Positions 1 to 64,000 of a stretch of DNA of 64,000 bases are shown one piece after another. Within the stretch, counting starts at the first letter, position 1. Every line of letters begins with the position of its first letter. The notes under the pieces are model-generated. The model was not told the origin of the DNA, did not search any database, and saw only the letters and a list, made by a program, of their open reading frames with translations. The DNA is from Ornithinimicrobium sufpigmenti (GTDB lineage: Bacteria > Actinomycetota > Actinomycetes > Actinomycetales > Dermatophilaceae), in NCBI RefSeq assembly GCF_004322775.1, contig NZ_CP036403.1:2790001-2854000 (forward strand). Reading direction: 5' to 3'. Made by a program: the position numbers and the translations under genes.

Positions 1-68
1 GTCGACCCGTCCCGGTCGACGACCTCGGCGGTGTACAGCTGGTCGATGTGCTCAGTGGTGATGCGCAT
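1..68 (-). CDS. N-terminus of a probable PRC-barrel domain protein (partial)
   Basis: Only the first 22 codons lie in the window; the gene runs off the left edge. They read MRITTEHIDQLYTAEVVDRD and on. The TTEHIDQL start resembles actinobacterial PRC-barrel stress proteins, but that rests on recognising a short motif. The ATG at 68-66 has a good ribosome site, AGAAGGGAG, about 8 nt upstream on the minus strand. The gene is divergent from the TetR-type gene at 226 and an operator-like site lies in its promoter (98-122). Confidence 0.55.
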   Translation of the reverse strand, partial: MRITTEHIDQLYTAEVVDRDGS

Positions 69-97
69 GCTGCGCTCCCTTCTGCTGTGATCGGGGG

Positions 98-122
98 TTC
101 CGAACTTTTACACCGTAAACAG
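98..122 (-). promoter_or_regulatory. Operator/promoter of the leftward gene, copy 1
   Basis: A perfect TTTAC-ACC-GTAAA palindrome lies at 107-119. Read on the minus strand the site begins CTGTTTACGGTGTAAAAG and continues TTCGGAA. It matches the sequence at 1052-1076 at 19 of 25 positions. The likely binder is the TetR-type protein encoded between the two copies (inference). Confidence 0.5.
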
Positions 123-225
123 ACGGTGCCGTGGACGGCATCCCGAATTGGCACCACCCCACGAGGTCGGCTACCGAGCGTGGTGACAGAGCAGGTGGCG
201 AAGCCGGGTGCCTACACTGGAGCGG

Positions 226-966
226 ATGCAGGCGCACCCGGTGACACCCACGGCCGCGGCGTCCGGCCGCAGGCCGGGACGTCGGGGCCGTCCGGCGCTG
301 GACCGCGACCGGATCATCACCGCCGCGCTCGAGCTCATCGACGAGACCGGTGTCGAGGCGCTGAGTATGCGCTCTTTGGGTAAGCACCTCGGTTTTGAGG
401 CCATGGCGCTCTACCGCCACGTCGAAGGCCGCGAGGACCTGCTCGAGGCTGTGGTGGACCGCCTCATGTCCGGCCTGGAGCTACCGCCCGACCCGGGGAC
501 CTGGCAGGAGTACCTCAAGGTGGTCGCCCACCAGGTCCGGGGCCTGGCTCAGCAGCACCCGCGTGCGTTCCCCCTCGTGGCCACCCGCCACCCAGCCGCC
601 CCCTGGCTGCGCCCCCCGCTGCGCAGCCTGGACGTCGTCGAGCACTTCCTGTCCACCCTCCGGGCGCAAGGCTGGTCACCGACCGGCGCCGTCGAGGCGT
701 ACCAGGCCTTCTCCAGCTTCCTGCTGGGCTACCTCCTGCTCGAGGCCGCCAACGCCGGAGCCCCCACCGGACCTCCCGATGCGCCCCTGGACGAGGGCCA
801 GTCCCGCACCGGGACCGGTCCCGCCGTCGGACACGACAGTGACACCGACCTCAGCGGCTACCCCACCGTGCGAGAGCTCCGCCCTTATCTGGAGGAAGAC
901 AGGACCGACGCCGAGTTCGCCGCCGGTCTGGCGTCCGTCCTCGACCGCCTCAGCAACCTCAAGTAG
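226..966 (+). CDS. TetR/AcrR-family transcriptional regulator
   Basis: A predicted cytoplasmic one-component repressor. A basic leader (RRPGRRGRPAL) is followed by a TetR N-terminal helix-turn-helix spanning roughly residues 24-70 (DRIITAALELID, then MRSLGKHLGFEAMALYRHVEGREDLLEAV). An all-helical ligand domain follows, with a Gly/Pro-rich insert near residue 185; its layout resembles the TetR_C group. The ATG at 226 is preferred to the upstream in-frame start at 208, because a TACACT -10-like box (213-218) sits 7 nt before it and would give a leaderless mRNA. Matching operators on both sides suggest control of the leftward gene and of a vanished rightward target. Confidence 0.85.
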   Translation: MQAHPVTPTAAASGRRPGRRGRPALDRDRIITAALELIDETGVEALSMRSLGKHLGFEAMALYRHVEGREDLLEAVVDRLMSGLELPPDPGTWQEYLKVVAHQVRGLAQQHPRAFPLVATRHPAAPWLRPPLRSLDVVEHFLSTLRAQGWSPTGAVEAYQAFSSFLLGYLLLEAANAGAPTGPPDAPLDEGQSRTGTGPAVGHDSDTDLSGYPTVRELRPYLEEDRTDAEFAAGLASVLDRLSNLK

Positions 967-1051
967 GTCACCACCTGATGCGGCTCGAGCGGTAGGGACG
1001 CTGCACCACCTCGCTAGGACGCGATTTCCCGCAGACAACGCAGGGGACGTG

Positions 1052-1076
1052 CTGTTTACGCTGTATGATTCTGGAA
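1052..1076 (+). promoter_or_regulatory. Operator/promoter, copy 2, reading right
   Basis: It begins CTGTTTACGCTGTATGAT and continues TCTGGAA, 19 of 25 identical to the minus-strand sequence at 98-122. It includes a good -10-like hexamer TATGAT (1064-1069). GGAAGG (1073-1078) and ATG (1083) follow, so it looks like the promoter of a TetR-controlled gene that no longer exists here. Confidence 0.45.
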
Positions 1077-1082
1077 GGCGCG

Positions 1083-1175
1083 ATGGGACGGGACACCCAG
1101 GACGCTAGGTGGAGGCCGGCTGGGGGAGTTCGCGCGGTGTTGACGCTTGGAAGCCGGCCTCCTCCGCCCGTATAG
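1083..1175 (+). pseudogene. 30-codon remnant behind the orphan promoter
   Basis: The ATG at 1083 follows GGAAGG by 4 nt and opens MGRDTQDARWRPAGG, then ends at TAG 1173-1175 after 30 codons. The 11-bp inverted repeat at 1111-1162 lies inside it. No family is recognised. It may be the 5' stub of the TetR target, or chance. Confidence 0.2.
1111..1162. repeat. 11-bp inverted repeat
   Basis: GGAGGCCGGCT (1111-1121) faces its exact reverse complement AGCCGGCCTCC (1152-1162) across 30 bp. No T-run follows, so it is not a typical intrinsic terminator. It could be a protein site or an element end. Confidence 0.5.
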
Positions 1176-1257
1176 GAGCCAACCCACCCTCCGCGCACTA
1201 GCGTGCGTCCCCACACTCCATGCGGCAGATCCGTGCGTTGCCGTTGCCGCTGGAACT

Positions 1258-1271
1258 TGCATACCTATGCA
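1258..1271. promoter_or_regulatory. 14-bp perfect palindrome TGCATACCTATGCA
   Basis: TGCATA and TATGCA flank CC. It is AT-rich against very GC-rich surroundings and lies behind a TTGCCG hexamer, so it could be an operator overlapping a rightward promoter. No intact gene follows on the plus strand, and the ATPase 3' end lies 135 bp to the right on the other strand. Confidence 0.35.
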
Positions 1272-1405
1272 GTGGGGAGGGCCCTGGGGCGCTGTCTGCT
1301 GGCCCGTCGTTTCCTGTGCTCTAGTGGTTCGTGGTGTCCGAGTGGGTCGTCTATCGGGACACTGCGACCCTTGCGAGTGAGCCGGTTGCGCCGCGTCGGT
1401 ATCTC

Positions 1406-3841
1406 TCAGGGAGTGCCCCTGCGCCCAACGCTGCCGATGGCCTGGAACAGCAGTGAGGGTCGCCCCCCGATGGAGTTGATGAAGATGGTGGTCACGGACA
1501 GGGCCATCGCGACCATCGCCCACACCGGGTACACCAGCCCGGTGGTGGCCAAGGGGATGCCGACGCCGTTGAACAGGAACGCCAGGGCGACGTTTTGGCG
1601 GGTGCGGCGGTAGCTGGAGCGGCTGATTGTCCGGGCGGTGATGACGGAGCGCAGGTCGTCGCGCAGGACGATGATGTCGGCGGACTCGACCGCGATGTCG
1701 GTGCCGCCGCCCATCGCGATGCCGACGTCGGCCTGCATGAGGGCGGGGGCGTCGTTGATGCCGTCCCCGACCATGACGACGCGGGTACCGTCGGCCTGGA
1801 GGTCTCGGACGATGTCGGCCTTGCCCTCGGGCAGCACCCCGGCGCGGACGTCTTCGATGCCGAGCTGGGCGGCGACGTGGTGGGCGGCGCGTTCGTTGTC
1901 GCCGGTGACCAGCACCGGGTCCAGGCCGGCGTCGCGCATCTGGGCCAGGGCCTCGAGGGCGTCAGCGCGGATCTCATCCCCCAGGGCGATCACCCCGAGC
2001 GGTTCGCTGTCGGCGGCCACGGCCACCACGGTGCGCCCGGCGGCCTCCAGTCGGTCGATGGCTGCAGCGAGTTGACTCAGGTTCACACCGCGCCCTGCGA
2101 GGAACCCGGGCCGTCCGACCAGGACGTCGCGGCCGGCGACGCGGGCGATCACGCCGAAGCCGGTGACGGACTCGAAGTTCTCCGCGGCCCTCACGGCGAG
2201 GCCCTGGTCGGTGGCGGCGTCGACGATGGCGCGGGCTAGGGGGTGCTCGGAGGAGGACTCGGCCGCCGCGGCGGTGGCGAGCAGGCCGTCCTCGTCGACC
2301 AGTGCCTCGATCTCCCGGACGCCGGGCCGTCCCTCGGTCAGGGTGCCGGTCTTGTCCAGCACGATGGTCCGGACCTGCCCGAACGTCTGGAAGGCCTCCC
2401 CGGTGCGCATGATGATGCCTAGGTCGGCGGCCTCCCCCGCGGCGCGCACGATCGCCAGCGGCGCAGCGATACCCACCGCGCACGGGTAGCCCATCACGAG
2501 CACGCCGAGGCCGGCGAAGACTGCGCGGCGCACGTCGGGTTCCCCGGCCAGCAGCCACGACCCGGCCAGCCAGCCGAGCAGCGCGAGCGCGGCGACGATC
2601 AGCACGGTGGGTGTGTAGACCCGCAGCACCCGGTCGACCAGGTGCAGGATGCCGGGCTTGAGCGCGCGGGCGTCCTCCACGTGGCGCACCACCTGGGCCA
2701 GGAAGCTGTCGGTCCCGACCCGGGTCACCTCCACCAGCAGGGTCCCGGAGGCGTTGATCGACCCGCCGACGACCTCATCCCCGACGGCCCGATCCACCGG
2801 TACCGACTCACCGGTAACCAGGGACAGGTCGACGGTGGAGTACCCGTCGCTGACCCGCCCGTCGACAGGGATCCGCTCCCCGGGACGGACCCGTACCAGG
2901 TCGCCGGCAGCGACCTCGGCGATGGGGACGTCGCGCTCGGCACCGTCGCGGACCACCCGGGCGGTGTCGGGCTGCAGATCGAGCAGCTTGCGCACCGCCT
3001 GACTGGAGCGGGTCTTGACCAGCAGCGAGAGCCACTCGGAGAAGATGTGGTAGTTCGCCACCAGCACGGTCACCGCGAAAAACGGCGCCGTCGGGTAGTC
3101 CGGCAGCAGGTTCGTCAGACCGATGACGCCGCCGGCGATGCCGGCGAACGCGCCAACCTCCAGCAGCACGTGTTGGTTGAGGATGCGCCGGCGCGCGGCT
3201 TGGTAGGCCATCCGCAGGATGTGCGGGGCGACCCCGAACACCACAGCCAGGGCCAGGGCCCCGGTGATCCACCCGGCTGCCGTGTCACCGATCAGCCCGG
3301 TCTCCCGGGCCGTGTAGGCCAGCGCAGCCGGGGCGATGATCAACAGCGCACCGAGAGCCGCGCGCGTCCTGCCGGCGGGACGCACGATGGCGTAGGACAC
3401 CGGCACCATCAGGGCTACCACCGACGCCGGCACCAGCACCGACCAGATGCCGGAGACCTCAAGGATCAGCGCGATCGCGGCCAGGCTCGCCGCGACCGCG
3501 GCCAGCAGCCGCTTGCCCTCCCGGACGAGGTCGGCTTCCTCATCCTCGAACGGACGCAGCTTGCGCGGGTCGTACAGGTCGTAGCCAATGTCACGCAGCG
3601 TGGCCAGGATGTCCTCAGGTGCGATCAGCGCCGGGTCGTAGTCCACCAGCGCCTGCTCGTGGGTGAGGCTGACCGCGACCTGATCCACCCCCGCCTGGCG
3701 GCCCAGGGCCTTCTCGATCGTGCCGGTGCACAACGAGCAGTGCAGGCCCGCGATCCGAGCCCGAATCCGGGCGTGCCCGGCCAGGTGGCTCGGCTCCTCC
3801 GCCCACAGCTGCTCGGTACCGCTGTCGGCCGGAGCGGTCAT
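1406..3841 (-). CDS. Heavy-metal translocating P1B-type ATPase with YPC motif
   Basis: An inner-membrane pump that moves a soft metal ion using ATP. At 811 residues it has a typical length. In order it shows an N-terminal HMA domain with CSLC (residues 35-38), about eight membrane segments, an actuator TGES (VTGESVPVD), the metal-site helix with Y-P-C at residues 452-454, phosphorylation motif DKTGT (D496), SSEHPLA of the nucleotide domain, and GDGINDAP near residue 690. Most family members have CPC, CPH, SPC or TPC in that helix; YPC leaves one cysteine there. Its ATG overlaps the stop of the upstream HMA protein (ATGA), so the two are co-translated. Linkage to merA suggests a mercury or copper role, but the ion is not proven. 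Confidence 0.93.
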
Positions 3842-4071
3842 CGAGACTGCCCCTGCACATCACCGGCGACCTGGTAGCCGGCGGTCTCTATCTGGGCCGC
3901 CAACGCTGCATGGTCGGTCACGGCCGAATCGAAACGCACCCGCACCTGGCCGGTGCGGTGGTCCGCGGTCGCCTCGCGGACCCCGTCCAGCCGGCGCAGC
4001 ACCTTGCCCACGCGCTGTTCACACCCGCTGCAGGTCATGCCCTCGACCTGCATGGTCACGTTCTCCACCAT
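3838..4071 (-). CDS. HMA-domain metallochaperone (CopZ/MerP-like)
   Basis: A 77-residue protein that is a single heavy-metal-associated domain. GMTCSGC at residues 11-17 gives the metal-binding cysteine pair C14/C17. There is no signal peptide, so it acts in the cytosol, presumably passing metal to the ATPase encoded next, which it overlaps by 4 bp. The ATG at 4071 has a strong GGAGGGAC ribosome site. A MerR-type promoter at 4188-4219 reads toward it, leaving a leader of about 110 nt. The substrate could be Cu(I) or Hg(II); the fold does not tell. Confidence 0.9.
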
Positions 4072-4187
4072 CTGTCCCTCCGGTAGCAGTAGTCACTGAG
4101 CCAACGTGCCGCAGTGCTTGACGCAGACGGTCCTCGAAGGCCTCCTGCCAGGTCCCGCGCACGGGGTTGTTCGCCGATGATCAGACC

Positions 4188-4219
4188 ACGGTAGACCTTC
4201 CACTCGACTGGAAGGTCAA
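4188..4219 (-). promoter_or_regulatory. MerR-type promoter of the chaperone-ATPase operon
   Basis: On the minus strand TTGACC (4214-4219) is the -35 and TACCGT (4188-4193) the -10, 20 bp apart. This over-long spacing is typical of MerR-activated promoters. The spacer and -35 hold perfect 9-bp arms, GACCTTCCA and TGGAAGGTC (4194-4202, 4209-4217). The design is the same as at 5602-5633. Confidence 0.8.
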
Positions 4220-4247
4220 GTCCTCCTGTGCGGACACGCCGCCGCTG

Positions 4248-4278
4248 TCGACCTTCCAGGCGCAGGAAGGCCCAGGGT
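4248..4278 (+). promoter_or_regulatory. MerR-type promoter of the Cys-rich protein gene
   Basis: The -35 is TCGACC (4248-4253) and the -10-like CAGGGT (4273-4278), with a 19-bp spacer. The arms are GACCTTCC (4250-4257) and GGAAGGCC (4265-4272). The gap between arms is 1 bp shorter than in the other two sites and the hexamers are weaker. Transcription would begin near 4285, which rules out the in-frame GTG at 4228 as start of the downstream gene. Confidence 0.6.
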
Positions 4279-4332
4279 GGGTGTATCGACCGTCTCCCCG
4301 CGCCCTCAGGGGCCGACCGGAAGGACCGGACA

Positions 4333-4584
4333 ATTCCTCTCGTCGACAACCGCACCGAGCAGCTGATCAACGTCCTCGCCCACTGCGTCGCCAAGCGCGA
4401 GGCGTGCGCGAACGACTGCGCCAGCCAGGGCAACGCCGACCTCGCCGGCTGCATCACCCTGTGCCTGGACTGCGCGACGCTGTGTCAGGCGTTCATCCCG
4501 CTGCTCGCCCGCGGCAGCCAGTGCGCCGAAGCGGGCCGCAAGACCGCCGCAGCCTGCCGTCAGATAGCTGGTCCCGCCACCTGA
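4333..4584 (+). CDS. Cys-rich four-helix copper-binding-like protein (DUF326), probable ATT start
   Basis: The frame encodes an 83-residue Cys-rich helical protein: C at AHCVAKREACANDC, CITLCLDCATLC, then GSQCAEAGRKTAAAC. This pattern fits the DUF326/four-helix-bundle copper-binding family, which sequesters soft metals in the cytosol. No ATG, GTG or TTG lies in frame between the promoter and the conserved part; the only one (GTG 4228) is upstream of the promoter and would add a non-homologous Arg-rich leader. GGAAGGA (4319-4325) sits 7 nt before ATT (4333), making ATT the best start. The usual C-terminal Cys-rich helix is missing, so it is shorter than typical members (about 110-130). Confidence 0.7.
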   Translation: MPLVDNRTEQLINVLAHCVAKREACANDCASQGNADLAGCITLCLDCATLCQAFIPLLARGSQCAEAGRKTAAACRQIAGPAT

Positions 4585-4618
4585 CCCGCTCGCCCCGGGC
4601 GGCCGGTGCAGCCTCAGC

Positions 4619-5059
4619 TCAGGGTTGGCACTGCACCGGCGCCTCCACTTTCGCCTCCACCTTCTGCCGCACATGCTCAATGAGCTGGCAGGTGGTCCCC
4701 GCGTCCGCCGGCGGTAGGTTGTCCGCCTCGGCGGCGAGCTCCACGAGTTGGCCGCGCAGGTCCTGTAGCTCGGTGATGCGCCGGTCGATGGTGCTCACCT
4801 GCGCGTCGAGCACCCCGCGGACGTAGGTGCAGGGCACCTCGCCCCGCTCCCGGAACCCGAGGATCTCTTTGACCTCATCGAGGGTGACCCCGAGCCGCTG
4901 GGCGGTGCGGATGAACCGCAACCGGTCGACGGCGTCCTCGTCGTAGACGCGGTAACCCGAAGGGGTGCGCCCCGGGTCGGGCAGCAGCCCGATCGACTCG
5001 TAGTACCGGATCGTCTTCGGGTTCACGCCCAACCGGCCAGCCAGCTCACCAATCCTCAT
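4619..5059 (-). CDS. MerR-family metal-responsive regulator 1
   Basis: 146 residues with a MerR winged helix (MRIGELAGRLGVNPKTIRYYESIGLLPDPGRTPSGYRVY is residues 1-39 in outline), then a dimerisation helix. Cysteines are at 77 (PCTYV), 124 (TTCQLIEH) and 144. C77 is the cysteine shared by MerR, CadR and PbrR-type sensors; the others could complete a thiol site. The ATG at 5059 has GGGAGG upstream. It converges on the DUF326 gene. It probably controls one or more of the dyad promoters at 4188, 4248 and 5602; which regulator acts where cannot be read from sequence. Confidence 0.9.
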   Translation of the reverse strand: MRIGELAGRLGVNPKTIRYYESIGLLPDPGRTPSGYRVYDEDAVDRLRFIRTAQRLGVTLDEVKEILGFRERGEVPCTYVRGVLDAQVSTIDRRITELQDLRGQLVELAAEADNLPPADAGTTCQLIEHVRQKVEAKVEAPVQCQP

Positions 5060-5077
5060 CCCAACCTCCCGACCACA

Positions 5078-5100
5078 ACCTTACAGCCAGCGGGAAGGGT
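5078..5100 (-). promoter_or_regulatory. Imperfect MerR-type dyad upstream of regulator 1
   Basis: ACCTT (5078-5082) and AAGGGT (5095-5100) resemble the outer arms of the local MerR operators. On the minus strand a TAAGGT hexamer could be the -10 of the regulator gene, so this may be an autoregulatory site. It is much weaker than the other three. Confidence 0.35.
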
Positions 5101-5176
5101 GGTCCCCGTCGGCATGAGTCGGACCGGCCCACATGCGGAACGTTCTCGGTGCTGGCACCCGCACCGCCCGTGGGGG

Positions 5177-5566
5177 TCACAGGTAGCGGCAGACGGTCGT
5201 GGCGTCGCAGTGTGTGGGGTCGACCGTGGCGGCATCGTCGCGGAGGCGGGCGACTGTGTGCCGCAGTGCCTGCAGGTCGGCGATCTGGCGGTCCAGGTCG
5301 CCCAGGTGGGCATCGAGCAGGTCTTGCACGTGCTGGCAGGGCGGGACCCCGGCGTCGCGGATGTCGAGGACGTCGCGGATCTGGGCCAGAGTGAGCCCAG
5401 CAGTGCGGCTGCGGCGGATGAAGTCCAGGCGCGCCAGGGTCTCCGGGGCGTAGTCCCGGTATCCGCTGGCGGTGCGCTCGGGCGCGGGCAGGAGCCCGGC
5501 TTCTTCGTAGAACCTCAGCGTCTTGGTCGTGGTGCCGCTGGCCTCGGCCAGCTCACCGATCCGCAC
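5177..5566 (-). CDS. MerR-family metal-responsive regulator 2
   Basis: 129 residues: a MerR winged helix (MRIGELAEASGTTTKTLRFYEE, split here as residues 1-22), a coiled dimer helix, and cysteines at 77 (PPCQHV), 120 and 126 (HCDATTVC). The C-terminal C-x5-C plus C77 resembles metal-binding loops of CueR/ZntR/PbrR-type sensors. The start is GTG 5566 with AAAGGG upstream. It is divergent from merA and shares its promoter region, the usual arrangement for the direct regulator of that gene. The dyad at 5604-5627 could serve both directions. Confidence 0.9.
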   Translation of the reverse strand: MRIGELAEASGTTTKTLRFYEEAGLLPAPERTASGYRDYAPETLARLDFIRRSRTAGLTLAQIRDVLDIRDAGVPPCQHVQDLLDAHLGDLDRQIADLQALRHTVARLRDDAATVDPTHCDATTVCRYL

Positions 5567-5601
5567 GGCGACCCTTTGCTCGATCCTTTTCGATGTTCAC
5601 C

Positions 5602-5633
5602 TTGACCTTCCCCTGTACTGGAAGGTCCATTGT
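5602..5633 (+). promoter_or_regulatory. MerR-type promoter of merA
   Basis: The -35 is TTGACC (5602-5607) and the -10 CATTGT (5628-5633), with a 20-bp spacer. Arms GACCTTCC (5604-5611) and GGAAGGTC (5620-5627) form the dyad. The site lies inside the longest possible merA frame, so translation must begin further down, at 5671. Confidence 0.85.
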
Positions 5634-5670
5634 GGCCTCTGGAGACGCGCAACGCGAAGGATGGTGTGAG

Positions 5671-7074
5671 ATGGGTGAGAACTACGACGTCGATCTGGCC
5701 GTCACCGGCTCAGGAGGCGCGGCCATGTCGGCGGCCATCGCGGCCAGCCAGGCCGGCAAGAGCGTGGTGCTGATCGAGCGCGGCGTCCTCGGCGGCACCT
5801 GCGTGAACATCGGCTGTGTGCCGTCCAAGACGCTCCTGGCAGCCGCCGGAGCGCGGCACGCCGCACTCACCAACCCCTTCGCAGGCGCTCCAACCTCCGC
5901 CAGGCCGGTGGATCTGGGCGCCCTGGTCGCCCAGAAGGACGCGCTGATCGAGCGCCTGCGCGAGACGAAGTACGCCGACGTGGCCGCCGCCTACGGCTTC
6001 GAGGTCCGCCCGGGCCAGGCCACCTTTCTAGACAAGGACACCCTGGCCGTCGACGGCCAGGCACTGCGGGCCCGGGCCTACCTGATCGCCACCGGCTCCA
6101 CCCCCGCCGTCCCGGACGTGACGGGCCTGGACTATGTGGACTGGCTCACGTCCACCACGGCGATGGAGTTGCTCGAGCTGCCCGAGTCCCTGGTCGTCAT
6201 CGGTGGCGGCTACGTCGGGATGGAGCAAGCCCAGCTGTTCGCCCACCTCGGCGCCCGGGTGTCGCTGGTCGGTCGCCTGGCGCCCCACGCCGAGCCGGAG
6301 CTCGCCCAGGGCCTTCGGGAGATCTTCGCCGACGACGGCATCACCGTGGTCGAGGAGCACGCCACCGCGGTGGCCACCGACGTCGGCCCTTCAGGACAGG
6401 AAGTCGTGGTGAGCGCCGCATCAGGCGCGCAGGTCCGCGGAGCACGGCTGTTGTTGGCCACCGGGCGCGTCGCGCGCACCGACGGTCTCGACCTGGCCGC
6501 TGCCGCGGTGGACGTGGACAAGCGGGGCTTCGTCGTGGTCGACGAGACCCAGCGCACCAGCAACCCGCGCATCTACGCCGCCGGTGACGTCTCGGGGGCC
6601 GCCCAGTACGTCTACGTCGCAGCCGCCGGCGGTCGGGCCGCCGCGCTCAACGCCCTGGCCGACGACGACGGGGCCACGCCAGCACGCGTGGACTACACCG
6701 GCTTGCCTGCCGTCGTGTTCACCCGGCCCCAGCTGGCCTCGGCGGGGCTGACCGAGCAAGAGGCCCTCGCCCGCGGCCACGCGTGCGACTGCCGGGTCCT
6801 AGACTTGGCCGACGTTCCCCGGGCGCTGGTCCAGCACGACACCAGGGGCGCGGTCAAGCTCGTCGCTGACGCCACTACCGGCAAGGTCCTGGGCGTGCAC
6901 GCCCTAGCCGACGGCGCCGGGGAGATCATGCTGGCGGCCACCTACGCCATCAAGGCCGGCATGACCGTTGACGAGCTGGCTGACACCTGGGCGCCGTACC
7001 TGACCATGGCCGAGAGCCTGCGCATCGTCGCCGGCCTCTTCCGCAACCAGATGCCGACGTCCTGCTGTGCCTGA
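5671..7074 (+). CDS. merA: Mercuric reductase
   Basis: A cytosolic FAD- and NADPH-dependent enzyme that reduces Hg(II) to Hg(0). The 467-residue protein has an N-terminal FAD dinucleotide fold (GSGGAAMSAAIAA), the redox disulfide C-V-N-I-G-C (C44/C49) and VPSK, an NADPH fold (VIGGGYVGMEQAQ), and the vicinal C-terminal cysteine pair C465-C466 that distinguishes MerA from lipoamide dehydrogenase. The N-terminal HMA domain of many MerA proteins is absent; a separate HMA protein sits at 3838. The ATG at 5671 has GAAGGA 9 nt upstream and follows the MerR promoter. No merT, merP, merC or merB is seen. Confidence 0.95.
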   Translation: MGENYDVDLAVTGSGGAAMSAAIAASQAGKSVVLIERGVLGGTCVNIGCVPSKTLLAAAGARHAALTNPFAGAPTSARPVDLGALVAQKDALIERLRETKYADVAAAYGFEVRPGQATFLDKDTLAVDGQALRARAYLIATGSTPAVPDVTGLDYVDWLTSTTAMELLELPESLVVIGGGYVGMEQAQLFAHLGARVSLVGRLAPHAEPELAQGLREIFADDGITVVEEHATAVATDVGPSGQEVVVSAASGAQVRGARLLLATGRVARTDGLDLAAAAVDVDKRGFVVVDETQRTSNPRIYAAGDVSGAAQYVYVAAAGGRAAALNALADDDGATPARVDYTGLPAVVFTRPQLASAGLTEQEALARGHACDCRVLDLADVPRALVQHDTRGAVKLVADATTGKVLGVHALADGAGEIMLAATYAIKAGMTVDELADTWAPYLTMAESLRIVAGLFRNQMPTSCCA

Positions 7075-7261
7075 GACCCCTCGCATCCACCGACCCCGAC
7101 CCGAGGCGCGGCCCGAGCGCGGCGGACGCCGGGCCCTCGGTGCTGGTGCAGCCGTGCTGCTGTGCTGCGTCGGGCACACCTTGCTGTTGGTCACAGTGGA
7201 GACAGGAGCGGTCGCTCCAAGGCCGCGCAGATACTTCCGCATGCTGATGCGAACCTCGTAA
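7067..7261 (+). CDS. Small protein with a Cys-Cys membrane segment, coupled to merA
   Basis: The GTG at 7067 overlaps the merA stop by 8 bp and opens a 64-codon frame. After an Arg-rich start it has one hydrophobic stretch, GAGAAVLLCCVGHTLLLVT (about residues 25-43), with adjacent cysteines, then a basic tail. Vicinal cysteines in a membrane helix recall mercury transporters, but one helix is too few for MerT or MerC. It may be a truncated transporter remnant or a non-coding frame. Confidence 0.35.
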   Translation: MPETPRIHRPRPEARPERGGRRALGAGAAVLLCCVGHTLLLVTVETGAVAPRPRRYFRMLMRTS

Positions 7262-7393
7262 CGGGTATGCAGCAGGCCGACCGCCCTCAATTCGGCGGAT
7301 CCGGTCTGTCACGCACCTCCGCATGGGCCTTCTGCAGCGCGACGTCCTGCGGTCTACGAGCGCTGCTCAACCGTGGGGTCGGCTGATTATTCG

Positions 7394-10300
7394 TCACCGC
7401 GCCGGCCCGGACAGGCCCGGCGAAGGGGGTGCTTGGTACCGATCCTGCTCTTCTTGTCGCTGGGCTACTCGAACCCTGCGGCTCGGTGCGTCCGCTGTGG
7501 GCCTGGGCGATGACGACGAGTCTGCGGTGAGTCGGCGAGCCAGTCGACCCTGGTACCTGGCGGCCTCGGGTTCCTTGACCGGAGGACCGGTCGGGTTCGA
7601 CTCGGTGGGTGGGATGGCGTGCGCGGCTCGCCAGACGGCGAGGTCGCCAAGCAGAGTGTCATCGACTTCGGGCGGCAGGGTCCGTTGCCAGGGTGTCCGG
7701 GCGGATACGCCTGCTTGGCGTGCCTCGGTGGCGACGTTCTGGGTGAGCTGCTGGACTCGGTGGGTGAGCCGGTCGAGGTAGGCGTTGGTGTCTGGGTCGT
7801 GTCGTAGGGCGGGTGGGATTCCGGGCAGCCACGGCAGCGGCGCGCCCCTGTGCAGCAGGGGGACGACCGCGCTGATCCGCCAGGACAGGGCGGCGGCGGG
7901 GTCGTCGGCCTCGGTGAGACTGTGTTTGCCGCGGTACAAGGTGGCCTCGTGCACGACCGTCTGTGGTGGGGTGCCGTCGACCCAGTGCAGGGCGAGCTGG
8001 CCGCGCAGGTTCGGGTAGGCCTCCTGCTGGGTGAGGCCGGGCAGCCACCGTTCGAGCGCGTCGTCCAGAGCAGCCATCCGCTGAGATCCGAGGTGGTGCT
8101 GGGCCAGGACGGTCAGGGCGTCCTGGTAGGCCAGCACCGCTTCCCGCAGCAGTCCGGCGGTGTCGCCGTGCTCGACGGTCGTGGCCGAGTGGGCGCGGCC
8201 GTCCCGGGCCAGGATGCCGGTGAGCACCTCCCGCGGCTCGACCACCTGCTCTTGGACCTCTGGGCCGACGGAGTCCAGGGAGGTTGTGGGCGTGGCGAGG
8301 TAGAGGTGGTTGGACTCCCGTCCGCGGGAGAGCGCGACGTACAGGCCTTGTCGGGTCTCGGGGCCGGTCAGGACGGTGTGCGTGGTGTCCACGGTGGCGC
8401 CCTGGGCGCCGTGGATCGTGGACGCGTAACCCAGCTGGACATGCTCGGCCACGTACCCCGCCGGGAGCCGCACCCGGCCCAGCCCGGACCGGGCTCGCCG
8501 GTCCTGACGGTCGACGGTGACGGCGCCGTCCGGGTGGACAGCCTGGACGCGCCACCGGTCCCCGTTCTTCACCCACGACCCGTCGCGGTCCCGTAGGCGC
8601 CGGTCGTTCCTGCGGGTGATGACCAGGTCTCCGGCACTGGCGCGGGTCCCGTCAGCCAGGACCACTTCCGGGCCGGGATGCTGTCCGGCGGTGGTGTGGA
8701 GTCGGTCCTGGCGGGCGCGGTGGTTCAGGTCGCGCACGGTGTCCCGGGTGGCGGCCAGCAGCAGGCTGGACCGGCCGGCCTGTCGGTCGGCTTTCCAGGC
8801 GGCGTACGCGGCCTCGGTCATGGTGCCGGCGTCGCCGGCGTGCACCCGGTCCCGTTCCAGGTAGTGCTCCAAGCCCGCGGGGTCCCCGTCCCGGACCGCG
8901 AGGGTGGCGGCGCCTTCTTCGGGGTCGGTGAACCGGTGCAGCTCGGTCAGGGTGACGGTGGTGCCGTGCGCGTACCCCTGCTCGGCCAGGTCGGTCAGGA
9001 TCCCGCCCGCGGCCACGGCGGCCAGCTGCTGGTCATCCCCCACCAGCCGCACACTGCCACCCACCTCCACGACCTGCCGGATCACGGCGGCCAGGTCGCG
9101 GGTGCCGGCCATGCCCGCCTCGTCGATGACCACCAACGTCCGAGGCCCCACACCTCCGGCCGCGCCCGCGGTGGACGGTGACACCTGCGTCGAGGCAGCT
9201 GCCGCGGTGGTCTCGTGGAGGTACTTCGCGAGGGTGTCTGCGGGGATGCCGGTGGCTCGGGCCAGCTCCTCGGCAGCGACCGCGGTGGGTGCCAGGCCCA
9301 GGACGGTCCCGCCAGTGGCTTCCCAGGCGCGGGCCAGCACCCGCAGGGCGGCGGTCTTGCCGGCGCCGGCCGGGGCCAGGGCGACCTGGACCCGGCACCC
9401 GCTGGTGGCCAGGCCGTGGACCATCGCCACCTGGGACCGGTCCAGCCCCGGACCATCCACCCTCTGGGCCGCCAGGACGCTCTCAACCACGGCCGGGTCG
9501 GCTTGGCGGCCGTCCCGACGCAGCGCGAGGGACAGGAGTTCCTCCTCCGCGGCCAGGATCGCGCGCGAGGTGTAGGCCTGGCTGCCGTGCACCCGGTGGA
9601 CGGGCTGCCCGTCCGCCCGGCGCAACACCCCCGGCTCACCCAGCTCGGGTGGCACTCCGACCGGGACCGAGAAACCCTCCAGGACCCACCGTTCCACCTC
9701 GCGCCCGTACTCGCCCAGCCGGGCCAGCGGCACCCCCGCGGTGCGGAGTTGACGGGAGGTCTCGGCCCGTACGTGCCACACCTGCCACGTCGCCCGCGAC
9801 CCCTCCAGCACCGACAGCACCCGCGCAGCCACCACCTGAGGACGCACACCCCCACCGGCACCACGGCCGTGTTCCCGCCCCCGTCCCCAAGACACCCCCT
9901 GCTGCGTACCCACCCGCTGACCTGCAACGACGGCCGCGTCTCTGCCTGGGTATCTGCCTGCGTCTCTGGTGCGCTCCCGGTTGCGTCCCCACCGCGTACC
10001 CAGCGCGGCGGCGACCATCGCCTCCGGGCTGAGACCGCTACGGGCGAGCACGGCGGTGGCCTGCTGGTGCCAGGCCTGGCGCTGCTCGGCCTCCGAGCGA
10101 GGTTCGTGCTTGTCCGGCCGGGTCTCCAGGTTCGCGCGCTGGGCCAGATCCAGCGCCTCGATGGCGGTGGGCATGCGGCCGTGGTCTGCGAGGAACGCTG
10201 AGGCGAGCTCGCGCTGCCGGGCCTGGATCGCCTGCCGCCGCGACGACCACGCCATCAGCAGCGCCGGGTCGATCCCGTCGATCTCCCGCACCGCCCGTTT

Positions 10301-11254
10301 CCCCTCGGGTGAGGGCCGGTCGACGAATCGGACCCCGAGTCGGTCGACCAGTCCGGCCTCCAGGTGGGTGTTGTAGTGCTCCGAAGCCATCACGTTCGCC
10401 TTGAATAGCATCCGCCCGTCCAGCGACAGCCACCGGCTGCCGTCCTCGGGCAGCAACTGCACCTTGTTCGAGACCACCACATGGGTATGCAGGTCCGGGT
10501 CCCCGGTCCGCGAGTCACGATGGTCGAACGCCGCCGCGACCAACCCGACCACGGGTATCTGGCGGATGCCGCCCAGACCCATCCGCGTGAACGCCACCTC
10601 GCGCTCCAGCAGCGCCACAGTCGCCCGGACCGCGTCGGCGTGCGCCGCCTCCACCTGCCTCGCGACCTCAACCGGCGCCAGGGCCCACAACGCCGAGACC
10701 GACTTCACCGGGGAGAACGTCAGGTCGAAGCCCGCCACCGGCACCCGTGTCGGCTTGGACGCCTTGGCAACGAACCGGGTGAGCTCGGCCTCGTCCACCG
10801 GGGCCCGCCCGTGCCGTTGCTCGAACGCCTCCCGGGCGACCCGTGTGCGGATCGCTGCCCGCGCCTGCGCCGGGATCGGGACGTTCCAGGCCAAGCCTTG
10901 GCTGGTGTTGTGCTCGGTGAAGGCCCGAGCGATCACCTGCTTCAGGGTCGTGGCCTCGTACGTGGGGAACGCCCGGCCCAGGGCACCCCAGCGCCGCTCG
11001 GAGGCCCCGGGCTCCCCGGCGCGGGGATGACGGCCCTGACCGAACAACAGCTTCATCTGCTCCTCGGTCACCACCTCCCCCGCGGCCAGGTCCACACCGG
11101 CCAACCCGCTGCCCAGCCACCGGCCCGGAGACTCGCCTTTCTCCTCGTAGTACGCGGCCAGTCCCACCTGTCGCCGCTCGGTCGCGTCGTGCTGGGCAAC
11201 CTGACTGGTCAGGTACGTATACCCGCTCCCGGCGGACAGCTTGTGCAACGTCAT
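7394..11254 (-). CDS. MobF-family conjugative relaxase-helicase (TraA/TrwC-like)
   Basis: A DNA-transfer protein of 1286 residues that would nick an origin of transfer and unwind the strand. The N-terminus MTLHKLSAGSGYTYLTSQVA is typical of actinobacterial MobF relaxases. The HUH-type metal site DLHTHVVVSNK lies near residue 252. A RecD-like helicase follows with Walker A APAGAGKTAALR near residue 631, VVIDEAGM, and the C-terminal GYASTIHGAQG motif. I chose ATG 11254 over the longer frame to 11299 because homology begins there. No type IV secretion, coupling protein or replication gene is seen, so the element could be mobilizable but not self-transmissible. Confidence 0.9.
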   Translation of the reverse strand: MTLHKLSAGSGYTYLTSQVAQHDATERRQVGLAAYYEEKGESPGRWLGSGLAGVDLAAGEVVTEEQMKLLFGQGRHPRAGEPGASERRWGALGRAFPTYEATTLKQVIARAFTEHNTSQGLAWNVPIPAQARAAIRTRVAREAFEQRHGRAPVDEAELTRFVAKASKPTRVPVAGFDLTFSPVKSVSALWALAPVEVARQVEAAHADAVRATVALLEREVAFTRMGLGGIRQIPVVGLVAAAFDHRDSRTGDPDLHTHVVVSNKVQLLPEDGSRWLSLDGRMLFKANVMASEHYNTHLEAGLVDRLGVRFVDRPSPEGKRAVREIDGIDPALLMAWSSRRQAIQARQRELASAFLADHGRMPTAIEALDLAQRANLETRPDKHEPRSEAEQRQAWHQQATAVLARSGLSPEAMVAAALGTRWGRNRERTRDAGRYPGRDAAVVAGQRVGTQQGVSWGRGREHGRGAGGGVRPQVVAARVLSVLEGSRATWQVWHVRAETSRQLRTAGVPLARLGEYGREVERWVLEGFSVPVGVPPELGEPGVLRRADGQPVHRVHGSQAYTSRAILAAEEELLSLALRRDGRQADPAVVESVLAAQRVDGPGLDRSQVAMVHGLATSGCRVQVALAPAGAGKTAALRVLARAWEATGGTVLGLAPTAVAAEELARATGIPADTLAKYLHETTAAAASTQVSPSTAGAAGGVGPRTLVVIDEAGMAGTRDLAAVIRQVVEVGGSVRLVGDDQQLAAVAAGGILTDLAEQGYAHGTTVTLTELHRFTDPEEGAATLAVRDGDPAGLEHYLERDRVHAGDAGTMTEAAYAAWKADRQAGRSSLLLAATRDTVRDLNHRARQDRLHTTAGQHPGPEVVLADGTRASAGDLVITRRNDRRLRDRDGSWVKNGDRWRVQAVHPDGAVTVDRQDRRARSGLGRVRLPAGYVAEHVQLGYASTIHGAQGATVDTTHTVLTGPETRQGLYVALSRGRESNHLYLATPTTSLDSVGPEVQEQVVEPREVLTGILARDGRAHSATTVEHGDTAGLLREAVLAYQDALTVLAQHHLGSQRMAALDDALERWLPGLTQQEAYPNLRGQLALHWVDGTPPQTVVHEATLYRGKHSLTEADDPAAALSWRISAVVPLLHRGAPLPWLPGIPPALRHDPDTNAYLDRLTHRVQQLTQNVATEARQAGVSARTPWQRTLPPEVDDTLLGDLAVWRAAHAIPPTESNPTGPPVKEPEAARYQGRLARRLTADSSSSPRPTADAPSRRVRVAQRQEEQDRYQAPPSPGLSGPAR

Positions 11255-11481
11255 CACGCCTACAGAGGCGCAGGACCCACCACGCCGGGTCTCACACACG
11301 ACACCGCGTGCATGAGGTGTGCCTGACGACGTGGTTTTTGCTGCTCAGGGCGGTGGTCGTCGAGTCGCGGGTGACGGAGAGGAGGGCGACGTGGCGCGGA
11401 CTTCGGAAAGTGGGGGCTGGGTCGTCTTCGGGAGCGGGATCGGCGTGTGCCTGGTGCTGGAGGACGGGGTCGGGCCTCTTG
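11255..11481. other. Gap between relaxase start and integrase end
   Basis: No supported gene. A short ACACC/GGTGT inverted repeat (11301-11305, 11316-11320) sits just upstream of the relaxase, where an oriT could lie, but nothing more specific can be claimed. No excisionase-like helix-turn-helix frame was found. Confidence 0.4.
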
Positions 11482-12708
11482 CTAGGGGGCGTCGGTGTCG
11501 GAGGGATCCGTCGGAGGGCGTGGCTCGGTCGCGATGTCCTGGCTGAGCCGCTCGGTGAGTGCTCGGTCGCGTTCGGCGGTGGCGTGCTGGTAGCGCAGGG
11601 CGACGGTGACGTCCGTGTGCCCGCCGCGGTGGAGCAGCTCGGCGAGGGTGGCGCCCTGCTCGGCGTACTTGCTCAGACCGGTGTGCCGCAAGTTGTGGAA
11701 GCGGAAGCTTGGCCTCCCCGCGGCCTCGCGGGCGGCTCGCCACGCCTTGTCGAGCGCGGTCTGGGAGACCCGGGCACCGCGCAGACCCGCGAGGACCGGC
11801 GCCGTGCGGCCGGCCGGGGTGTAGGTGTCGAGGTGATCACGCAGGGCGGGCAGCAGCGCCGCCGGGAGCGCGATCGACCTGACGCTGTCCGCCTTGGGCG
11901 GTGTCAGAGCGTTGGCCTTGACGTTCCACTGCCGGCGAACGTGCAGCACCGCCCGTCGGGGGTCGTCCAGGTGCTCCAGGTCGCGGCGTTGCAGCCCCAG
12001 CAGCTCCCCGATGCGCAGGGCGCACCAGGCGGCCAGGGGGATGGCTATCTGCAGGTGCGGCGGCATCGCCTCGGTGAAGGCCCGCACCTGCTCCGGTGAC
12101 GCCACGTCCCCGTGCTCGTCCTCGGGGCGCACCCGGCGGTGCTTGGGCGCGGCCGGGAACTCGAACCGCTCCAGTCCCCCGGCCTTCGCCTTCACCGCGG
12201 CGTTGAGCATGGACCGCAGCACGATCACCGTGTTCGGTGCGACGCCGTTGACACGAGCCCCGGGATGGCGCTGCGAGGGCCGGCGAGCCAGCGTGGCTAG
12301 ATGCTCGGCCACACGCTCAGTCGTCAGCTCCACGAGCCTGACGTCCCCCAGCTCGGGGAGCACATGGTTCTTGAGCACCGAGCGGTAGGAGACCACCGTG
12401 GCCGGGGAGCGGCGAGGGTCGGCCTCGAGCGCGGCCAGCCACGTCTGCGCCCACTCCCCCAGGGTCAATGCCTCGGTCTGGACCCGCACCGCCTCCGCCT
12501 GCCGTTCCGCTCGCCGCTGCGCCGGCGGCACGAAGGTGCCTCGCGCGGCGTCCGCCTTGGCGATGTGCAGGGCTGCCTTGGCGTCGGTGATGGTCTGGAA
12601 GACCCCGAGCGAGTGGGTCGTGCCCTGGTGGTCCATCCGGACCCGGTAGCGGCCCCTGAACCGGGCGATGCCACGAGGCAGCCGGGCCCCTGCGTCCTTC
12701 GCGCTCAC
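11482..12708 (-). CDS. Tyrosine-type site-specific integrase
   Basis: 408 residues. The N-terminal part has the arm-type AP2-like DNA-binding style of phage/ICE integrases (GIARFRGRYRVRMDHQG), then a SAM-like core-binding domain (LGEWAQTWLAALEADPRRSPATV, in outline) and the catalytic domain. Catalytic residues are visible: Arg in ALRIGELLGL (about 232), Lys in PPKADSVRS, HNLRHT (about 337), His in GGHTDVT and Tyr in ALRYQHAT (about 372). The gene sits 184 bp from the 3' end of ssrA, a classic integration target, and its 5' end faces it. It therefore marks the right end of the element. Confidence 0.93.
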   Translation of the reverse strand: MSAKDAGARLPRGIARFRGRYRVRMDHQGTTHSLGVFQTITDAKAALHIAKADAARGTFVPPAQRRAERQAEAVRVQTEALTLGEWAQTWLAALEADPRRSPATVVSYRSVLKNHVLPELGDVRLVELTTERVAEHLATLARRPSQRHPGARVNGVAPNTVIVLRSMLNAAVKAKAGGLERFEFPAAPKHRRVRPEDEHGDVASPEQVRAFTEAMPPHLQIAIPLAAWCALRIGELLGLQRRDLEHLDDPRRAVLHVRRQWNVKANALTPPKADSVRSIALPAALLPALRDHLDTYTPAGRTAPVLAGLRGARVSQTALDKAWRAAREAAGRPSFRFHNLRHTGLSKYAEQGATLAELLHRGGHTDVTVALRYQHATAERDRALTERLSQDIATEPRPPTDPSDTDAP

Positions 12709-12735
12709 GCCATCCGCCTCCGGGTCGAGCCTGGG

Positions 12736-12765
12736 TGTGTCAGCCCTGTGTCAGTTCTGTGTCAG
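12736..12765. repeat. Three TGTGTCAG repeats in 11-bp phase
   Basis: Identical TGTGTCAG copies occur at 12736-12743, 12747-12754 and 12758-12765, each one helical turn apart, 28 bp upstream of the integrase start. The helical phasing suggests cooperative protein binding, such as integrase arm sites, an excisionase, or a repressor of the integrase promoter. Confidence 0.6.
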
Positions 12766-12816
12766 TTTTCCTGCCATCTTGAGGCTACTCCTGACCACCC
12801 GTGTCCAGACGCACGA

Positions 12817-12856
12817 AACCCCCAGATCCGCGTCCTTATGCGGAATTCTGGGGGTT
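12817..12856 (-). terminator. Long hairpin downstream of ssrA
   Basis: AACCCCCAGA-TCCGC (12817-12831) pairs with GCGGAATTCTGGGGGTT (12840-12856) around an 8-nt loop with a small bulge. It begins 37 nt beyond the tmRNA 3' end on the minus strand and is followed there by GGGGGTTTCG, so it could terminate tmRNA readthrough. It could also be part of the attachment region. Confidence 0.5.
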
Positions 12857-12892
12857 GACGTGCGACAACCGGCACAGCGTGAGACACGGAAG

Positions 12893-13256
12893 TGGAGGTG
12901 GCGGGAATTGAACCCGCGTCCGTCACCGGGAAACCAGGGCTTCTCCGGGTGCAGTGCGCTCAGGATTTTCTCGGCCCCAGGGCTCGCGCGCACACGTTCC
13001 CTGACAGGCCCAGTCGAGTAGCAGTCCCGCACGGCCCCTCGACATGACCGTGCAGCTAGTCACCTAGTCGATGCCAGGATCTGAGCCGGTGACGAACTCA
13101 GGCTGACAGACTTGCGCTCGCTCAGGCGGCGAGGGCGAAGTCGCTGCGCTTGGAATTGGCAGCTATTGGTTTCGCAAGGAGCGTTTGACGAGATGACCTT
13201 GCATCCTCGACCCGCTTCCCCTGAAGTGCCGAATGACGTCGAAACCGATCACCCCC
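12893..13256 (-). ncRNA. ssrA: Transfer-messenger RNA (tmRNA)
   Basis: About 364 nt. The 5' end GGGGGTGATCGGTTTCGACG pairs with 3' CACCTCC to form the tRNA-like acceptor stem, and the T arm reads GGGTTCAATTCCCGCC. The tag frame at 13122-13163 encodes (A)ANSKRSDFALAA followed by TGA, a typical actinobacterial degradation tag. CCA is not encoded; the bases after the discriminator A are CTT. It works with SmpB, encoded 0.6 kb upstream on the same strand. A TTGACA hexamer at 13282-13287 lies at the right distance to be a -35, but I see no good -10. The integrase-bearing element abuts its 3' end. Confidence 0.95.
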
Positions 13257-13285
13257 ATGGGGGTGTCTCACGCTGTGCAGTTGTC

Positions 13286-13307
13286 AAGAAACCGGCCGCG
13301 AGGCCGG
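13286..13307 (-). terminator. Intrinsic terminator-like hairpin before ssrA
   Basis: On the minus strand CCGGCC-TCGC-GGCCGG is followed by TTTCTT. It would stop leftward transcripts from smpB before ssrA, and it directly precedes the TTGACA of the presumed tmRNA promoter. Confidence 0.55.
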
Positions 13308-13376
13308 ACTGGTCAGTCTACTGCGTCAACGGTGGGCAGTCCACGAAGATTCCCGGCCTCTGGCAGGGTGTCCGCC

Positions 13377-13868
13377 ATGACGAGCTTCCAGCCGGACCGC
13401 TACCCCGCCAGCTTCGACCCGAGGCAGGAGGACATCCCTGCGCCGCTGCTGAGGAGCCTGAACATCATGGTGGCCGCCATGGCGACCGCGCTGGTGGCGT
13501 TGGGCGTCGTCCTGGCGGTCATCGGGGGCGAGCTCGTCACGCCCGACCTGTGGATGCTCGCTCTCGTGGCCTTGGCCACGGTCGGCGCCTGGGGCCTCGT
13601 CCTGGTGCTCCCAGTGAGGCTCCCGCGGAGTAACGGCGGGGACGTCCGTGGCGGGCCCGGCAGCCCGCACGGGGCCACCGTGGAGGCCGCCGTCATGGTG
13701 CGGGTCGCCGTTCTCGAGGCCCCGGCCCTCCTGGGCATCGCGCTGGCCTTCCTCAGCCACCCGGTTAACCTGCTCGTCTACGCGGTGCCCGCGGCGTTCT
13801 CGCTGCTCGGCATCTGGCTGTTCGCCCGCCCCCGCGTGGTGCTGGAGCGCCTCAGCCGTGGTGCTTGA
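13377..13868 (+). CDS. Small integral membrane protein, unknown function
   Basis: 163 residues with four likely membrane segments, near residues 27-50, 57-77, 110-128 and 132-150, and a polar loop rich in Gly/Ser/Asn between the second and third. No family motif is recognised. The ATG at 13377 has a weak AGGGTG upstream; the longer frame from 13233 would overlap ssrA. It lies between ssrA and smpB on the opposite strand and its end overlaps the end of smpB by 17 bp, so the two genes are convergent. Confidence 0.7.
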
Positions 13869-14328
13869 GGTGGGCTGACATCGCCCGCTCCGCCTCGCGG
13901 CGGTCCTGCCGCTCGCGCAGCGTCTGCCGCTTGTCGTGCAGCTTCTTGCCCTTGGCCAGGGCGATCTCGACCTTGGCGCGGCCGTCCTTGAAGTAGAGCG
14001 AGAGCGGCACGATCGTGTGCCCCGCCTGCTCCGCCTTGGCGACCAGCTTGTCGATCTCGTGCCGGTGCAGCAGCAGCTTGCGCCGCCGACGTGCGGAGTG
14101 GTTGGTCCACGTGCCCTGGGTGTACTGCGGGATGTGCACGCCCTCCAGGTACAGCTCGCCGCCGTAGCTGGTGGCGTAGCCGTCGACCAGCGACGCTCGC
14201 CCTTGACGCAGCGACTTCACCTCGGTCCCGGTCAGCACGAGGCCGGCCTCGACGGTGTCCTCGATGTGGTACTCGTGTCGGGCCTTCTTGTTGCTGGCGA
14301 TCAGCTGGCGTCCGGTCTCCTTGGGCAT
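13852..14328 (-). CDS. smpB: SsrA-binding protein SmpB
   Basis: 158 residues, the normal length. SmpB binds tmRNA and brings it to stalled ribosomes for trans-translation. Seen here are [46 protein letters not shown], the basic [13 protein letters not shown] and the C-terminal [15 protein letters not shown] followed by a basic tail. A TAGACT box (14338-14343) lies 9 nt before the ATG, so the mRNA may be nearly leaderless. It is followed on the same strand by ssrA. Confidence 0.97.
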
Positions 14329-14422
14329 GGCCGCTCAAGTCTAGGCGAGGTCCGCGTATGCCGTCGCCACAGTTTCCGGGATCGGCGCAGCTGTGCGCGG
14401 GGTGGCGTGGGGTGGCCCCGGG

Positions 14423-16177
14423 TCAGAGCCAACCGCGGGGGTTGACGGGGGTGCCGTTCTCGCGGGTCTCGAAGTGCAGGTGGCAGCCGGTGGAGGACCC
14501 GGTGGTCCCGACGTGGCCGACCACCTCCCCCTGCCCCACCGCCTGGCCCGCGGCCACGACGGGCGCGCTCTGGAAGTGCATGTAGGTGGTGGTGAGGTTC
14601 ACCCCGCGGTGCACGCCGTGGTCCACGATCACGTAGTGCCCGCTGCGGTCGTTGTACCCGCTGGTGAACACCACGCCGTCGGCGGCGGACACGACCGGGA
14701 TGCCACAGCCCGCGGCGAAGTCCATGCCGGCGTGCAGCAGCCAGATGCCCAGCACGGGGTGCAGACGGTTCCCGAACTCGCTGGAGATCGGTGCGTTGAC
14801 CGGGTAGGTGAGGTAGGAGGGCGGGGGCGACGGCAGCGAGGCCTCGTGGACGTCGTCGTCCTCCTGACGCTCCTCCTCCTCGCGAGCCTCCTCCTCCGCC
14901 CGACGGCGCTCCTCCTCCTCGCGCGCCTGCTCCTCGGCTCGCCGCTGCGCCTCCTCCGCCTCTGCGTCGGCCGCTGCCGCCCGACGCTCGGCCTCCGCCT
15001 GGGCCTCCGCGTCGGCCCTGCGCTGCGCCTCCTCGGCAGCAGCCCGCTGACGGGCGGCCTCGCGCTCGGCAGCCCGCTGACGTGCCGCTTCCTCGGCGGC
15101 GGCCTGCCGCGCGGCCTCCTCGGCAGCCTGACGACGAGCCTCCTCCTCCGCCCGCCGTTTGGCCTCCTCCGCCGCGAGCCGCTCCAGCTCAGCCTTCTCC
15201 TCCAGCTTGAGCCCGTGCGTGTCCTGGGCCAGCCGGGCCAGCTCCGCCTCCAGCTCGTCGGACACCTCCTGCTCGGCCTCCAGCGAGGCGAGCACGATCG
15301 TCTTCTGCGTCTCCAGCTCGGCTCGTGCCCGCGCCTGGTCTGCCTCGAGCGACTCCAGCTCGACCTTCGCCGCCTCCGCCGCGGCCCTCGCCTGGTCCTT
15401 GGCGACGACCACGGCCTCCGCCCGGGCCAGCAGGTAGGCGATGTCCTGCCGCACGCCCGTCAGCCGGTCCTGCTCGGCGACCTGCTCGGCCTCCTGCGTG
15501 GCCAACGAGCGGATCTGCTGGTCCTGGACCCGCAGGACGGTCCGGGACATCGCCATCTGGTCGACGGCGTCCGCCTCGCCGGAGAGCAGCTCCAGGGTGG
15601 CCGCCAGGGACCCCAGCCCACCCTGCTTGTAGCTCTCCCGCGCGATCGCGCCCACCGTGCTCCGGCTGGCCGCCTGCTCGTCGGCGTTGGCGACCAGTGC
15701 CTCCTCGATCGAGGCCTCGCTGGCGCGCGCCACCCCCAGCTGGGTCTGGATCCGGTCGGCCTCCGCCTCGGCGTCGGCCAGGTCCAGCTCGGCCTCCTGC
15801 AGGGTGATCCGGGCGGCCTCCACCTTGACCGTGGTCTCCTGGAGCAGCTGGTCCGCGGCGACCAGCTCTGCGCTGGTGTGCTCCAGGTCCTCCCCCAGCT
15901 CCGCCGCTCGCTCCTCGCTGCTCTCCCGCTCCTCGGCCGTCCGGTCGCGGTCCCGCTCAACTCGCTCCATACGCTCCCGGATCTCCTCCAGGGTCCCGGA
16001 GGCCAGGGCAGGGGTGGCGAGCCCGACCACCCCGACGAGGGCCAGCGCCACGGCCCGCGAGGATGTCCGCGAGCATGCCGTGCGGCGGGGTCGGCGGTGC
16101 GTGCCTGGGTTGGGCGTCGGGTGGGGCGTGGGACGAGGCGTCGGGTTGGGCCTTCGGCTGGACGTCGGGTTGGACAT
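14423..16177 (-). CDS. Secreted coiled-coil M23 (LytM) peptidase, FtsEX partner
   Basis: 584 residues. A long basic Pro/Arg-rich n-region precedes a signal segment ending TPALASG (about residues 40-62). A very long Glu/Ala/Arg coiled coil follows (roughly residues 65-430), then a LytM domain with HAGMDF and HLHFE, the zinc ligands, so it looks catalytically competent. This layout, encoded right after ftsX, matches EnvC/PcsB/RipC-type cell-wall hydrolases or activators whose activity FtsEX gates during division. The ATG at 16177 has AAGGAGAAG upstream. The 60-residue signal region is unusually long. Confidence 0.9.
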   Translation of the reverse strand: MSNPTSSRRPNPTPRPTPHPTPNPGTHRRPRRTACSRTSSRAVALALVGVVGLATPALASGTLEEIRERMERVERDRDRTAEERESSEERAAELGEDLEHTSAELVAADQLLQETTVKVEAARITLQEAELDLADAEAEADRIQTQLGVARASEASIEEALVANADEQAASRSTVGAIARESYKQGGLGSLAATLELLSGEADAVDQMAMSRTVLRVQDQQIRSLATQEAEQVAEQDRLTGVRQDIAYLLARAEAVVVAKDQARAAAEAAKVELESLEADQARARAELETQKTIVLASLEAEQEVSDELEAELARLAQDTHGLKLEEKAELERLAAEEAKRRAEEEARRQAAEEAARQAAAEEAARQRAAEREAARQRAAAEEAQRRADAEAQAEAERRAAAADAEAEEAQRRAEEQAREEEERRRAEEEAREEEERQEDDDVHEASLPSPPPSYLTYPVNAPISSEFGNRLHPVLGIWLLHAGMDFAAGCGIPVVSAADGVVFTSGYNDRSGHYVIVDHGVHRGVNLTTTYMHFQSAPVVAAGQAVGQGEVVGHVGTTGSSTGCHLHFETRENGTPVNPRGWL

Positions 16178-16194
16178 GGCGTACTTCTCCTTGT

Positions 16195-17114
16195 TTAGAC
16201 CCTCACGTGGCGACGCAACGCCGCCCAGGCGGTGATGACGGCCAGCAGCAGTGCGCCGATGACCAGGACGGGGGTGATGAGCCAGACCTCGCGCTCGCCG
16301 ATGAGGCTGACCAGCCCGCTCTCCCCGGCGAGCAGGTCGGACAGGAAGCCGCTGACGCCGAACCGGACCGTGGCCCACAGCAGACCGACGGCGAGCGCCG
16401 CCCCCAGCAGCGTGGCGATGACGGCCTCGACGACGAACGGCAGGTGGATGCTGAAGGCGGAGGCGCCGACCATGCGCTGGATGCCGGTCTCCCGTCGACG
16501 GGTCCAGGCGGTGAGCCGGATCGCGGTGGAGATGAGCAGGACCGCGCACAGCACCATCGCCGCGGCCAGGCCGAGGGCTCCGGCGCTGAGCACCCGCAGG
16601 AAGGTGAACAGCTGGTCCACGACCTCGCGCTGGTCCTCCACGCTGTCTACCCCCGGAGCCTGCTCGAAAGCGGCGCGGATCACGTCATACCGGTTGGGGT
16701 CGGACAGGTTGACCCGGAAGGAGGCAGGGATCGCCTCGGGCGGGACCGAGTCGAGCACCGAGGACCCGCGGAACTGCTCCCGGAAGCGTTCGTAGGCCTC
16801 CTCGCTGGGCTCGTAGAACCACTCGGTGACCAGCGGGCGCAGGCCCTCCAGGTCGGCCTCGAGCTGGTCGCGCTGCTCCTGCGTCACCCCGCCCTCCGTG
16901 CAGCCGACCGAGTCGGTGGAGTCCGGGGTGCACAGGAAGATCGAGACCTGCACGCGGTCGTACCAGTAGCCCTGGGCGGTGGTGACCTGCTGCTGAGCCA
17001 GCAGCCCCACCCCGAGGAAGAACAGGGAGACCATGGTGACCAGCACGACGGAGACGAACATGGCTCCGTTGCGGCGCAGACCGTTGCCGACCTCACCCAG
17101 CAGGAAGCCCGGCC

Positions 17115-17118
<4 letters not shown>
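16195..17118 (-). CDS. ftsX: Cell-division permease FtsX
   Basis: 307 residues: one membrane segment near residues 22-42, an extracellular domain (about 43-190) holding two cysteines (C at FLCTPD and GCTEGG), then three C-terminal membrane segments of the FtsX/MacB permease fold. It forms the FtsEX complex that transmits ATP hydrolysis to a periplasmic or wall hydrolase, here probably the product of the next gene. Its start overlaps the end of ftsE by 4 bp. Confidence 0.96.
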
Positions 17119-17810
<692 letters not shown>

Positions 17811-17940
17811 GGGGGGGGACGGCTCCGTGACTACCGATGACGTTGGGACGTATGTGTCGGCTGTGACAACGAGAACACGGTAGCCCAGAAGGCGCCGGAG
17901 TCAAGGAAGGCGCGAGCGGGCTTCGCCGATCCCGCGCACT

Positions 17941-19275
17941 ATGGTCAGCGACATGGACCTCGACCTCAGCCCCCACGGTCCGGCCCCCTGGATGGATCCG
18001 GCGCACTACTGGCCCGCACTGTCCGCCGCCGTGACCGGCCGCGGCTACCCGCTGGTCACGGTCGACCTCACCGCGTTGGAGGGCAATGCCGCCGACCTGG
18101 TGCGGCGAGCGGGCGGGATGACCATCCGGGTGGCCAGCAAGTCGGTGCGCTGTCGTCCGGTGGCGGAGGCGGTCCTGGCCCTGCACGGGTATGCCGGCCT
18201 GCTGGCCTACTCGCTCCCGGAGGCGGTCTGGGCCGCCGGTTGGTGCGAGGACGTCCTCATGGGGTATCCCACCACCGACCAGACCGCCATCGCCGAGCTG
18301 CTCGACGACGACCTGGCGCTGGCTCGCGTCACGCTGATGATCGACTCGACCGACCATCTGGACGCCGTTGACGCGGTCCGTCCGGCTCGGGAACGGCCCG
18401 AGGTGCGGGTCGCCATCGACCTCGACCTGGCCTACGAGCCGCCCCGGGCCGGCCGGGTCACCGGACGGGTCGGTGTGTACCGCTCCCCGGTCGCCGCCGC
18501 CGAGCAGGCGCAGGAGCTGGCCCGCACGGTGGTGGACCGGCCCGGGTTCCGGCTGGTCGGGGCCATGGGGTACGAGGCCCAGATCGCCGGCGTGGGTGAC
18601 GCGCTGCCCCCTACCCCGCCGGGGCTCCGCCACGGGCCGCGGGCCCTGGTCGAGCACGCCCGGACGCTGGTGCTGCGTCGCCTGCAGGCCGACTCCTGGG
18701 TCGACGTGGTGCACCGGCGGGCCGCCATGGTCGCCGCCGTCAGCGAGGTGGCGGAGGCGGCCGGCACACCCCTGGAGATGGTCAACGGGGGCGGCACGGG
18801 CTCCGTGCACCTCACCCGCGACGACCCGTCGGTGACCGAGATCGCGGCCGGCTCTGGACTTTTCGGGCCGGGGCTCTTCGACCGCTACCGCGCCTTCGCC
18901 CCTGCCCCCGCCGCGGCCTTCGCCCTGCCCGTGGTGCGCCGTCCGGCCGCCGATATCGCCACCGTGGCCGGCGGAGGGTGGATCGCCTCCGGCCCGCCGG
19001 GCCCGGACCGGGTCCCGACCGTGACCTGGCCCCGTGAGGTCGAGCTGATCAGCCACGAGGGGGTGGGCGAGGTGCAGACCCCGCTGCGGGGCGAGGGGGC
19101 GCGCGACCTGGCGGTCGGCGACCTCACCTGGTGGCGCCATGCGAAGGCCGGCGAGCTGGCCGAGCACACCAACGCCCTGGTGCTGGTCCGCTCGCGGGTC
19201 CAGGACGGAGAGGTCGTGGCCGAGGTGGAGGAGACCGTGCCGACCTACCGGGGTGAGGGCAAGGCCTTCGGATGA
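17941..19275 (+). CDS. PLP-dependent amino acid deaminase/aldolase (fold-type III, D-threonine aldolase-like)
   Basis: 444 residues with an alanine-racemase-type TIM barrel. The PLP lysine is probably K in RVASKSVRCRPV (about residue 61). NGGGTGS binds the phosphate, and the C-terminal D-threonine-aldolase-like domain has the HTNALVLV region near the end. Relatives cleave or deaminate D-hydroxy amino acids. Its stop overlaps the start of an FAD lactone oxidase (ATGA), so the pair is co-translated. ATG 17941 overlaps a CACTAT -10-like box; ATG 17953 is a plausible leaderless start. The substrate is not known. Confidence 0.85.
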   Translation: MVSDMDLDLSPHGPAPWMDPAHYWPALSAAVTGRGYPLVTVDLTALEGNAADLVRRAGGMTIRVASKSVRCRPVAEAVLALHGYAGLLAYSLPEAVWAAGWCEDVLMGYPTTDQTAIAELLDDDLALARVTLMIDSTDHLDAVDAVRPARERPEVRVAIDLDLAYEPPRAGRVTGRVGVYRSPVAAAEQAQELARTVVDRPGFRLVGAMGYEAQIAGVGDALPPTPPGLRHGPRALVEHARTLVLRRLQADSWVDVVHRRAAMVAAVSEVAEAAGTPLEMVNGGGTGSVHLTRDDPSVTEIAAGSGLFGPGLFDRYRAFAPAPAAAFALPVVRRPAADIATVAGGGWIASGPPGPDRVPTVTWPREVELISHEGVGEVQTPLRGEGARDLAVGDLTWWRHAKAGELAEHTNALVLVRSRVQDGEVVAEVEETVPTYRGEGKAFG

Positions 19276-20618
19276 GGCCCGGCCGCGGGGCACGCCCGGC
19301 GTGGAGCAACTGGTCGGGGTCCGTCACCGCCGACCCGGTGCGCGTGGAGCACCCCCGCTCCGTCGACGACGTGGTGACCGTCGTGCACCGAGCTCGGGCG
19401 CAGGACCTGCGGGTGAAGCCCGTCGGGTCGGGTCACTCCTTCTCCCCCGTGGCGCAGGCACCCGACGTCCAGGTCCGGCTGGACGGGCTCACGGGGCTGG
19501 TCTCCGCCGACCCGGGGACCCGACGCGTCACCCTGCGCGCCGGGACGCCGCTGCACGCCATACCCGCGCTCGTCGACCCGCTCGGGCTCGCCATGACCAA
19601 CCTGGGCGACATCGACCGCCAGACGGTCTCCGGCGCCGTGTCGACCGGGACGCACGGCACCGGGCTGGCCTTCGGCGGCCTGTCGACCCAGGTGGTGGCC
19701 CTCACCCTCGTCGACGGCACCGGCGTCGTGCAGACCTTCGGCGAGGACGACCCCGACCTGGCCGGAGCAGTCGTCTCGCTCGGCGCGCTGGGCGTCGTCA
19801 CCGAGCTGACGCTGCAGTGCACGGACGCGTTCACGCTGGCCCTGGTGGAGCGGCCCGAGCCCCTGGCGCACGTCCTGGACGACTTCGCCGAACGCTGCCG
19901 GCTCGAGGACCATCTGGAGTTCTTCTGGTTCCCGGGTACGGACGTGGCCCTGACCAAGACCGGCACCCGGCTGCCTGCCGACGCCCCACGGGCGCCGTTG
20001 TCGCGGCGGCGCCGCGTGCTGGAGGACGAGCTGCTCGCCCACCGGGTGTACGAGCTGGTGTGCAGGGTCGGTGCCCGTCTGCCCCGCGTCGTCCCCCTGC
20101 TGAACCGGGTCGGTGCGGCGACCGTGGGCAACCGCAGCGTGACCGACCGCTCGGACCGGGTCTTCGCCACGTCCCGGTCCGTCCGCTTCCACGAGACGGA
20201 GTGGGCGGTCCCGCTGGCGGCGCTGACCTCTGTGCAGCGCGAGATCGACGCGGCCCTGCGCCGCCGCGGCTGGACGCCCAGCTTCCCGCTGGAGTTCCGT
20301 GCCACCGCGGCGGACGACCGGTGGCTCTCCACCGCCTACGGGCGCGAGAGCGGGTATGTGGCCGCGCACCTCTACCACCGGGAGGACCCGGGCCCCTACT
20401 TCCGACTGGTGCGCGACATCGCGCTGGCCCACGACGGCCGGCCGCACTGGGGCAAGATGCACGACCTGGACCACCGGGCCCTGACCGACCTGCTGCCCCG
20501 CATGGGTGACTTCGTGGCGCTCCGCGAGCGGCTGGACCCCGGCCGGGTCTTCGCCAACGCCTACCTGGAGCAGGTGCTTCCCGGCGCCGTGCGTGACGGG
20601 CAGGCCAGCGGCGGGTGA
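19272..20618 (+). CDS. FAD-linked sugar-lactone oxidase (D-arabinono/L-gulono-lactone oxidase family)
   Basis: 448 residues. The N-terminal PCMH FAD domain contains VGSGHSFSP, whose His is the usual covalent flavin site, and SGAVSTGTHGTG. The C-terminal ALO domain carries the characteristic HWGK near residue 395 (PHWGKMHDLD). The family oxidises aldono-1,4-lactones or alditols using oxygen or another acceptor. It overlaps the upstream aldolase by 4 bp. The true substrate cannot be read from the sequence. Confidence 0.88.
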   Translation: MRPGRGARPAWSNWSGSVTADPVRVEHPRSVDDVVTVVHRARAQDLRVKPVGSGHSFSPVAQAPDVQVRLDGLTGLVSADPGTRRVTLRAGTPLHAIPALVDPLGLAMTNLGDIDRQTVSGAVSTGTHGTGLAFGGLSTQVVALTLVDGTGVVQTFGEDDPDLAGAVVSLGALGVVTELTLQCTDAFTLALVERPEPLAHVLDDFAERCRLEDHLEFFWFPGTDVALTKTGTRLPADAPRAPLSRRRRVLEDELLAHRVYELVCRVGARLPRVVPLLNRVGAATVGNRSVTDRSDRVFATSRSVRFHETEWAVPLAALTSVQREIDAALRRRGWTPSFPLEFRATAADDRWLSTAYGRESGYVAAHLYHREDPGPYFRLVRDIALAHDGRPHWGKMHDLDHRALTDLLPRMGDFVALRERLDPGRVFANAYLEQVLPGAVRDGQASGG

Positions 20619-20741
20619 ACTGTGGGCTGCTGCGTCCGCGAGCAGCCCCGTGTGTCGGACCCGCGCGGTAGTTTGGCTTTCGTCCCCAGCCGCACCCCGC
20701 CCGGTGTGCCGGCACCTTCACCTGGACTGGAGAAGACCGCG

Positions 20742-23216
20742 ATGAACCCACTTCACCGCCTGCGGCGCATCCTCGCGCTGGGCGCCACCGGTGCACTCAT
20801 GGCCACCGGTCTGATCACCCTGGCACCCACGGCGCAGGCAGCCGGTGACGGCTTGATCGTCCATGAGTTCTACGGGCGCGGCGGGTCCGCCAACCAGCCC
20901 TACACGCACAAGTTCGTCGAGCTGTACAACCCGACGGAGGCGGCGGTCGACCTGTCGGGCACCTCGCTGCAGTACCGCAGCGCCACCGGCACCGGCAACG
21001 CCAACGGGGTCACCGCCCTGTCCGGCACGGTCCCGGCAGAGGGCTACTTCCTCATCCAGCTGCCGGGGAACGCCGGCAACGGCGAGGCGCTGCCCGCCCC
21101 GGACCTGGTCAGCACCATCAACCCTTCGGGCACCACGGGCACGATCTTCCTGGCCGAGACCACTACCGCGACCAGCCCCGACAACCTGGACCTGGTCATC
21201 GACAAGCTCGGGTACGGCGGCTCCAACAGCCCCGAGGGGACGGCCGCGCCCTACCCGGGCAGCAACTCCAGCCCAGGCTCGCTGACCCGGACCGGACATC
21301 TCGACACCGACGACAACGCCGCCGACTTCACCTTCAGCGAGCGGGTGACCCCCCAGAACAGTGGTGGTGACGGCAGCGACCCCGACCCCGGTCCCGACCC
21401 GGAGCCGGTCGCGGTGACGATCGCCGAGATCCAGGGCACCGGCAGCACGACTCCCTACGCCGGCCAGGAGGTCATCACGCAGGGCGTGGTGACGGCCGCC
21501 TACCCCACGGGCGGCTTCCGCGGCGTCTACCTGCAGACGCCGGGCACCGGCGGCACCGCCAAGGTCCCTGGCGACGCCTCGGACGGCATCTTCGTCTTCT
21601 CCGACTGGGCCGCGGAGAACCTCCAGATCGGCGACTGCGTCGACGTCGAGGGCACGGCCGGGGAGTACAACGGCCTGACCCAGCTCAGCCAGGTCTTCGC
21701 CTCCTCGGCGCAGGGCTGCGCCGCGGTGACGCCGACCCCGGTGGCCACCCTGCCCGCCACCGACGCGGAGAAGGAGGTGTACGAGGGGATGCTCGTGCAC
21801 CCGCAGGGCACCTACACCATCACCAACAACTACGCGCTGAACCAGTACGGCCAGATCGGTCTGGCGGTCGGTGACGAGCCCCTCTACACCGCCACCGACG
21901 TGGTGGAGCCGGGTGCTGAGGCGGAGGCCTATGAGGCCGAGAACCTCCGCCGGTACATCACCCTGGACGACGGCTCGTCCTGGAACTACCTGACCAACAG
22001 CACCGCCCAGGACACGCCGCTGCCCTACCTCTCGGCGGAGGAGCCGCACCGCACGGGCTCCCAGGTCACCTTCGAGCAGCCGGTCATCCTCGACTACCGC
22101 TTCCAGTGGAACTACCAGCCCACCGGCCAGGTCGTCGGCGCCGACAGCCCCTTCGACCCGGTGGTCTCCGAGAACGACCGGGAGTATGCCGTGCCCGAGG
22201 TCGGCGGCAACATCCAGATCGGTGCCTTCAACGTGCTGAACTACTTCACCGACCTGGGTGAGGACGAACCCGGTTGCGCCTTCTACGCCGACCGGGACGG
22301 CAACCCGGTGGCGACCGACTTCTGCGAGGTGCGCGGCGCCTGGAGCCGGGCGGCCTTCGAAAACCAGCAGGCCAAGATCGTGGCGGCGATCAACGAGATG
22401 GACGCCGACGTGCTGGGTCTGCAGGAGATCGAGGCCAACTCGGCACTGTCCTACAAGGACCTGCCGCGCGACGTCGCGATGGCCGACCTGGTCGGGGCGC
22501 TCAACGAGGCCGCCGGCTTCACACGGTGGGCCTACGTGCCCTCGCCGGTCGGGCAGGTGCCGGCCAACGAGGACATCATCCGCACCGGGTTCATCTACAA
22601 CCCGAGCACCGTGCAGCTGCTCGGCCCCTCGCGCATCCTGCTCGACGACGCCTTCGCCAACGCGCGCTACCCGCTGTCGCAGAAGTTCAAGGCCCGGCAG
22701 ACCGGCCACCCGTTCGTGGCCATCAACAACCACTTCAAGTCCAAGGGCTCCGGCGAGGACGACGGCACGGGCCAGGGCCTGGCCAACCCCTCGCGCGAGG
22801 CCCAGTCCCGGGCGCTGACCGAGTGGGTGGACTCCCAGTTCTGCGGCGAGGCGGTCTTCCTCATGGGCGACTTCAACGCCTACAGCAGGGAGACCCCCGT
22901 CCAGATCATCGAGGCGGCCGGCTTCACCAACACCGCCAAGGCGTACGAGCCGGACTCCACCACCTACCAGTTCTCCGGGCGCCTGGGCTCCCTGGACCAC
23001 ATCTTCGCCAACGACAAGGCGATGCGCCTGGTCACCGGGGCCGCGGTCTGGTACATCAACGGTGATGAGTCGATCGCCTTCCAGTACAGCCGGCGCAACT
23101 ACAACGTCGTCGACTTCCACGCCGACGACCCGTTCGCCAGCTCCGACCACGACCCGACCGTGGTGGGCCTGGACACTGGCCCGCGCGGCAAGGGGAAGGG
23201 CAAGGTCAAGGGCTGA
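20742..23216 (+). CDS. Secreted ExeM/NucH-family nuclease with lamin-tail domain
   Basis: 824 residues. The signal peptide is LALGATGALMATGLITLAP..AQA, cleaved after about residue 33. A lamin-tail domain follows (IVHEFYGRGG to about residue 190), then a Pro/Asp linker, an OB-fold-like region (about 230-340) and an endonuclease/exonuclease/phosphatase domain (about 490-810) with GAFNVLNY, LQEIEAN, MGDFNAY and SSDHDPTV. It ends GKGKGKVKG. Such proteins degrade extracellular DNA for phosphate scavenging or biofilm turnover. No LPXTG or membrane anchor is seen. The ATG at 20742 follows GGAGAAG. Confidence 0.93.
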   Translation: MNPLHRLRRILALGATGALMATGLITLAPTAQAAGDGLIVHEFYGRGGSANQPYTHKFVELYNPTEAAVDLSGTSLQYRSATGTGNANGVTALSGTVPAEGYFLIQLPGNAGNGEALPAPDLVSTINPSGTTGTIFLAETTTATSPDNLDLVIDKLGYGGSNSPEGTAAPYPGSNSSPGSLTRTGHLDTDDNAADFTFSERVTPQNSGGDGSDPDPGPDPEPVAVTIAEIQGTGSTTPYAGQEVITQGVVTAAYPTGGFRGVYLQTPGTGGTAKVPGDASDGIFVFSDWAAENLQIGDCVDVEGTAGEYNGLTQLSQVFASSAQGCAAVTPTPVATLPATDAEKEVYEGMLVHPQGTYTITNNYALNQYGQIGLAVGDEPLYTATDVVEPGAEAEAYEAENLRRYITLDDGSSWNYLTNSTAQDTPLPYLSAEEPHRTGSQVTFEQPVILDYRFQWNYQPTGQVVGADSPFDPVVSENDREYAVPEVGGNIQIGAFNVLNYFTDLGEDEPGCAFYADRDGNPVATDFCEVRGAWSRAAFENQQAKIVAAINEMDADVLGLQEIEANSALSYKDLPRDVAMADLVGALNEAAGFTRWAYVPSPVGQVPANEDIIRTGFIYNPSTVQLLGPSRILLDDAFANARYPLSQKFKARQTGHPFVAINNHFKSKGSGEDDGTGQGLANPSREAQSRALTEWVDSQFCGEAVFLMGDFNAYSRETPVQIIEAAGFTNTAKAYEPDSTTYQFSGRLGSLDHIFANDKAMRLVTGAAVWYINGDESIAFQYSRRNYNVVDFHADDPFASSDHDPTVVGLDTGPRGKGKGKVKG

Positions 23217-23234
23217 CCTCGGCGGACCCAGGGG

Positions 23235-24743
23235 TCAGCTGCTGCCGCGCCGACGACCGCGCAGCGCCCGACCCGCCGCCCGGACCGGGGCGAGCGGGTC
23301 GGGCCGGCGCAGGGGCGCCATCAGCCGCGTGATGGCAGCCCGCTTCCAGCCGGGGTGGGGCGGGTAGACGACGCCGAGCGTGTCCGGGGTGCCCGGTTTG
23401 ACCAGGACGGACCGGTGGTGGCTGAACTCCTCGACCGAAGCCCGGCCGTGGTAGGCACCCATCCCGGAGGCACCGACCCCGCCGAAGGGCAGGTCGGGGG
23501 CGACGATGTGCAGCAGGGGCGCGCCGATCGTCATACCTCCGGAGGTGGTGCGCTGCTCGAAGGTGCGCCGCACCTGCTCGTCGGAGGAGAAGACGTAGAG
23601 GGCCAGCGGGTGCTCCCGCGCACGGACGAACTCGACCCCTGCCTCGGCGTCGGCGACGGTCACCACGGGCAGGATCGGGCCGAAGATCTCCTCCTGCATG
23701 AGCGGCGAGGAGGGGTCCGGGTCGGCGATCACCGTGGGCGCGACATAGTGACGGTCCTGCGCATCGTGTTCCCCGCCGACCACCACCTCGCCGCCGTGCC
23801 CGTCGAGCAGCCCGACCAGACGGTCGTGGTGCCGGCCGTTGACGATGCGGCCCAGGTCGGTGCTGGTCCGCGGGTCGGCGCCGAAAAAGGCGCGGACCGC
23901 CTCCTCCAGGGCGGTGAGCAGCGGCTCTCGCGCCTCGGGGGTGACCAGGACGTAGTCGGGGGCGATACAGGTCTGGCCGGCGTTGGTGAACTTGCCCCAG
24001 GCGAGGCGGCGAGCCACGACGTCGGCGTCCATCGTGGCGTCCACGAAGGCCGGTGACTTGCCACCGAGCTCGAGCGTGACCGGTGTCAGGTGCTCGGCGG
24101 CCGCGCGCATGACGACCTTGCCGACCTCGGTGGACCCGGTGAAGACGATGTGGTCGAAGCGCTGCTCGAGCAGCGCCGTCGTCTCCGGCACCCCGCCCGT
24201 CACCACCTGCACCACCTCGGGCGGCAGGTGCTGGGGCACCAGGCGGGTGAGCAGAGCGGCCACCCGCGGCGTGACCTCGCTCGGCTTCAGCACGGCCGTG
24301 TTGCCCGCGGCGAGCGCCCCCGCCAGCGGGGTGAGCAGCAGCTGCACGGGGTAGTTCCACGGCGCGATGACCAGCACGACGCCCTTGGGCTGCAGCTGGA
24401 TGCGGGCCGAGGCAGGCTGCAGGGTCACCGGCACCGACACCGGGCGCGGGGCGGTCCACCGGTCCAGGTGCGCGACCAGGTGATCGATCTCCTGCACGGT
24501 CGTCCAGGTCTCGGTGAGCCGCACCTCGAGTGCCGGCTTGCCGACGTCGGCGGTGACCGCCGCGTTGATCTCGTCCTCGTGCTCGACGACCAACCGCCGC
24601 AGGGCGGCCAGGTGCTCACGGCGGCGGTCCAGGCCCAGGGTCGTCCCGGAGCGCACGGTGTGCCGCAGCCTCTCCAGGTCCAGCCCGGCGAGCAGCGGTC
24701 CGGCGTGGCGGGGTTCGTCGGTGACGTACGGCATAGGGGCCAT
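23235..24743 (-). CDS. Aldehyde dehydrogenase family protein
   Basis: 502 residues of the NAD(P)-dependent ALDH superfamily. It shows IAPWNYPVQLLLTPL, FTGSTEVGK, the general base in LELGGKSPAFVD, and the nucleophile in FTNAGQTCIAPDYV. EEIFGPILPVV and PFGGVGASGMGAYHG are also typical. The C-terminal tail beyond the PLRRPDPLAPV region is basic, as in ALDHs that associate with membranes and act on fatty or aromatic aldehydes (inference). ATG 24743 has GAGG upstream; the longer frame is not supported. It is divergent from the Mrp operon. Confidence 0.92.
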   Translation of the reverse strand: MAPMPYVTDEPRHAGPLLAGLDLERLRHTVRSGTTLGLDRRREHLAALRRLVVEHEDEINAAVTADVGKPALEVRLTETWTTVQEIDHLVAHLDRWTAPRPVSVPVTLQPASARIQLQPKGVVLVIAPWNYPVQLLLTPLAGALAAGNTAVLKPSEVTPRVAALLTRLVPQHLPPEVVQVVTGGVPETTALLEQRFDHIVFTGSTEVGKVVMRAAAEHLTPVTLELGGKSPAFVDATMDADVVARRLAWGKFTNAGQTCIAPDYVLVTPEAREPLLTALEEAVRAFFGADPRTSTDLGRIVNGRHHDRLVGLLDGHGGEVVVGGEHDAQDRHYVAPTVIADPDPSSPLMQEEIFGPILPVVTVADAEAGVEFVRAREHPLALYVFSSDEQVRRTFEQRTTSGGMTIGAPLLHIVAPDLPFGGVGASGMGAYHGRASVEEFSHHRSVLVKPGTPDTLGVVYPPHPGWKRAAITRLMAPLRRPDPLAPVRAAGRALRGRRRGSS

Positions 24744-24837
24744 GCTGCCTCGCCCACCTGGGAGGTGCAGGGCCTGCCGTGGGAGCATGGAGAGGCACGC
24801 AGCCCCGACCCCGGTGACAGCACCAGCCCTCTGTGCC

Positions 24838-25101
24838 ATGACTGATCTCGTCCTGACCGTCGTCCTCGTCGTCCTGGTCCTCAACGTGCTTGCCTGCCTG
24901 GTCCGCGTCCTGGGTGGACCCACCGCGCGGGACCGGCTGCTGGGGGTCGTGCTGGCCGGCACCACCGGTGCAGCGGTGCTGCTGGTCACCGCGGTGCTGG
25001 CGGAGGTCCCGGCCGTACTGGACGCGGCCCTGGCGGTGGTCGCCCTGGCCACGGTCACGGTGCTCGCGAGGGTGGGCGCCGAGCGTGAGGCGAGGGCGTG
25101 A
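24838..25101 (+). CDS. mrpF: Mrp-type antiporter subunit F
   Basis: 87 residues with three membrane helices and the RVLGGPTARDRLLGV motif between helices 1 and 2, typical of MrpF/MnhF. It is the first gene of an eight-gene operon in which every junction overlaps. No clear ribosome site precedes the ATG, so the mRNA may be leaderless or the start slightly different. The complex would exchange monovalent cations for protons across the inner membrane. Confidence 0.88.
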   Translation: MTDLVLTVVLVVLVLNVLACLVRVLGGPTARDRLLGVVLAGTTGAAVLLVTAVLAEVPAVLDAALAVVALATVTVLARVGAEREARA

Positions 25102-25481
25102 CCTGGGCAGCCTGGTGGACGCTGCTGCTAGCCGTCCCGGGGGTGTTCTTCGTCAGCGTGGGCACGCTGGGCCTGCTGCGCCTGGGTGACCTGCACAGCC
25201 GGATCCACGCCCTGACCAAGGCCGACACCCTCGGGCTGGGCCTCATCGTGCTGGCCGTACTCCCCCACGCCGGCTCGGTCGGCGTCGCCGCCAAGATGCT
25301 GCTCGTCTGGGGCCTGGCCCTGGTCTCGGCCGCGACGATCGCCCACCTGATGGCGCGGGGTGCGCCGCCGCGCGGGCTGGTGGAGGGCGGCGACCGCGAG
25401 AGCACCGGCACCGGCCACGGGGGGAAGGCGGGGGCCGGTCACCGCGAGCGCACCGGTGACCCCGCGGAGGGCCCACGATGA
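25098..25481 (+). CDS. mrpG: Mrp-type antiporter subunit G
   Basis: 127 residues with three helices and the family sequence GLLRLGDLHSRIHALTKADTLGLG. A Gly/Arg/Glu-rich cytosolic tail of about 35 residues is longer than usual. The GTG start overlaps mrpF by 4 bp. Confidence 0.9.
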   Translation: MTWAAWWTLLLAVPGVFFVSVGTLGLLRLGDLHSRIHALTKADTLGLGLIVLAVLPHAGSVGVAAKMLLVWGLALVSAATIAHLMARGAPPRGLVEGGDRESTGTGHGGKAGAGHRERTGDPAEGPR

Positions 25482-26470
25482 GCCTGCGCGACGTCACCGC
25501 ACTCGAGCTGGTCGTGGGCTGTGGGGTGATCGCCGTCGCCATGGTCGCGCTGCTGGTCCCCAGGCGCCTGGCCGCGGCCGTCTCCTTCCTCATCTTCGGG
25601 GTGCTGCTCTCGGTCCTGTGGGCCCTGGCCGGTGCACCGGACGTCGCCCTGGCTGAGGCCGCCCTCGGCGCTGGCGTGACCGGGGTGCTCTTCATCGAGG
25701 CGGTCAGCCGGTCACGCACCCCGACCCCCCGGGACGTCGCCGGTCCCCGGCCCTGGCTGACGGCCCTCTTCACGGTCGGCGCCGCGGCCCTGCTCACCCT
25801 CGGGCTGGCACCTGCCCTGTGGCGGGCCGCGACGCCGCTGGAGGGGGCCACCGCGGGGCTCTCCGGGGCCGTCACGCAGGCCCTGCCGCAGACAGGCGTC
25901 GAGCACGCCGTCACCGGGGTGCTGCTCAACCTGCGCTCCTACGACACCTTTCTGGAGATCGTCGTCCTCCTCGTCGCGGTGCTGGCGGCCTTGGCGGTGG
26001 GCCGACCCGAGCGCATCACGGGAGCGACCAGCTCCCCCGCCGCCCCGACGCCGGCCGCGACGGCGGTCCCGGCGGTCCCGGCGGTCCCGCCACTGCAGAC
26101 CGGGGCCACCGCACTGCTGGTGCCTGCCTTGGTGCTGCTCGCTGCATGGCTGCTGTTCGCCGGGTCCAGCAGGCCGGGCGGAGCCTTCCAGTCGGGCGCG
26201 GTCCTGGCCGCGCTCGTCCTCCTCCTGCACCTAGCCCACCGCCCGGTGCTGCCCATGGGCAGCACCCGGGTCCGGGTCGTGGCCGTGGCGGGCGTGCTGG
26301 CGTTCGTGCTCGTCGCGGCGGTCGGGCCGCTGCTCGGAGGCGCCTGGCTGCAGCTCGACCCCTCCTGGGCCACCCCGGTCATCATCGTCCTGGAGTCCGT
26401 CCTCGCGGTGGCGATCGGGGCCTCGCTCGCCCTGATCGCGCTCACCCTGCGGCAGGGATCGCCGCAGTGA
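25478..26470 (+). CDS. Fused DUF4040 (MrpA C-terminal/MbhD-like) and MrpB subunit
   Basis: 330 residues. The N-terminal part (about 1-85) is DUF4040-like: FGVLLSVLWALAGAPDVALAEAALGAG, shown in outline. In standard Mrp systems this is the C-terminal end of MrpA. After a middle with two helices and an Ala/Pro/Thr-rich linker (about residues 175-210), the C-terminal part is MrpB-like: FAGSSRPGGAFQSGAVLAAL. It overlaps mrpG and the next gene by 4 bp. The fusion is one of several departures from the canonical mrpABCDEFG plan. Confidence 0.85.
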   Translation: MSLRDVTALELVVGCGVIAVAMVALLVPRRLAAAVSFLIFGVLLSVLWALAGAPDVALAEAALGAGVTGVLFIEAVSRSRTPTPRDVAGPRPWLTALFTVGAAALLTLGLAPALWRAATPLEGATAGLSGAVTQALPQTGVEHAVTGVLLNLRSYDTFLEIVVLLVAVLAALAVGRPERITGATSSPAAPTPAATAVPAVPAVPPLQTGATALLVPALVLLAAWLLFAGSSRPGGAFQSGAVLAALVLLLHLAHRPVLPMGSTRVRVVAVAGVLAFVLVAAVGPLLGGAWLQLDPSWATPVIIVLESVLAVAIGASLALIALTLRQGSPQ

Positions 26471-26757
26471 GCGCGGTGGGCTGGTTCCTGCTCGTGGGGG
26501 CGGCGCTGTTCGCCCTCGGCACGGTGCGGCTGCTGACCGCGCCTGACCTGGTCGTCCGGCTGGTGGCGCTCAACATCGCCGGCAGCGGGGCCCTGCTGGC
26601 GCTGGTGGCGCTGGCCGCGCGCACCACGGACCCTGACGCGGTGCCCCACGCGCTGGCGCTGACCGGCATCGTCATCACCGTGGCGGTCACCGGCGTGGGC
26701 CTGGCCGTCGCGCGCCGCCTGGAGAGCGACCCGGAGAGAGGGCAGGACGAGTCGTGA
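26467..26757 (+). CDS. mrpC: Mrp-type antiporter subunit C (NuoK-like)
   Basis: 96 residues, three helices. VRLVALNIAGSGALLALVAL and DAVPHALALTGIVITVAVT, including the PHALALTGIVI signature, fit MrpC/NuoK. The start is GTG 26467, overlapping the previous stop (GTGA); the longer open frame upstream of it is spurious. Confidence 0.9.
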   Translation: MSAVGWFLLVGAALFALGTVRLLTAPDLVVRLVALNIAGSGALLALVALAARTTDPDAVPHALALTGIVITVAVTGVGLAVARRLESDPERGQDES

Positions 26758-28229
26758 CCGCCGACCTGCTGCTGCCCGCGACCGTCCTGGTGCCGCTGAC
26801 GCTGGCCTGCCTGTCCGTGCTGGCACGGGGCCACGCGGTGGCCGTGGTGGGCCTCGTCGGCACCGCGCTCAGTGCCCTGCCGGCCGTCGCGGTGGCCGTC
26901 CTCGTCGCCGTCGACGGCCCGGTCCGGCACGAGCTGGCCGGCTGGAGCCCACCGCTGGGCATCGCGCTGCGGGCCGACGGCCTCAGCGCCGTCCTGCTCG
27001 CGCTCACCGCCGTGGTCGGCACCGCCACCGCCGTGTATGCCGCCGCCCGCACCACCACCTACGACGACCACCGGGGCTTCTGGCCGCTGGCCTTGCTGCT
27101 GTGGGCCGGGATGGCCGCGGTGCTGGTCGGTGCCGACCTGTTCAACACCTACGTCGCGCTCGAGGTGGTCACGCTGGCCGCGGTGGGCCTGGTCGCGCTC
27201 GGCGGCCGGGCGTCCTGGGGTCCGGCACTCCGCTACCTGCTCGTGGCGGTGCTCGGGTCCATGTTCTACCTGCTGGCCGTGGCCGCGATCTACGGCATGA
27301 CCGGCACCCTGGACATGGCGCAGGCCGGGGCGGTCATCGCGGCCGACCCCACGGCCGACACGCGGTGGCCCATGGGTCTGGCGGTGGTCGGACTGGGCCT
27401 GAAGAGCGCGCTGCTGCCCCTGCACGCCTGGCTGCCGCCCGCCCACGCCTCGGCGCCGGCGGCGGTCAGCCCATTGCTGTCCGGGCTGGTCGTCAAGGCC
27501 GGCTTCGTGGTCCTGGTCCGGCTGTGGTTCGAGGTGCTCGGCCCGGACCCGGCGGTCGCCGTCCTGCTGGCCTGCGCCGCCGCGGCGGCCGTGCTGGTCG
27601 GGGGCGTGCTGGCCCTGGTGCAGAGCTCGCTGAAACGGATCGTCGCCTACTCCACCGTGGCCCAGATCGGCTACCTCTTCCTCCTCTTCCCGGTGACCCT
27701 CGGCGTGGAGGACCCGGACCTGCGTGCCTCCCTGGTGAGCGGCGTCCTGCTGCTGCTCCTCGCCCACGGCCTGGCCAAGGCCTCGCTGTTCCTCGCCGCC
27801 GGCTCGCTGCAGCTCGCAGCCGGCAGCGACCAGCTGGCCGAGATCGTCGGTGCCGCCCGACAGCTGCGCTCGACCACGGCCGCGATGATGCTGGCCTCCA
27901 TCAGCCTGGCGGGGCTGCCGATCAGCCTGGGCTTCTCCGGCAAGTGGCTGCTCCTCACCGGTGCCGTCCAGACCGGCCAGTGGTGGGTGGTGGTCCTCGT
28001 GGTCGCCGGCACCCTGCTGTCCGCCGCCTACCTGCTCAGGCCGTTAGCCACCGTCCTGCTCGCCTCGGACACCACCCACGAGGTGGAACCGGTCGACCTG
28101 CACGCCCTGCCCCCCGGGCTGCGGCACGTGCCCCTGGTGCTCGCGCTGCTGGTCGTCCTGCTCGGGCTCAACGCCGAGTGGCTCGCCACGCTGTCGGTGA
28201 CCGGCCTGCCGGCGGGAGGCGCACCGTGA
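26754..28229 (+). CDS. mrpD: Mrp-type antiporter subunit D (NuoN/M-like)
   Basis: 491 residues with about 14 helices of the proton_antipo_M family. Seen are LFNTYVALEVVTLAAVGLVAL (outline), LKSALLPLHAWLPPAHASAP with the ion-path Lys, and SSLKRIVAYSTVAQIGYLFL. It would form one of three antiporter-like channels encoded in this operon. It overlaps both neighbours by 4 bp. Confidence 0.92.
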   Translation: MTADLLLPATVLVPLTLACLSVLARGHAVAVVGLVGTALSALPAVAVAVLVAVDGPVRHELAGWSPPLGIALRADGLSAVLLALTAVVGTATAVYAAARTTTYDDHRGFWPLALLLWAGMAAVLVGADLFNTYVALEVVTLAAVGLVALGGRASWGPALRYLLVAVLGSMFYLLAVAAIYGMTGTLDMAQAGAVIAADPTADTRWPMGLAVVGLGLKSALLPLHAWLPPAHASAPAAVSPLLSGLVVKAGFVVLVRLWFEVLGPDPAVAVLLACAAAAAVLVGGVLALVQSSLKRIVAYSTVAQIGYLFLLFPVTLGVEDPDLRASLVSGVLLLLLAHGLAKASLFLAAGSLQLAAGSDQLAEIVGAARQLRSTTAAMMLASISLAGLPISLGFSGKWLLLTGAVQTGQWWVVVLVVAGTLLSAAYLLRPLATVLLASDTTHEVEPVDLHALPPGLRHVPLVLALLVVLLGLNAEWLATLSVTGLPAGGAP

Positions 28230-29746
28230 CCCACCTGCTCGGCATACCGCTGCACCTCCTGCCGCTGGTGCTCCTTGGCCTGTCCCTGCTGGCCGGCGTC
28301 ATCATCTTCCTCCTGCCCGAGCGGGCCAAGGTCGCCCGCACCACGGTCAACCTGACCGCCGCGATCGCCAAGGTGGTGCTCCTGGCGCTGCTGCTGCCGG
28401 TGGTGCTGGAGGAGGACCTGCCCGCCTGGCGCTCACCGCTGCTGCCGGGGGTGGAGCTGGTGCTGCGGATCGACACCCTGTCCCTGGTCTTCGCCTCGCT
28501 GTCGGCGGTGCTGTGGCTGGTGACCACGGTCTACGCGATCGGCTACCTGGAGGGGCGCCCCAACCGCAGCCGGTTCTTCGGCTTCTTCAGCCTGTGCGTC
28601 ACCGCGACGGTCGGCATCTCCTTCGCCGGCAACCTGGTGACCTTCCTCCTCTTCTACGAGATGCTCACGCTGGTCACCTACCCCCTGGTGGCCCACTACG
28701 GCACCGTGGCCGCGCTCAAGGCCGCGCGGCTCTACCTCATCTACGCCCTGACCGGCGGACTCGTGCTGCTGGTCGGCATCGTCTGGCTGACCGCCATGGT
28801 CGGCCCCGTGGAGTTCCGGGCGGGGGGCGTGCCGGCGGTGGCCGCGCTGGCGGAGGCCGACCCCGTGGCCGCCACCTGGATCTTCGTCCTGCTCATCGGG
28901 GGTCTGGGGGTAAAGGCCGCCCTGGTGCCGCTGCACGGATGGCTGCCCCGGGCGATGGTCGCCCCGGCACCGGTCAGCGCGCTGCTGCACGCGGTGGCGG
29001 TGGTCAAGGCCGGTGCCTTCGGCATCGCGCGGGTGCTGGAGGACGTCTACGGCCCCCGGGTGGCCGAGGACCTGGGCGTGCTCCTGCCGCTGCTCGTGCT
29101 GGCCTGCGGCACCGTGGTCTACGGGTCGGTGCGGGCACTGGCGCAGGACGACCTCAAGGCCCGCCTGGCCTACTCCACCGTCAGCCAGGTCTCCTACGTC
29201 ACGCTCGGTCTGGCGCTGGCCACCAGCGCCGGGATCACCGGCGGCATCGTGCACCTGGTCCACCAGGGGCTGATGAAGATCACCCTGTTCTTCTGCGCCG
29301 GGCTGTTCGCCGAGGCCCTCGGGGTGACGAAGGTGAGCCAGCTGGCCGGGATGGCCCGCCGGATGCCGGTCAGCGCCACCGCGTTCACGGTCGCGGGCCT
29401 CGGCATGATGGGGATCCCACCGGTGGCCGGCTTCGTCTCCAAGTGGTACCTCGGGCTGGGCGCCCTCGAGGCCGACCAGCCGTGGGTCGTCGCGGTGCTG
29501 CTGTCGAGCGCGCTGCTCAACGCGCTCTACTTCCTGCCGGTCATCTACGTCATGTGGTTCCGCGAGCCTGGCGAGCCTGTCCTGGCCGGTCAGGGTCACC
29601 ACGGCCGGGGCGAGGCCCCCCTGACCCTGCTGGTCCCCGCGGTGACGACCGCCAGCCTCGCCCTGGCCGCCGGCCTGCTCGCCGCCGCCCCCTTCTCACC
29701 CCTGGCCGCTGCCCAGGTCATCGCCGAGCGGGTGGTCACCCGATGA
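28226..29746 (+). CDS. Second antiporter-like subunit (proton_antipo_M family)
   Basis: 506 residues, about 14 helices. GNLVTFLLFYEMLTLVTYPL, GVKAALVPLHGWLPRAMVAP and DDLKARLAYSTVSQVSYVTL carry the conserved Glu and Lys of the ion path. Start is GTG 28226 in a GTGA overlap. It resembles MrpD-type or hydrogenase-linked antiporter subunits more than a full MrpA, since the long C-terminal extension of MrpA is missing. Confidence 0.88.
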   Translation: MTHLLGIPLHLLPLVLLGLSLLAGVIIFLLPERAKVARTTVNLTAAIAKVVLLALLLPVVLEEDLPAWRSPLLPGVELVLRIDTLSLVFASLSAVLWLVTTVYAIGYLEGRPNRSRFFGFFSLCVTATVGISFAGNLVTFLLFYEMLTLVTYPLVAHYGTVAALKAARLYLIYALTGGLVLLVGIVWLTAMVGPVEFRAGGVPAVAALAEADPVAATWIFVLLIGGLGVKAALVPLHGWLPRAMVAPAPVSALLHAVAVVKAGAFGIARVLEDVYGPRVAEDLGVLLPLLVLACGTVVYGSVRALAQDDLKARLAYSTVSQVSYVTLGLALATSAGITGGIVHLVHQGLMKITLFFCAGLFAEALGVTKVSQLAGMARRMPVSATAFTVAGLGMMGIPPVAGFVSKWYLGLGALEADQPWVVAVLLSSALLNALYFLPVIYVMWFREPGEPVLAGQGHHGRGEAPLTLLVPAVTTASLALAAGLLAAAPFSPLAAAQVIAERVVTR

Positions 29747-31554
29747 CCCTGCACCTGCTCTGGGCGACGGTCGTGCTGCTCCCCCTGCTGGGCGCCGCCG
29801 TCCTGCTCACCACCCGGGCGGACGGCGGACGGGCGTCCGCCTGGCTGCACCGCTGGTCGGTCCGCCTGGCCCAGCTCGCGCTGCTGCCCGCCCTGGCGCT
29901 GACCCTGCTGCCACCGGACGACCAGGGGAGAGTGGCCGCCGTCGAGGTGCCCTGGCTCATGCTCGGCACCACCGTGGCGCTGGACCCGGCTGGGCGGTCG
30001 CTGCTGCTGGTGGCCGTGGTGCTCTACGGCTCGGCGCTCACCGCGGTGAGCTGGCGGCACACCCGACGGGCGGCCGAGCTGGAGGCGTTCCTGCTGGTCA
30101 GCTTCGTCGGCAACCTGGGGGTGTATGCCGCCACCGACGCGGCGACCTTCTACCTCGCCTTCGCCGTGATGAGCTTCGCTGCCGCCGGACTGGTCCTGCA
30201 CGAGCGCACCGGCGTGGCGCACCGGGCGGCCCGGGTCTACCTGACCCTCACGGTGGTCAGCGAGGCCGCCGTCCTCGGTGCCCTCATCCTCACCGTCGGT
30301 GCCGGCGGGATGGCCCTGGCCGACGCGCCCGCGGCGGTGGCGGCCTCACCGCATACCCCGGCCATCGTCGGGCTGCTCGTCGTCGGGTTCGGGGTCAAGG
30401 CGGGCCTGGTCCCGCTGCACCTGTGGCTGCCGCTGGCCCACCCGGCGGCACCGCCGGCGGCCAGCGCGGTCCTCTCCGGCGCGATGGTCAAGGCCGGGCT
30501 GATCGGCTGGCTGCGCTTCCTGCCGCTGGGCGAGGTCGAGCTGCGCACCTGGGGGATGGTGGTGGTGCTGCTGGCGCTGGCCGGGGCGCTGGGGGCCGCG
30601 GTCGTGGGGGTTGGGCAGCGCGACCCGAAGGTGGTGCTGGCCTACTCGACGGTGAGCCAGATGGGCTACCTGTCGGCCGTCGTGGGGGTCAGCCTGGTGC
30701 AGCCGGCGCTGGCCCCGGCGGCCACGGCCTCCGCCGTCGTCTACGCGGTCCACCACGGCCTGGCCAAGGGGGCGCTCTTCCTGGGCGTGCCGGTGTGGAA
30801 GCACCACCGGACCAACCGCAGCCGGTGGGTGGTCGTCGGCGGGCTCGCGGCCGCGAGCCTGGCGGTGGTGGGGGCACCGTTCACCTCCGGGGCGTTGGGC
30901 AAGTACGCCACCAAGACCGCTGTGGAGGGCGCCGCCCTGTGGGGGCTGGACCTGGTGCAGGTGCTGCCCCTCGTGGCGACCGGGTCGACGCTGCTGCTGG
31001 TGCGCTTCACCTGGCTGCTGCTGCACACGGAGCCGGACCCGTTGCCGGTCGAGTCGGACCCCGAGCTGCCGGCCTGGCTCGTCATCGTGCTGGCCTCCCT
31101 CGTCCTCCCGTGGGCGGTGACCGAGTCCTGGGTGCCGGTCACGGGGGTGCCTCAGCTGGACCCTGTCACCCTGTGGGACGCGACGTGGCCGATCCTGCTC
31201 GGTCTGGTGCCCGCCGTGCTGGTGTGGTGGTGCGCCCGGTCGGGGGGCCGGGGCTGGCGCGCGCACGCCAAGGCCGTCCGAGCCCTTCGAGCCATCCCTG
31301 CCGGTGACCTGGTCGTGCCGGCCGAGCGGGTGGTCACGCTCGCGGGACAGCGCCTGGGTCGGGCCGGCGGCAGCCTGGGCAACACCCGCGAGCAGGGTCT
31401 GGAGCGGCTGTCCTCGGGCTGGACCGGCTGGCGCGACCGCGCCGCCGGACCACTGGGCTCGTTGACCCGGTCCGTGGAGTCCTACCGTGGCAGCGGTGTG
31501 CTGGTGCTGGCGCTGCTCGGCCTGGTCGTCCTGGTCCAGGTGGTGGGCCGATGA
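29743..31554 (+). CDS. Third antiporter-like subunit with polar tail
   Basis: 603 residues. The core again has the pump motif GVKAGLVPLHLWLPLAHPAAP and RDPKVVLAYSTVSQMGYLS. After the last core helix comes a cytosolic region (about residues 500-585) rich in Arg and Gly, and a final hydrophobic segment ending VLVLALLGLVVLVQVVGR. ATG 29743 overlaps the previous stop. The extra C-terminal helix recalls the lateral helix of NuoL, though much shorter (inference). Confidence 0.85.
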   Translation: MTLHLLWATVVLLPLLGAAVLLTTRADGGRASAWLHRWSVRLAQLALLPALALTLLPPDDQGRVAAVEVPWLMLGTTVALDPAGRSLLLVAVVLYGSALTAVSWRHTRRAAELEAFLLVSFVGNLGVYAATDAATFYLAFAVMSFAAAGLVLHERTGVAHRAARVYLTLTVVSEAAVLGALILTVGAGGMALADAPAAVAASPHTPAIVGLLVVGFGVKAGLVPLHLWLPLAHPAAPPAASAVLSGAMVKAGLIGWLRFLPLGEVELRTWGMVVVLLALAGALGAAVVGVGQRDPKVVLAYSTVSQMGYLSAVVGVSLVQPALAPAATASAVVYAVHHGLAKGALFLGVPVWKHHRTNRSRWVVVGGLAAASLAVVGAPFTSGALGKYATKTAVEGAALWGLDLVQVLPLVATGSTLLLVRFTWLLLHTEPDPLPVESDPELPAWLVIVLASLVLPWAVTESWVPVTGVPQLDPVTLWDATWPILLGLVPAVLVWWCARSGGRGWRAHAKAVRALRAIPAGDLVVPAERVVTLAGQRLGRAGGSLGNTREQGLERLSSGWTGWRDRAAGPLGSLTRSVESYRGSGVLVLALLGLVVLVQVVGR

Positions 31555-32075
31555 GGTGGGTGGTCGCCGTGCTGCTGCGCGGGCTGGTGCTCGCCGCCCT
31601 GTGGTGGGTCCTGGTCGAGGGCCGAGCCAGGTATGCCGGGTACGGCCTGGCCGCGGTGCCGCTCGCCCTGGTGGTCAGCCTGTGGCTGGTCCCCGCCGGT
31701 GGCTTCGCGCTGGGCCCACGCCCGACGGGCTGGAGACAGGTGGCGGGCCGGACCGGGGGGGTGCTGGCCCTGGTCGGGTGGTACGCCAGGCAGGTGGTCG
31801 CCGGTGGCGTCGACGTGGCGCGGCGGCTGCTGCGCCGCGAGCCTGACGTCGCGCCCGTGGTGCGCCGCACCCGCTTCCACCTCCCACCCGGGCCGGCCCG
31901 TCAGCTGGCCGTGGGCATGTACGGGCTGATGCCCGGCGCCGTGGTCTCCGGGACCGACGGCGACCTGGTGTGGCTGCACTCGTTGGACGCCGCGATGCAC
32001 CCGGAGCGCCAGTGGCTGGCACTGGAGGAGCGGATCGCCCGCGCGGCCGGCCTGGACCTGACCGACCAGCCGTGA
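31551..32075 (+). CDS. mrpE: Mrp-type antiporter subunit E
   Basis: 174 residues. Two N-terminal hydrophobic segments and an MrpE/MnhE-type cytosolic half, RTRFHLPPGPARQLAVGM and GMYGLMPGAVVSGTDGDLVWLHSLD, shown in parts. It ends the operon. E is usually mid-operon in canonical clusters, so its position is unusual. Confidence 0.88.
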   Translation: MRWVVAVLLRGLVLAALWWVLVEGRARYAGYGLAAVPLALVVSLWLVPAGGFALGPRPTGWRQVAGRTGGVLALVGWYARQVVAGGVDVARRLLRREPDVAPVVRRTRFHLPPGPARQLAVGMYGLMPGAVVSGTDGDLVWLHSLDAAMHPERQWLALEERIARAAGLDLTDQP

Positions 32076-32148
32076 GGGACGGCATACCCGCCGGACGGGC
32101 GGCAGCCCCGGGGCGCAGGAGCGACGCCAGCCCGGTCAGGCCTGCGGG

Positions 32149-33279
32149 TCAGGCCTCGGACCGCTCCTGGCCGCGCTTCCAGCGGATGCCGGCGTCGATG
32201 AAGTCGTCGATCTCCCCGTCGAGGACGGCGGAGGTGGAGCCGACCTCGTGGCCGGTGCGCAGGTCCTTGACCATCTGGTAGGGGTGCAGCACGTAGGAGC
32301 GCATCTGCTCGCCCCAGCTGGCCTTGACGTCGCCGGCCATCTCCTTGCGGGCGGCGTCCTCCTCGGCCTTCTTCAGCAGCAGCAGGCGGGACTGGAGCAC
32401 GCGCAGGGCGGCCGCGCGGTTCTGGATCTGTGACTTCTCGTTCTGCATCGAGACGACCGTGCCGGTCGGGATGTGCGTCATCCGGACCGCGGAGTCGGTG
32501 GTGTTGACCGACTGTCCGCCGGGGCCCGAGGAGCGGAAGACGTCGATCTTGAGGTCTGACTCGGGGATCTCGATGGAGTCGGTGCTCTCGATGAGTGGGA
32601 TCACCTCGACGGCGGCGAAGCTGGTCTGCCGGCGTCCCTGGTTGTCGAACGGGCTGATCCGCACCAGCCGGTGGGTGCCGGCCTCGATGCCGAGGGTGCC
32701 GAAGGCGTAGGGGGCCTTGACCTCGAAGGTGGCCGACTTCAGCCCGGCCTCCTCGGCGTAGGAGGTGTCCAGGACCGTGGTGGGGTAGCCGTGGCGCTCG
32801 GCCCAGCGCAGGTACATCCGCATGAGCATCTCGGCGAAGTCAGCGGCGTCCACCCCGCCGGCGCCGGCGCGGATGGTGATGACGGCGTCCCGCTCGTCAT
32901 ACTCCCCGTTGAGCAGGGTGCGGACCTCGAGCAGGGCGACGTCCTTCTTGAGCTTGGCCAGGTCGCGCTCGGCCTCCTGCAGGACGTCGGCCCCCTCCGG
33001 GCCGCCCTCCTCGGTGCCCAGCTCGACCAGCGCCTCGAGGTCGTCGATGCGCACGTCCATGCCGATCACCTTGTCGTGCTCGGCCTTGATCCGCGACAGC
33101 GCGGAGGTGACCCGCTGGGCGTTGTCGACGTCGTCCCACAGGTCCTGGGCCGAGGCCTGCGCCTCCAGCTCGCTCATCTGCGCCTGCAGCCGATCGAGGT
33201 CGGTCACCTCCCGCACCGACGCCATGGTCGCGCGGAGCTGCTTGATCTCGGTCTCGAAGTCGGTTGCCACGAGGATCAA
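32149..33279 (-). CDS. prfB: Peptide chain release factor 2
   Basis: 376 residues. RF2 recognises UGA and UAA and triggers peptide release. [11 protein letters not shown] contains the SPF anticodon tripeptide, and [17 protein letters not shown] the GGQ near residue 253. It is one continuous frame: the internal UGA frameshift of many RF2 genes is absent, so autoregulation by frameshifting does not apply. GTG 33270 ([12 protein letters not shown]) is a plausible alternative start that fits relatives better. It is separated from ftsE by a 14-kb block. Confidence 0.96.
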
Positions 33280-33346
33280 GCCTACGCCAGGGCGGGACCT
33301 CCCCCGTCGCCTCGCCCCGGGACCCGGACGATCACGGCAGGGTGGC

Positions 33347-34861
33347 TCAGACGGCTGCGGCGAGTCCGCGCACGGCGGGCACCTGCTCCAGCAGGTAGCC
33401 CAGAGCCTGCACGGCGGTCCAACCCTCGGGGTGGCGGCCGATCAGCGCGGTGGCGCCGGAGAGGTCCTGGCCGAGGGTGACGAGGGTGTCCTCGACGTAG
33501 CCATCCTTGCGTTCCTGACCCAGGCCGATGTTGGCCATGAGCCCGTTGCACAGGCACTTGCGCCCCACGGTGTCCTCCAGGGCGCCGCCCTTCTTGAGGT
33601 ACATGTGGACCGGCTCCGAGGCGCAGCGGTAGCCGATCTCGCCGTCCTCGCGCTCGTAGGGCTGGCGCAGGTAGGACAGGTCGCACAGGCGCGGGCGGGC
33701 CTCATACACCTCGACCTGGCTGGCGCTGCCCTCCAGGGTGGCGACCTTGAAGGGGAAGCCGGTGGGGCTGGCCCGCGGGTCGTTGCGCACGGAGAGCTCG
33801 CCGGTGCGCAGCTTGTCCAGCAGCTGCCCGCGCTCGCCGTCGGCCAGGCCGGAGTCGTGGCACAGCGCGAAGAGCGTCCCGACCTGGACCCCGACGGCGC
33901 CGGCCGCGAGCGCCTCGGCGACCTTCTCGGGGGTGGAGTAGGCCCCGGCCAGCCAGAACGGCAGCCCCAGGGCGGCGATCTTGGCCAGGTCGGCCTCGTC
34001 GCGGGCGCCGTAGAGGGGCTCACCGTCATCGTCGAGCTGCATCTTGCCCCGTGGCGGGGCGGAGTGGCCGCCCGCCGGGGGCCGCTCGACGACGAAGCCG
34101 TCGGGGCGGATGTCGGGGTCGCGGTGCAGGTAGGTGGCCAGCTGGTCGACGGAGACGATCGCGAGGAAGTCGGGTCGCCGCAGCGAGGGCAGGTCGTCGC
34201 CGAGCAGGTCGACGGGGTCGACCTCGATGTGGCGGCGCAGCTTGCCGCCCAGGACGTCGGCGCTGATCCGGCCGATGCCGCCGTCGGCGAGGTCGCGCAG
34301 GAGGGCGGGGATCTCCCGGGGGATGCCGGCGCCCATGAGTACGTAGTCGACGTCGGCCAGCATCGCGCCCAGCAGTGCGGTGGGCGTGGCCATCTGCACC
34401 TTCTCCAGGCAGTTGATGCCGACGGCGCCGCCGGAGCCGAAGGCCGCCAGGCCCTCCTTGGCCAGCCAGACCTCGGCGAAGTTGGCCACAACCGCCAGCT
34501 CCTGACCGGCGCGGGCGGTGGCCAGGGTCAGCTTGGGGATCGGCTTGTAGGGCGTGCCGGGAGCCCGCCCCCCGTCGATGAAGTACTTGTCGAGCACGGA
34601 CCGGGCCATCTCCGGGCTCGGGAAGTGCTCCAGCGCGCGGCGGTAGTGACCACCCGGGTCACCGTCCTGCAGCACCCGGGACAGGACTGCGTCCATGGCC
34701 GTGCCGGAGACCACCCCGAGATGTCCGGCCCGGGCGACCCGGCGGGCCAGCCGCCAGCCGGAGACGGCGACGCCCATCCCGCCCTGGATGATGGTCGGGC
34801 GTGGTCGGGGCGGCTCCGAGGAGTGCTGCAGACGGAGGTGCTCGGTGGGGACAGCGGCCAT
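33347..34861 (-). CDS. Nitronate monooxygenase-like flavoprotein (NPD/PfaD-like family)
   Basis: 504 residues with an FMN-binding TIM barrel: [16 protein letters not shown] near residue 24, [23 protein letters not shown], and [14 protein letters not shown] for phosphate binding. The protein is longer than bacterial nitronate monooxygenases (about 320-380). The C-terminal 150 residues carry cysteines in LCDLSYL, YRCASEP and [14 protein letters not shown], as in the large NPD-type oxidoreductases. The exact reaction is unknown. Three 15-bp repeats in its promoter suggest tight control. Confidence 0.82.
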
Positions 34862-34894
34862 AAGGGGAGGGGACCTCTCCTGGTCGGGAAGACA

Positions 34895-34940
34895 CCTACG
34901 CAGACGTAGGTTTCGCTTGCGTAGGTTACGCTACCGTAGG
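34895..34940 (-). promoter_or_regulatory. Operator array of CGTAGG half-sites
   Basis: CGTAGGTTnCGCTnn is repeated three times at 34905, 34920 and 34935, an exact 15-bp period (the last copy has G for C). The first copy also forms a palindrome with CCTACG at 34895-34900 (CCTACGcagaCGTAGG). The array lies 34-80 bp upstream of the flavoprotein start and 110 bp from the divergent gene. It is probably a TetR-type operator; the cognate regulator is not in the neighbourhood. Confidence 0.65.
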
Positions 34941-35001
34941 TTCGGCTTCCTGTCGCATCGAGCAGGTCAGCGCGTCGGCGCGACGGCCAGCCGCCCCCGA
35001 C

Positions 35002-35032
35002 GTACACTTCTCGTTAACCAGGTGTTCACCTG
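35002..35032 (+). promoter_or_regulatory. Promoter with CAGGTG-TT-CACCTG palindrome
   Basis: TACACT (35002-35007) is a -10-like box. The perfect palindrome CAGGTGTTCACCTG (35019-35032) lies just downstream, where a bound repressor would block transcription, and 17 nt before the ATG at 35050. No good -35 is evident. Confidence 0.5.
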
Positions 35033-35049
35033 AGCGCGAGGAGGCGACC

Positions 35050-35742
35050 ATGGAGCTGCACAGCCCGATGTACGAGCACGCGATGGCCCGTGTGCTGGAG
35101 GATCTCACCGAGCGGTTCAGTGACGGCTTCACCGCGGCGGAGGTGGCCGGTGTCGTGGCACGGGGGCGGACCCGGCTGGAGACGTCGGGGCGACCTGCGA
35201 CCTTCGCGCCGGCGCTGCTGGACCACTGGGCCCGCGACGAGCTGCTCTCCCTGGCCCGGGCCGAGGGCCGCGCCCTCTCCCCCCTGCCCAAGGTCCTGTT
35301 CGTCTGCGAACGCGGTGAGGGCCGTTCCCAGGTCGCCGCCGCGCTGGCCGAGCACCTCTCCGGTGGCCGGGTGCTGGCCCGCTCGGCCGGGATCCGACCG
35401 ACCGGCCGACTGAACCCGCACGCCCCGACGGTGCTGGCCGAGCGCGGCATCGAGCTGCGCAACCCGCTGCCTGGCGAGGTCCAGGAGGACGTGCTGGACG
35501 CCGCCGACGTGCTGGTGCTCATCGGTGTCCGGGACTGCGACCTGCTCGGCGTGCGCAGCGTGCGGTGGGACGTGGACGACCCGTACGCCCAGGACCTGCC
35601 CACCGCTCGCCGCATCGCGGAGGAGCTGGAGACCCGGGTGCGCGAGCTCCTGGCCGAGCTGGAGGTGCCGGTCGAGGAGCAAGGGACCGGCCCGGACAGC
35701 GAGAAGGGCCGCCGCCAGCCGGCGCACGCTGCCGCCAGCTGA
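35050..35742 (+). CDS. LMW phosphatase/arsenate reductase-like protein with N-terminal helical domain
   Basis: 230 residues. The N-terminal 75 or so (MELHSPMYEHAMARVLEDLTERF in outline) form a helical bundle like that in actinobacterial ArsC proteins. The C-terminal domain has the P-loop C-E-R-G-E-G-R-S (CX5RS) near residue 88 and the DVDDPYAQD acid loop of LMW tyrosine phosphatases. The usual ArsC VHNAGRS is replaced by ERGEGRS, so arsenate reduction is uncertain. A strong AGGAGG precedes the ATG. No ars transporter or ArsR gene is adjacent. Confidence 0.78.
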   Translation: MELHSPMYEHAMARVLEDLTERFSDGFTAAEVAGVVARGRTRLETSGRPATFAPALLDHWARDELLSLARAEGRALSPLPKVLFVCERGEGRSQVAAALAEHLSGGRVLARSAGIRPTGRLNPHAPTVLAERGIELRNPLPGEVQEDVLDAADVLVLIGVRDCDLLGVRSVRWDVDDPYAQDLPTARRIAEELETRVRELLAELEVPVEEQGTGPDSEKGRRQPAHAAAS

Positions 35743-35759
35743 CCGGCAGTCAAGCCAGG

Positions 35760-36413
35760 TCAGGGGCGGCTGAGCCGGATCCCCTCCGCGTCCGCGGTCA
35801 GCCGCACCTGCGACAGGTCCGCCACGACCACGTCGGCGAACGGCGACACCTCCTCGGCGCTGCCCGTGGTGGTCACCGCCAGCGTCGCCGCACCCGCGGC
35901 CCGGCCCGCCCGCAGCCCTGCCGGAGCGTCCTCGACCACCAGGCAGCGGGCCGGGTCGACCCCCAGCAGCCGGGCGCCGGTGAGGTAGGGCTCGGGGTCC
36001 GGCTTGCCCCGGCTGATGTCCTCCGCGGTGACCACCACCGCCGGCGCCGAGAGCCCGGCCTGCGCCAGGCGCAGCCCCAGCAGCTCCCGGCCGGCCGAGG
36101 TGACGATCGCGGACCGGTGGCTCGTCGCGCTCAGGGCCTGGGCCGCACCCGGCAGGGCCCGGACCCCGTCCACGTCTCCGAGCTCGATCCGGTCGATGTG
36201 TGCCGTCGCCTCGTCCACATCCAGGTGCGGGGCGACGAGCTGCACGACCTGGCGGCTCGGCATGCCGTGCACATTGCCGAACGCGGCGGCCGGGATGCCG
36301 TGGTGCCGTGCCCAGGCCGTCCAGCTGCGCAGCACCGGGCCGCTGGAGTCGATGAGGGTGCCGTCGTTGTCGAAGAGGACCGCGTCGAAGGTCTCACCCC
36401 AGATGTCTCGCAC
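35760..36413 (-). CDS. HAD-family sugar-phosphatase/beta-phosphoglucomutase-like
   Basis: 217 residues of HAD subfamily IA. Motif I is FDNDGTLIDS (FDxDGT), motif II VTSAGR, motif III KPDPEPY, and motif IV VVEDAPAGLRAG. The helical cap lies between residues 20 and 85. Relatives dephosphorylate sugar phosphates or isomerise glucose-1-phosphate. It stands alone, convergent with the phosphatase-like gene. The Asn in motif I replaces the more common Leu and is tolerated. Confidence 0.88.
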   Translation of the reverse strand: MRDIWGETFDAVLFDNDGTLIDSSGPVLRSWTAWARHHGIPAAAFGNVHGMPSRQVVQLVAPHLDVDEATAHIDRIELGDVDGVRALPGAAQALSATSHRSAIVTSAGRELLGLRLAQAGLSAPAVVVTAEDISRGKPDPEPYLTGARLLGVDPARCLVVEDAPAGLRAGRAAGAATLAVTTTGSAEEVSPFADVVVADLSQVRLTADAEGIRLSRP

Positions 36414-36443
36414 GCCCCCATCGTCGCAGGGGGCACGCCGCGA

Positions 36444-36935
36444 TCAGGGCTGCAGGTCGGAGCGCGCGCTGGAGGTGACGGTGATGCTGACCCCTCCCCC
36501 GAAGGCGCTGAGCACGGGGCTGACGACCGGGATCTGGGCCTGTCCGGTCAGCACCACGACCGCGGTGCGGCCGTCCGGGCTTCCGCTGCCGGGCCCGAGC
36601 GACCATGCAGCCACCCGGCCGGGTAGCGGACGCGCGGCCAGGTAGGCGCCCGCCGCCTCCTGCACGGAGGCGTCGGTGAGCGGGACACCGGCCCCGATCC
36701 CCTCGCCGTACGCGCGCTCTTCGACCAGCGCATCGCTGGCGTCGAGGGCGGCGGCGTCCGCCGCGTCCAGCAGGTGGATCCGGCTGAGCTGGACGGACGT
36801 CACTGCCACGATCGCGAGCACGATGGTCAGGGCGACCGCCAGCATGCCGATGAGCAGGATGCTGATCTGCCCGCTCTCGGGGTCGAGGCTCGCCCGGCCC
36901 TCTTCGTGCGGGCGGTTCGGGCGAGGGTGGCTCAC
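36444..36935 (-). CDS. TadG-like/TadE-like minor pilin-type protein
   Basis: 163 residues. A polar start is followed by ESGQISILLIGMLAVALTIVLAIVAVT with the hydrophobic helix of pseudopilins (about residues 20-46), then DAADAAALDASDALV, typical of TadG N-termini and of the TadE-like protein found near secretion helicases in actinobacteria. It is the last gene of the Tad operon and overlaps the upstream TadE gene by 4 bp. Confidence 0.8.
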   Translation of the reverse strand: MSHPRPNRPHEEGRASLDPESGQISILLIGMLAVALTIVLAIVAVTSVQLSRIHLLDAADAAALDASDALVEERAYGEGIGAGVPLTDASVQEAAGAYLAARPLPGRVAAWSLGPGSGSPDGRTAVVVLTGQAQIPVVSPVLSAFGGGVSITVTSSARSDLQP

Positions 36936-37384
36936 CGTCCCTCCCGGAAGGCGTCCACCGGCTCGACGTGCTGCGCGGTGAGGGTGATGGTGGTCGGGAC
37001 GGCCGACCGCATGAAGTCCGGCACCAGCGGCAGCGGCACCGCGAGCTCGGCGTCGACAATGACGGTGCTGCCGGGACTCAGGCAGGTGCCGGCCCCGCAG
37101 CCCAGGTGCACGGCAGCGTCTTCCGGCGCGAACCCGTGGGCTCCCAGGGCGAGGTTGGCTGCCGCGTCCGCCCGGGCCGTGGCGGAGTCCAGGTCCTCGG
37201 CCGTCGCGAAGGTGCGGCCCGCTTCGCGGGCGGCGGCCGTGACTGCGTACGCGCCGGCCTGCAGGCGTCCCAGCGTCCCGACCAGATAGAAGAGCGGCAC
37301 GACGAGCAGCACGAGCAGGAAGGCCACCTCGACGGTCATCGAGCCCCGGTCCGCACCGTGGAGGCGGGTATGCTGCGGTTTCAC
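36932..37384 (-). CDS. TadE-like pilus assembly protein
   Basis: 150 residues. DRGSMTVEVAFLLVLLVVPLFYLV is the pilin-like N-terminal segment, shown only in part as motif (about residues 12-35). A Glu at position 5 after the cleavage-like G-S site fits class-IVb pseudopilins. Two cysteines (HLGCGAGTC) may form a disulfide outside. It sits between two other pilin-type genes with 4-bp overlaps. Confidence 0.82.
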   Translation of the reverse strand: MKPQHTRLHGADRGSMTVEVAFLLVLLVVPLFYLVGTLGRLQAGAYAVTAAAREAGRTFATAEDLDSATARADAAANLALGAHGFAPEDAAVHLGCGAGTCLSPGSTVIVDAELAVPLPLVPDFMRSAVPTTITLTAQHVEPVDAFREGR

Positions 37385-37770
37385 TGGTCCTCCGCGTAGG
37401 CGTGCGCGGTGACGGTCATGGCCTCACCCGGTCCGAACGGCCCGAAGACGGGAAGCCGCACCAGGGCGGTGACCTCGACGACCTGCACCCCGCCCACCTG
37501 GGTGCGTCCCGCGGAGACGCTGACGCCGCCCGAGCCGGGGAGGCTGTCCCGGAGCAGGTCGGTGGCGCGCTGGGCCCCAGCCTCCGGCGTGCTGTCCGCC
37601 CGGGCGCCCAGCCGGGCACCCTCGAGGACGTGGGCGGTGGTCGTGTTGTGCACGTGCAGGACGAACGCGAGCTGCATCGCGGCGAGCAGGAGGATGCTCA
37701 CGAGTCCGGCGAGCAGGGCGAACTCGGAGACCGCGGCCCCTCGCTCGGCGCTGCCGGACGTCCGGGTCAC
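37381..37770 (-). CDS. TadE-family pseudopilin
   Basis: 129 residues from GTG 37770, which overlaps the stop of the upstream pilin gene. ERGAAVSEFALLAGLVSILLLAAM is the prepilin-type segment with Glu after the Gly-Ala site, in outline. THVHNTTTAHVLEGAR-like sequence follows, normal for TadE. The longer open frame to 37833 would overlap the pilin gene and is not needed. Confidence 0.8.
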   Translation of the reverse strand: MTRTSGSAERGAAVSEFALLAGLVSILLLAAMQLAFVLHVHNTTTAHVLEGARLGARADSTPEAGAQRATDLLRDSLPGSGGVSVSAGRTQVGGVQVVEVTALVRLPVFGPFGPGEAMTVTAHAYAEDQ

Positions 37771-37958
37771 GACCCGACGGAGCTGACCGCGGTGGAGAAC
37801 AAGCCGGTCAGCAGTGGCTCGGCGACCAGCCACAGGGCGGCGACGATCCCGGCCGTCATGATCGTGATCAGCACCCAGCCCGGGACGTCGCCGCGTTCTG
37901 GTCGGGAGGCCCAGACGTGGACCCGGTTGCGGTAGGTAGTGGTGAATCGGCGGTACAT
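37767..37958 (-). CDS. Small Flp-type pilin-like protein
   Basis: 63 residues, a basic N-terminus (YRRFTTTYRNRVHVWASRPE) and one hydrophobic helix (VLITIMTAGIVAALWLVAEPLL, residues about 29-50). Size and position just downstream of tadC fit the major Flp/type IVb pilin of actinobacterial Tad clusters. The usual Glu at +5 is not obvious. An AAGGAG site precedes the ATG. Confidence 0.7.
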   Translation of the reverse strand: MYRRFTTTYRNRVHVWASRPERGDVPGWVLITIMTAGIVAALWLVAEPLLTGLFSTAVSSVGS

Positions 37959-38004
37959 CGTAACTCCTTGTGTGGTGTGGTGCCTTACGGCTGGCGGGGT
38001 GGGG

Positions 38005-38934
38005 TCAGAGCGCGACGCGGAGCATGGTGACCCCCGGGTAGACGGCGAAGAGGACGGTCACGGGCAGGACCAGGAAGACGACGGGGATCATCATCGAGAT
38101 CTCCTTCTTGCCGCCCTGCTCGATGAGGTCCTGGCGGGCGACCTCCCGGGCATCGGCCGCCTGGGCCCGCAGCACCTCACCCAACGGCGTCCCGCGCTGC
38201 AGCGCCACGACGAGACCGTCGGTGAACCGGGCGACGGCGGGGAGGCCGGTCCGTTGGCTCAGCCCGCCGAGCGCGTCGGGCAGCGCAGCCCCCAGCCTGG
38301 CCTCGGCCAGGCACAGGTCGAGCTCGGCCGCCAGCTCGCCGCGGGAGAGCCGGGCTACCCGTTCCAGGGCCTGGGCGGTCCCCTCGCCTGCGGTGATCGA
38401 CAGCGCCAGCAGCTCGGCGATGGAGGGGAACTCGGCCATGATCTGGCGCTCGCGCCGGTGCGCTGCCCGGCTGAGCAGAGCGTCCCGCGCCACCACGCCG
38501 CCGAGGAAGGCACACCCGACGAGGACTGCGAGCGCGACGACGTTCGCCCCGCGCAGCCACCACCATCCCGTGGCGACGGCGACGGCGGCGGCCGCGAACA
38601 GGCAACCCCACAGCACCTGTTGCACCCGGAAGCCGTCGACGTCGACCTGCAGGCCGGCCCGCTGCTGACGCGCCCGCACCGAGTCGGTGCCGCCCAGCGC
38701 CCGGTCGAGCGCGCGGCCCAGACGCCCCGTCAGGGGCCTCAGCAGGTCGGCCAGCCGCCACGGTTGCGGATCGTCAAGGGCGAGCAGCCGAGAGCGTCGG
38801 GGGGCCCGGTCCAGGTAGGGCTCGATCCGGTCCACCAACGCGACCTGGCGGTGCCGAGGCAGACCGACCCAGCTCAGGATCACACCGGCGGCCAGCAGCA
38901 GCCCCAGCGCACCGCCCCAGCCGGCCTGCGTCAT
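38005..38934 (-). CDS. tadC: Tad pilus platform protein TadC (T2SS F family)
   Basis: 309 residues with membrane segments near residues 8-22, 105-140 and 280-300 and a cytosolic T2SSF domain (AEFPSIAELLALSITAGEGTAQALE, shown as motif). With TadB it forms the inner-membrane platform that recruits pilins. It overlaps tadB by 4 bp. Confidence 0.88.
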   Translation of the reverse strand: MTQAGWGGALGLLLAAGVILSWVGLPRHRQVALVDRIEPYLDRAPRRSRLLALDDPQPWRLADLLRPLTGRLGRALDRALGGTDSVRARQQRAGLQVDVDGFRVQQVLWGCLFAAAAVAVATGWWWLRGANVVALAVLVGCAFLGGVVARDALLSRAAHRRERQIMAEFPSIAELLALSITAGEGTAQALERVARLSRGELAAELDLCLAEARLGAALPDALGGLSQRTGLPAVARFTDGLVVALQRGTPLGEVLRAQAADAREVARQDLIEQGGKKEISMMIPVVFLVLPVTVLFAVYPGVTMLRVAL

Positions 38935-39797
38935 CTCAGGACTCGTTGTTCCTCGGGCAGCCGCCCGATGCTGAGCATCATCCGGTAGGCCAGCAGGCTG
39001 GCACCCGCACCGATGGCGAGCACCAAGGCGCCGCCGGGCGTGTTGTAGGCCTGCAGGGTGCTGCCTCGGGACGCGAGCAGGAGCAGGACAGCCCAGGGTG
39101 CAGCCATCGCCAGACGGGCGGCGTTGACGGTCCAGGACTGTCTTGCCTCGAGCTCCGCCCGCGACCGGGCGTCCTCGCGCAGGAAGGTGGACAAGGTGCG
39201 CAGCACCCGCCCGAGATCGGTACCGCCGACGTCGCGGGCGATGCGCAGCGCCTCGACCAGCCGGTCGGCCACCGGGTCGGACAACCGCTCCTTGAGCAGG
39301 TCGAGGCTCTCGGAGAACCGCCCCGTCGCACGGTAGTCGTGGGCAAACTCGCGGAACGGGCCGCGCAGCTCAACCGGTCCGCGGTCACCCAGTTGCACCA
39401 GCGCCTCGGGCAGCGCCAGGCCGGCCCGGACGGCAGAGTGCACGTGGTCCACGACGTCCGGCCAGACGTCGCGCAGCCGGCTGCGGCGCTGGCGCGCACG
39501 GACCCGGACGACGGTGACCGGGGCCAGGGTCGACATCACCGCGAAGCAGGTCGCCACGGTCCAGACCTGGGTGAGCGCATACCCCAGCAGGAGGACGGCG
39601 AACCCCAGCCCGAGCGACAGCCCCAGGAGGGTGCGGGCGCTCAGCCCGCGCACACCGGCCAGGACGATCTCGTCCTGCAGCCGGTCCAGGCGGGCCGACC
39701 GCGCCGGGGACCGGACCGGCTGCTCCCGCGGCCAGAAGGACCACCAGACCAGGGCCAGGCCCAGCCCCAGCCCGAGCCCCCACGCTGCGCCAGCCAT
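38931..39797 (-). CDS. tadB: Tad pilus platform protein TadB (T2SS F family)
   Basis: 288 residues from ATG 39797, which overlaps the tadA stop (ATGA). N-terminal helix MAGAAWGLGLGLGLALVWW, two more helices near residues 55-90, and a T2SSF domain with VWPDVVDHVHSAVRAGLALPEAL (outline) and TDLGRVLRTLSTFLREDAR. The longer frame to 40130 is out of register with real coding. Confidence 0.88.
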   Translation of the reverse strand: MAGAAWGLGLGLGLALVWWSFWPREQPVRSPARSARLDRLQDEIVLAGVRGLSARTLLGLSLGLGFAVLLLGYALTQVWTVATCFAVMSTLAPVTVVRVRARQRRSRLRDVWPDVVDHVHSAVRAGLALPEALVQLGDRGPVELRGPFREFAHDYRATGRFSESLDLLKERLSDPVADRLVEALRIARDVGGTDLGRVLRTLSTFLREDARSRAELEARQSWTVNAARLAMAAPWAVLLLLASRGSTLQAYNTPGGALVLAIGAGASLLAYRMMLSIGRLPEEQRVLR

Positions 39798-41026
39798 CAG
39801 CGGCCCACCAGCAGCTGCCGCAGGTCGTAGCCGGCGCGGGCGAACCGTTCCGGGTGCGGCGGGTAACCCTCCGCACGCACGAGGTCGGCCCCGTCCTGGA
39901 CGAAGATGTCGGCGATCTCTACGATCTCGCCCTCGACCCGGCCGGGCAGCGCGACGATCTCGCGGATGCGTCGGTGCCCGTCGGCGTCGAGACCCAGATG
40001 GACGACCAGGTCGACCGACCCGGCGACCGTGGGGACGACGAAACTGCTGCTCACGTTGCTCCCGGCCAGCAGCGGCAGGGTGCAGATCTTGGTCACCGCC
40101 TCGCGCGCCGAGTTGGCGTGCAGGGTGCACATCCCGGGAAGCCCGCTGTTGAGCGCGATGAGCAGGTCCAGGCTTTCCTCCTGCCGCACCTCGCCGACGA
40201 TGATCCGGCCGGGCCGCATGCGCAGCGCCTCCTTGACCAGGCGGCGCAGGGGGACCTCACCCGTGCCTTCCAGGCTCGCCTGCCGGCACTGCATCGCGGT
40301 GACGTCGCGCAGGTTCACCTTCAGCTCGAAGACTTCCTCGCAGGTGACCACCCGCTCGTGCGCCGGGATGGCAGCGGCGAGGCAGTTCAGCAGGGTGGTC
40401 TTGCCGGCCTGGGTCCCGCCGGCCACCAGGATGTTCAGCCCGGCGACCACCGACGCCTCCAGGAAGTCGGCGGCGGCACTGGTCAGGGTGCCCAGCCGCA
40501 CCAGGTCCGAGAGCTGTTCGGCGGCGACCACGAACTTGCGGATGTTGATCGCCCAGTGCCGGCGGGTGATGTCGGGGATGACGACGTGCAGTCGGCTGCC
40601 GTCGGGCAGGCTGGCGTCGACGAAGGGGTTGCTCAGGTCCACCCTGCGTCCCGAGCTGCGCAGCATCCGCTCCACCAGGTCACGGACCTGCTGCTCGGTG
40701 AGGAGGGTCGAGGTCAGCTCCGACCGTCCGTGCCGGGCGATGAAGACCTCGCTCGGCGAGTTGACCCAGATCTCCTCGACCGTCGGGTCGTCCAGGTAGG
40801 GCTGGAGGGGCCCGAACCCGGTCACCGACTCCAGCAGGACACGGTGCGCCTCCTGGCGGTCTGCCAGCGGGACCCGGCCCTCGACCAGCACGCCCTCGTC
40901 ATACTCGTCCAGCACCTCGCCGATGAGGCTGCGGACCTCGTCGTCATCGCGGGCCGGATCGATGCGCCGCCGCCGGATCAGCTCCCGGACGTCGGCCTCG
41001 AGGCTCTGCAGCGCGGTCCCCTGCAT
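39797..41026 (-). CDS. tadA: Tad pilus assembly/secretion ATPase (TadA/CpaF)
   Basis: 409 residues, a hexameric cytosolic ATPase that drives pilus assembly. The N-terminal domain is helical; VEEIWVNSPSEVFIARHG is typical CpaF. Walker A is GGTQAGKTTLLN rather than GGTGSGKT, the Asp/His-box region VVTCEEVFEL, and Walker B-like GRIIVGEVRQEESLDLL. HANSAREAVTK closes the motor core. ATG 41026 has a very strong GGAAGGAGGGG. No CpaE/TadZ localisation ATPase or prepilin peptidase is encoded here. Confidence 0.92.
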   Translation of the reverse strand: MQGTALQSLEADVRELIRRRRIDPARDDDEVRSLIGEVLDEYDEGVLVEGRVPLADRQEAHRVLLESVTGFGPLQPYLDDPTVEEIWVNSPSEVFIARHGRSELTSTLLTEQQVRDLVERMLRSSGRRVDLSNPFVDASLPDGSRLHVVIPDITRRHWAINIRKFVVAAEQLSDLVRLGTLTSAAADFLEASVVAGLNILVAGGTQAGKTTLLNCLAAAIPAHERVVTCEEVFELKVNLRDVTAMQCRQASLEGTGEVPLRRLVKEALRMRPGRIIVGEVRQEESLDLLIALNSGLPGMCTLHANSAREAVTKICTLPLLAGSNVSSSFVVPTVAGSVDLVVHLGLDADGHRRIREIVALPGRVEGEIVEIADIFVQDGADLVRAEGYPPHPERFARAGYDLRQLLVGR

Positions 41027-41192
41027 GAACCCCTCCTTCCGGTCCACCGTCGCACCATCCCCGTGCCCGCCGGGGGTGTACCCATCAAAGGGCCACCCGA
41101 CACGGCGCCGCAAGAGGTGTCAGCAAAGTTCTTGGCCGACTGGCTCAAATCTAGGCGGCGTGCCTCCTCCCACGGGGGCCTCCGGCCACATC

Positions 41193-41201
41193 TGTGGATA
41201 A
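41193..41201 (-). promoter_or_regulatory. Consensus DnaA box upstream of tadA/FHA-FtsK
   Basis: TTATCCACA on the minus strand is a perfect 9-mer, within the 228-bp divergent region between tadA and the FtsK-like gene. A second identical box lies upstream of recA (54069). Confidence 0.5.
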
Positions 41202-41254
41202 CTTCCGCGCCCAGCCGGGCGGGCTGCCCACCATGGCCCGGTGAGGACGCGGGC

Positions 41255-44200
41255 ATGAAGGTGATCGTGAGTGACGGGCACGGGGGCCGGGTCCGCCACT
41301 TCGTGGTGCACGCACCGGCGGGAGCCCGGCTGGCCGACCTCGCGAGCAGGCTGGGCTACGAGCCATCTCCACCGGCCGCGGTGGACGTGCCGCTGCAGCA
41401 CGGTCAGGAGCTCTGGCCGCTCCCCGTCTCCAGAACGCCCGCTGCTGCGGGCACCGGCTCTGCCCTGCGGGGGCCCGCCTTGGTGGTCGCCGCCGGCCCA
41501 GACGCGGGTGGCACCTTGCCGCTGCCGCCGGGGCGGTGGGTGACGGTCGGGAGGGCTCCTGCGTGCGACCTCGTCATCGCCGATCCCAGCCTCTCCCGGC
41601 GGCACGTGCGGGTGCGGCTGGACCGCGACTGCGTGCAGGTGGAGGACCTGGCCTCGACCAACGGTGTGACCTGGGAAGAGGGAGGGGAGGCATCGGTATG
41701 GCGTGCCGGAGATCGGCTGCTTCTCGGTCGGTCCGCCCTCGTCCTCGAGCCACGCCCACCCGCTCCCGCCTCGGTGGTGCCGCAGGACGGCCACCTGCAG
41801 GTGGTGCCGTGGAGGCGGGAACGCCCAGCTCCGCGCCCGGTCGATCTCACCTCCCCGCCCGAGCCCGTCCGCCGCACCGTGCGACGACCCAACGTGTGGA
41901 CGTGGGCGCTCCCCCTCGCCGTGGCCGTGACGGTGGCGCTCGTCCTGCGGATGCCCTGGCTGCTGCTCTTCGGTCTGCTGGGGCCGGCCATGGTCTTCGG
42001 CCATCACCTCGGCGACCGACGTGCCGCGCGGGATGAGCATCGGGACGCCGTCGCGGCCCACCGCCGACAGCTCGAGGACCTCGACCTCGCGGCGGAGAAC
42101 GCCCTGCGGGCCGAGCTGGCGCGCCGGCGGGAGACCGACCCCGGCGTCCTCGGGGTGACGGCCGCCCTGTCCGGAGGTCCGTCCACCCGGCTGTGGGAGT
42201 GCTCCGGAGAGCCCCTGTCCGTGGTGCTGGGCGAGGCGGTGGAGAGCGCCGACGTCATCGTCGACGGGGCCCGGCTGCGTCATGAACGGGCCCCCCTCAC
42301 GGTGGACGTCCGTCCTGCCCTGGTGATCACCGGCCCACCCCGGCTCAGGGACGCCCTGGCACGGTCCCTGGTGCTGCAGCTGGCTGCTCGCCACCCTCCC
42401 GACACCTTCACCCTGGCGGTCGACCCGGACCGACTGCCTGACGGTGACTGGGACCTCCTGGCCTGGCTGCCGCATACCCGGCTGGGCGGGCACCGGGAGA
42501 GGGACGTGCGCTGGGGGACGGACCTGCGGCTGGTGGACGACGTGCGGGAGGCGCCGACCGATGTGCCGCGGGTGCTGCTGCTCGGCCCGCACGACGCGGT
42601 GCTCCAGCGCCCCGGCCTGCCGGACCGCCCTTTCCGCCCCACCCTGCTCCGGCTCGGCCGCGCTCGGACGTTCGCGGGGGCTCTGGCACCGATGCGGCCC
42701 CGGCAGCCGGCCGGCGCGGACGACCCGGACGCCGGGCGGCCCACGGCGCTGGGCGAGCTCGTGCCCTGGCCGGGCAGCCCGGGGGAGGCGGCCCGCGGGT
42801 GGTCCCGGCCGGGGCTGGCCGTTCCCCTCGGGCTGGCGGACGGCGGGCCGGTCACCGTCGACCTGGCGGTGGACGGCCCGCATGCACTGGTGGCCGGCAC
42901 CACCGGCTCCGGCAAGTCCGAGCTGCTGCGGTCGCTGGTCGTGGGGCTCGCTCTGCACAACTCGCCGGCAGACCTGTCCCTGCTGCTCGTCGACTACAAG
43001 GGAGGCTCCTCGCTGGGCGCCTGCGCCGGGCTGCCTCACGTCACCGGGCTGGTCACCGACCTGGACCCCCACCTGGCGGACCGCGTGCTGCTCTCGTTGC
43101 AGTCCGAGCTGAGGCGCCGGGAGCAGGTGCTGCACGCCGCCGGGGTCCGAGACGTCCGCGACCCCGGTCAGCCGGGTCTGCCGCGGCTCGTCGTGGTCAT
43201 CGACGAGTTCCGGGTCCTCGCGGAGGAGGTGCCCCAGGTGATGGACGGACTGGTCCGGGTCGCGGCCGTGGGGCGCAGCCTCGGCGTCCACCTGGTCCTG
43301 GCGACACAGCGCCCGGCCGGTGTGGTGGGCGCGGACCTGCGGGCCAACGTCAACCTGCGGGTCGCGCTGCGCGTGCGCGACATCGCGGACAGCTACGACG
43401 TGCTGGAGTGCGCGGACGCGGCCGCCCTGCCGGAAGGACGGCCGGGCCTGGCGCTGCTGCGGACCGGAGCCTCGCCGCCTCGCTCCGTGCAGGTGGCGGT
43501 GGCGAGGCCAGCACCCCGGGCGCGGGCCACGGACGGCTGGTGCATCACCGAGGCGGACGACCTCTGGGCCGCCCGGTCCGCCCTGGAGACCACCGACACG
43601 ACCGAGGCGGACGAAGACGACCCCGTGCTGGACCTGGCCGCGACACTGGCGGCGGCCGCGGAGGCCACGGGCCTGCAGGCGCCGACGGTCTGGCTGCCAC
43701 CGCTGCCCGAGGACCTTTCGTCGGACCCTGCCGCCGACACGGGGTGGGCGGTCGCCGACCTGCCGGGAGAGCAGCGCCAGCCGCCCCTGACCTGGTCCGG
43801 CGACCACCACATCGGCATCGTCGGCGCCTCGCGCAGCGGGCGCACGACGGCGTTGCTCTCGCTGCTGGCCCGCTCCTCCGCCTGGTTCGTGGCCCTGGAC
43901 CTGGGGCGTGCCCTGGACGCGGGCTGGGCCGGCCCGACGGACCCCCGCTGCTGTGCCTGGGTGCTGCCGGACGACCGGGCGCACGCCCTGCGGGTCCTCG
44001 ACCTGCTGCTCACCCTGGTCCAGGCCCGGCAGGGCGGGCCGCTCCTGCCGCGGGACCCGCTCGTGCTGGCCATCGACGGCTGGGACCGGCTCGTGGACCA
44101 GCTGGGTCAGGTCGAGGGCGGCCGCGGGATCGACGTGGCCCAGCGGATCCTGCGGGAGGGCCCCGGGGTCGGCGTGACGGGGGTCGTCACCGGCGACCGG

Positions 44201-45004
44201 TCCCTGCTGCTCGGCACCATGGCCACCCTGCTGCCCGAGACCTGGATGCTGCACCTCAACGACCCCGCCGACCTGCTGCTCACGAGGCTGCAGGCGGCGC
44301 AGGTCCCGAGGCATCAGCCGCCCGGCCGCGCGGTACGGGCGCGGGACGGCGTCGTCGCCCAGGTCGTGCGGCCCGACCCGCCCGGCGGGCGTCCACCACC
44401 CGGGCCGACCCCTCCCCTGCGTTGTCTGCCCCTGCCCCGCCTGGCGCACTGCACGGATCCGACCGTGTGGGCGGTCGGTGGGGACGAGGCTGCTGCCGTG
44501 GACCTGCCGGTCGGACCGGTCCTGGTGCTGGGGCCTCCGGGGTCGGGCCGCTCACGGACCCTGGCCGCCCTCGCCGCCGCCGCAGGAGGCACTGTCCTGC
44601 TGGTCGAGGGCGGCGATCCCCCCGCGGAGGACGACCTCCGGGTCCGGCTCCAGCGCCTGACCGACACCGACCTGGTCAGCGTCGACGACGCGCACCTGCT
44701 CTCCGGCACTCCCGTCGAGGACCTGCTCGTCGAGCATGCGGCGCGGCACGGCGCCCGAGCCGCCCTGCACGTCGCGGCTGAGCTCGAGGGTGCCGGAACG
44801 GCCTTCCGCGGGCTCGTGCCCCAGCTGGCCCGGTGCCGCACCGCCGTCGTGCTGCAGCCCGGTATGCCGGGTGACGGCGCGGTCGTGGGCGCCCGCCTAC
44901 CGGTGGGGGACCTTCCGGTGCCGGGCCGCGGCGTCCTCGTCCACCGTGGGCGGACCGCCCGCATCCAGGTGGTCGCGCCGCTCCCGGGACCTGGTCAGGG
45001 ATGA
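41255..45004 (+). CDS. FHA-domain FtsK/SpoIIIE-type ATPase (EccC/EssC-like), orphan
   Basis: 1249 residues. An N-terminal ubiquitin-like stretch (1-60) precedes an FHA domain (about 75-170; GRAPACDLVIADPSLSRRHV in motif), two membrane helices (about 210-250) and three P-loop domains. The first has Walker A GTTGSGKSELLR near residue 549 and Walker B VVVIDEFRVLAEE, so it is active. The second has GASRSGRTT (about 858) and the third GPPGSGRSRT (about 1092), both with Arg for the Walker Lys. This plan matches type VII secretion EccC/EssC motors. No WXG100, EccB/D/E or mycosin gene is near. ATG 41255 has GAGG 8 nt upstream. Divergent from the Tad operon. Confidence 0.85.
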   Translation: MKVIVSDGHGGRVRHFVVHAPAGARLADLASRLGYEPSPPAAVDVPLQHGQELWPLPVSRTPAAAGTGSALRGPALVVAAGPDAGGTLPLPPGRWVTVGRAPACDLVIADPSLSRRHVRVRLDRDCVQVEDLASTNGVTWEEGGEASVWRAGDRLLLGRSALVLEPRPPAPASVVPQDGHLQVVPWRRERPAPRPVDLTSPPEPVRRTVRRPNVWTWALPLAVAVTVALVLRMPWLLLFGLLGPAMVFGHHLGDRRAARDEHRDAVAAHRRQLEDLDLAAENALRAELARRRETDPGVLGVTAALSGGPSTRLWECSGEPLSVVLGEAVESADVIVDGARLRHERAPLTVDVRPALVITGPPRLRDALARSLVLQLAARHPPDTFTLAVDPDRLPDGDWDLLAWLPHTRLGGHRERDVRWGTDLRLVDDVREAPTDVPRVLLLGPHDAVLQRPGLPDRPFRPTLLRLGRARTFAGALAPMRPRQPAGADDPDAGRPTALGELVPWPGSPGEAARGWSRPGLAVPLGLADGGPVTVDLAVDGPHALVAGTTGSGKSELLRSLVVGLALHNSPADLSLLLVDYKGGSSLGACAGLPHVTGLVTDLDPHLADRVLLSLQSELRRREQVLHAAGVRDVRDPGQPGLPRLVVVIDEFRVLAEEVPQVMDGLVRVAAVGRSLGVHLVLATQRPAGVVGADLRANVNLRVALRVRDIADSYDVLECADAAALPEGRPGLALLRTGASPPRSVQVAVARPAPRARATDGWCITEADDLWAARSALETTDTTEADEDDPVLDLAATLAAAAEATGLQAPTVWLPPLPEDLSSDPAADTGWAVADLPGEQRQPPLTWSGDHHIGIVGASRSGRTTALLSLLARSSAWFVALDLGRALDAGWAGPTDPRCCAWVLPDDRAHALRVLDLLLTLVQARQGGPLLPRDPLVLAIDGWDRLVDQLGQVEGGRGIDVAQRILREGPGVGVTGVVTGDRSLLLGTMATLLPETWMLHLNDPADLLLTRLQAAQVPRHQPPGRAVRARDGVVAQVVRPDPPGGRPPPGPTPPLRCLPLPRLAHCTDPTVWAVGGDEAAAVDLPVGPVLVLGPPGSGRSRTLAALAAAAGGTVLLVEGGDPPAEDDLRVRLQRLTDTDLVSVDDAHLLSGTPVEDLLVEHAARHGARAALHVAAELEGAGTAFRGLVPQLARCRTAVVLQPGMPGDGAVVGARLPVGDLPVPGRGVLVHRGRTARIQVVAPLPGPGQG

Positions 45005-45013
45005 CCTGGTGGT

Positions 45014-45046
45014 CCGCCGCCGCAGTGAGCCTCTGCCTCACGGCGG
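45014..45046. terminator. Hairpin between convergent genes
   Basis: GTGAG (45025-45029) and CTCAC (45037-45041) form a stem extended by GC pairs on both sides with a small bulge. It lies between the FtsK-like gene and the convergent membrane-protein gene and could stop both. No T-run is present. Confidence 0.4.
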
Positions 45047-45074
45047 AGCCCTCGTGACCAGGAGTGGTCGGGAG

Positions 45075-45506
45075 TCAGTCGCGCCCGTCGTCCAGCTTGC
45101 CCATGAGCAGCACGGACGCGATCGTGAACACGCCGAGGACCAGCACGCCGGCGGCCACCCACCAGGGCGCGAACTGGAACATCGCGATCCCCAGCGGGAT
45201 GAGCAGGAAGTTGAAGGCGATCGCCGGGGCCTGCGCACGGGGGTGGCGGCGCAGCAGACCCCTGGCGGTGTAGCCCAGCCCGACGGCGAAGACCACCATG
45301 GTCACCGCCGACATGATGATGATGAGCAGGTCCTGCCCCTCGCCGATGGCCACCTCGTAGCCGTAGAAGACCACGAAGCCGGCGATGATCACCGCCTCGA
45401 GCGCCAGCAGGCCGGCCGCCACCTGACCCAGGAGCAGCTGCCTGGGCGTGGGCTGCCGCGGGGTGGTCCGCTCGGGTGCGGCGTCGGCGGAGGTCATGGC
45501 GCTCAT
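45075..45506 (-). CDS. Four-helix membrane protein, unknown function
   Basis: 143 residues with hydrophobic segments at about 27-47, 58-76, 92-108 and 113-132, and polar ends. No family motif is recognised beyond a general actinobacterial membrane-protein look. ATG 45506 overlaps the stop of the upstream GNAT gene (ATGA), so the two are translationally coupled. Confidence 0.75.
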   Translation of the reverse strand: MSAMTSADAAPERTTPRQPTPRQLLLGQVAAGLLALEAVIIAGFVVFYGYEVAIGEGQDLLIIIMSAVTMVVFAVGLGYTARGLLRRHPRAQAPAIAFNFLLIPLGIAMFQFAPWWVAAGVLVLGVFTIASVLLMGKLDDGRD

Positions 45507-46297
45507 CGTAGGTCGCGCCCCGCCGCCGCTCCGACCCGCACCCGGGTGAGGCCCCGGGTGTGGAAGTGGTGGGCGACGGCATACCCGAGGCGCTGGTAGA
45601 GCTGCACCGCCACCGCGTTGTCGGAGTAGACGCCGAGGGTGGATGCGCCGTGCGCGGCCACCGCACGGCGGGTCAGCTGGGCGGTCAGGCCGGTGCCGAG
45701 ACCGGTGCCGCGCAGGTCGGGCCGCACCACGATGCCCGCCAGGTGGGCCGCCCCTGAGCCCAGGACGTGGATGGCGCCGACGGCGGCCAGCTCGCCCCCG
45801 GCGTCCTCGACGCCGAGCCACAGGCTGGAGTAGCCGCGACCGGGGAAGCCCTCGAACACCGGGTTGTGCCTCCGGCCGAAGGCCTCGATCCGTGCGGCGT
45901 CCATGGCGTCGTCGAGCTCGACCAGGCCGGGCGGCGCCGGCGGCAGGTCGTCGGCCTCGTCGGTCCACATGAACGCCCACGTGCCGCCGGTGCCCGCGCG
46001 CCAACCCGGCGGTGGCGTCAGCTCCCGTCCCGGCGCGGTGGAGAACCACTCCGGGGACGCGTTCAGCTCCTCGGCCCGGGCGGCGAGCGCCGCGAGCGCC
46101 TCCGACTCCACCCCGACGGGCGCACCCGGTGCCACGACCGCCGCACCACCCCAGTGCCCCATCGGCCGCCAGCGCACCAGCGCGGCCCAGCCCAGCGGGC
46201 CGGCGACGGCGAGCATGTCGGCGGGTGCGGCATACCGGAGGAAGGGGTCCCCGGTGCGGTGCAGCAGCGTCGCACGGTCCACAGGTGCCCAGGTCAC
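45503..46297 (-). CDS. GNAT-family N-acetyltransferase
   Basis: 264 residues from GTG 46297. The C-terminal acetyltransferase domain has LAGIVVRPDLRGTGLGTGLTAQL, the acetyl-CoA loop (R-G-T-G-L-G), then GVYSDNAVAVQLYQRLGY, a typical GNAT end. The N-terminal half is a second, degenerate domain. Substrate unknown. GTG was preferred since the longer frame to 46369 adds only low-complexity sequence. Confidence 0.83.
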   Translation of the reverse strand: MTWAPVDRATLLHRTGDPFLRYAAPADMLAVAGPLGWAALVRWRPMGHWGGAAVVAPGAPVGVESEALAALAARAEELNASPEWFSTAPGRELTPPPGWRAGTGGTWAFMWTDEADDLPPAPPGLVELDDAMDAARIEAFGRRHNPVFEGFPGRGYSSLWLGVEDAGGELAAVGAIHVLGSGAAHLAGIVVRPDLRGTGLGTGLTAQLTRRAVAAHGASTLGVYSDNAVAVQLYQRLGYAVAHHFHTRGLTRVRVGAAAGRDLR

Positions 46298-46440
46298 GCG
46301 GTCCAGGATCGCACGCGCCGGGTGGGGTGCCGGCCATCTGGTCCTGTGCGGACCACGGGTGGGTCCCACGCGTGGGTCACGCGCGAGGGTGGGGGTGGGT
46401 CCCCCAGGAAACGTCCGGGATCGCGGCCTAGGGTTGCGCC

Positions 46441-46989
46441 GTGAGTGCCACCGCCAAGCGACTGGGTCTGGAGACCCTGGGCTGGGTCGTCCTGGTCGCC
46501 GGCCTGCTGGCGCTGGTCCTGCCCGGGCCGGGTCTGCTGCTGACCTTCGCCGGGCTGGCCATCCTGTCCACCCAGTACCGCTGGGCCAGGCGGATGATGC
46601 ACCCTGTCCGGGTCAAGGCCTGGCGGGGCGCCGCGGAGGGGGCCCAGACCATCCCCCGGATCCTGCTGTCCGGCCTGGCGGCGTTGGTGCTCCTGGCGGT
46701 GGGGGTGCTGTGGATCGTGCAACCCCCGGCCCCGGGCTGGTGGTCCCTGCCGCAGGCGTGGTGGCTCTTCGGCGGGGTCTCGGTCGGCGTCACGTTCGCC
46801 GTCTCCGCGGTGATCGCGCTGGGGCTGCTGGTCTTCGCCGTCCACCGGTTCTACCGCAAGCCGGACGCGCTCGAGGCGGTCGAGCGGCTCGAGGAGGCCC
46901 ACCGGGCCCGTAGGGCGGCGACGCGCACGGCGCGCAACCGGCTCCGTCGGATGCGCGAGCGGGGCACACCCTGGCGACGGAGCGCGTGA
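46441..46989 (+). CDS. PGPGW-type transmembrane protein (TIGR02611-like)
   Basis: 182 residues. LPGPGLLLTFAGLAILST (about residues 27-45) carries the PGPG motif between the first helices; two more helices lie at about 78-93 and 108-137, and a basic coiled tail ends the protein. The function of the family is unknown. A TAGGGT box (46429-46434) ends 6 nt before the GTG, indicating a leaderless mRNA. Confidence 0.82.
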   Translation: MSATAKRLGLETLGWVVLVAGLLALVLPGPGLLLTFAGLAILSTQYRWARRMMHPVRVKAWRGAAEGAQTIPRILLSGLAALVLLAVGVLWIVQPPAPGWWSLPQAWWLFGGVSVGVTFAVSAVIALGLLVFAVHRFYRKPDALEAVERLEEAHRARRAATRTARNRLRRMRERGTPWRRSA

Positions 46990-47033
46990 CCCCGCCACCG
47001 TGATCCGCCCCGTGGTGGTGCGCCGGCCGTGCC

Positions 47034-47064
47034 TTGACTCTCATCCAGGTCGAGACCTCAGGGT
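47034..47064 (+). promoter_or_regulatory. MerR-type promoter, probably autoregulated and leaderless
   Basis: TTGACT (47034-47039), a 19-bp spacer, and CAGGGT (47059-47064). The spacer contains arms AGGTC and GACCT around GA. The predicted start of transcription falls on the ATG at 47071, so the mRNA would have no leader. The long spacer is what MerR regulators act on. Confidence 0.65.
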
Positions 47065-47070
47065 GGCGCC

Positions 47071-48099
47071 ATGACGACGGACCCTGAGCAGCTGCTCTCC
47101 ATCGGCGAGCTCTCCCGCGCGAGCGGACTGACCGTGAGCGCCCTGCGCTTCTACGACGGCGCCCAGGTCCTGACGCCTGCGTGGGTGGACAGCTGGTCCG
47201 GCTACCGCCGCTACTCCCCCGGGCAGGTGACGGAGGCGCGCATCCTGGCGGGGATGCGCCGGGTGCAGATGCCGGTGGCCGAGATGGCCGCCACGCTGGA
47301 AGCGCTCCGGGGCGGGGATCCGGACAGCGCCCGCGACCTGCTCTCGGCGCACCTGAGACGGCTCGAGGAGGGCCTGGAGGACGCGCGCCGCCAGCTTGCG
47401 CAGCTGCACCATGCGTTGGCCGAGCCAGCACGCCGGGACGCGGCGGCTGACAGGGCGCCTTCGGAGGTGCCTGCTCAGACCCTGCTGGCCATGCTCGCTG
47501 CGGTGCGGCACGCTGCCGGCACCGACCCGGAGCTGCCGGCCCTGAGGAGCGTGCTCATCGAGGTGGGCGAGGAGCTGACGGTCGTGGCCACGGACCGCTT
47601 CCGGATGGTGGTGGCCGGACGCTGGCACCGGGCCGGCGCGGCGGAACCCCAGGTGGGATCGGTGGTGCTGCCGACGGGTGAGGCGGACCGGCTGACCCGC
47701 TGGCTCTCCGGCCGGCACGGCTCGCTCGCCCTCACGGCCCAGGAGCAGCTGCTGGTCGTGCGCTGCGGGGGCGAGGAGCTGCGGCTCGCGGGGCTCGAGG
47801 AGACCTTCCCGGACTACCGCCGTGTGCTGGAGCACGGGGCCCCGCTGCGGCCGCTGCCGGAGGAACAGCTGCGCGCCGCGCTCGACAGGGAGGACGTGGT
47901 GGTGGACCTGGGCGGCGTCCTGGTCGACCGCGGCTTCCTCTGGGAGGCGGTGAGCCATGTGCCCGACTGTCAGGTGCTCCTGCCGGCCGACGGCGTCATC
48001 GCACCCCTCGTCGTCCGCTCCCCCGATGACCTCGACGTGGTGGCGCTCCTCATGCCGCTCGCTCCTGAGCGGTCCTGGCGGAGCCACGACCGGCCATGA
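47071..48099 (+). CDS. MerR-type HTH fused to a DNA polymerase III beta-clamp-like domain
   Basis: 342 residues. Residues about 9-80 are a MerR winged helix (LSIGELSRASGLTVSALRFYD in motif, with SGYRRYSPGQV), then a coiled dimer helix to about 130. The rest resembles DnaN sliding-clamp folds: LRSVLIEVGEELTVVATDRF followed by RMVVAGR is close to the clamp LTLVATDRYRLAV stretch, and a second repeat with FPDYRRVLEHG matches clamp domain 3. There is no Cys metal site in the HTH part. The stop overlaps the next gene (ATGA). A MerR dyad in its own promoter suggests autoregulation. Confidence 0.85.
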   Translation: MTTDPEQLLSIGELSRASGLTVSALRFYDGAQVLTPAWVDSWSGYRRYSPGQVTEARILAGMRRVQMPVAEMAATLEALRGGDPDSARDLLSAHLRRLEEGLEDARRQLAQLHHALAEPARRDAAADRAPSEVPAQTLLAMLAAVRHAAGTDPELPALRSVLIEVGEELTVVATDRFRMVVAGRWHRAGAAEPQVGSVVLPTGEADRLTRWLSGRHGSLALTAQEQLLVVRCGGEELRLAGLEETFPDYRRVLEHGAPLRPLPEEQLRAALDREDVVVDLGGVLVDRGFLWEAVSHVPDCQVLLPADGVIAPLVVRSPDDLDVVALLMPLAPERSWRSHDRP

Positions 48100-48374
48100 G
48101 CGTCCTGATGCACCTGTGCCGCACGTGCGGGCACCGGGCCACCTCGCACGCGGGCAGGGACCGCGGCTACAGCGGGTGCCGGTGCTGCCTCGGCGACGGT
48201 GACGTCGATCCCCGGCCGGTGCTCGTCGACACCTTTGCCAGCCCCTCCGGACGGCTCGAGCCGCTCTACCCGCCCGGGACGGTCTGGAACGCGGGGACCA
48301 TGCACCAGCTCACCCTCTGCGACTGCAGGGCCTGCGGTGCTGAGTACGGGCGGCTCACGGCCTTGTCCGGGTGA
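48096..48374 (+). CDS. Zinc-ribbon-like protein coupled to the MerR-clamp fusion
   Basis: 92 residues with cysteines at CRTCGH (near 8-11), CRCC (near 28-31) and CDCRACG (near 74-79). Paired CxxC and CxCC knuckles suggest a structural zinc site. No catalytic family is recognised. The ATG overlaps the upstream stop by 4 bp, implying that the two proteins are made together. Confidence 0.7.
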   Translation: MSVLMHLCRTCGHRATSHAGRDRGYSGCRCCLGDGDVDPRPVLVDTFASPSGRLEPLYPPGTVWNAGTMHQLTLCDCRACGAEYGRLTALSG

Positions 48375-48390
48375 AAGGCGCCGGCGAGGG

Positions 48391-49923
48391 TCAGTCCGCG
48401 ACCGCGCAGGCTGGGGTCGCCACCTCGCGTGGCGGGGGCGCCCCCACGGTGGGTATGCCGAGGCTCACCGTCGGCTTGCGGACCGCCCCCGGGGTGGCGC
48501 CCTCCTGCAGCGCGGCCCAGGCGTCCCCACCGCGGGTGCGGCGCACGGCATACACCCCGCCCTGGACGCCGGAGTCGGCGATGAGGTGGTGGGGGGCCCC
48601 GTAGGTCACCTGGACGGTCACCGCGTCGCCGGGCCGCGGACGCTCCGCCCCCTCGGGGACGGCGAAGTGCACGAGACGGTTGTCGCGGGCCCGGCCCGAC
48701 ATACGCTCGGTCTCGGCGTCCTTGCGGCCCTCCCCCGGCGCCACGAGCACCTCGACCTCGCGGCCCTCGAGCTCGCGGTTGCCGGCCCAGGAGACCTCCT
48801 CCTGCACCGCGATGAGCCGGTCGAAGCGCTCCTGGACGACGGCCTTGGGCACCTGGTCGTCCATCTCGGCCGCGGGGGTGCCGGGGCGGATGGAGTACTG
48901 GAAGGTGAAGGCGCTGGAGAACCGGCTGGCACGGACGACGTCCAGGGTGTCCTGGAAGTCCTCCTCGGTCTCCCCCGGGAAGCCGACGATGAGATCGGTG
49001 GTGATCGCCGCGTGGGGGATCTGCTCCCGGACGCGGTCCAGGATGCCGAGGAACCTGGCCGACCGGTAGGAGCGGCGCATCGCCTTCAGGACGCGGTCGG
49101 AGCCGGACTGCAGCGGCATGTGCAGGCTCGGCATGACGTTGGGGGTCTCAGCCATGGCGGCGATGACGTCGTCGGTGAAGGCCGCCGGGTGCGGGCTGGT
49201 GAAGCGCACGCGCTCCAGGCCCTCGACCTCGCCGCAGGCCCGCAGCAGCTTGCCGAAGGCCAGCCGGTCGCCGAACTCCACGCCGTAGGTGTTGACGTTC
49301 TGCCCCAGCAGGGTGATCTCGACCACGCCCTGCGCGACGAGCGCCTCGACCTCGGCCAGGATCTCGCCGGGGCGACGGTCCTTCTCCTTGCCGCGCAGCG
49401 CGGGCACGATGCAGAAGGTGCAGGTGTTGTTGCAGCCCACCGAGATCGACACCCAGCCGGAGTAGGCGGAGTCGCGTCGGGTCGGCAGGGTGGAGGGGAA
49501 GGTCTCCAGCGCCTCCAGGATCTCCACCTCGGCCGCCCTGTTGTGCCGGGCGCGGTCCAGCAGCGCCGGCAGTGAGCCGACGTTGTGGGTGCCGAAGACG
49601 ACGTCGACCCAGGGGGCCCGCTCGACGATGGTGGAGCGGTCCTTCTGCGCCAGGCACCCGCCGACGGCGATCTGCAGGTCGGGGTTCTTCAGCTTGGCCG
49701 GGCGCAGCTGACCCAGGTTGCCGTAGAGCTTGTTGGCGGCGTTCTCGCGCACCGCGCAGGTGTTGAAGACGACCACGTCGGCCACCTCGGGGCGCTGCGC
49801 CGGTGGCAGGCTCGCGAGGTCGGTGTAGCCGGCCGTCTCCAGGAGCCCGGCCAGGCGCTCGGAGTCGTGCACGTTCATCTGGCACCCGTGGGTGCGCACG
49901 TCATACGTCTTGGTGGTGGTCAT
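48391..49923 (-). CDS. miaB: tRNA-2-methylthio-N6-isopentenyladenosine synthase
   Basis: 510 residues, a radical-SAM methylthiotransferase acting on A37 of tRNA. An N-terminal UPF0004 domain has THGCQMN and C in [10 protein letters not shown] and GGCLAQ, the auxiliary cluster ligands. The radical-SAM motif is GCNNTCTFC, giving the CxxxCxxC cysteines. A C-terminal TRAM domain (about 390-460) follows. ATG 49923 has AGAGGGG close by and a TACCCT box 9 nt upstream. The C-terminal tail beyond TRAM is longer than usual and Pro/Ala-rich. Confidence 0.95.
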
Positions 49924-49930
49924 CGCCCCT

Positions 49931-50680
49931 CTAGGGTACGTGGTCACCCACCGGCAGCCGGCCGCCGACGAGGGGCGGGACGGCGACGGCGAGCAGCAGC
50001 ACGGCCGGCACCAGCAGCACCGGGAAACCGACCGCCAGGTAGCCCAGGGCACCGAGCACCCCGCCGACGAAGAAGAGGGCGACGAGGGTGGAGAGCATCA
50101 GCAGCTTGCGGAGGTCGCCCCGGACCGGATCGGGGTCGCCCGCACGCTTGAGGTAGGTCATCTTGCCGAGCTCGATCCCGATGTCGGTGACCATGCCGGT
50201 GATGTGTGTGGTGCGGATGGTCGCGTCGGAGACCTTGGTGATCAGGGCGTTCTGCTGCCCCATGACGAAGCCCAGGGTGGCCACGATCAGCCACTCCCGG
50301 TGCACCCAGGTCACCTCCTCGGCCAGGGCGCCGACGATGAGGATCAGGACCGCCTCGACGAAGAGCACGAGGGCGAAGCGGTCCCGGCGGTGCCGCCGCC
50401 TGGCCCAGTTGAACTGGTGCGCGCAGGCCATCGCGCCCAGGACGAAGGCGACCAGGGCGACCAGACCGAACAGGACCAGGTGGGTGCCGCCGAGGACGAG
50501 CTGGTCGGCCACCGTCGCCACGATGCCGGTCATGTGGGAGGTGTAGAAGCCGACCGCCACGAAGCCGACGGAGTTGAGCGCCCCGGCCACCCAGGCCAGC
50601 AGATAGGCCAGGTGCCGGTTGGTCCGCTCGTCCCGCTCCCCGGCGGCGAGCCGCAGCACGTGCGGCAGGTGGCCGCTCAC
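49931..50680 (-). CDS. YoaK-family (DUF1275) membrane protein
   Basis: 249 residues from GTG 50680, which overlaps the TauE gene stop (GTGA). Six helices; [18 protein letters not shown] and [23 protein letters not shown], in motif form, are family hallmarks. Function unproven; sometimes called a small-molecule permease. Confidence 0.85.
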
Positions 50681-51429
50681 GACACCAGGCCCAGCACACC
50701 GCGGACGAGCGCCACGACACCGCCGGCCATGGCGACGGTGAGGGCGACGGTGCGGGCTGCGCGCAGGCTCACGCGCCTGGCCAGCACCGTCCCGGCGCCG
50801 ATGCCGACCGGGACCGCAGCCACCGCGACCACCCAGGCCCCCCACGGCACGAGGTCGGCCGGAGGGGTGGCGCCGGCCAGTGCCTTGGTGATGATCGAGG
50901 CGCCGTTGGCCATCAGGAAGACCGGCTGCAGCGTCGCCGCGAACGAACGGTGGTCCCACCGGGAGGCGACGGCGTACACGGTCATCGCCGGGCCCGCGAC
51001 CCCCGCCGTGGTGTTCATGAACCCGGCCAGCGCACCCGAGGTCAGCGCCGGCAGCCGGCCGGTGGCGTTGAGATGGCGCTGCAGGCCCAGGGCAGCCGCG
51101 ATCGCCACCAGGACCGTCGTGCCGAGCACGGTGTCGAGCACGGCGGTGTCCGCGGTGCGGACCACCAGGGCCCCGACGACCGACCCGACGAGCAGCAGCG
51201 GCGCCACGCCGCGGAACCTGCGCCAGTCGATGTCCCGGCGCAGCACCACGGTGAGCACGAGCGCGGCGGTCACGGCGGCGACGTTGCTCAGGGTCACCCC
51301 GGCGACCGGACCGAGCACGAGGGAGAGCGTCGGGGCCGACACCAGGCCCATCCCCATGCCGGAGACCCGCTGCAGCACGGCGCCGAGGACGACGCACCCG
51401 AGCACGAGGAGCAGGATCGACCAGGCCAC
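50677..51429 (-). CDS. Sulfite exporter TauE/SafE-family permease
   Basis: 250 residues, about eight helices. GAVLQRVSGMGMGLVSAPTLS and the mid-protein GALAGFMNTTAGVAGPAMTVY repeat fit TauE/SafE. Members move sulfur-containing anions. It shares an operon with the YoaK-like gene (4-bp overlap); the substrate cannot be named. Start GTG. Confidence 0.85.
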   Translation of the reverse strand: MAWSILLLVLGCVVLGAVLQRVSGMGMGLVSAPTLSLVLGPVAGVTLSNVAAVTAALVLTVVLRRDIDWRRFRGVAPLLLVGSVVGALVVRTADTAVLDTVLGTTVLVAIAAALGLQRHLNATGRLPALTSGALAGFMNTTAGVAGPAMTVYAVASRWDHRSFAATLQPVFLMANGASIITKALAGATPPADLVPWGAWVVAVAAVPVGIGAGTVLARRVSLRAARTVALTVAMAGGVVALVRGVLGLVS

Positions 51430-51530
51430 CGGGACAGTGTGGCTGACGCGACGTCTGCCCGCGTCGTGGGGCCTTCGGCAGAGGGCTAGGGTGAAGGCAC
51501 GACAGTCACCGCGCGCAAAGGAGCAGCGTC

Positions 51531-52085
51531 ATGAGCGACCAGGCCGACCGCGAGACCATGGGTGATGAGTTCGGTGTCTACAGCGTGGACGCGGAGGACC
51601 AGCTGCAGCCCGGCGACACCCTCGACGGCGACGGGGACGTGCTGGACCGGGGCTTCCGGGTCGGTGACCGCTACCAGTCCTCCACCGCGTACTCCGACTC
51701 CGAGGAGACGATCGACGTGCGCGTGCGCCAGGAGGAGGAGGACCCTTCCACGGCCTACGGCGCACCGCGCGACGAGTCCGGGATGGCGGCCGAGGACGAC
51801 GGCTGGATCGGCGGAGACGACCCCGACGCGATCCGGGCCGAGCTGGACTACTACGGCAGCGACCAGCGGCGGGTCGGGCGCATCGTCGCCCCGGACGAGG
51901 GACGTTTCCCTGACCGGGAGGCACGGCTCATCGCGCGCGAGGGCCAGGCGACCAGCTGGGACTCCCCGGAGGAGTCGGCGATGCACTACGTCGACGATGT
52001 CGACGACGACGAACTGGCCGGTGAGGACGAGCTGACCGAGGTGGAGTGGGACCCGCGGGCGGTGCTCCTCGACGAGGAGCAGTGA
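51531..52085 (+). CDS. DUF5709-family acidic protein
   Basis: 184 residues, very acidic. EDQLQPGDTLDGDGDVLDRGF matches the DUF5709 opening in outline, and further Asp/Glu-rich segments (EETIDVRVRQEEEDP) follow. No enzyme motif, no membrane segment. Function unknown; common in actinobacteria. AAAGGAG precedes the ATG, and a TAGGGT box (51487-51492) lies 38 nt upstream. Confidence 0.85.
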   Translation: MSDQADRETMGDEFGVYSVDAEDQLQPGDTLDGDGDVLDRGFRVGDRYQSSTAYSDSEETIDVRVRQEEEDPSTAYGAPRDESGMAAEDDGWIGGDDPDAIRAELDYYGSDQRRVGRIVAPDEGRFPDREARLIAREGQATSWDSPEESAMHYVDDVDDDELAGEDELTEVEWDPRAVLLDEEQ

Positions 52086-52116
52086 GCAGCGGGCCCACCG
52101 CCCGAGCGGCGCCCGA

Positions 52117-52133
52117 CACGGGGCTTCCCCGTG
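52117..52133. terminator. Hairpin between convergent DUF5709 and recX genes
   Basis: CACGGGG-CTT-CCCCGTG, a 7-bp perfect stem with a 3-nt loop, lies in the 66-bp gap where the two genes meet. It could terminate transcription in both directions. Confidence 0.55.
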
Positions 52134-52151
52134 CGGCCCTCGACCGACCTG

Positions 52152-52832
52152 TCAGTCCCGGGCGTGCTCGGGCAGGTCGTCCAACGCCTCACGGATGACC
52201 TGGTAGGCCACGCCCGGCGCGTAGCCCTTACGGGCCAGGAACCCGGCCAGGCGCCGGGTCTGCACCTCCCGGTCGAGCCCGGTCATGGTGCGCAGCCGCC
52301 GAGCCACGAGCGCTCGGGCCGCCTCCTTCTCCTGGTCGGGAGGGATCTCCCCCAGGGCCGCGTTCACCAGGTGGTCGGCGACGCCCTTGGTGCGCAGCTC
52401 GTGGCGCAGGGCGCCGGCCGCCAGCCCCTTGGTCTCCTGGCGGGAGCGCACCCACATCTCGGCGAAGGCCTCGTCGTCCACCAGCCCGACCGAGGTCATC
52501 CGGTCCAGCACCCGGGCCGCGACCTGGGGATCGCAGCCCTTCTCCCGCAGCTTGTCCTCCAGCTGGCGCCGGGTGCGTGGGCCCATCGACAGCTGACGCA
52601 GCACGATCTTGCGCGCGACATCGTGCGGGTCGGGCGCCGACGCCTGGTGCCGGCCACCGGGAACCCCCGCGGGAGCGCCCGGTGGGGCGTCACCAGAGCC
52701 ACGAGCGCCTGGCTGGTGCCCGCCCTCGGCACCGGCCCTGGCCCCGGCCGGCCGCAGGCCGGACGCGGCGGCGGCCGCCTCCGCGGCCGCCAGCGCCTCC
52801 CGAGCTGCAGACAGCCGGTCTGCGCCGCCCAT
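52152..52832 (-). CDS. recX: Regulatory protein RecX
   Basis: 226 residues. A long Ala/Gly-rich N-terminus (1-60) precedes three tandem three-helix repeats (about 65-220), e.g. RKIVLRQLSMGPRTRRQLEDKL, and VDDEAFAEMWVRSR. It binds RecA filaments and limits recombination. The ATG shares one base with the recA stop (TGATG), so it is coupled to recA. Confidence 0.93.
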   Translation of the reverse strand: MGGADRLSAAREALAAAEAAAAASGLRPAGARAGAEGGHQPGARGSGDAPPGAPAGVPGGRHQASAPDPHDVARKIVLRQLSMGPRTRRQLEDKLREKGCDPQVAARVLDRMTSVGLVDDEAFAEMWVRSRQETKGLAAGALRHELRTKGVADHLVNAALGEIPPDQEKEAARALVARRLRTMTGLDREVQTRRLAGFLARKGYAPGVAYQVIREALDDLPEHARD

Positions 52833-53923
52833 CAGAAGTCGACCGAGACCTCACCGGTGACCGGGTCCACCCCGGCCGGGAGGTCGTCGGTGGGCGTCGG
52901 GACGCCGATCCCGAGCTTGGTCTTGATCTTGCGGTCGATCTCGTCGGCCAGGTCGGGGTTGTCCTTGAGGAACTGTCGGGCGTTCTCCTTGCCCTGCCCC
53001 ATCTGCTCGCCCTCGTAGGTGTACCAGGCGCCCGACTTGCGCACGAAGCCGTGCTCCACGCCCATGTCGATCAGGCCACCCTCTCGGGAGATCCCGTGGC
53101 CGTAGAGGATGTCGAACTCCGCCTGCTTGAACGGCGGGGACACCTTGTTCTTGACGATCTTGGCGCGGGTGCGGTTGCCGACCGCGTCGGTGCCGTCCTT
53201 GAGGGTCTCGATGCGGCGCACGTCGATGCGCACCGAGGCGTAGAACTTCAGCGCCTTGCCACCGGTGGTGGTCTCCGGGGAGCCGAACATCACGCCGATC
53301 TTCTCGCGCAGCTGGTTGATGAAGATCGCGGTCGTGCCGGTGGAGCTCAGCGCGCCGGTGATCTTGCGCAGCGCCTGGCTCATCAGCCGGGCCTGCAGAC
53401 CGACGTGGCTGTCACCCATCTCGCCCTCGATCTCCGCGCGCGGGACCAGGGCGGCGACCGAATCGATGACGATGATGTCCAGGGCGCCGGACCGGATCAG
53501 CATGTCGGCGATCTCCAGCGCCTGCTCGCCGGTGTCCGGCTGGCTGACCAGCAGCGCGTCGGTGTCCACACCCAGCTTCTTGGCGTACTCCGGATCCAGC
53601 GCGTGCTCGGCGTCGATGAAGGCCGCGATGCCGCCAGCCTTCTGGGCGCTGGCCACGGCATGGAGCGCGACCGTCGTCTTGCCGCTGGACTCCGGGCCGT
53701 AGATCTCCACCACGCGTCCGCGGGGCAGGCCACCCACGCCCAGCGCGACGTCGAGGGCGATGGCGCCGGTGGGGATCACCTGGATCGGCGGCCGCTCCTC
53801 GTCACCGAGGCGCATGACCGAGCCCTTGCCGTGCTGCTTCTCGATCTGCGCCATCACGGTGTCCAGCGCCCGCAGCTTGTTGTCGCTGCCCGCTGCCTGC
53901 GGGTTCCTCGTGGCCTGTGCCAT
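52832..53923 (-). CDS. recA: Recombinase RecA
   Basis: 363 residues, full length with no intein. Walker A is GPESSGKT (76-83), Walker [10 protein letters not shown], and loop L2 [22 protein letters not shown] in outline. It binds single-stranded DNA, catalyses strand exchange and triggers LexA cleavage. A near-consensus SOS box (54113-54128) and a DnaA box (54069-54077) lie upstream. Confidence 0.98.
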
Positions 53924-54068
53924 TGCCTGCTCCTCTACGTCTCGTGGGGTGAGCGCGCCTACCTGCGACCGACCTCGGTGCCGCCCCCCGTGCGAGGGAC
54001 GCGTTCACCGCCGTCCAGTCAGACGCTAGATGCCCGGACCGACAGACCCGGTCCGACCGCCCCGATCC

Positions 54069-54077
54069 TGTGGATAA
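54069..54077 (-). promoter_or_regulatory. Consensus DnaA box in recA leader region
   Basis: TTATCCACA on the minus strand, identical to the box at 41193. It lies downstream of the presumed recA start of transcription, where bound DnaA could act as a roadblock. Confidence 0.5.
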
Positions 54078-54112
54078 CCCGGGACGGAATGGACATCTGG
54101 GGCCCAGCGTAC

Positions 54113-54128
54113 TCGCACCTGTGTACGA
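54113..54128 (-). promoter_or_regulatory. SOS (LexA) box of recA
   Basis: TCGCAC-CTGT-GTACGA matches the actinobacterial consensus TCGAAC-N4-GTTCGA at 10 of 12 fixed positions, the two mismatches being symmetric. A TACGCT -10-like box overlaps its downstream edge on the recA side, so bound LexA would block the promoter. Confidence 0.7.
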
Positions 54129-54257
54129 GGGCGGCGCGACACGCCGCCTGCAGGAGTGGACAGGTGAGCGGGACCTGTGATGGGACGACGCCGCGACGAC
54201 AAGGGTCGCCTGCGGACAGGGAGCCGCCGGACACCCCCGGAACGTCAGCCGGACCGG

Positions 54258-55445
54258 TCAGTCGAACGGGTGCACGAGGTAGGCGTTGCCGTCCCGCTCC
54301 AGGTCCACCACACCGGCCGCGGCGGCGCCCCGGCAGAACTGCAGGAAGGAGCCGTAGCCCAGGGGTTTCTCGGAGAAGCCCGGGCGGCGCGCCCGCAGCT
54401 GGTCCTTCAGCCCGGAGAGCGGCACGCCCTCGCCCTCGTCCATCTCCTGCACGACCTCGGACAGCAGGGCGAACGCCTCCGGCCGGCCCCCCTCGGGCAG
54501 GGTCACCTCCGGGTCGCCCTTGGCCGGACCTGCCGAGAGCGCGATGATGCCCCGGTCGGCCAGGTGCTCGAGGAGCTCGCCGAACGCGCGGAACCCGTGG
54601 GCCGCCTCGGAGAAGGTCGAGTCCTTGCGCAGCAGGGTGCGCTTGAGGACGGAGGCCGTCACCGCGCCGCCGGAGCCGCGTTGCAGCCCGGCCACGGTCT
54701 GCGCGACGAGCACGTCCAGGTCCGGGCTCTCCAGCTCGGTGGTGTCCTCGAGCTCGTCGACCTCGTCCACCTCGTCGACCTGGTCAAGCACGTGGCTTAC
54801 CGGCTCGTCTGTCCCCTCGTCGAGCGGCTCCTCGACCGGCCTGTCCACCGGCTCGCGAGGCACCTCCGGCCCGGCCGGGCCGTTCCCCTCCCGCCGCGAC
54901 TTCTGCCCCTTCCCGCCGCCGGCGCCGCGGCGCCGGCCCCGGGACGGTTCCCCGCCCCGGACCTCGCCGTGCGGGGCACCGTCGAGGTCGTCGTAGAAGA
55001 GGAACTCGTCGCAGGCGGGCGGCAGCATGGTGGAGGTCGAGTCGCGCACCCCGAAGCCGATCACCCGCTTGTTGAGCTCGCGCAGCTTGTGCACCAGCGG
55101 GGTGAAGTCGCTGTCGCCGGTGCAGATGGCGAATGTGGTGATGTAGTCCCGCTCGTAGGCCATCTCGATGGCGTCGACGGCCATCTTGATATCGGCGGCG
55201 TTCTTGCGGGAGGCGCCCATCCGCTGCGTCATCTCGATCAGCTCGACATGGTTGCGGGTCAGCATCCGCCGGTCCTCGTCGAAGTAGGACCAGTCTGCGT
55301 AGGCCCGTCGGGTGACCACCCGGCCCCGCTCGGCCAGCGCGTCCGCCACCGGCCTGAGGTCGAAGGGTGCCCCGAGGTGGTCCCGGGCCCCCAGCGCCAG
55401 GTTCTCGTAGTCGATGAGCAGCGCGATCCGATCCTCGTCATCCAT
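54258..55445 (-). CDS. NYN-domain nuclease-like protein with OST-HTH/LOTUS region
   Basis: 395 residues from ATG 55445. Residues 1-150 are a NYN/PIN-like domain with acidic residues in IDYEN, NAADIKMAVDA and CTGDSDFTPLV, the expected metal site of RNases such as LabA/MARF1 relatives. A low-complexity linker (about 165-245) is basic then acidic. The C-terminal 150 residues contain OST-HTH/LOTUS-type winged helices (KDSTFSEAAHGFRAFGELLEHL, and KPLGYGSFLQFCRGA), which bind RNA. A TACCCT box (55453-55458) ends 7 nt before the ATG, suggesting a leaderless mRNA. Target RNA unknown. Confidence 0.87.
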   Translation of the reverse strand: MDDEDRIALLIDYENLALGARDHLGAPFDLRPVADALAERGRVVTRRAYADWSYFDEDRRMLTRNHVELIEMTQRMGASRKNAADIKMAVDAIEMAYERDYITTFAICTGDSDFTPLVHKLRELNKRVIGFGVRDSTSTMLPPACDEFLFYDDLDGAPHGEVRGGEPSRGRRRGAGGGKGQKSRREGNGPAGPEVPREPVDRPVEEPLDEGTDEPVSHVLDQVDEVDEVDELEDTTELESPDLDVLVAQTVAGLQRGSGGAVTASVLKRTLLRKDSTFSEAAHGFRAFGELLEHLADRGIIALSAGPAKGDPEVTLPEGGRPEAFALLSEVVQEMDEGEGVPLSGLKDQLRARRPGFSEKPLGYGSFLQFCRGAAAAGVVDLERDGNAYLVHPFD

Positions 55446-55587
55446 GGCGCCCAGGGTATGCCGCCGCCGCCCTTCCCCGGCGTCAGGGCCAGCCGCGGGG
55501 AGCCCTAGACTGGCCTCTCGTCGGGGTGGGATGCCAGCGCGGGCCCGACCCGGCGGCCTGCGCCCCATACCCCAAGGGAAGTTCCGG

Positions 55588-57968
<2,381 letters not shown>

Positions 57969-57983
57969 ACCACCCGCACGCCC

Positions 57984-58208
57984 TCAGGCGCGGCGGTCCT
58001 CGGGGTCGGCGAGCCAGTGGTGGTGGGGCGGCACGTCCGTGTCCCGCACCACCGCCTCCCAGATCGTCCGGACCGGCACGCCCTCCTCCAGGGCCTCGTG
58101 CACGGTCCGTCCCCCGATCGAGCCCAGGGTCTGGGTGCGGGCGACCACCCCGGCATACCCGGAGCCGAACTCCTGCTCCATCAGTGCCCAGAACTCGCTC
58201 AGCCGCAT
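57984..58208 (-). CDS. DUF3046-family protein
   Basis: 74 residues: MRLSEFWALMEQEFG, VARTQTLGSIGGRTVHEAL and GVPVRTIWEAVVRDTDVPP match this actinobacterial family in outline. Function unknown. It is convergent with asd and lies upstream of nothing in its direction. A basic/His-rich end (PPHHHWL) is normal for the family. Confidence 0.85.
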   Translation of the reverse strand: MRLSEFWALMEQEFGSGYAGVVARTQTLGSIGGRTVHEALEEGVPVRTIWEAVVRDTDVPPHHHWLADPEDRRA

Positions 58209-58226
58209 TCGGCACAGGCTAGGTCA

Positions 58227-59150
58227 TCACCGCGGCATCACCGAGACGAGGACGAGCATGGCCGGCATGGCCAGCAGCGTGGTGGTGAAGACGACGTCGC
58301 GGGCCAGCTGCTCCCCGCGCCCGTAGGCGACGGCCAGGACGAAGACGTTCTGCGCCGTGGGCAGGGCGGCCATCACGCCCGCAGCCAGGACGGCCTGCGG
58401 GTCCAGCCCCAGCACCGGGCCGGCCACCAGGACGGCGACGGCCGGCATGAGCGCCAGCTTGAGCCCGGCCGCCACCAGCAGCTCGGTCGCGGTGCCGCCC
58501 CGGCCCGGCAGCGGAGAGAGCCGCAGTGAGATACCGAAGGCGATCAGCATGCACGGGATCGCCAGCCCCGCGATGAGGTCCACCGGGTCGAGCACCACCG
58601 ACGGCAGGGTGATCCCGGTGAGCGAGACGGCCAGGCCCAGCAGCGAGCCGATGGTCAGCGGGTTGGTGAAGGGCGAGCGCAGCAGCCGGGCCAGCGAGAT
58701 GCGCTCCCCGCCGCTGGCGTCCAGGGCGGCCAGCCACAGCGGCTGCAGCACGAGCAGCTGCAGCAGCACGATGGGCGCGGCCCAGGCCGGGTCGCCCAGG
58801 ACGTAGATGGCGATCGGCAGGCCGAGGTTGTTGGAGTTGACGTAGGTCACGCTCATCCCGCCCATGACCGTGTGCGTCCAGGTGCGGCGCCACAGCAGCC
58901 GGGCGAGCAGCAGGTAGGCCGCTCCGGTGACCGCCACGGCCACCACGGTGGCGACCAGGAAGCCGGAGAAGACCACCTGGACGTCGGCCTCGGCGACGAC
59001 GAGGAAGAGCAGGCAGGGCGAGCCGACCCGGAAGGTGAGCACGGCCAGCATCCGCTGGGCCTCGACGCCCAGCAGCCGGGTATGGGCCAGGAGCCAGCCG
59101 ACGGCCACGACGACCCCGATGAGCGAGAAACCCTGGAGGACGGCGGCCAC
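58227..59150 (-). CDS. AEC-family (auxin efflux carrier-like) transporter
   Basis: 307 residues with about ten helices. The pattern of two five-helix halves, LAVLTFRVGSPCLLFLVV and YVNSNNLGLPIAIYVLGD with its NN-LGLP crossover motif, fits the AEC/MleP group that exports organic acids or auxin-like compounds. Start GTG 59150. Substrate unknown. Confidence 0.85.
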   Translation of the reverse strand: MAAVLQGFSLIGVVVAVGWLLAHTRLLGVEAQRMLAVLTFRVGSPCLLFLVVAEADVQVVFSGFLVATVVAVAVTGAAYLLLARLLWRRTWTHTVMGGMSVTYVNSNNLGLPIAIYVLGDPAWAAPIVLLQLLVLQPLWLAALDASGGERISLARLLRSPFTNPLTIGSLLGLAVSLTGITLPSVVLDPVDLIAGLAIPCMLIAFGISLRLSPLPGRGGTATELLVAAGLKLALMPAVAVLVAGPVLGLDPQAVLAAGVMAALPTAQNVFVLAVAYGRGEQLARDVVFTTTLLAMPAMLVLVSVMPR

Positions 59151-59265
59151 GGGGCCCCATTATCCGCAAGGCTGCCCCCTGGCCGGCACGAGGTCCCGAA
59201 GGGTCCGGGTAGGCCGTCCGATCGGCCCCGGCGGAGGGGTCCCGCGCTGCTAGCATGCACAGGCC

Positions 59266-61149
59266 ATGACCGAACCCCGAGGCCCCGACGAGAGCACCCC
59301 GCTCGAGCTCGACGCCGACTACATCACCGGCGACGGCGGTCTGACCCGCGAGATGCTGGACCGACGCCCGGTGCAGCCCCGCACGGTGAACTCGCTCTAC
59401 GAGACGCGCCCTAAGCTCAACCCCACCCAGGCCATCGGGTCCTTCGTGGAGCAGGTGGGTCTCCAGGAGCGGTACGGCCACCTTCGCGTCGTCGATGACC
59501 TGGTCGGGCTGCAGCGGCGCGTCGGGGACCGGATCGAGCGCTACATGGACAAGCTGCTCAACGCCGAGGCCAAGTCGGGGACCACCGAGTCGGCCAAGTT
59601 CGGCATCGGGCACTTCGCCGGTGAGCGGGCGGTCGTGTATGTCGTGGACTGGGCCTTCTTCGCCGGCTCGCTCGGCGAGGTGGCCGGGGAGAAGTTCGTC
59701 CAGGCCGCGGAGCTGGCCGAGCGGGAGAAGCTGCCGCTGGTGAGCATGGGCGCCTCCTCGGGGGTGCGCCAGCACGAGAACGTCCTGGGCCTGATCCAGA
59801 TGCAGCGGATGGCTGCCGCCGCCAACAAGTTCCAGCACACCACCAACCGTCCCTACATCTCGGTGCTGGCCGGTCAGGTCTGGGGCGGCATGTCCGCGAG
59901 CGCGGTCCCGGCGGCCGACCTGATCATCGCGCTGGAGGGCACCGACTACGGCTTCGCCGGGGCGCGGGTCATCGAGACCTTCGAGGGCAAGGCGGTGCCC
60001 AAGGGGATGCAGTCGGCCGAGGCCAACTACCTGGACCGCAACGTGGACGTGCTGGTCAAGGGGGTGGACGAGCTCATCGAGCTGCTCGGCCGCGTCTTCG
60101 CCGCCGGTCGCGACAGCGGCCGGGTCACCGTCGGCAGGGGTCCCCACGCCGACCGGGCCGGGGAGGGTGAGCGGGAGCTGACGCGTGGCCCGGAGGGCTT
60201 CTCCGCCGCCCTGTGGGACCGCCAGCAGGTCGAGGAGACCGTGCTGCTGCCGCGGGCCCGCCGCGACCGCGGGGTCGAGGTGCACCGGGACGCCCTGATG
60301 GCCCGCTACAACGAGATCGCCGCCGGTGCGGGGCGCCTGGACACCGAGTTCTTCCTGCGGCACGTCTTCGACTCCGCGGTGCCGTTCTACAACCACGTGC
60401 AGTTCGAGGACGAGAAGAAGTACCCCAACATCGTCGCCGCCCTGGCCACCATCGACGGGCACTCCTTCATGGTCATCGGTGACCAGCCCTCCTACCGGAT
60501 CTCCGCCGGCTACGTCGGCAAGGCGCCGGCCAACCCCTCGCCGGAGGACTTCGAGTACGCCGTGCGGATGATGGAGGCGGCCGAACGCTGGGAGCTGCCG
60601 ATCATCTTCTTCACCGACACCCTGGGCGCGCTGCCCACGATGGCCGCCGAGCGCCGCGGCCAGTCCCGCGCCATCGCGCAGAGCATCAAGAAGGCAGCCT
60701 CCCACCCCTACCCCACGGTCTCGGTGATCTCCGGGGCCATGGGTTCCGGCGGTGGCCTGGCCACCACGCCGTTCGGGCGGGAGACCATCATGCTGGACTC
60801 CGCCCTCGGCTTCGTCTCCGAGCCGCGCTCCACGGCCACGATCCTGTATGCCGAGGCCAACCCCAGCGTCGAGCAGGTCGGGATGACCCTGGAGACGATG
60901 AAGGCCTCCGCCGACGACCTCAAGGCCCAGGGTCTGGTCGACACCATCGTCGAGGACGACGACAGCCCGTTCGTCACCGCGCAGTCCCTGCGGCAGGCGA
61001 TCGTCGAGGGCTACAACCAGCAGCAGGGCCTGTCCCCGCGCCGGCTGCGGCAGAAGGCCGACGAGCGCCTGCGACCGCGGACCCTGGGCCGGCTGGCCAC
61101 CGAGCAACCGGTGGCCATCACCGACCTGGAGCCGGCCGAGGAGCTCTGA
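59266..61149 (+). CDS. Fused acyl-CoA carboxylase carboxyltransferase (AccD-AccA type)
   Basis: 627 residues. The N-terminal half (about 60-310) is AccD-like: GSLGEVAGEKFVQAAELAEREKLPLV, in part, and GGMSASAV. The C-terminal half (about 340-600) is AccA-like: FFTDTLGALPTMAAERRGQSRAIAQSI, in part, with GSGGGLAT. AccD zinc-finger cysteines are absent; I see no cysteine in the whole protein. It would transfer carboxyl from biotin to an acyl-CoA. The biotin carrier and carboxylase subunits are elsewhere. TAGCAT (59251-59256) ends 9 nt before the ATG. Confidence 0.85.
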   Translation: MTEPRGPDESTPLELDADYITGDGGLTREMLDRRPVQPRTVNSLYETRPKLNPTQAIGSFVEQVGLQERYGHLRVVDDLVGLQRRVGDRIERYMDKLLNAEAKSGTTESAKFGIGHFAGERAVVYVVDWAFFAGSLGEVAGEKFVQAAELAEREKLPLVSMGASSGVRQHENVLGLIQMQRMAAAANKFQHTTNRPYISVLAGQVWGGMSASAVPAADLIIALEGTDYGFAGARVIETFEGKAVPKGMQSAEANYLDRNVDVLVKGVDELIELLGRVFAAGRDSGRVTVGRGPHADRAGEGERELTRGPEGFSAALWDRQQVEETVLLPRARRDRGVEVHRDALMARYNEIAAGAGRLDTEFFLRHVFDSAVPFYNHVQFEDEKKYPNIVAALATIDGHSFMVIGDQPSYRISAGYVGKAPANPSPEDFEYAVRMMEAAERWELPIIFFTDTLGALPTMAAERRGQSRAIAQSIKKAASHPYPTVSVISGAMGSGGGLATTPFGRETIMLDSALGFVSEPRSTATILYAEANPSVEQVGMTLETMKASADDLKAQGLVDTIVEDDDSPFVTAQSLRQAIVEGYNQQQGLSPRRLRQKADERLRPRTLGRLATEQPVAITDLEPAEEL

Positions 61150-61153
61150 GCCC

Positions 61154-63103
61154 TCAGCTGGTCCAGGCCCGCCAGAGCGCGGCGTACTCGCCGTCCGCGG
61201 CGAGCAGCTCCTCGTGGCTGCCCAGCTCGACGATCCGCCCGTCCTGCACCACCGCGATGCGGTCCGCGTCATGCGCGGTGTGCAGCCGGTGCGCGATCGC
61301 CACCACGGTGCGGCCCGTGAGCAGGGCGCTCATCGACCCCTCCAGGTGCCGGGCGGTGCGCGGGTCGATGAGCGAGGTCGCCTCGTCCAGCACCAGGGTG
61401 TGCGGGTCGGCCAGGATCAGCCGGGCCAGGGCGATCTGCTGGGCCTGCGCCGGCGTCAGCGGGTGGTGTCCCGAGCCCAGGACGGTGTCCAGACCGCGCG
61501 GCAGGGCCCGCACCCAGGCGGCTGCGTCCACCGTCGCCAGCGCACGCCATACCTCGTCCTCCCCCGCACCCTCCCGCGCCAGCTCGACGTTGTCGCGCAC
61601 GCTGCCCCGGAAGACGTGGTGCTCCTGGGTCACCAGCGCGACCTCGGTGCGCAGCCGCTCCAGCGGCAGCGCCGTCAGCTCGACCCCGCCAAGGGCCACC
61701 GAGCCGGTGCGCGGGGCGTGGATGCCGGAGAGCAGCCGCCCCAGCGTGGACTTGCCGGAGCCGGAGGGACCGACGACGGCCAGCCGCTCCCCCGGCTGCA
61801 GGGCCAGGTCGACGCCGTGCAGCACGTCATGGCCCTCGCGGTAGGCATAGCGCAGGTCCTGGCCCACCAGCTCGGACCCGTCCGGTTCTGCGCGACCGGG
61901 GGTACGGTCCGGCGGGACCTCGGCGATCCCGAGGAGGCGGGTGGTGGAGGCGATGCCGACCTGCAGCTCGTCGATGGTGCCCACCAGCCGGTCGAACGGC
62001 CCGTAGAAGGTCTCGATGTAGAGCATCGCGGCCGTGATCTGGCCGAGGGTGACGAGGTCCTGGGTGTAGAGGACGGCACCCAGGACCAGGGTGACCACCC
62101 GCGGCAGCGAGAACGCCATGTCCATCACGGCGAAGAGGACGTTGCGCAGGAACAGCCCGTAACGCTCGGCCTGCGCCGAGACCTCGATGTCCTGCGACAC
62201 CGCGCGGCGGCGCCGCTCCTGCAGCCCGTAGGCCTCGACCGTGCGCAGCCCCTCGACGGTCTCGGTGAGGGTGCTGTTGATCTGGGAGTAGGTGGCTCCC
62301 TCGAGCAGGTAGGCCGCGGGCGCCCGCTGCAGGTAACGACGCACCTGCAGCATCGACAGCGACGCCGTGACCAGCGTGGGCAGCGCGAGCGCCCAGGAGT
62401 TGACGACCATCGCCACGCAGGTCAGGAGCACGGTGACGATACCGATGATGAACTCGGGCAGCGCCCAGCGCACGGCACGGCTCATCGACCCGACGTCGCG
62501 GGTGACCCGGGTGACGAGGTCGCCGGTGCTGGCCGCCTCGACCGTGCCCAGGGGCAGCCGCAGCACGGAGCGCACGATGTGCTCGCGCGCCTCCGCGAGC
62601 ACGCCCTGCCCCAGCACGGACGCGAGCCACTTGGCCAGGTAGGTCAGCACGGCCTGGGCGGTGAGCACGCCGGTGACGACGAGGACGAAGGTGGTGACGG
62701 TGCCGGAGGCCGGCACCCCGCCAGCCTCCACCACCGCGTCGACCAGCCGCCCGAGGAGCAGAGGCACCGCCAGACCGGCCGCGGCGGCGAGCGCGTTGGC
62801 GATGATGACCACCGCGACGAGGACGGCCCGGCGGCGCAGCAGGCCACCCAGGTAGTCCACGACGGTGCGCGGGGAGGCGACCGGCAGCCCGTGCTCGGGG
62901 CTCATCGAGCCGGCGACATACTCCTCGGCCCGGGCGCGCCGCAGGGCGTGCCGCGCCCAGAGCTGCCTGTGGCGCTCCCGCAGCGGCACGCTGCCCGGGG
63001 AGGGGGGCCGCAGCTCCGCGGGGATGACGTCGGGGCGGTCTCCCTCGGCGCGCCAGGTGCGCTCGGAGTCGGCCTGGAAGGCCTGGCTCGGCGTGGGGGT
63101 CAT
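61154..63103 (-). CDS. ABC exporter half-transporter B
   Basis: 649 residues. A polar N-terminus (1-95), a six-helix ABC exporter domain (about 95-390) and a nucleotide-binding domain. Walker A is GPSGSGKSTLGRLL and Walker B HTLVLDEATSL. The LSGGQ signature is replaced by LTPAQAQQ, as is common in one half of heterodimeric exporters. It overlaps the upstream partner gene by 4 bp. Substrate unknown (drug or lipid type). Confidence 0.92.
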   Translation of the reverse strand: MTPTPSQAFQADSERTWRAEGDRPDVIPAELRPPSPGSVPLRERHRQLWARHALRRARAEEYVAGSMSPEHGLPVASPRTVVDYLGGLLRRRAVLVAVVIIANALAAAAGLAVPLLLGRLVDAVVEAGGVPASGTVTTFVLVVTGVLTAQAVLTYLAKWLASVLGQGVLAEAREHIVRSVLRLPLGTVEAASTGDLVTRVTRDVGSMSRAVRWALPEFIIGIVTVLLTCVAMVVNSWALALPTLVTASLSMLQVRRYLQRAPAAYLLEGATYSQINSTLTETVEGLRTVEAYGLQERRRRAVSQDIEVSAQAERYGLFLRNVLFAVMDMAFSLPRVVTLVLGAVLYTQDLVTLGQITAAMLYIETFYGPFDRLVGTIDELQVGIASTTRLLGIAEVPPDRTPGRAEPDGSELVGQDLRYAYREGHDVLHGVDLALQPGERLAVVGPSGSGKSTLGRLLSGIHAPRTGSVALGGVELTALPLERLRTEVALVTQEHHVFRGSVRDNVELAREGAGEDEVWRALATVDAAAWVRALPRGLDTVLGSGHHPLTPAQAQQIALARLILADPHTLVLDEATSLIDPRTARHLEGSMSALLTGRTVVAIAHRLHTAHDADRIAVVQDGRIVELGSHEELLAADGEYAALWRAWTS

Positions 63104-64000
63104 CGGGTCACCTCCTCGGGGTGCAGCCGCTCCGTGGGGTCGGGCTCGGGGTCGCGTCCGTGCACAGGCTGGTGCCTGGGACCCTGGTCGTGCGCGGTGC
63201 CGGGTATGGGGTGCGCTCCGGACACCGGCGGGCCGGACCGGGTCGGGTCGGGGGTGGACAGGTCGGGCTGGTCGGCCGCGTCGGCTGCGTCGACCTCGTC
63301 GGCTGCCTCCCCCCGCAGCACGACCGAGCGGTAGCCCGGGTGGTGGGTGACGAGCTCCTCGTGGGTGCCGCTCGCCACGACCCGTCCGTCCTCCAGCAGG
63401 ACGACGTCGTCGGCGTGGTGGAGCAGCAGCGGGGAGCTGCTGATCACCACGGTGGTCCGTCCCGCGCGGTGGGCCGGCAGTCGCTGGGCGATCCGGGCCT
63501 CGGTGTGGGCGTCCACCGCGGAGGTGGGCTCGACCAGGACCAGGACCGGTGCGTCCGAGGCGAGCGCCCGGGCCAGCACCAGACGTTGGCGCTGACCTCC
63601 GGACAGGCCGCGGCCGCGCTCGTCCAGCCGGCCCTGCCAGCCGCCGGGCACGATGTCGTAGACGTCCTCGGCCGCGGCGGCATGCAGCGCGGCCTCGGCC
63701 TGCTGGCGGGTGAGCCGCCCGTGCGGGTCGACCGCCTCCTGCAGCGTGCCGGCGAAGACCTGGGCGACGCTGTCACTGACCAGGACCAGGGCCCGCGTCT
63801 GCGCCAGGGGCAGGTCGGCCAGGTCGGTGCCGGACAGGCTCACGCCCCAGCGTCCCTCGGCTCGTGCCGAGTCCTCCGCGGCCAGGGCTGCCCGGGTGGC
63901 GATCCGCTCCGCCAGGGCCTGCCGGGCGGCGCGCCCCGTCACCTCCTCGTCGTCGGCGTCGTCGGCGTTCTCCCGGCCGTCCCCGGCGGGTAGGTAGCGA
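63100..64000 (-). CDS. ABC exporter half-transporter A (partial)
   Basis: The frame continues past the right edge (first visible residues RYLPAGDGRENADD), so only the end of the nucleotide-binding domain is present. LSGGQRQRLVLARAL is canonical, but Walker B reads VLVLVEPTS, with Val for the Asp that coordinates magnesium, so this site is likely degenerate. D-loop SAVD and an H-loop replaced by SSSPLL follow. A Pro/Asp-rich tail of about 80 residues ends the protein. It pairs with half-transporter B. Confidence 0.9.
   Translation of the reverse strand, partial: RYLPAGDGRENADDADDEEVTGRAARQALAERIATRAALAAEDSARAEGRWGVSLSGTDLADLPLAQTRALVLVSDSVAQVFAGTLQEAVDPHGRLTRQQAEAALHAAAAEDVYDIVPGGWQGRLDERGRGLSGGQRQRLVLARALASDAPVLVLVEPTSAVDAHTEARIAQRLPAHRAGRTTVVISSSPLLLHHADDVVLLEDGRVVASGTHEELVTHHPGYRSVVLRGEAADEVDAADAADQPDLSTPDPTRSGPPVSGAHPIPGTAHDQGPRHQPVHGRDPEPDPTERLHPEEVTR

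Follow-up and report, generated by a model that had tools for sequence, protein, structure and literature searches.

A MerR-type regulator joined to a sliding-clamp fragment in actinobacteria, a putative autoregulated sensor of clamp ligands

A 19-bp-spacer operator logic is typical of the BmrR/BrlR-type class of drug-sensing MerR regulators, whose ligand domains have folds other than that of the sliding clamp. A sensor domain derived from the family of the antibiotic's own target is found in BlaR1/MecR1, i.e., in a membrane sensor-protease. The precedent for a two-start arrangement is given by TipAL/TipAS, as described in the part of PMC7762955 drawn on here. With regard to the sliding clamp (DnaN) itself, griselimycin is a clamp ligand from Streptomyces that binds between clamp domains II and III, and resistance to it is rare and arises by amplification of the dnaN/ori region (according to the passages of PMC5694481 used here). 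Mycoplanecin is likewise a known clamp ligand, and GriR/MypR are the second clamps of the griselimycin and mycoplanecin producers (from excerpts of PMC10817943).

Within the window (i.e., the whole 64,000-nt stretch of Ornithinimicrobium sufpigmenti DNA that was analysed), the plus strand carries a gene (47071..48099; recognized as an ORF and by its Pfam matches and homologs) for a protein of 342 amino acids. An earlier note on this DNA had proposed that this gene joins a MerR winged helix in one frame to a clamp-like region, and Pfam and structure matching bear this out, so that the MerR-clamp fusion is real as far as the sequence goes. The N-terminal winged helix-turn-helix (HTH; residues 10–77, 47098..47301) scored above the cut-off for PF13411/PF00376, and the best PDB sequence matches of this head were BrlR/BmrR-type structures, covering the HTH/helix part of the query only. 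It is followed by a long helix predicted by AlphaFold2 (residues 84–125, 47320..47445), the putative MerR dimerisation coiled coil. Behind this helix lie a sliding-clamp domain II (residues 133–248, 47467..47814; from PF02767, structure match and pocket conservation), which carries the TDRFRM and FPDYRR pocket motifs, and a shortened sliding-clamp domain III (residues 257–330, 47839..48060; from the family profile versus PDB clamps and the structure match), which ends in the LLMP pocket strand.

The suggestion that the sensor part is clamp-like also held when structures were compared with DnaN, in that residues 127–332 fold like domains II–III of the beta sliding clamp, the structure match running up to residue 332. 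Domain I is absent, with the HTH and helix preceding domain II, and at the clamp dimer interface positions 272/273 (E. coli numbering) are not kept and positions 298–304 are mostly deleted or changed; because of these losses the fusion would not be expected to close into a normal clamp ring. Among the relatives read, the two halves were incidentally met nowhere as separate genes. Elsewhere in the window, a MerR-like HTH match to the query (5174–5566, minus strand; E of 9.4e-11 in the own genome) contains a TGA inside the matched stretch and could represent either a further MerR gene or a gene fragment, and a second own-genome match at 4865–5059 was not significant (E of 1.34).

By sequence, the clamp's partner-binding pocket is present in the fusion. 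At the 18 pocket residues of the E. coli clamp (listed in the part of PMC11139829 drawn on here) the mean entropy was 0.71 bits, vs. 1.87 bits at the 197 other ungapped positions (188 sequences after thinning 201; Mann-Whitney p of 4e-7, kinship ignored), and family consensus and host DnaN agreed at 13 of the 18 pocket positions vs. 48 of 201 others. More specifically, T172, G174 (as R), R176, and M362 were invariant in the family and L155, P242, and P363 nearly so, and TDRYR stands at the place of the pocket motif in the host DnaN as it does in the fusion family. In the protein encoded in the window, domain III is truncated, and the pocket differs from that of the host DnaN at N320 (D), R365 (A), and some further positions. 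In these alignments the peptide- and antibiotic-binding pocket is among the best-kept parts of the clamp fragment, a conservation that would fit protein ligands as well as antibiotics. The two clamp domains kept by the fusion are also the ones that flank the griselimycin pocket.

Of the 7995 candidates scored in a protein search, 867 were homologs at E≤1e-3, and several of the best 120 listed bear the name of a MerR regulator or of a "DNA polymerase III subunit beta family protein". A public-genome scan revealed at least 475 stretches encoding some relative, the 80 best loci of which were kept (81 with the window); genera among these 80 include Ornithinimicrobium, Streptomyces, Kitasatospora, Micromonospora, Actinoplanes, and Pseudonocardia. 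Among the matches listed for 396 genomes sampled from the phylum, 11 (own genome included) span both parts, all of them within the window's class, and the other listed matches that were read cover one part only. Fusion matches were present in 24 of 119 genomes of the window's family, in 114 of 121 Micromonospora genomes and, at E≤1e-35, in 39 of 81 Streptomyces genomes, i.e., the distribution is patchy, though near-general in Micromonospora. Twenty of the Streptomyces matches are strong (E<1e-100); the other 19 are weaker, with three of them matching the profile in part only, and seem to form a second subfamily of fusions. Loci L096, L100, L163, L164, L170, and L171 represent a divergent second subfamily with a longer domain III, and the second-subfamily promoter is related (TTGACCTTC...).

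Both close and distant members were also observed on large plasmids of Streptomyces, Embleya, and Kitasatospora, in one case as a part only. Phage carriage was not apparent, since none of the 35 matching phage records covered 80% of the query, and the 15 phage matches listed were annotated as clamps or carried no annotation. PADLOC matched only the HTH region of the fusion. A MerR-clamp fusion is not described in the open PMC literature, as judged by titles and the starts of abstracts; the family is thus actinobacterial, present in databases, and undescribed in the literature searched. Neighbour conservation was rejected as a guide to function because the flanking genes are common mainly within genera.

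The fusion gene is preceded by a MerR-type promoter/operator (47034..47064, plus strand; -35 TTGACT, 19-bp spacer, -10 CAGGGT, by sequence reading) that is leaderless and, as stated in the earlier note, has its -10 box ending 6 nt before the ATG. All 81 loci contain a site close to the operator consensus TTGACCCTCGACCtgGTcgAGGgcnCAGggT (16–20 of the 20 specified positions), and in 73 of them the first in-frame start follows the -10 box at 6–8 nt. The MerR promoters of these loci are therefore of one kind, mostly leaderless, with the dyad of a MerR-family operator lying within the over-long 19-bp spacer (14/15 in the consensus core, and 10/15 in the window with a shuffle P of 0.025). With flanking genes shared mainly within genera, the common target of the operator is the fusion's own promoter. 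In line with the TipA class, such a position predicts regulation of the own promoter, and the fusion gene is apparently autoregulated.

Genome-wide scans, with patterns derived from the very loci by which the family was defined, suggest that the operator is nearly specific. The own genome contains a single site by pattern scan, i.e., the one in the window. Across 81 Streptomyces genomes, 20 sites were found in 20 genomes, all 20 before a fusion gene (0 with the reversed-pattern control), and no target other than the fusion gene was detected. Nineteen of the 20 genomes with a strong fusion had the operator; the one remaining site lies before a fusion copy disrupted by deletion (L274, G575), in which operator and start are intact and a deletion and frame change lie between the HTH and the clamp part. 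The Streptomyces pattern missed one of the 20 strong members and nearly all of the weaker ones. A looser pattern was applied to 26 genomes (the window's family and two named relatives) and gave 31 sites in 22 genomes, i.e., 20 before the fusion, seven before an unlinked zinc-ribbon gene, and four elsewhere; the last four are at chance level, since the reversed looser pattern gave eight sites in these 26 genomes. It missed the fusion promoter in six of them (G397, G417, G424, G427, G450, and G475). The sole other repeated target in this set was the zinc-ribbon gene, also where unlinked.

In the window, this zinc-ribbon gene (48096..48374, plus strand; an ORF of 92 codons' worth of protein, with 15 homologs found) overlaps the end of the fusion gene by ATGA and is probably co-transcribed with it. 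It was present in 18 of the 119 family genomes, each of which is also among the 24 of 119 with a fusion match (hypergeometric 1.5e-16, kinship ignored). In 11 of the 18 it follows the fusion (10 by coordinates, and G407 by the preceding tail of a clamp gene), and in the other seven it is unlinked and located behind its own operator copy, at once or after a short leader; the fusion frame was not located in 11 of the 23 loci of this reading. Both the co-occurrence and the operator copies at the seven unlinked genes back the idea, also voiced in the earlier note, that the two genes form a functional unit. Judging by these co-occurrence and operator patterns, the zinc-ribbon gene is strongly linked to the regulator, and the regulon offers an initial clue to a zinc-ribbon family that is so far uncharacterised. 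In L136, L143, and L144 the unlinked zinc-ribbon gene is separated from its operator by an apparent leaderless mini-ORF, which has an ATGA overlap at its end and may be what is left of a lost fusion gene, or else encode a leader peptide. The AlphaFold2 model of the zinc-ribbon protein was weak (pLDDT of 70), and its comparison with the PDB gave no useful match (best E of 9.3). A QLTLC stretch in the window's zinc-ribbon protein was considered as a clamp-binding motif and dropped, as it is not kept in the alignment.

Among 101 Micromonosporaceae genomes, 62 sites were found in 34 genomes (control 0), and all 34 have one before the fusion gene. Sixty of the sites were read, revealing 32 before the fusion and 28 extra ones spread over 20 genomes; the remaining two also precede the fusion. 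The extra sites lie before genes for TPR-like proteins (10), MFS transporters (6), and YunG (3), or in the dnaA-dnaN region (5), and four are unassigned; Pfam was run on five examples, in which the TPR matches fell below the cut-off. By eye, extra sites also precede MFS-like genes in Micromonospora thermarum and Actinoplanes sp. TFC3. A small gene behind an operator in the latter (L120), and another in Pseudonocardia nigra that seemingly overlaps the fusion end (L042, 8017–8475), resemble the TPR-like targets by eye. The MFS genes would be resistance-type targets in Micromonosporaceae; as resistance genes, the zinc-ribbon, TPR-like, and YunG targets are atypical.

Six Micromonospora stretches were selected for the DnaA boxes behind the site, and in all of them the operator points to dnaN from 659–672 nt before its start; five of these stem from the six Micromonospora genomes of the 101-genome scan, and the sixth is M. 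thermarum. Pfam placed DnaA upstream and DnaN downstream of the operator in L122. The combination of an operator with a nearby DnaA box recurs across Micromonospora, where 64 of 121 genomes have it (none in the control; most of them known from the pattern only), all 64 being among the 114 genomes with a fusion match and none among the seven without. This operator sits within the DnaA-box region, and at its free positions conservation barely exceeds that of the 21 nt next to it (0.94 vs. 1.02 bits, in 37 hand-picked sites of the 64). No operator was found near dnaN in the window's genome at up to 2 mismatches. In Micromonosporaceae the fusion possibly controls dnaN, judging by the position of these sites.

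A putative internal start was observed in the linker of 64 of the 81 loci, consisting of an ATG (60) or GTG (4) with an SD-like stretch, which other internal ATGs carry in 23 of 314 cases. AGGGAG was present at the internal start in 30 of 36 loci vs. 0.98 expected upon synonymous resampling, and the arginine codon before this start is often the rare AGG. Resampling of all 57 loci gave a milder result (strong SD in 51 vs. 26.9 expected), in a set that left out 10 of the 81 loci and took in one false TTG (L009). In additional loci, some of whose species may already be represented among the 81, the internal start was found in 20 of 22 (Streptomyces and one Micromonospora), 23 of 32 (Micromonosporaceae), 4 of 22 (the window's family), and 1 of 14 (second subfamily). 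Such a second start would yield a clamp-only short form in most of the Streptomyces and Micromonosporaceae members read. The window's own fusion gene has no second start, and the two isoforms of the TipA class are not encoded there.

We favour the interpretation, with a probability of about 0.57, that the fusion is an autoregulated TipA-like MerR sensor whose clamp-derived pocket detects clamp ligands, most likely antibiotics of the griselimycin/mycoplanecin type. A clamp ligand would enter the clamp-type pocket and thereby switch the MerR dimer, presumably on its DNA, which would activate the 19-bp-spacer promoter and turn on the fusion's own leaderless gene. A small lineage-specific set would be turned on as well, i.e., the zinc-ribbon protein in the window's family, and MFS transporters, YunG, TPR-like proteins, and possibly dnaN in Micromonosporaceae. 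Where the internal start is present, the free clamp fragment might soak up ligand, as TipAS does with thiopeptides, so that fusion, clamp-only form, transporter, zinc-ribbon protein, and perhaps the clamp would together deal with the ligand. The clamp-sensor switch appears to govern its own gene, along with a handful of further genes in many actinobacteria, among them those for export pumps and possibly the clamp gene. This suggests that a surplus part of an antibiotic target serves cells as a detector of compounds attacking that target. A bolder version, which we put forward tentatively and with some doubt, holds that the clamp pocket on a MerR head is a dedicated alarm and decoy against clamp-binding antibiotics, driving efflux, clamp-only decoys and, in Micromonospora, expression of the oriC/dnaN region as a target-level adaptation.

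The pocket retained is the one at which the clamp binds its known partners, and the clamp fragment could instead sense these endogenous proteins, with free polymerases or repair proteins bearing a clamp-binding motif titrating the regulator, which would then report replication stress and adjust dnaN and helper genes. The operator between dnaA and dnaN in Micromonospora would suit such a role; the patchy distribution and the MFS targets, however, are more in keeping with an accessory than with a core response, and we regard endogenous sensing as unlikely. That the fragment has lost partner binding and acts solely as a domain for dimerisation or for a metabolite would agree with the shortened domain III and the lost clamp interface, but is very improbable given how much better the pocket positions are kept (T172, R176, P242, M362, and P363 included). 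The earlier note had further raised the prospect of transcription control placed at replication forks. With only clamp homology to speak for it, a fusion acting as a clamp at forks is scarcely credible, as domain I and the interface residues are gone and the few operators per genome lie at particular promoters.

Another alternative is that the fusion belongs to a defence response and recognises phage proteins or toxins by which the host clamp is inhibited. A complex of the clamp with Gp168, which we take to be a phage protein, was among the structure matches, and the plasmid-borne fusion copies would be in keeping with such a role. The same site on DnaN, moreover, is reportedly the target of the toxin SocB (in the passages of PMC5694481 used here). 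We nevertheless consider this alternative improbable, as transporter targets do not suit a protein ligand, flanking genes are common mainly within genera, and the PADLOC match is limited to the HTH region.

If a widespread sensor of clamp ligands is indeed involved, soil actinobacteria would often meet clamp-binding compounds, the system would offer a ready reporter for new clamp-binding natural products, and it would plainly exemplify the conversion of an antibiotic target into a transcriptional sensor. Compared with known systems, the fusion resembles TipA in its MerR head, its apparently autoregulated promoter, its C-terminal ligand domain and, in most Streptomyces and Micromonosporaceae relatives read, a second start for the ligand domain alone. 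It differs from TipA in having a sliding-clamp fragment as effector domain (the TipAS domain PF07739 was absent among its Pfam matches at E up to 10) and, for the window's member, in the missing second start. BmrR/BrlR are similar in the HTH, for which they gave the best PDB matches, in the operator with its 19-bp spacer, and in the MFS targets of some genomes. BlaR1/MecR1 are alike in concept, with a fold unrelated to that of the fusion. GriR/MypR likewise connect a clamp-type protein with clamp-binding antibiotics, but are described in the excerpts of PMC10817943 used here as DnaN-encoding self-resistance genes and not as transcription factors. With DnaN, finally, the fusion shares the fold of domains II–III and the ligand pocket, whereas it is devoid of domain I and the clamp dimer interface and is joined to a DNA-binding head.
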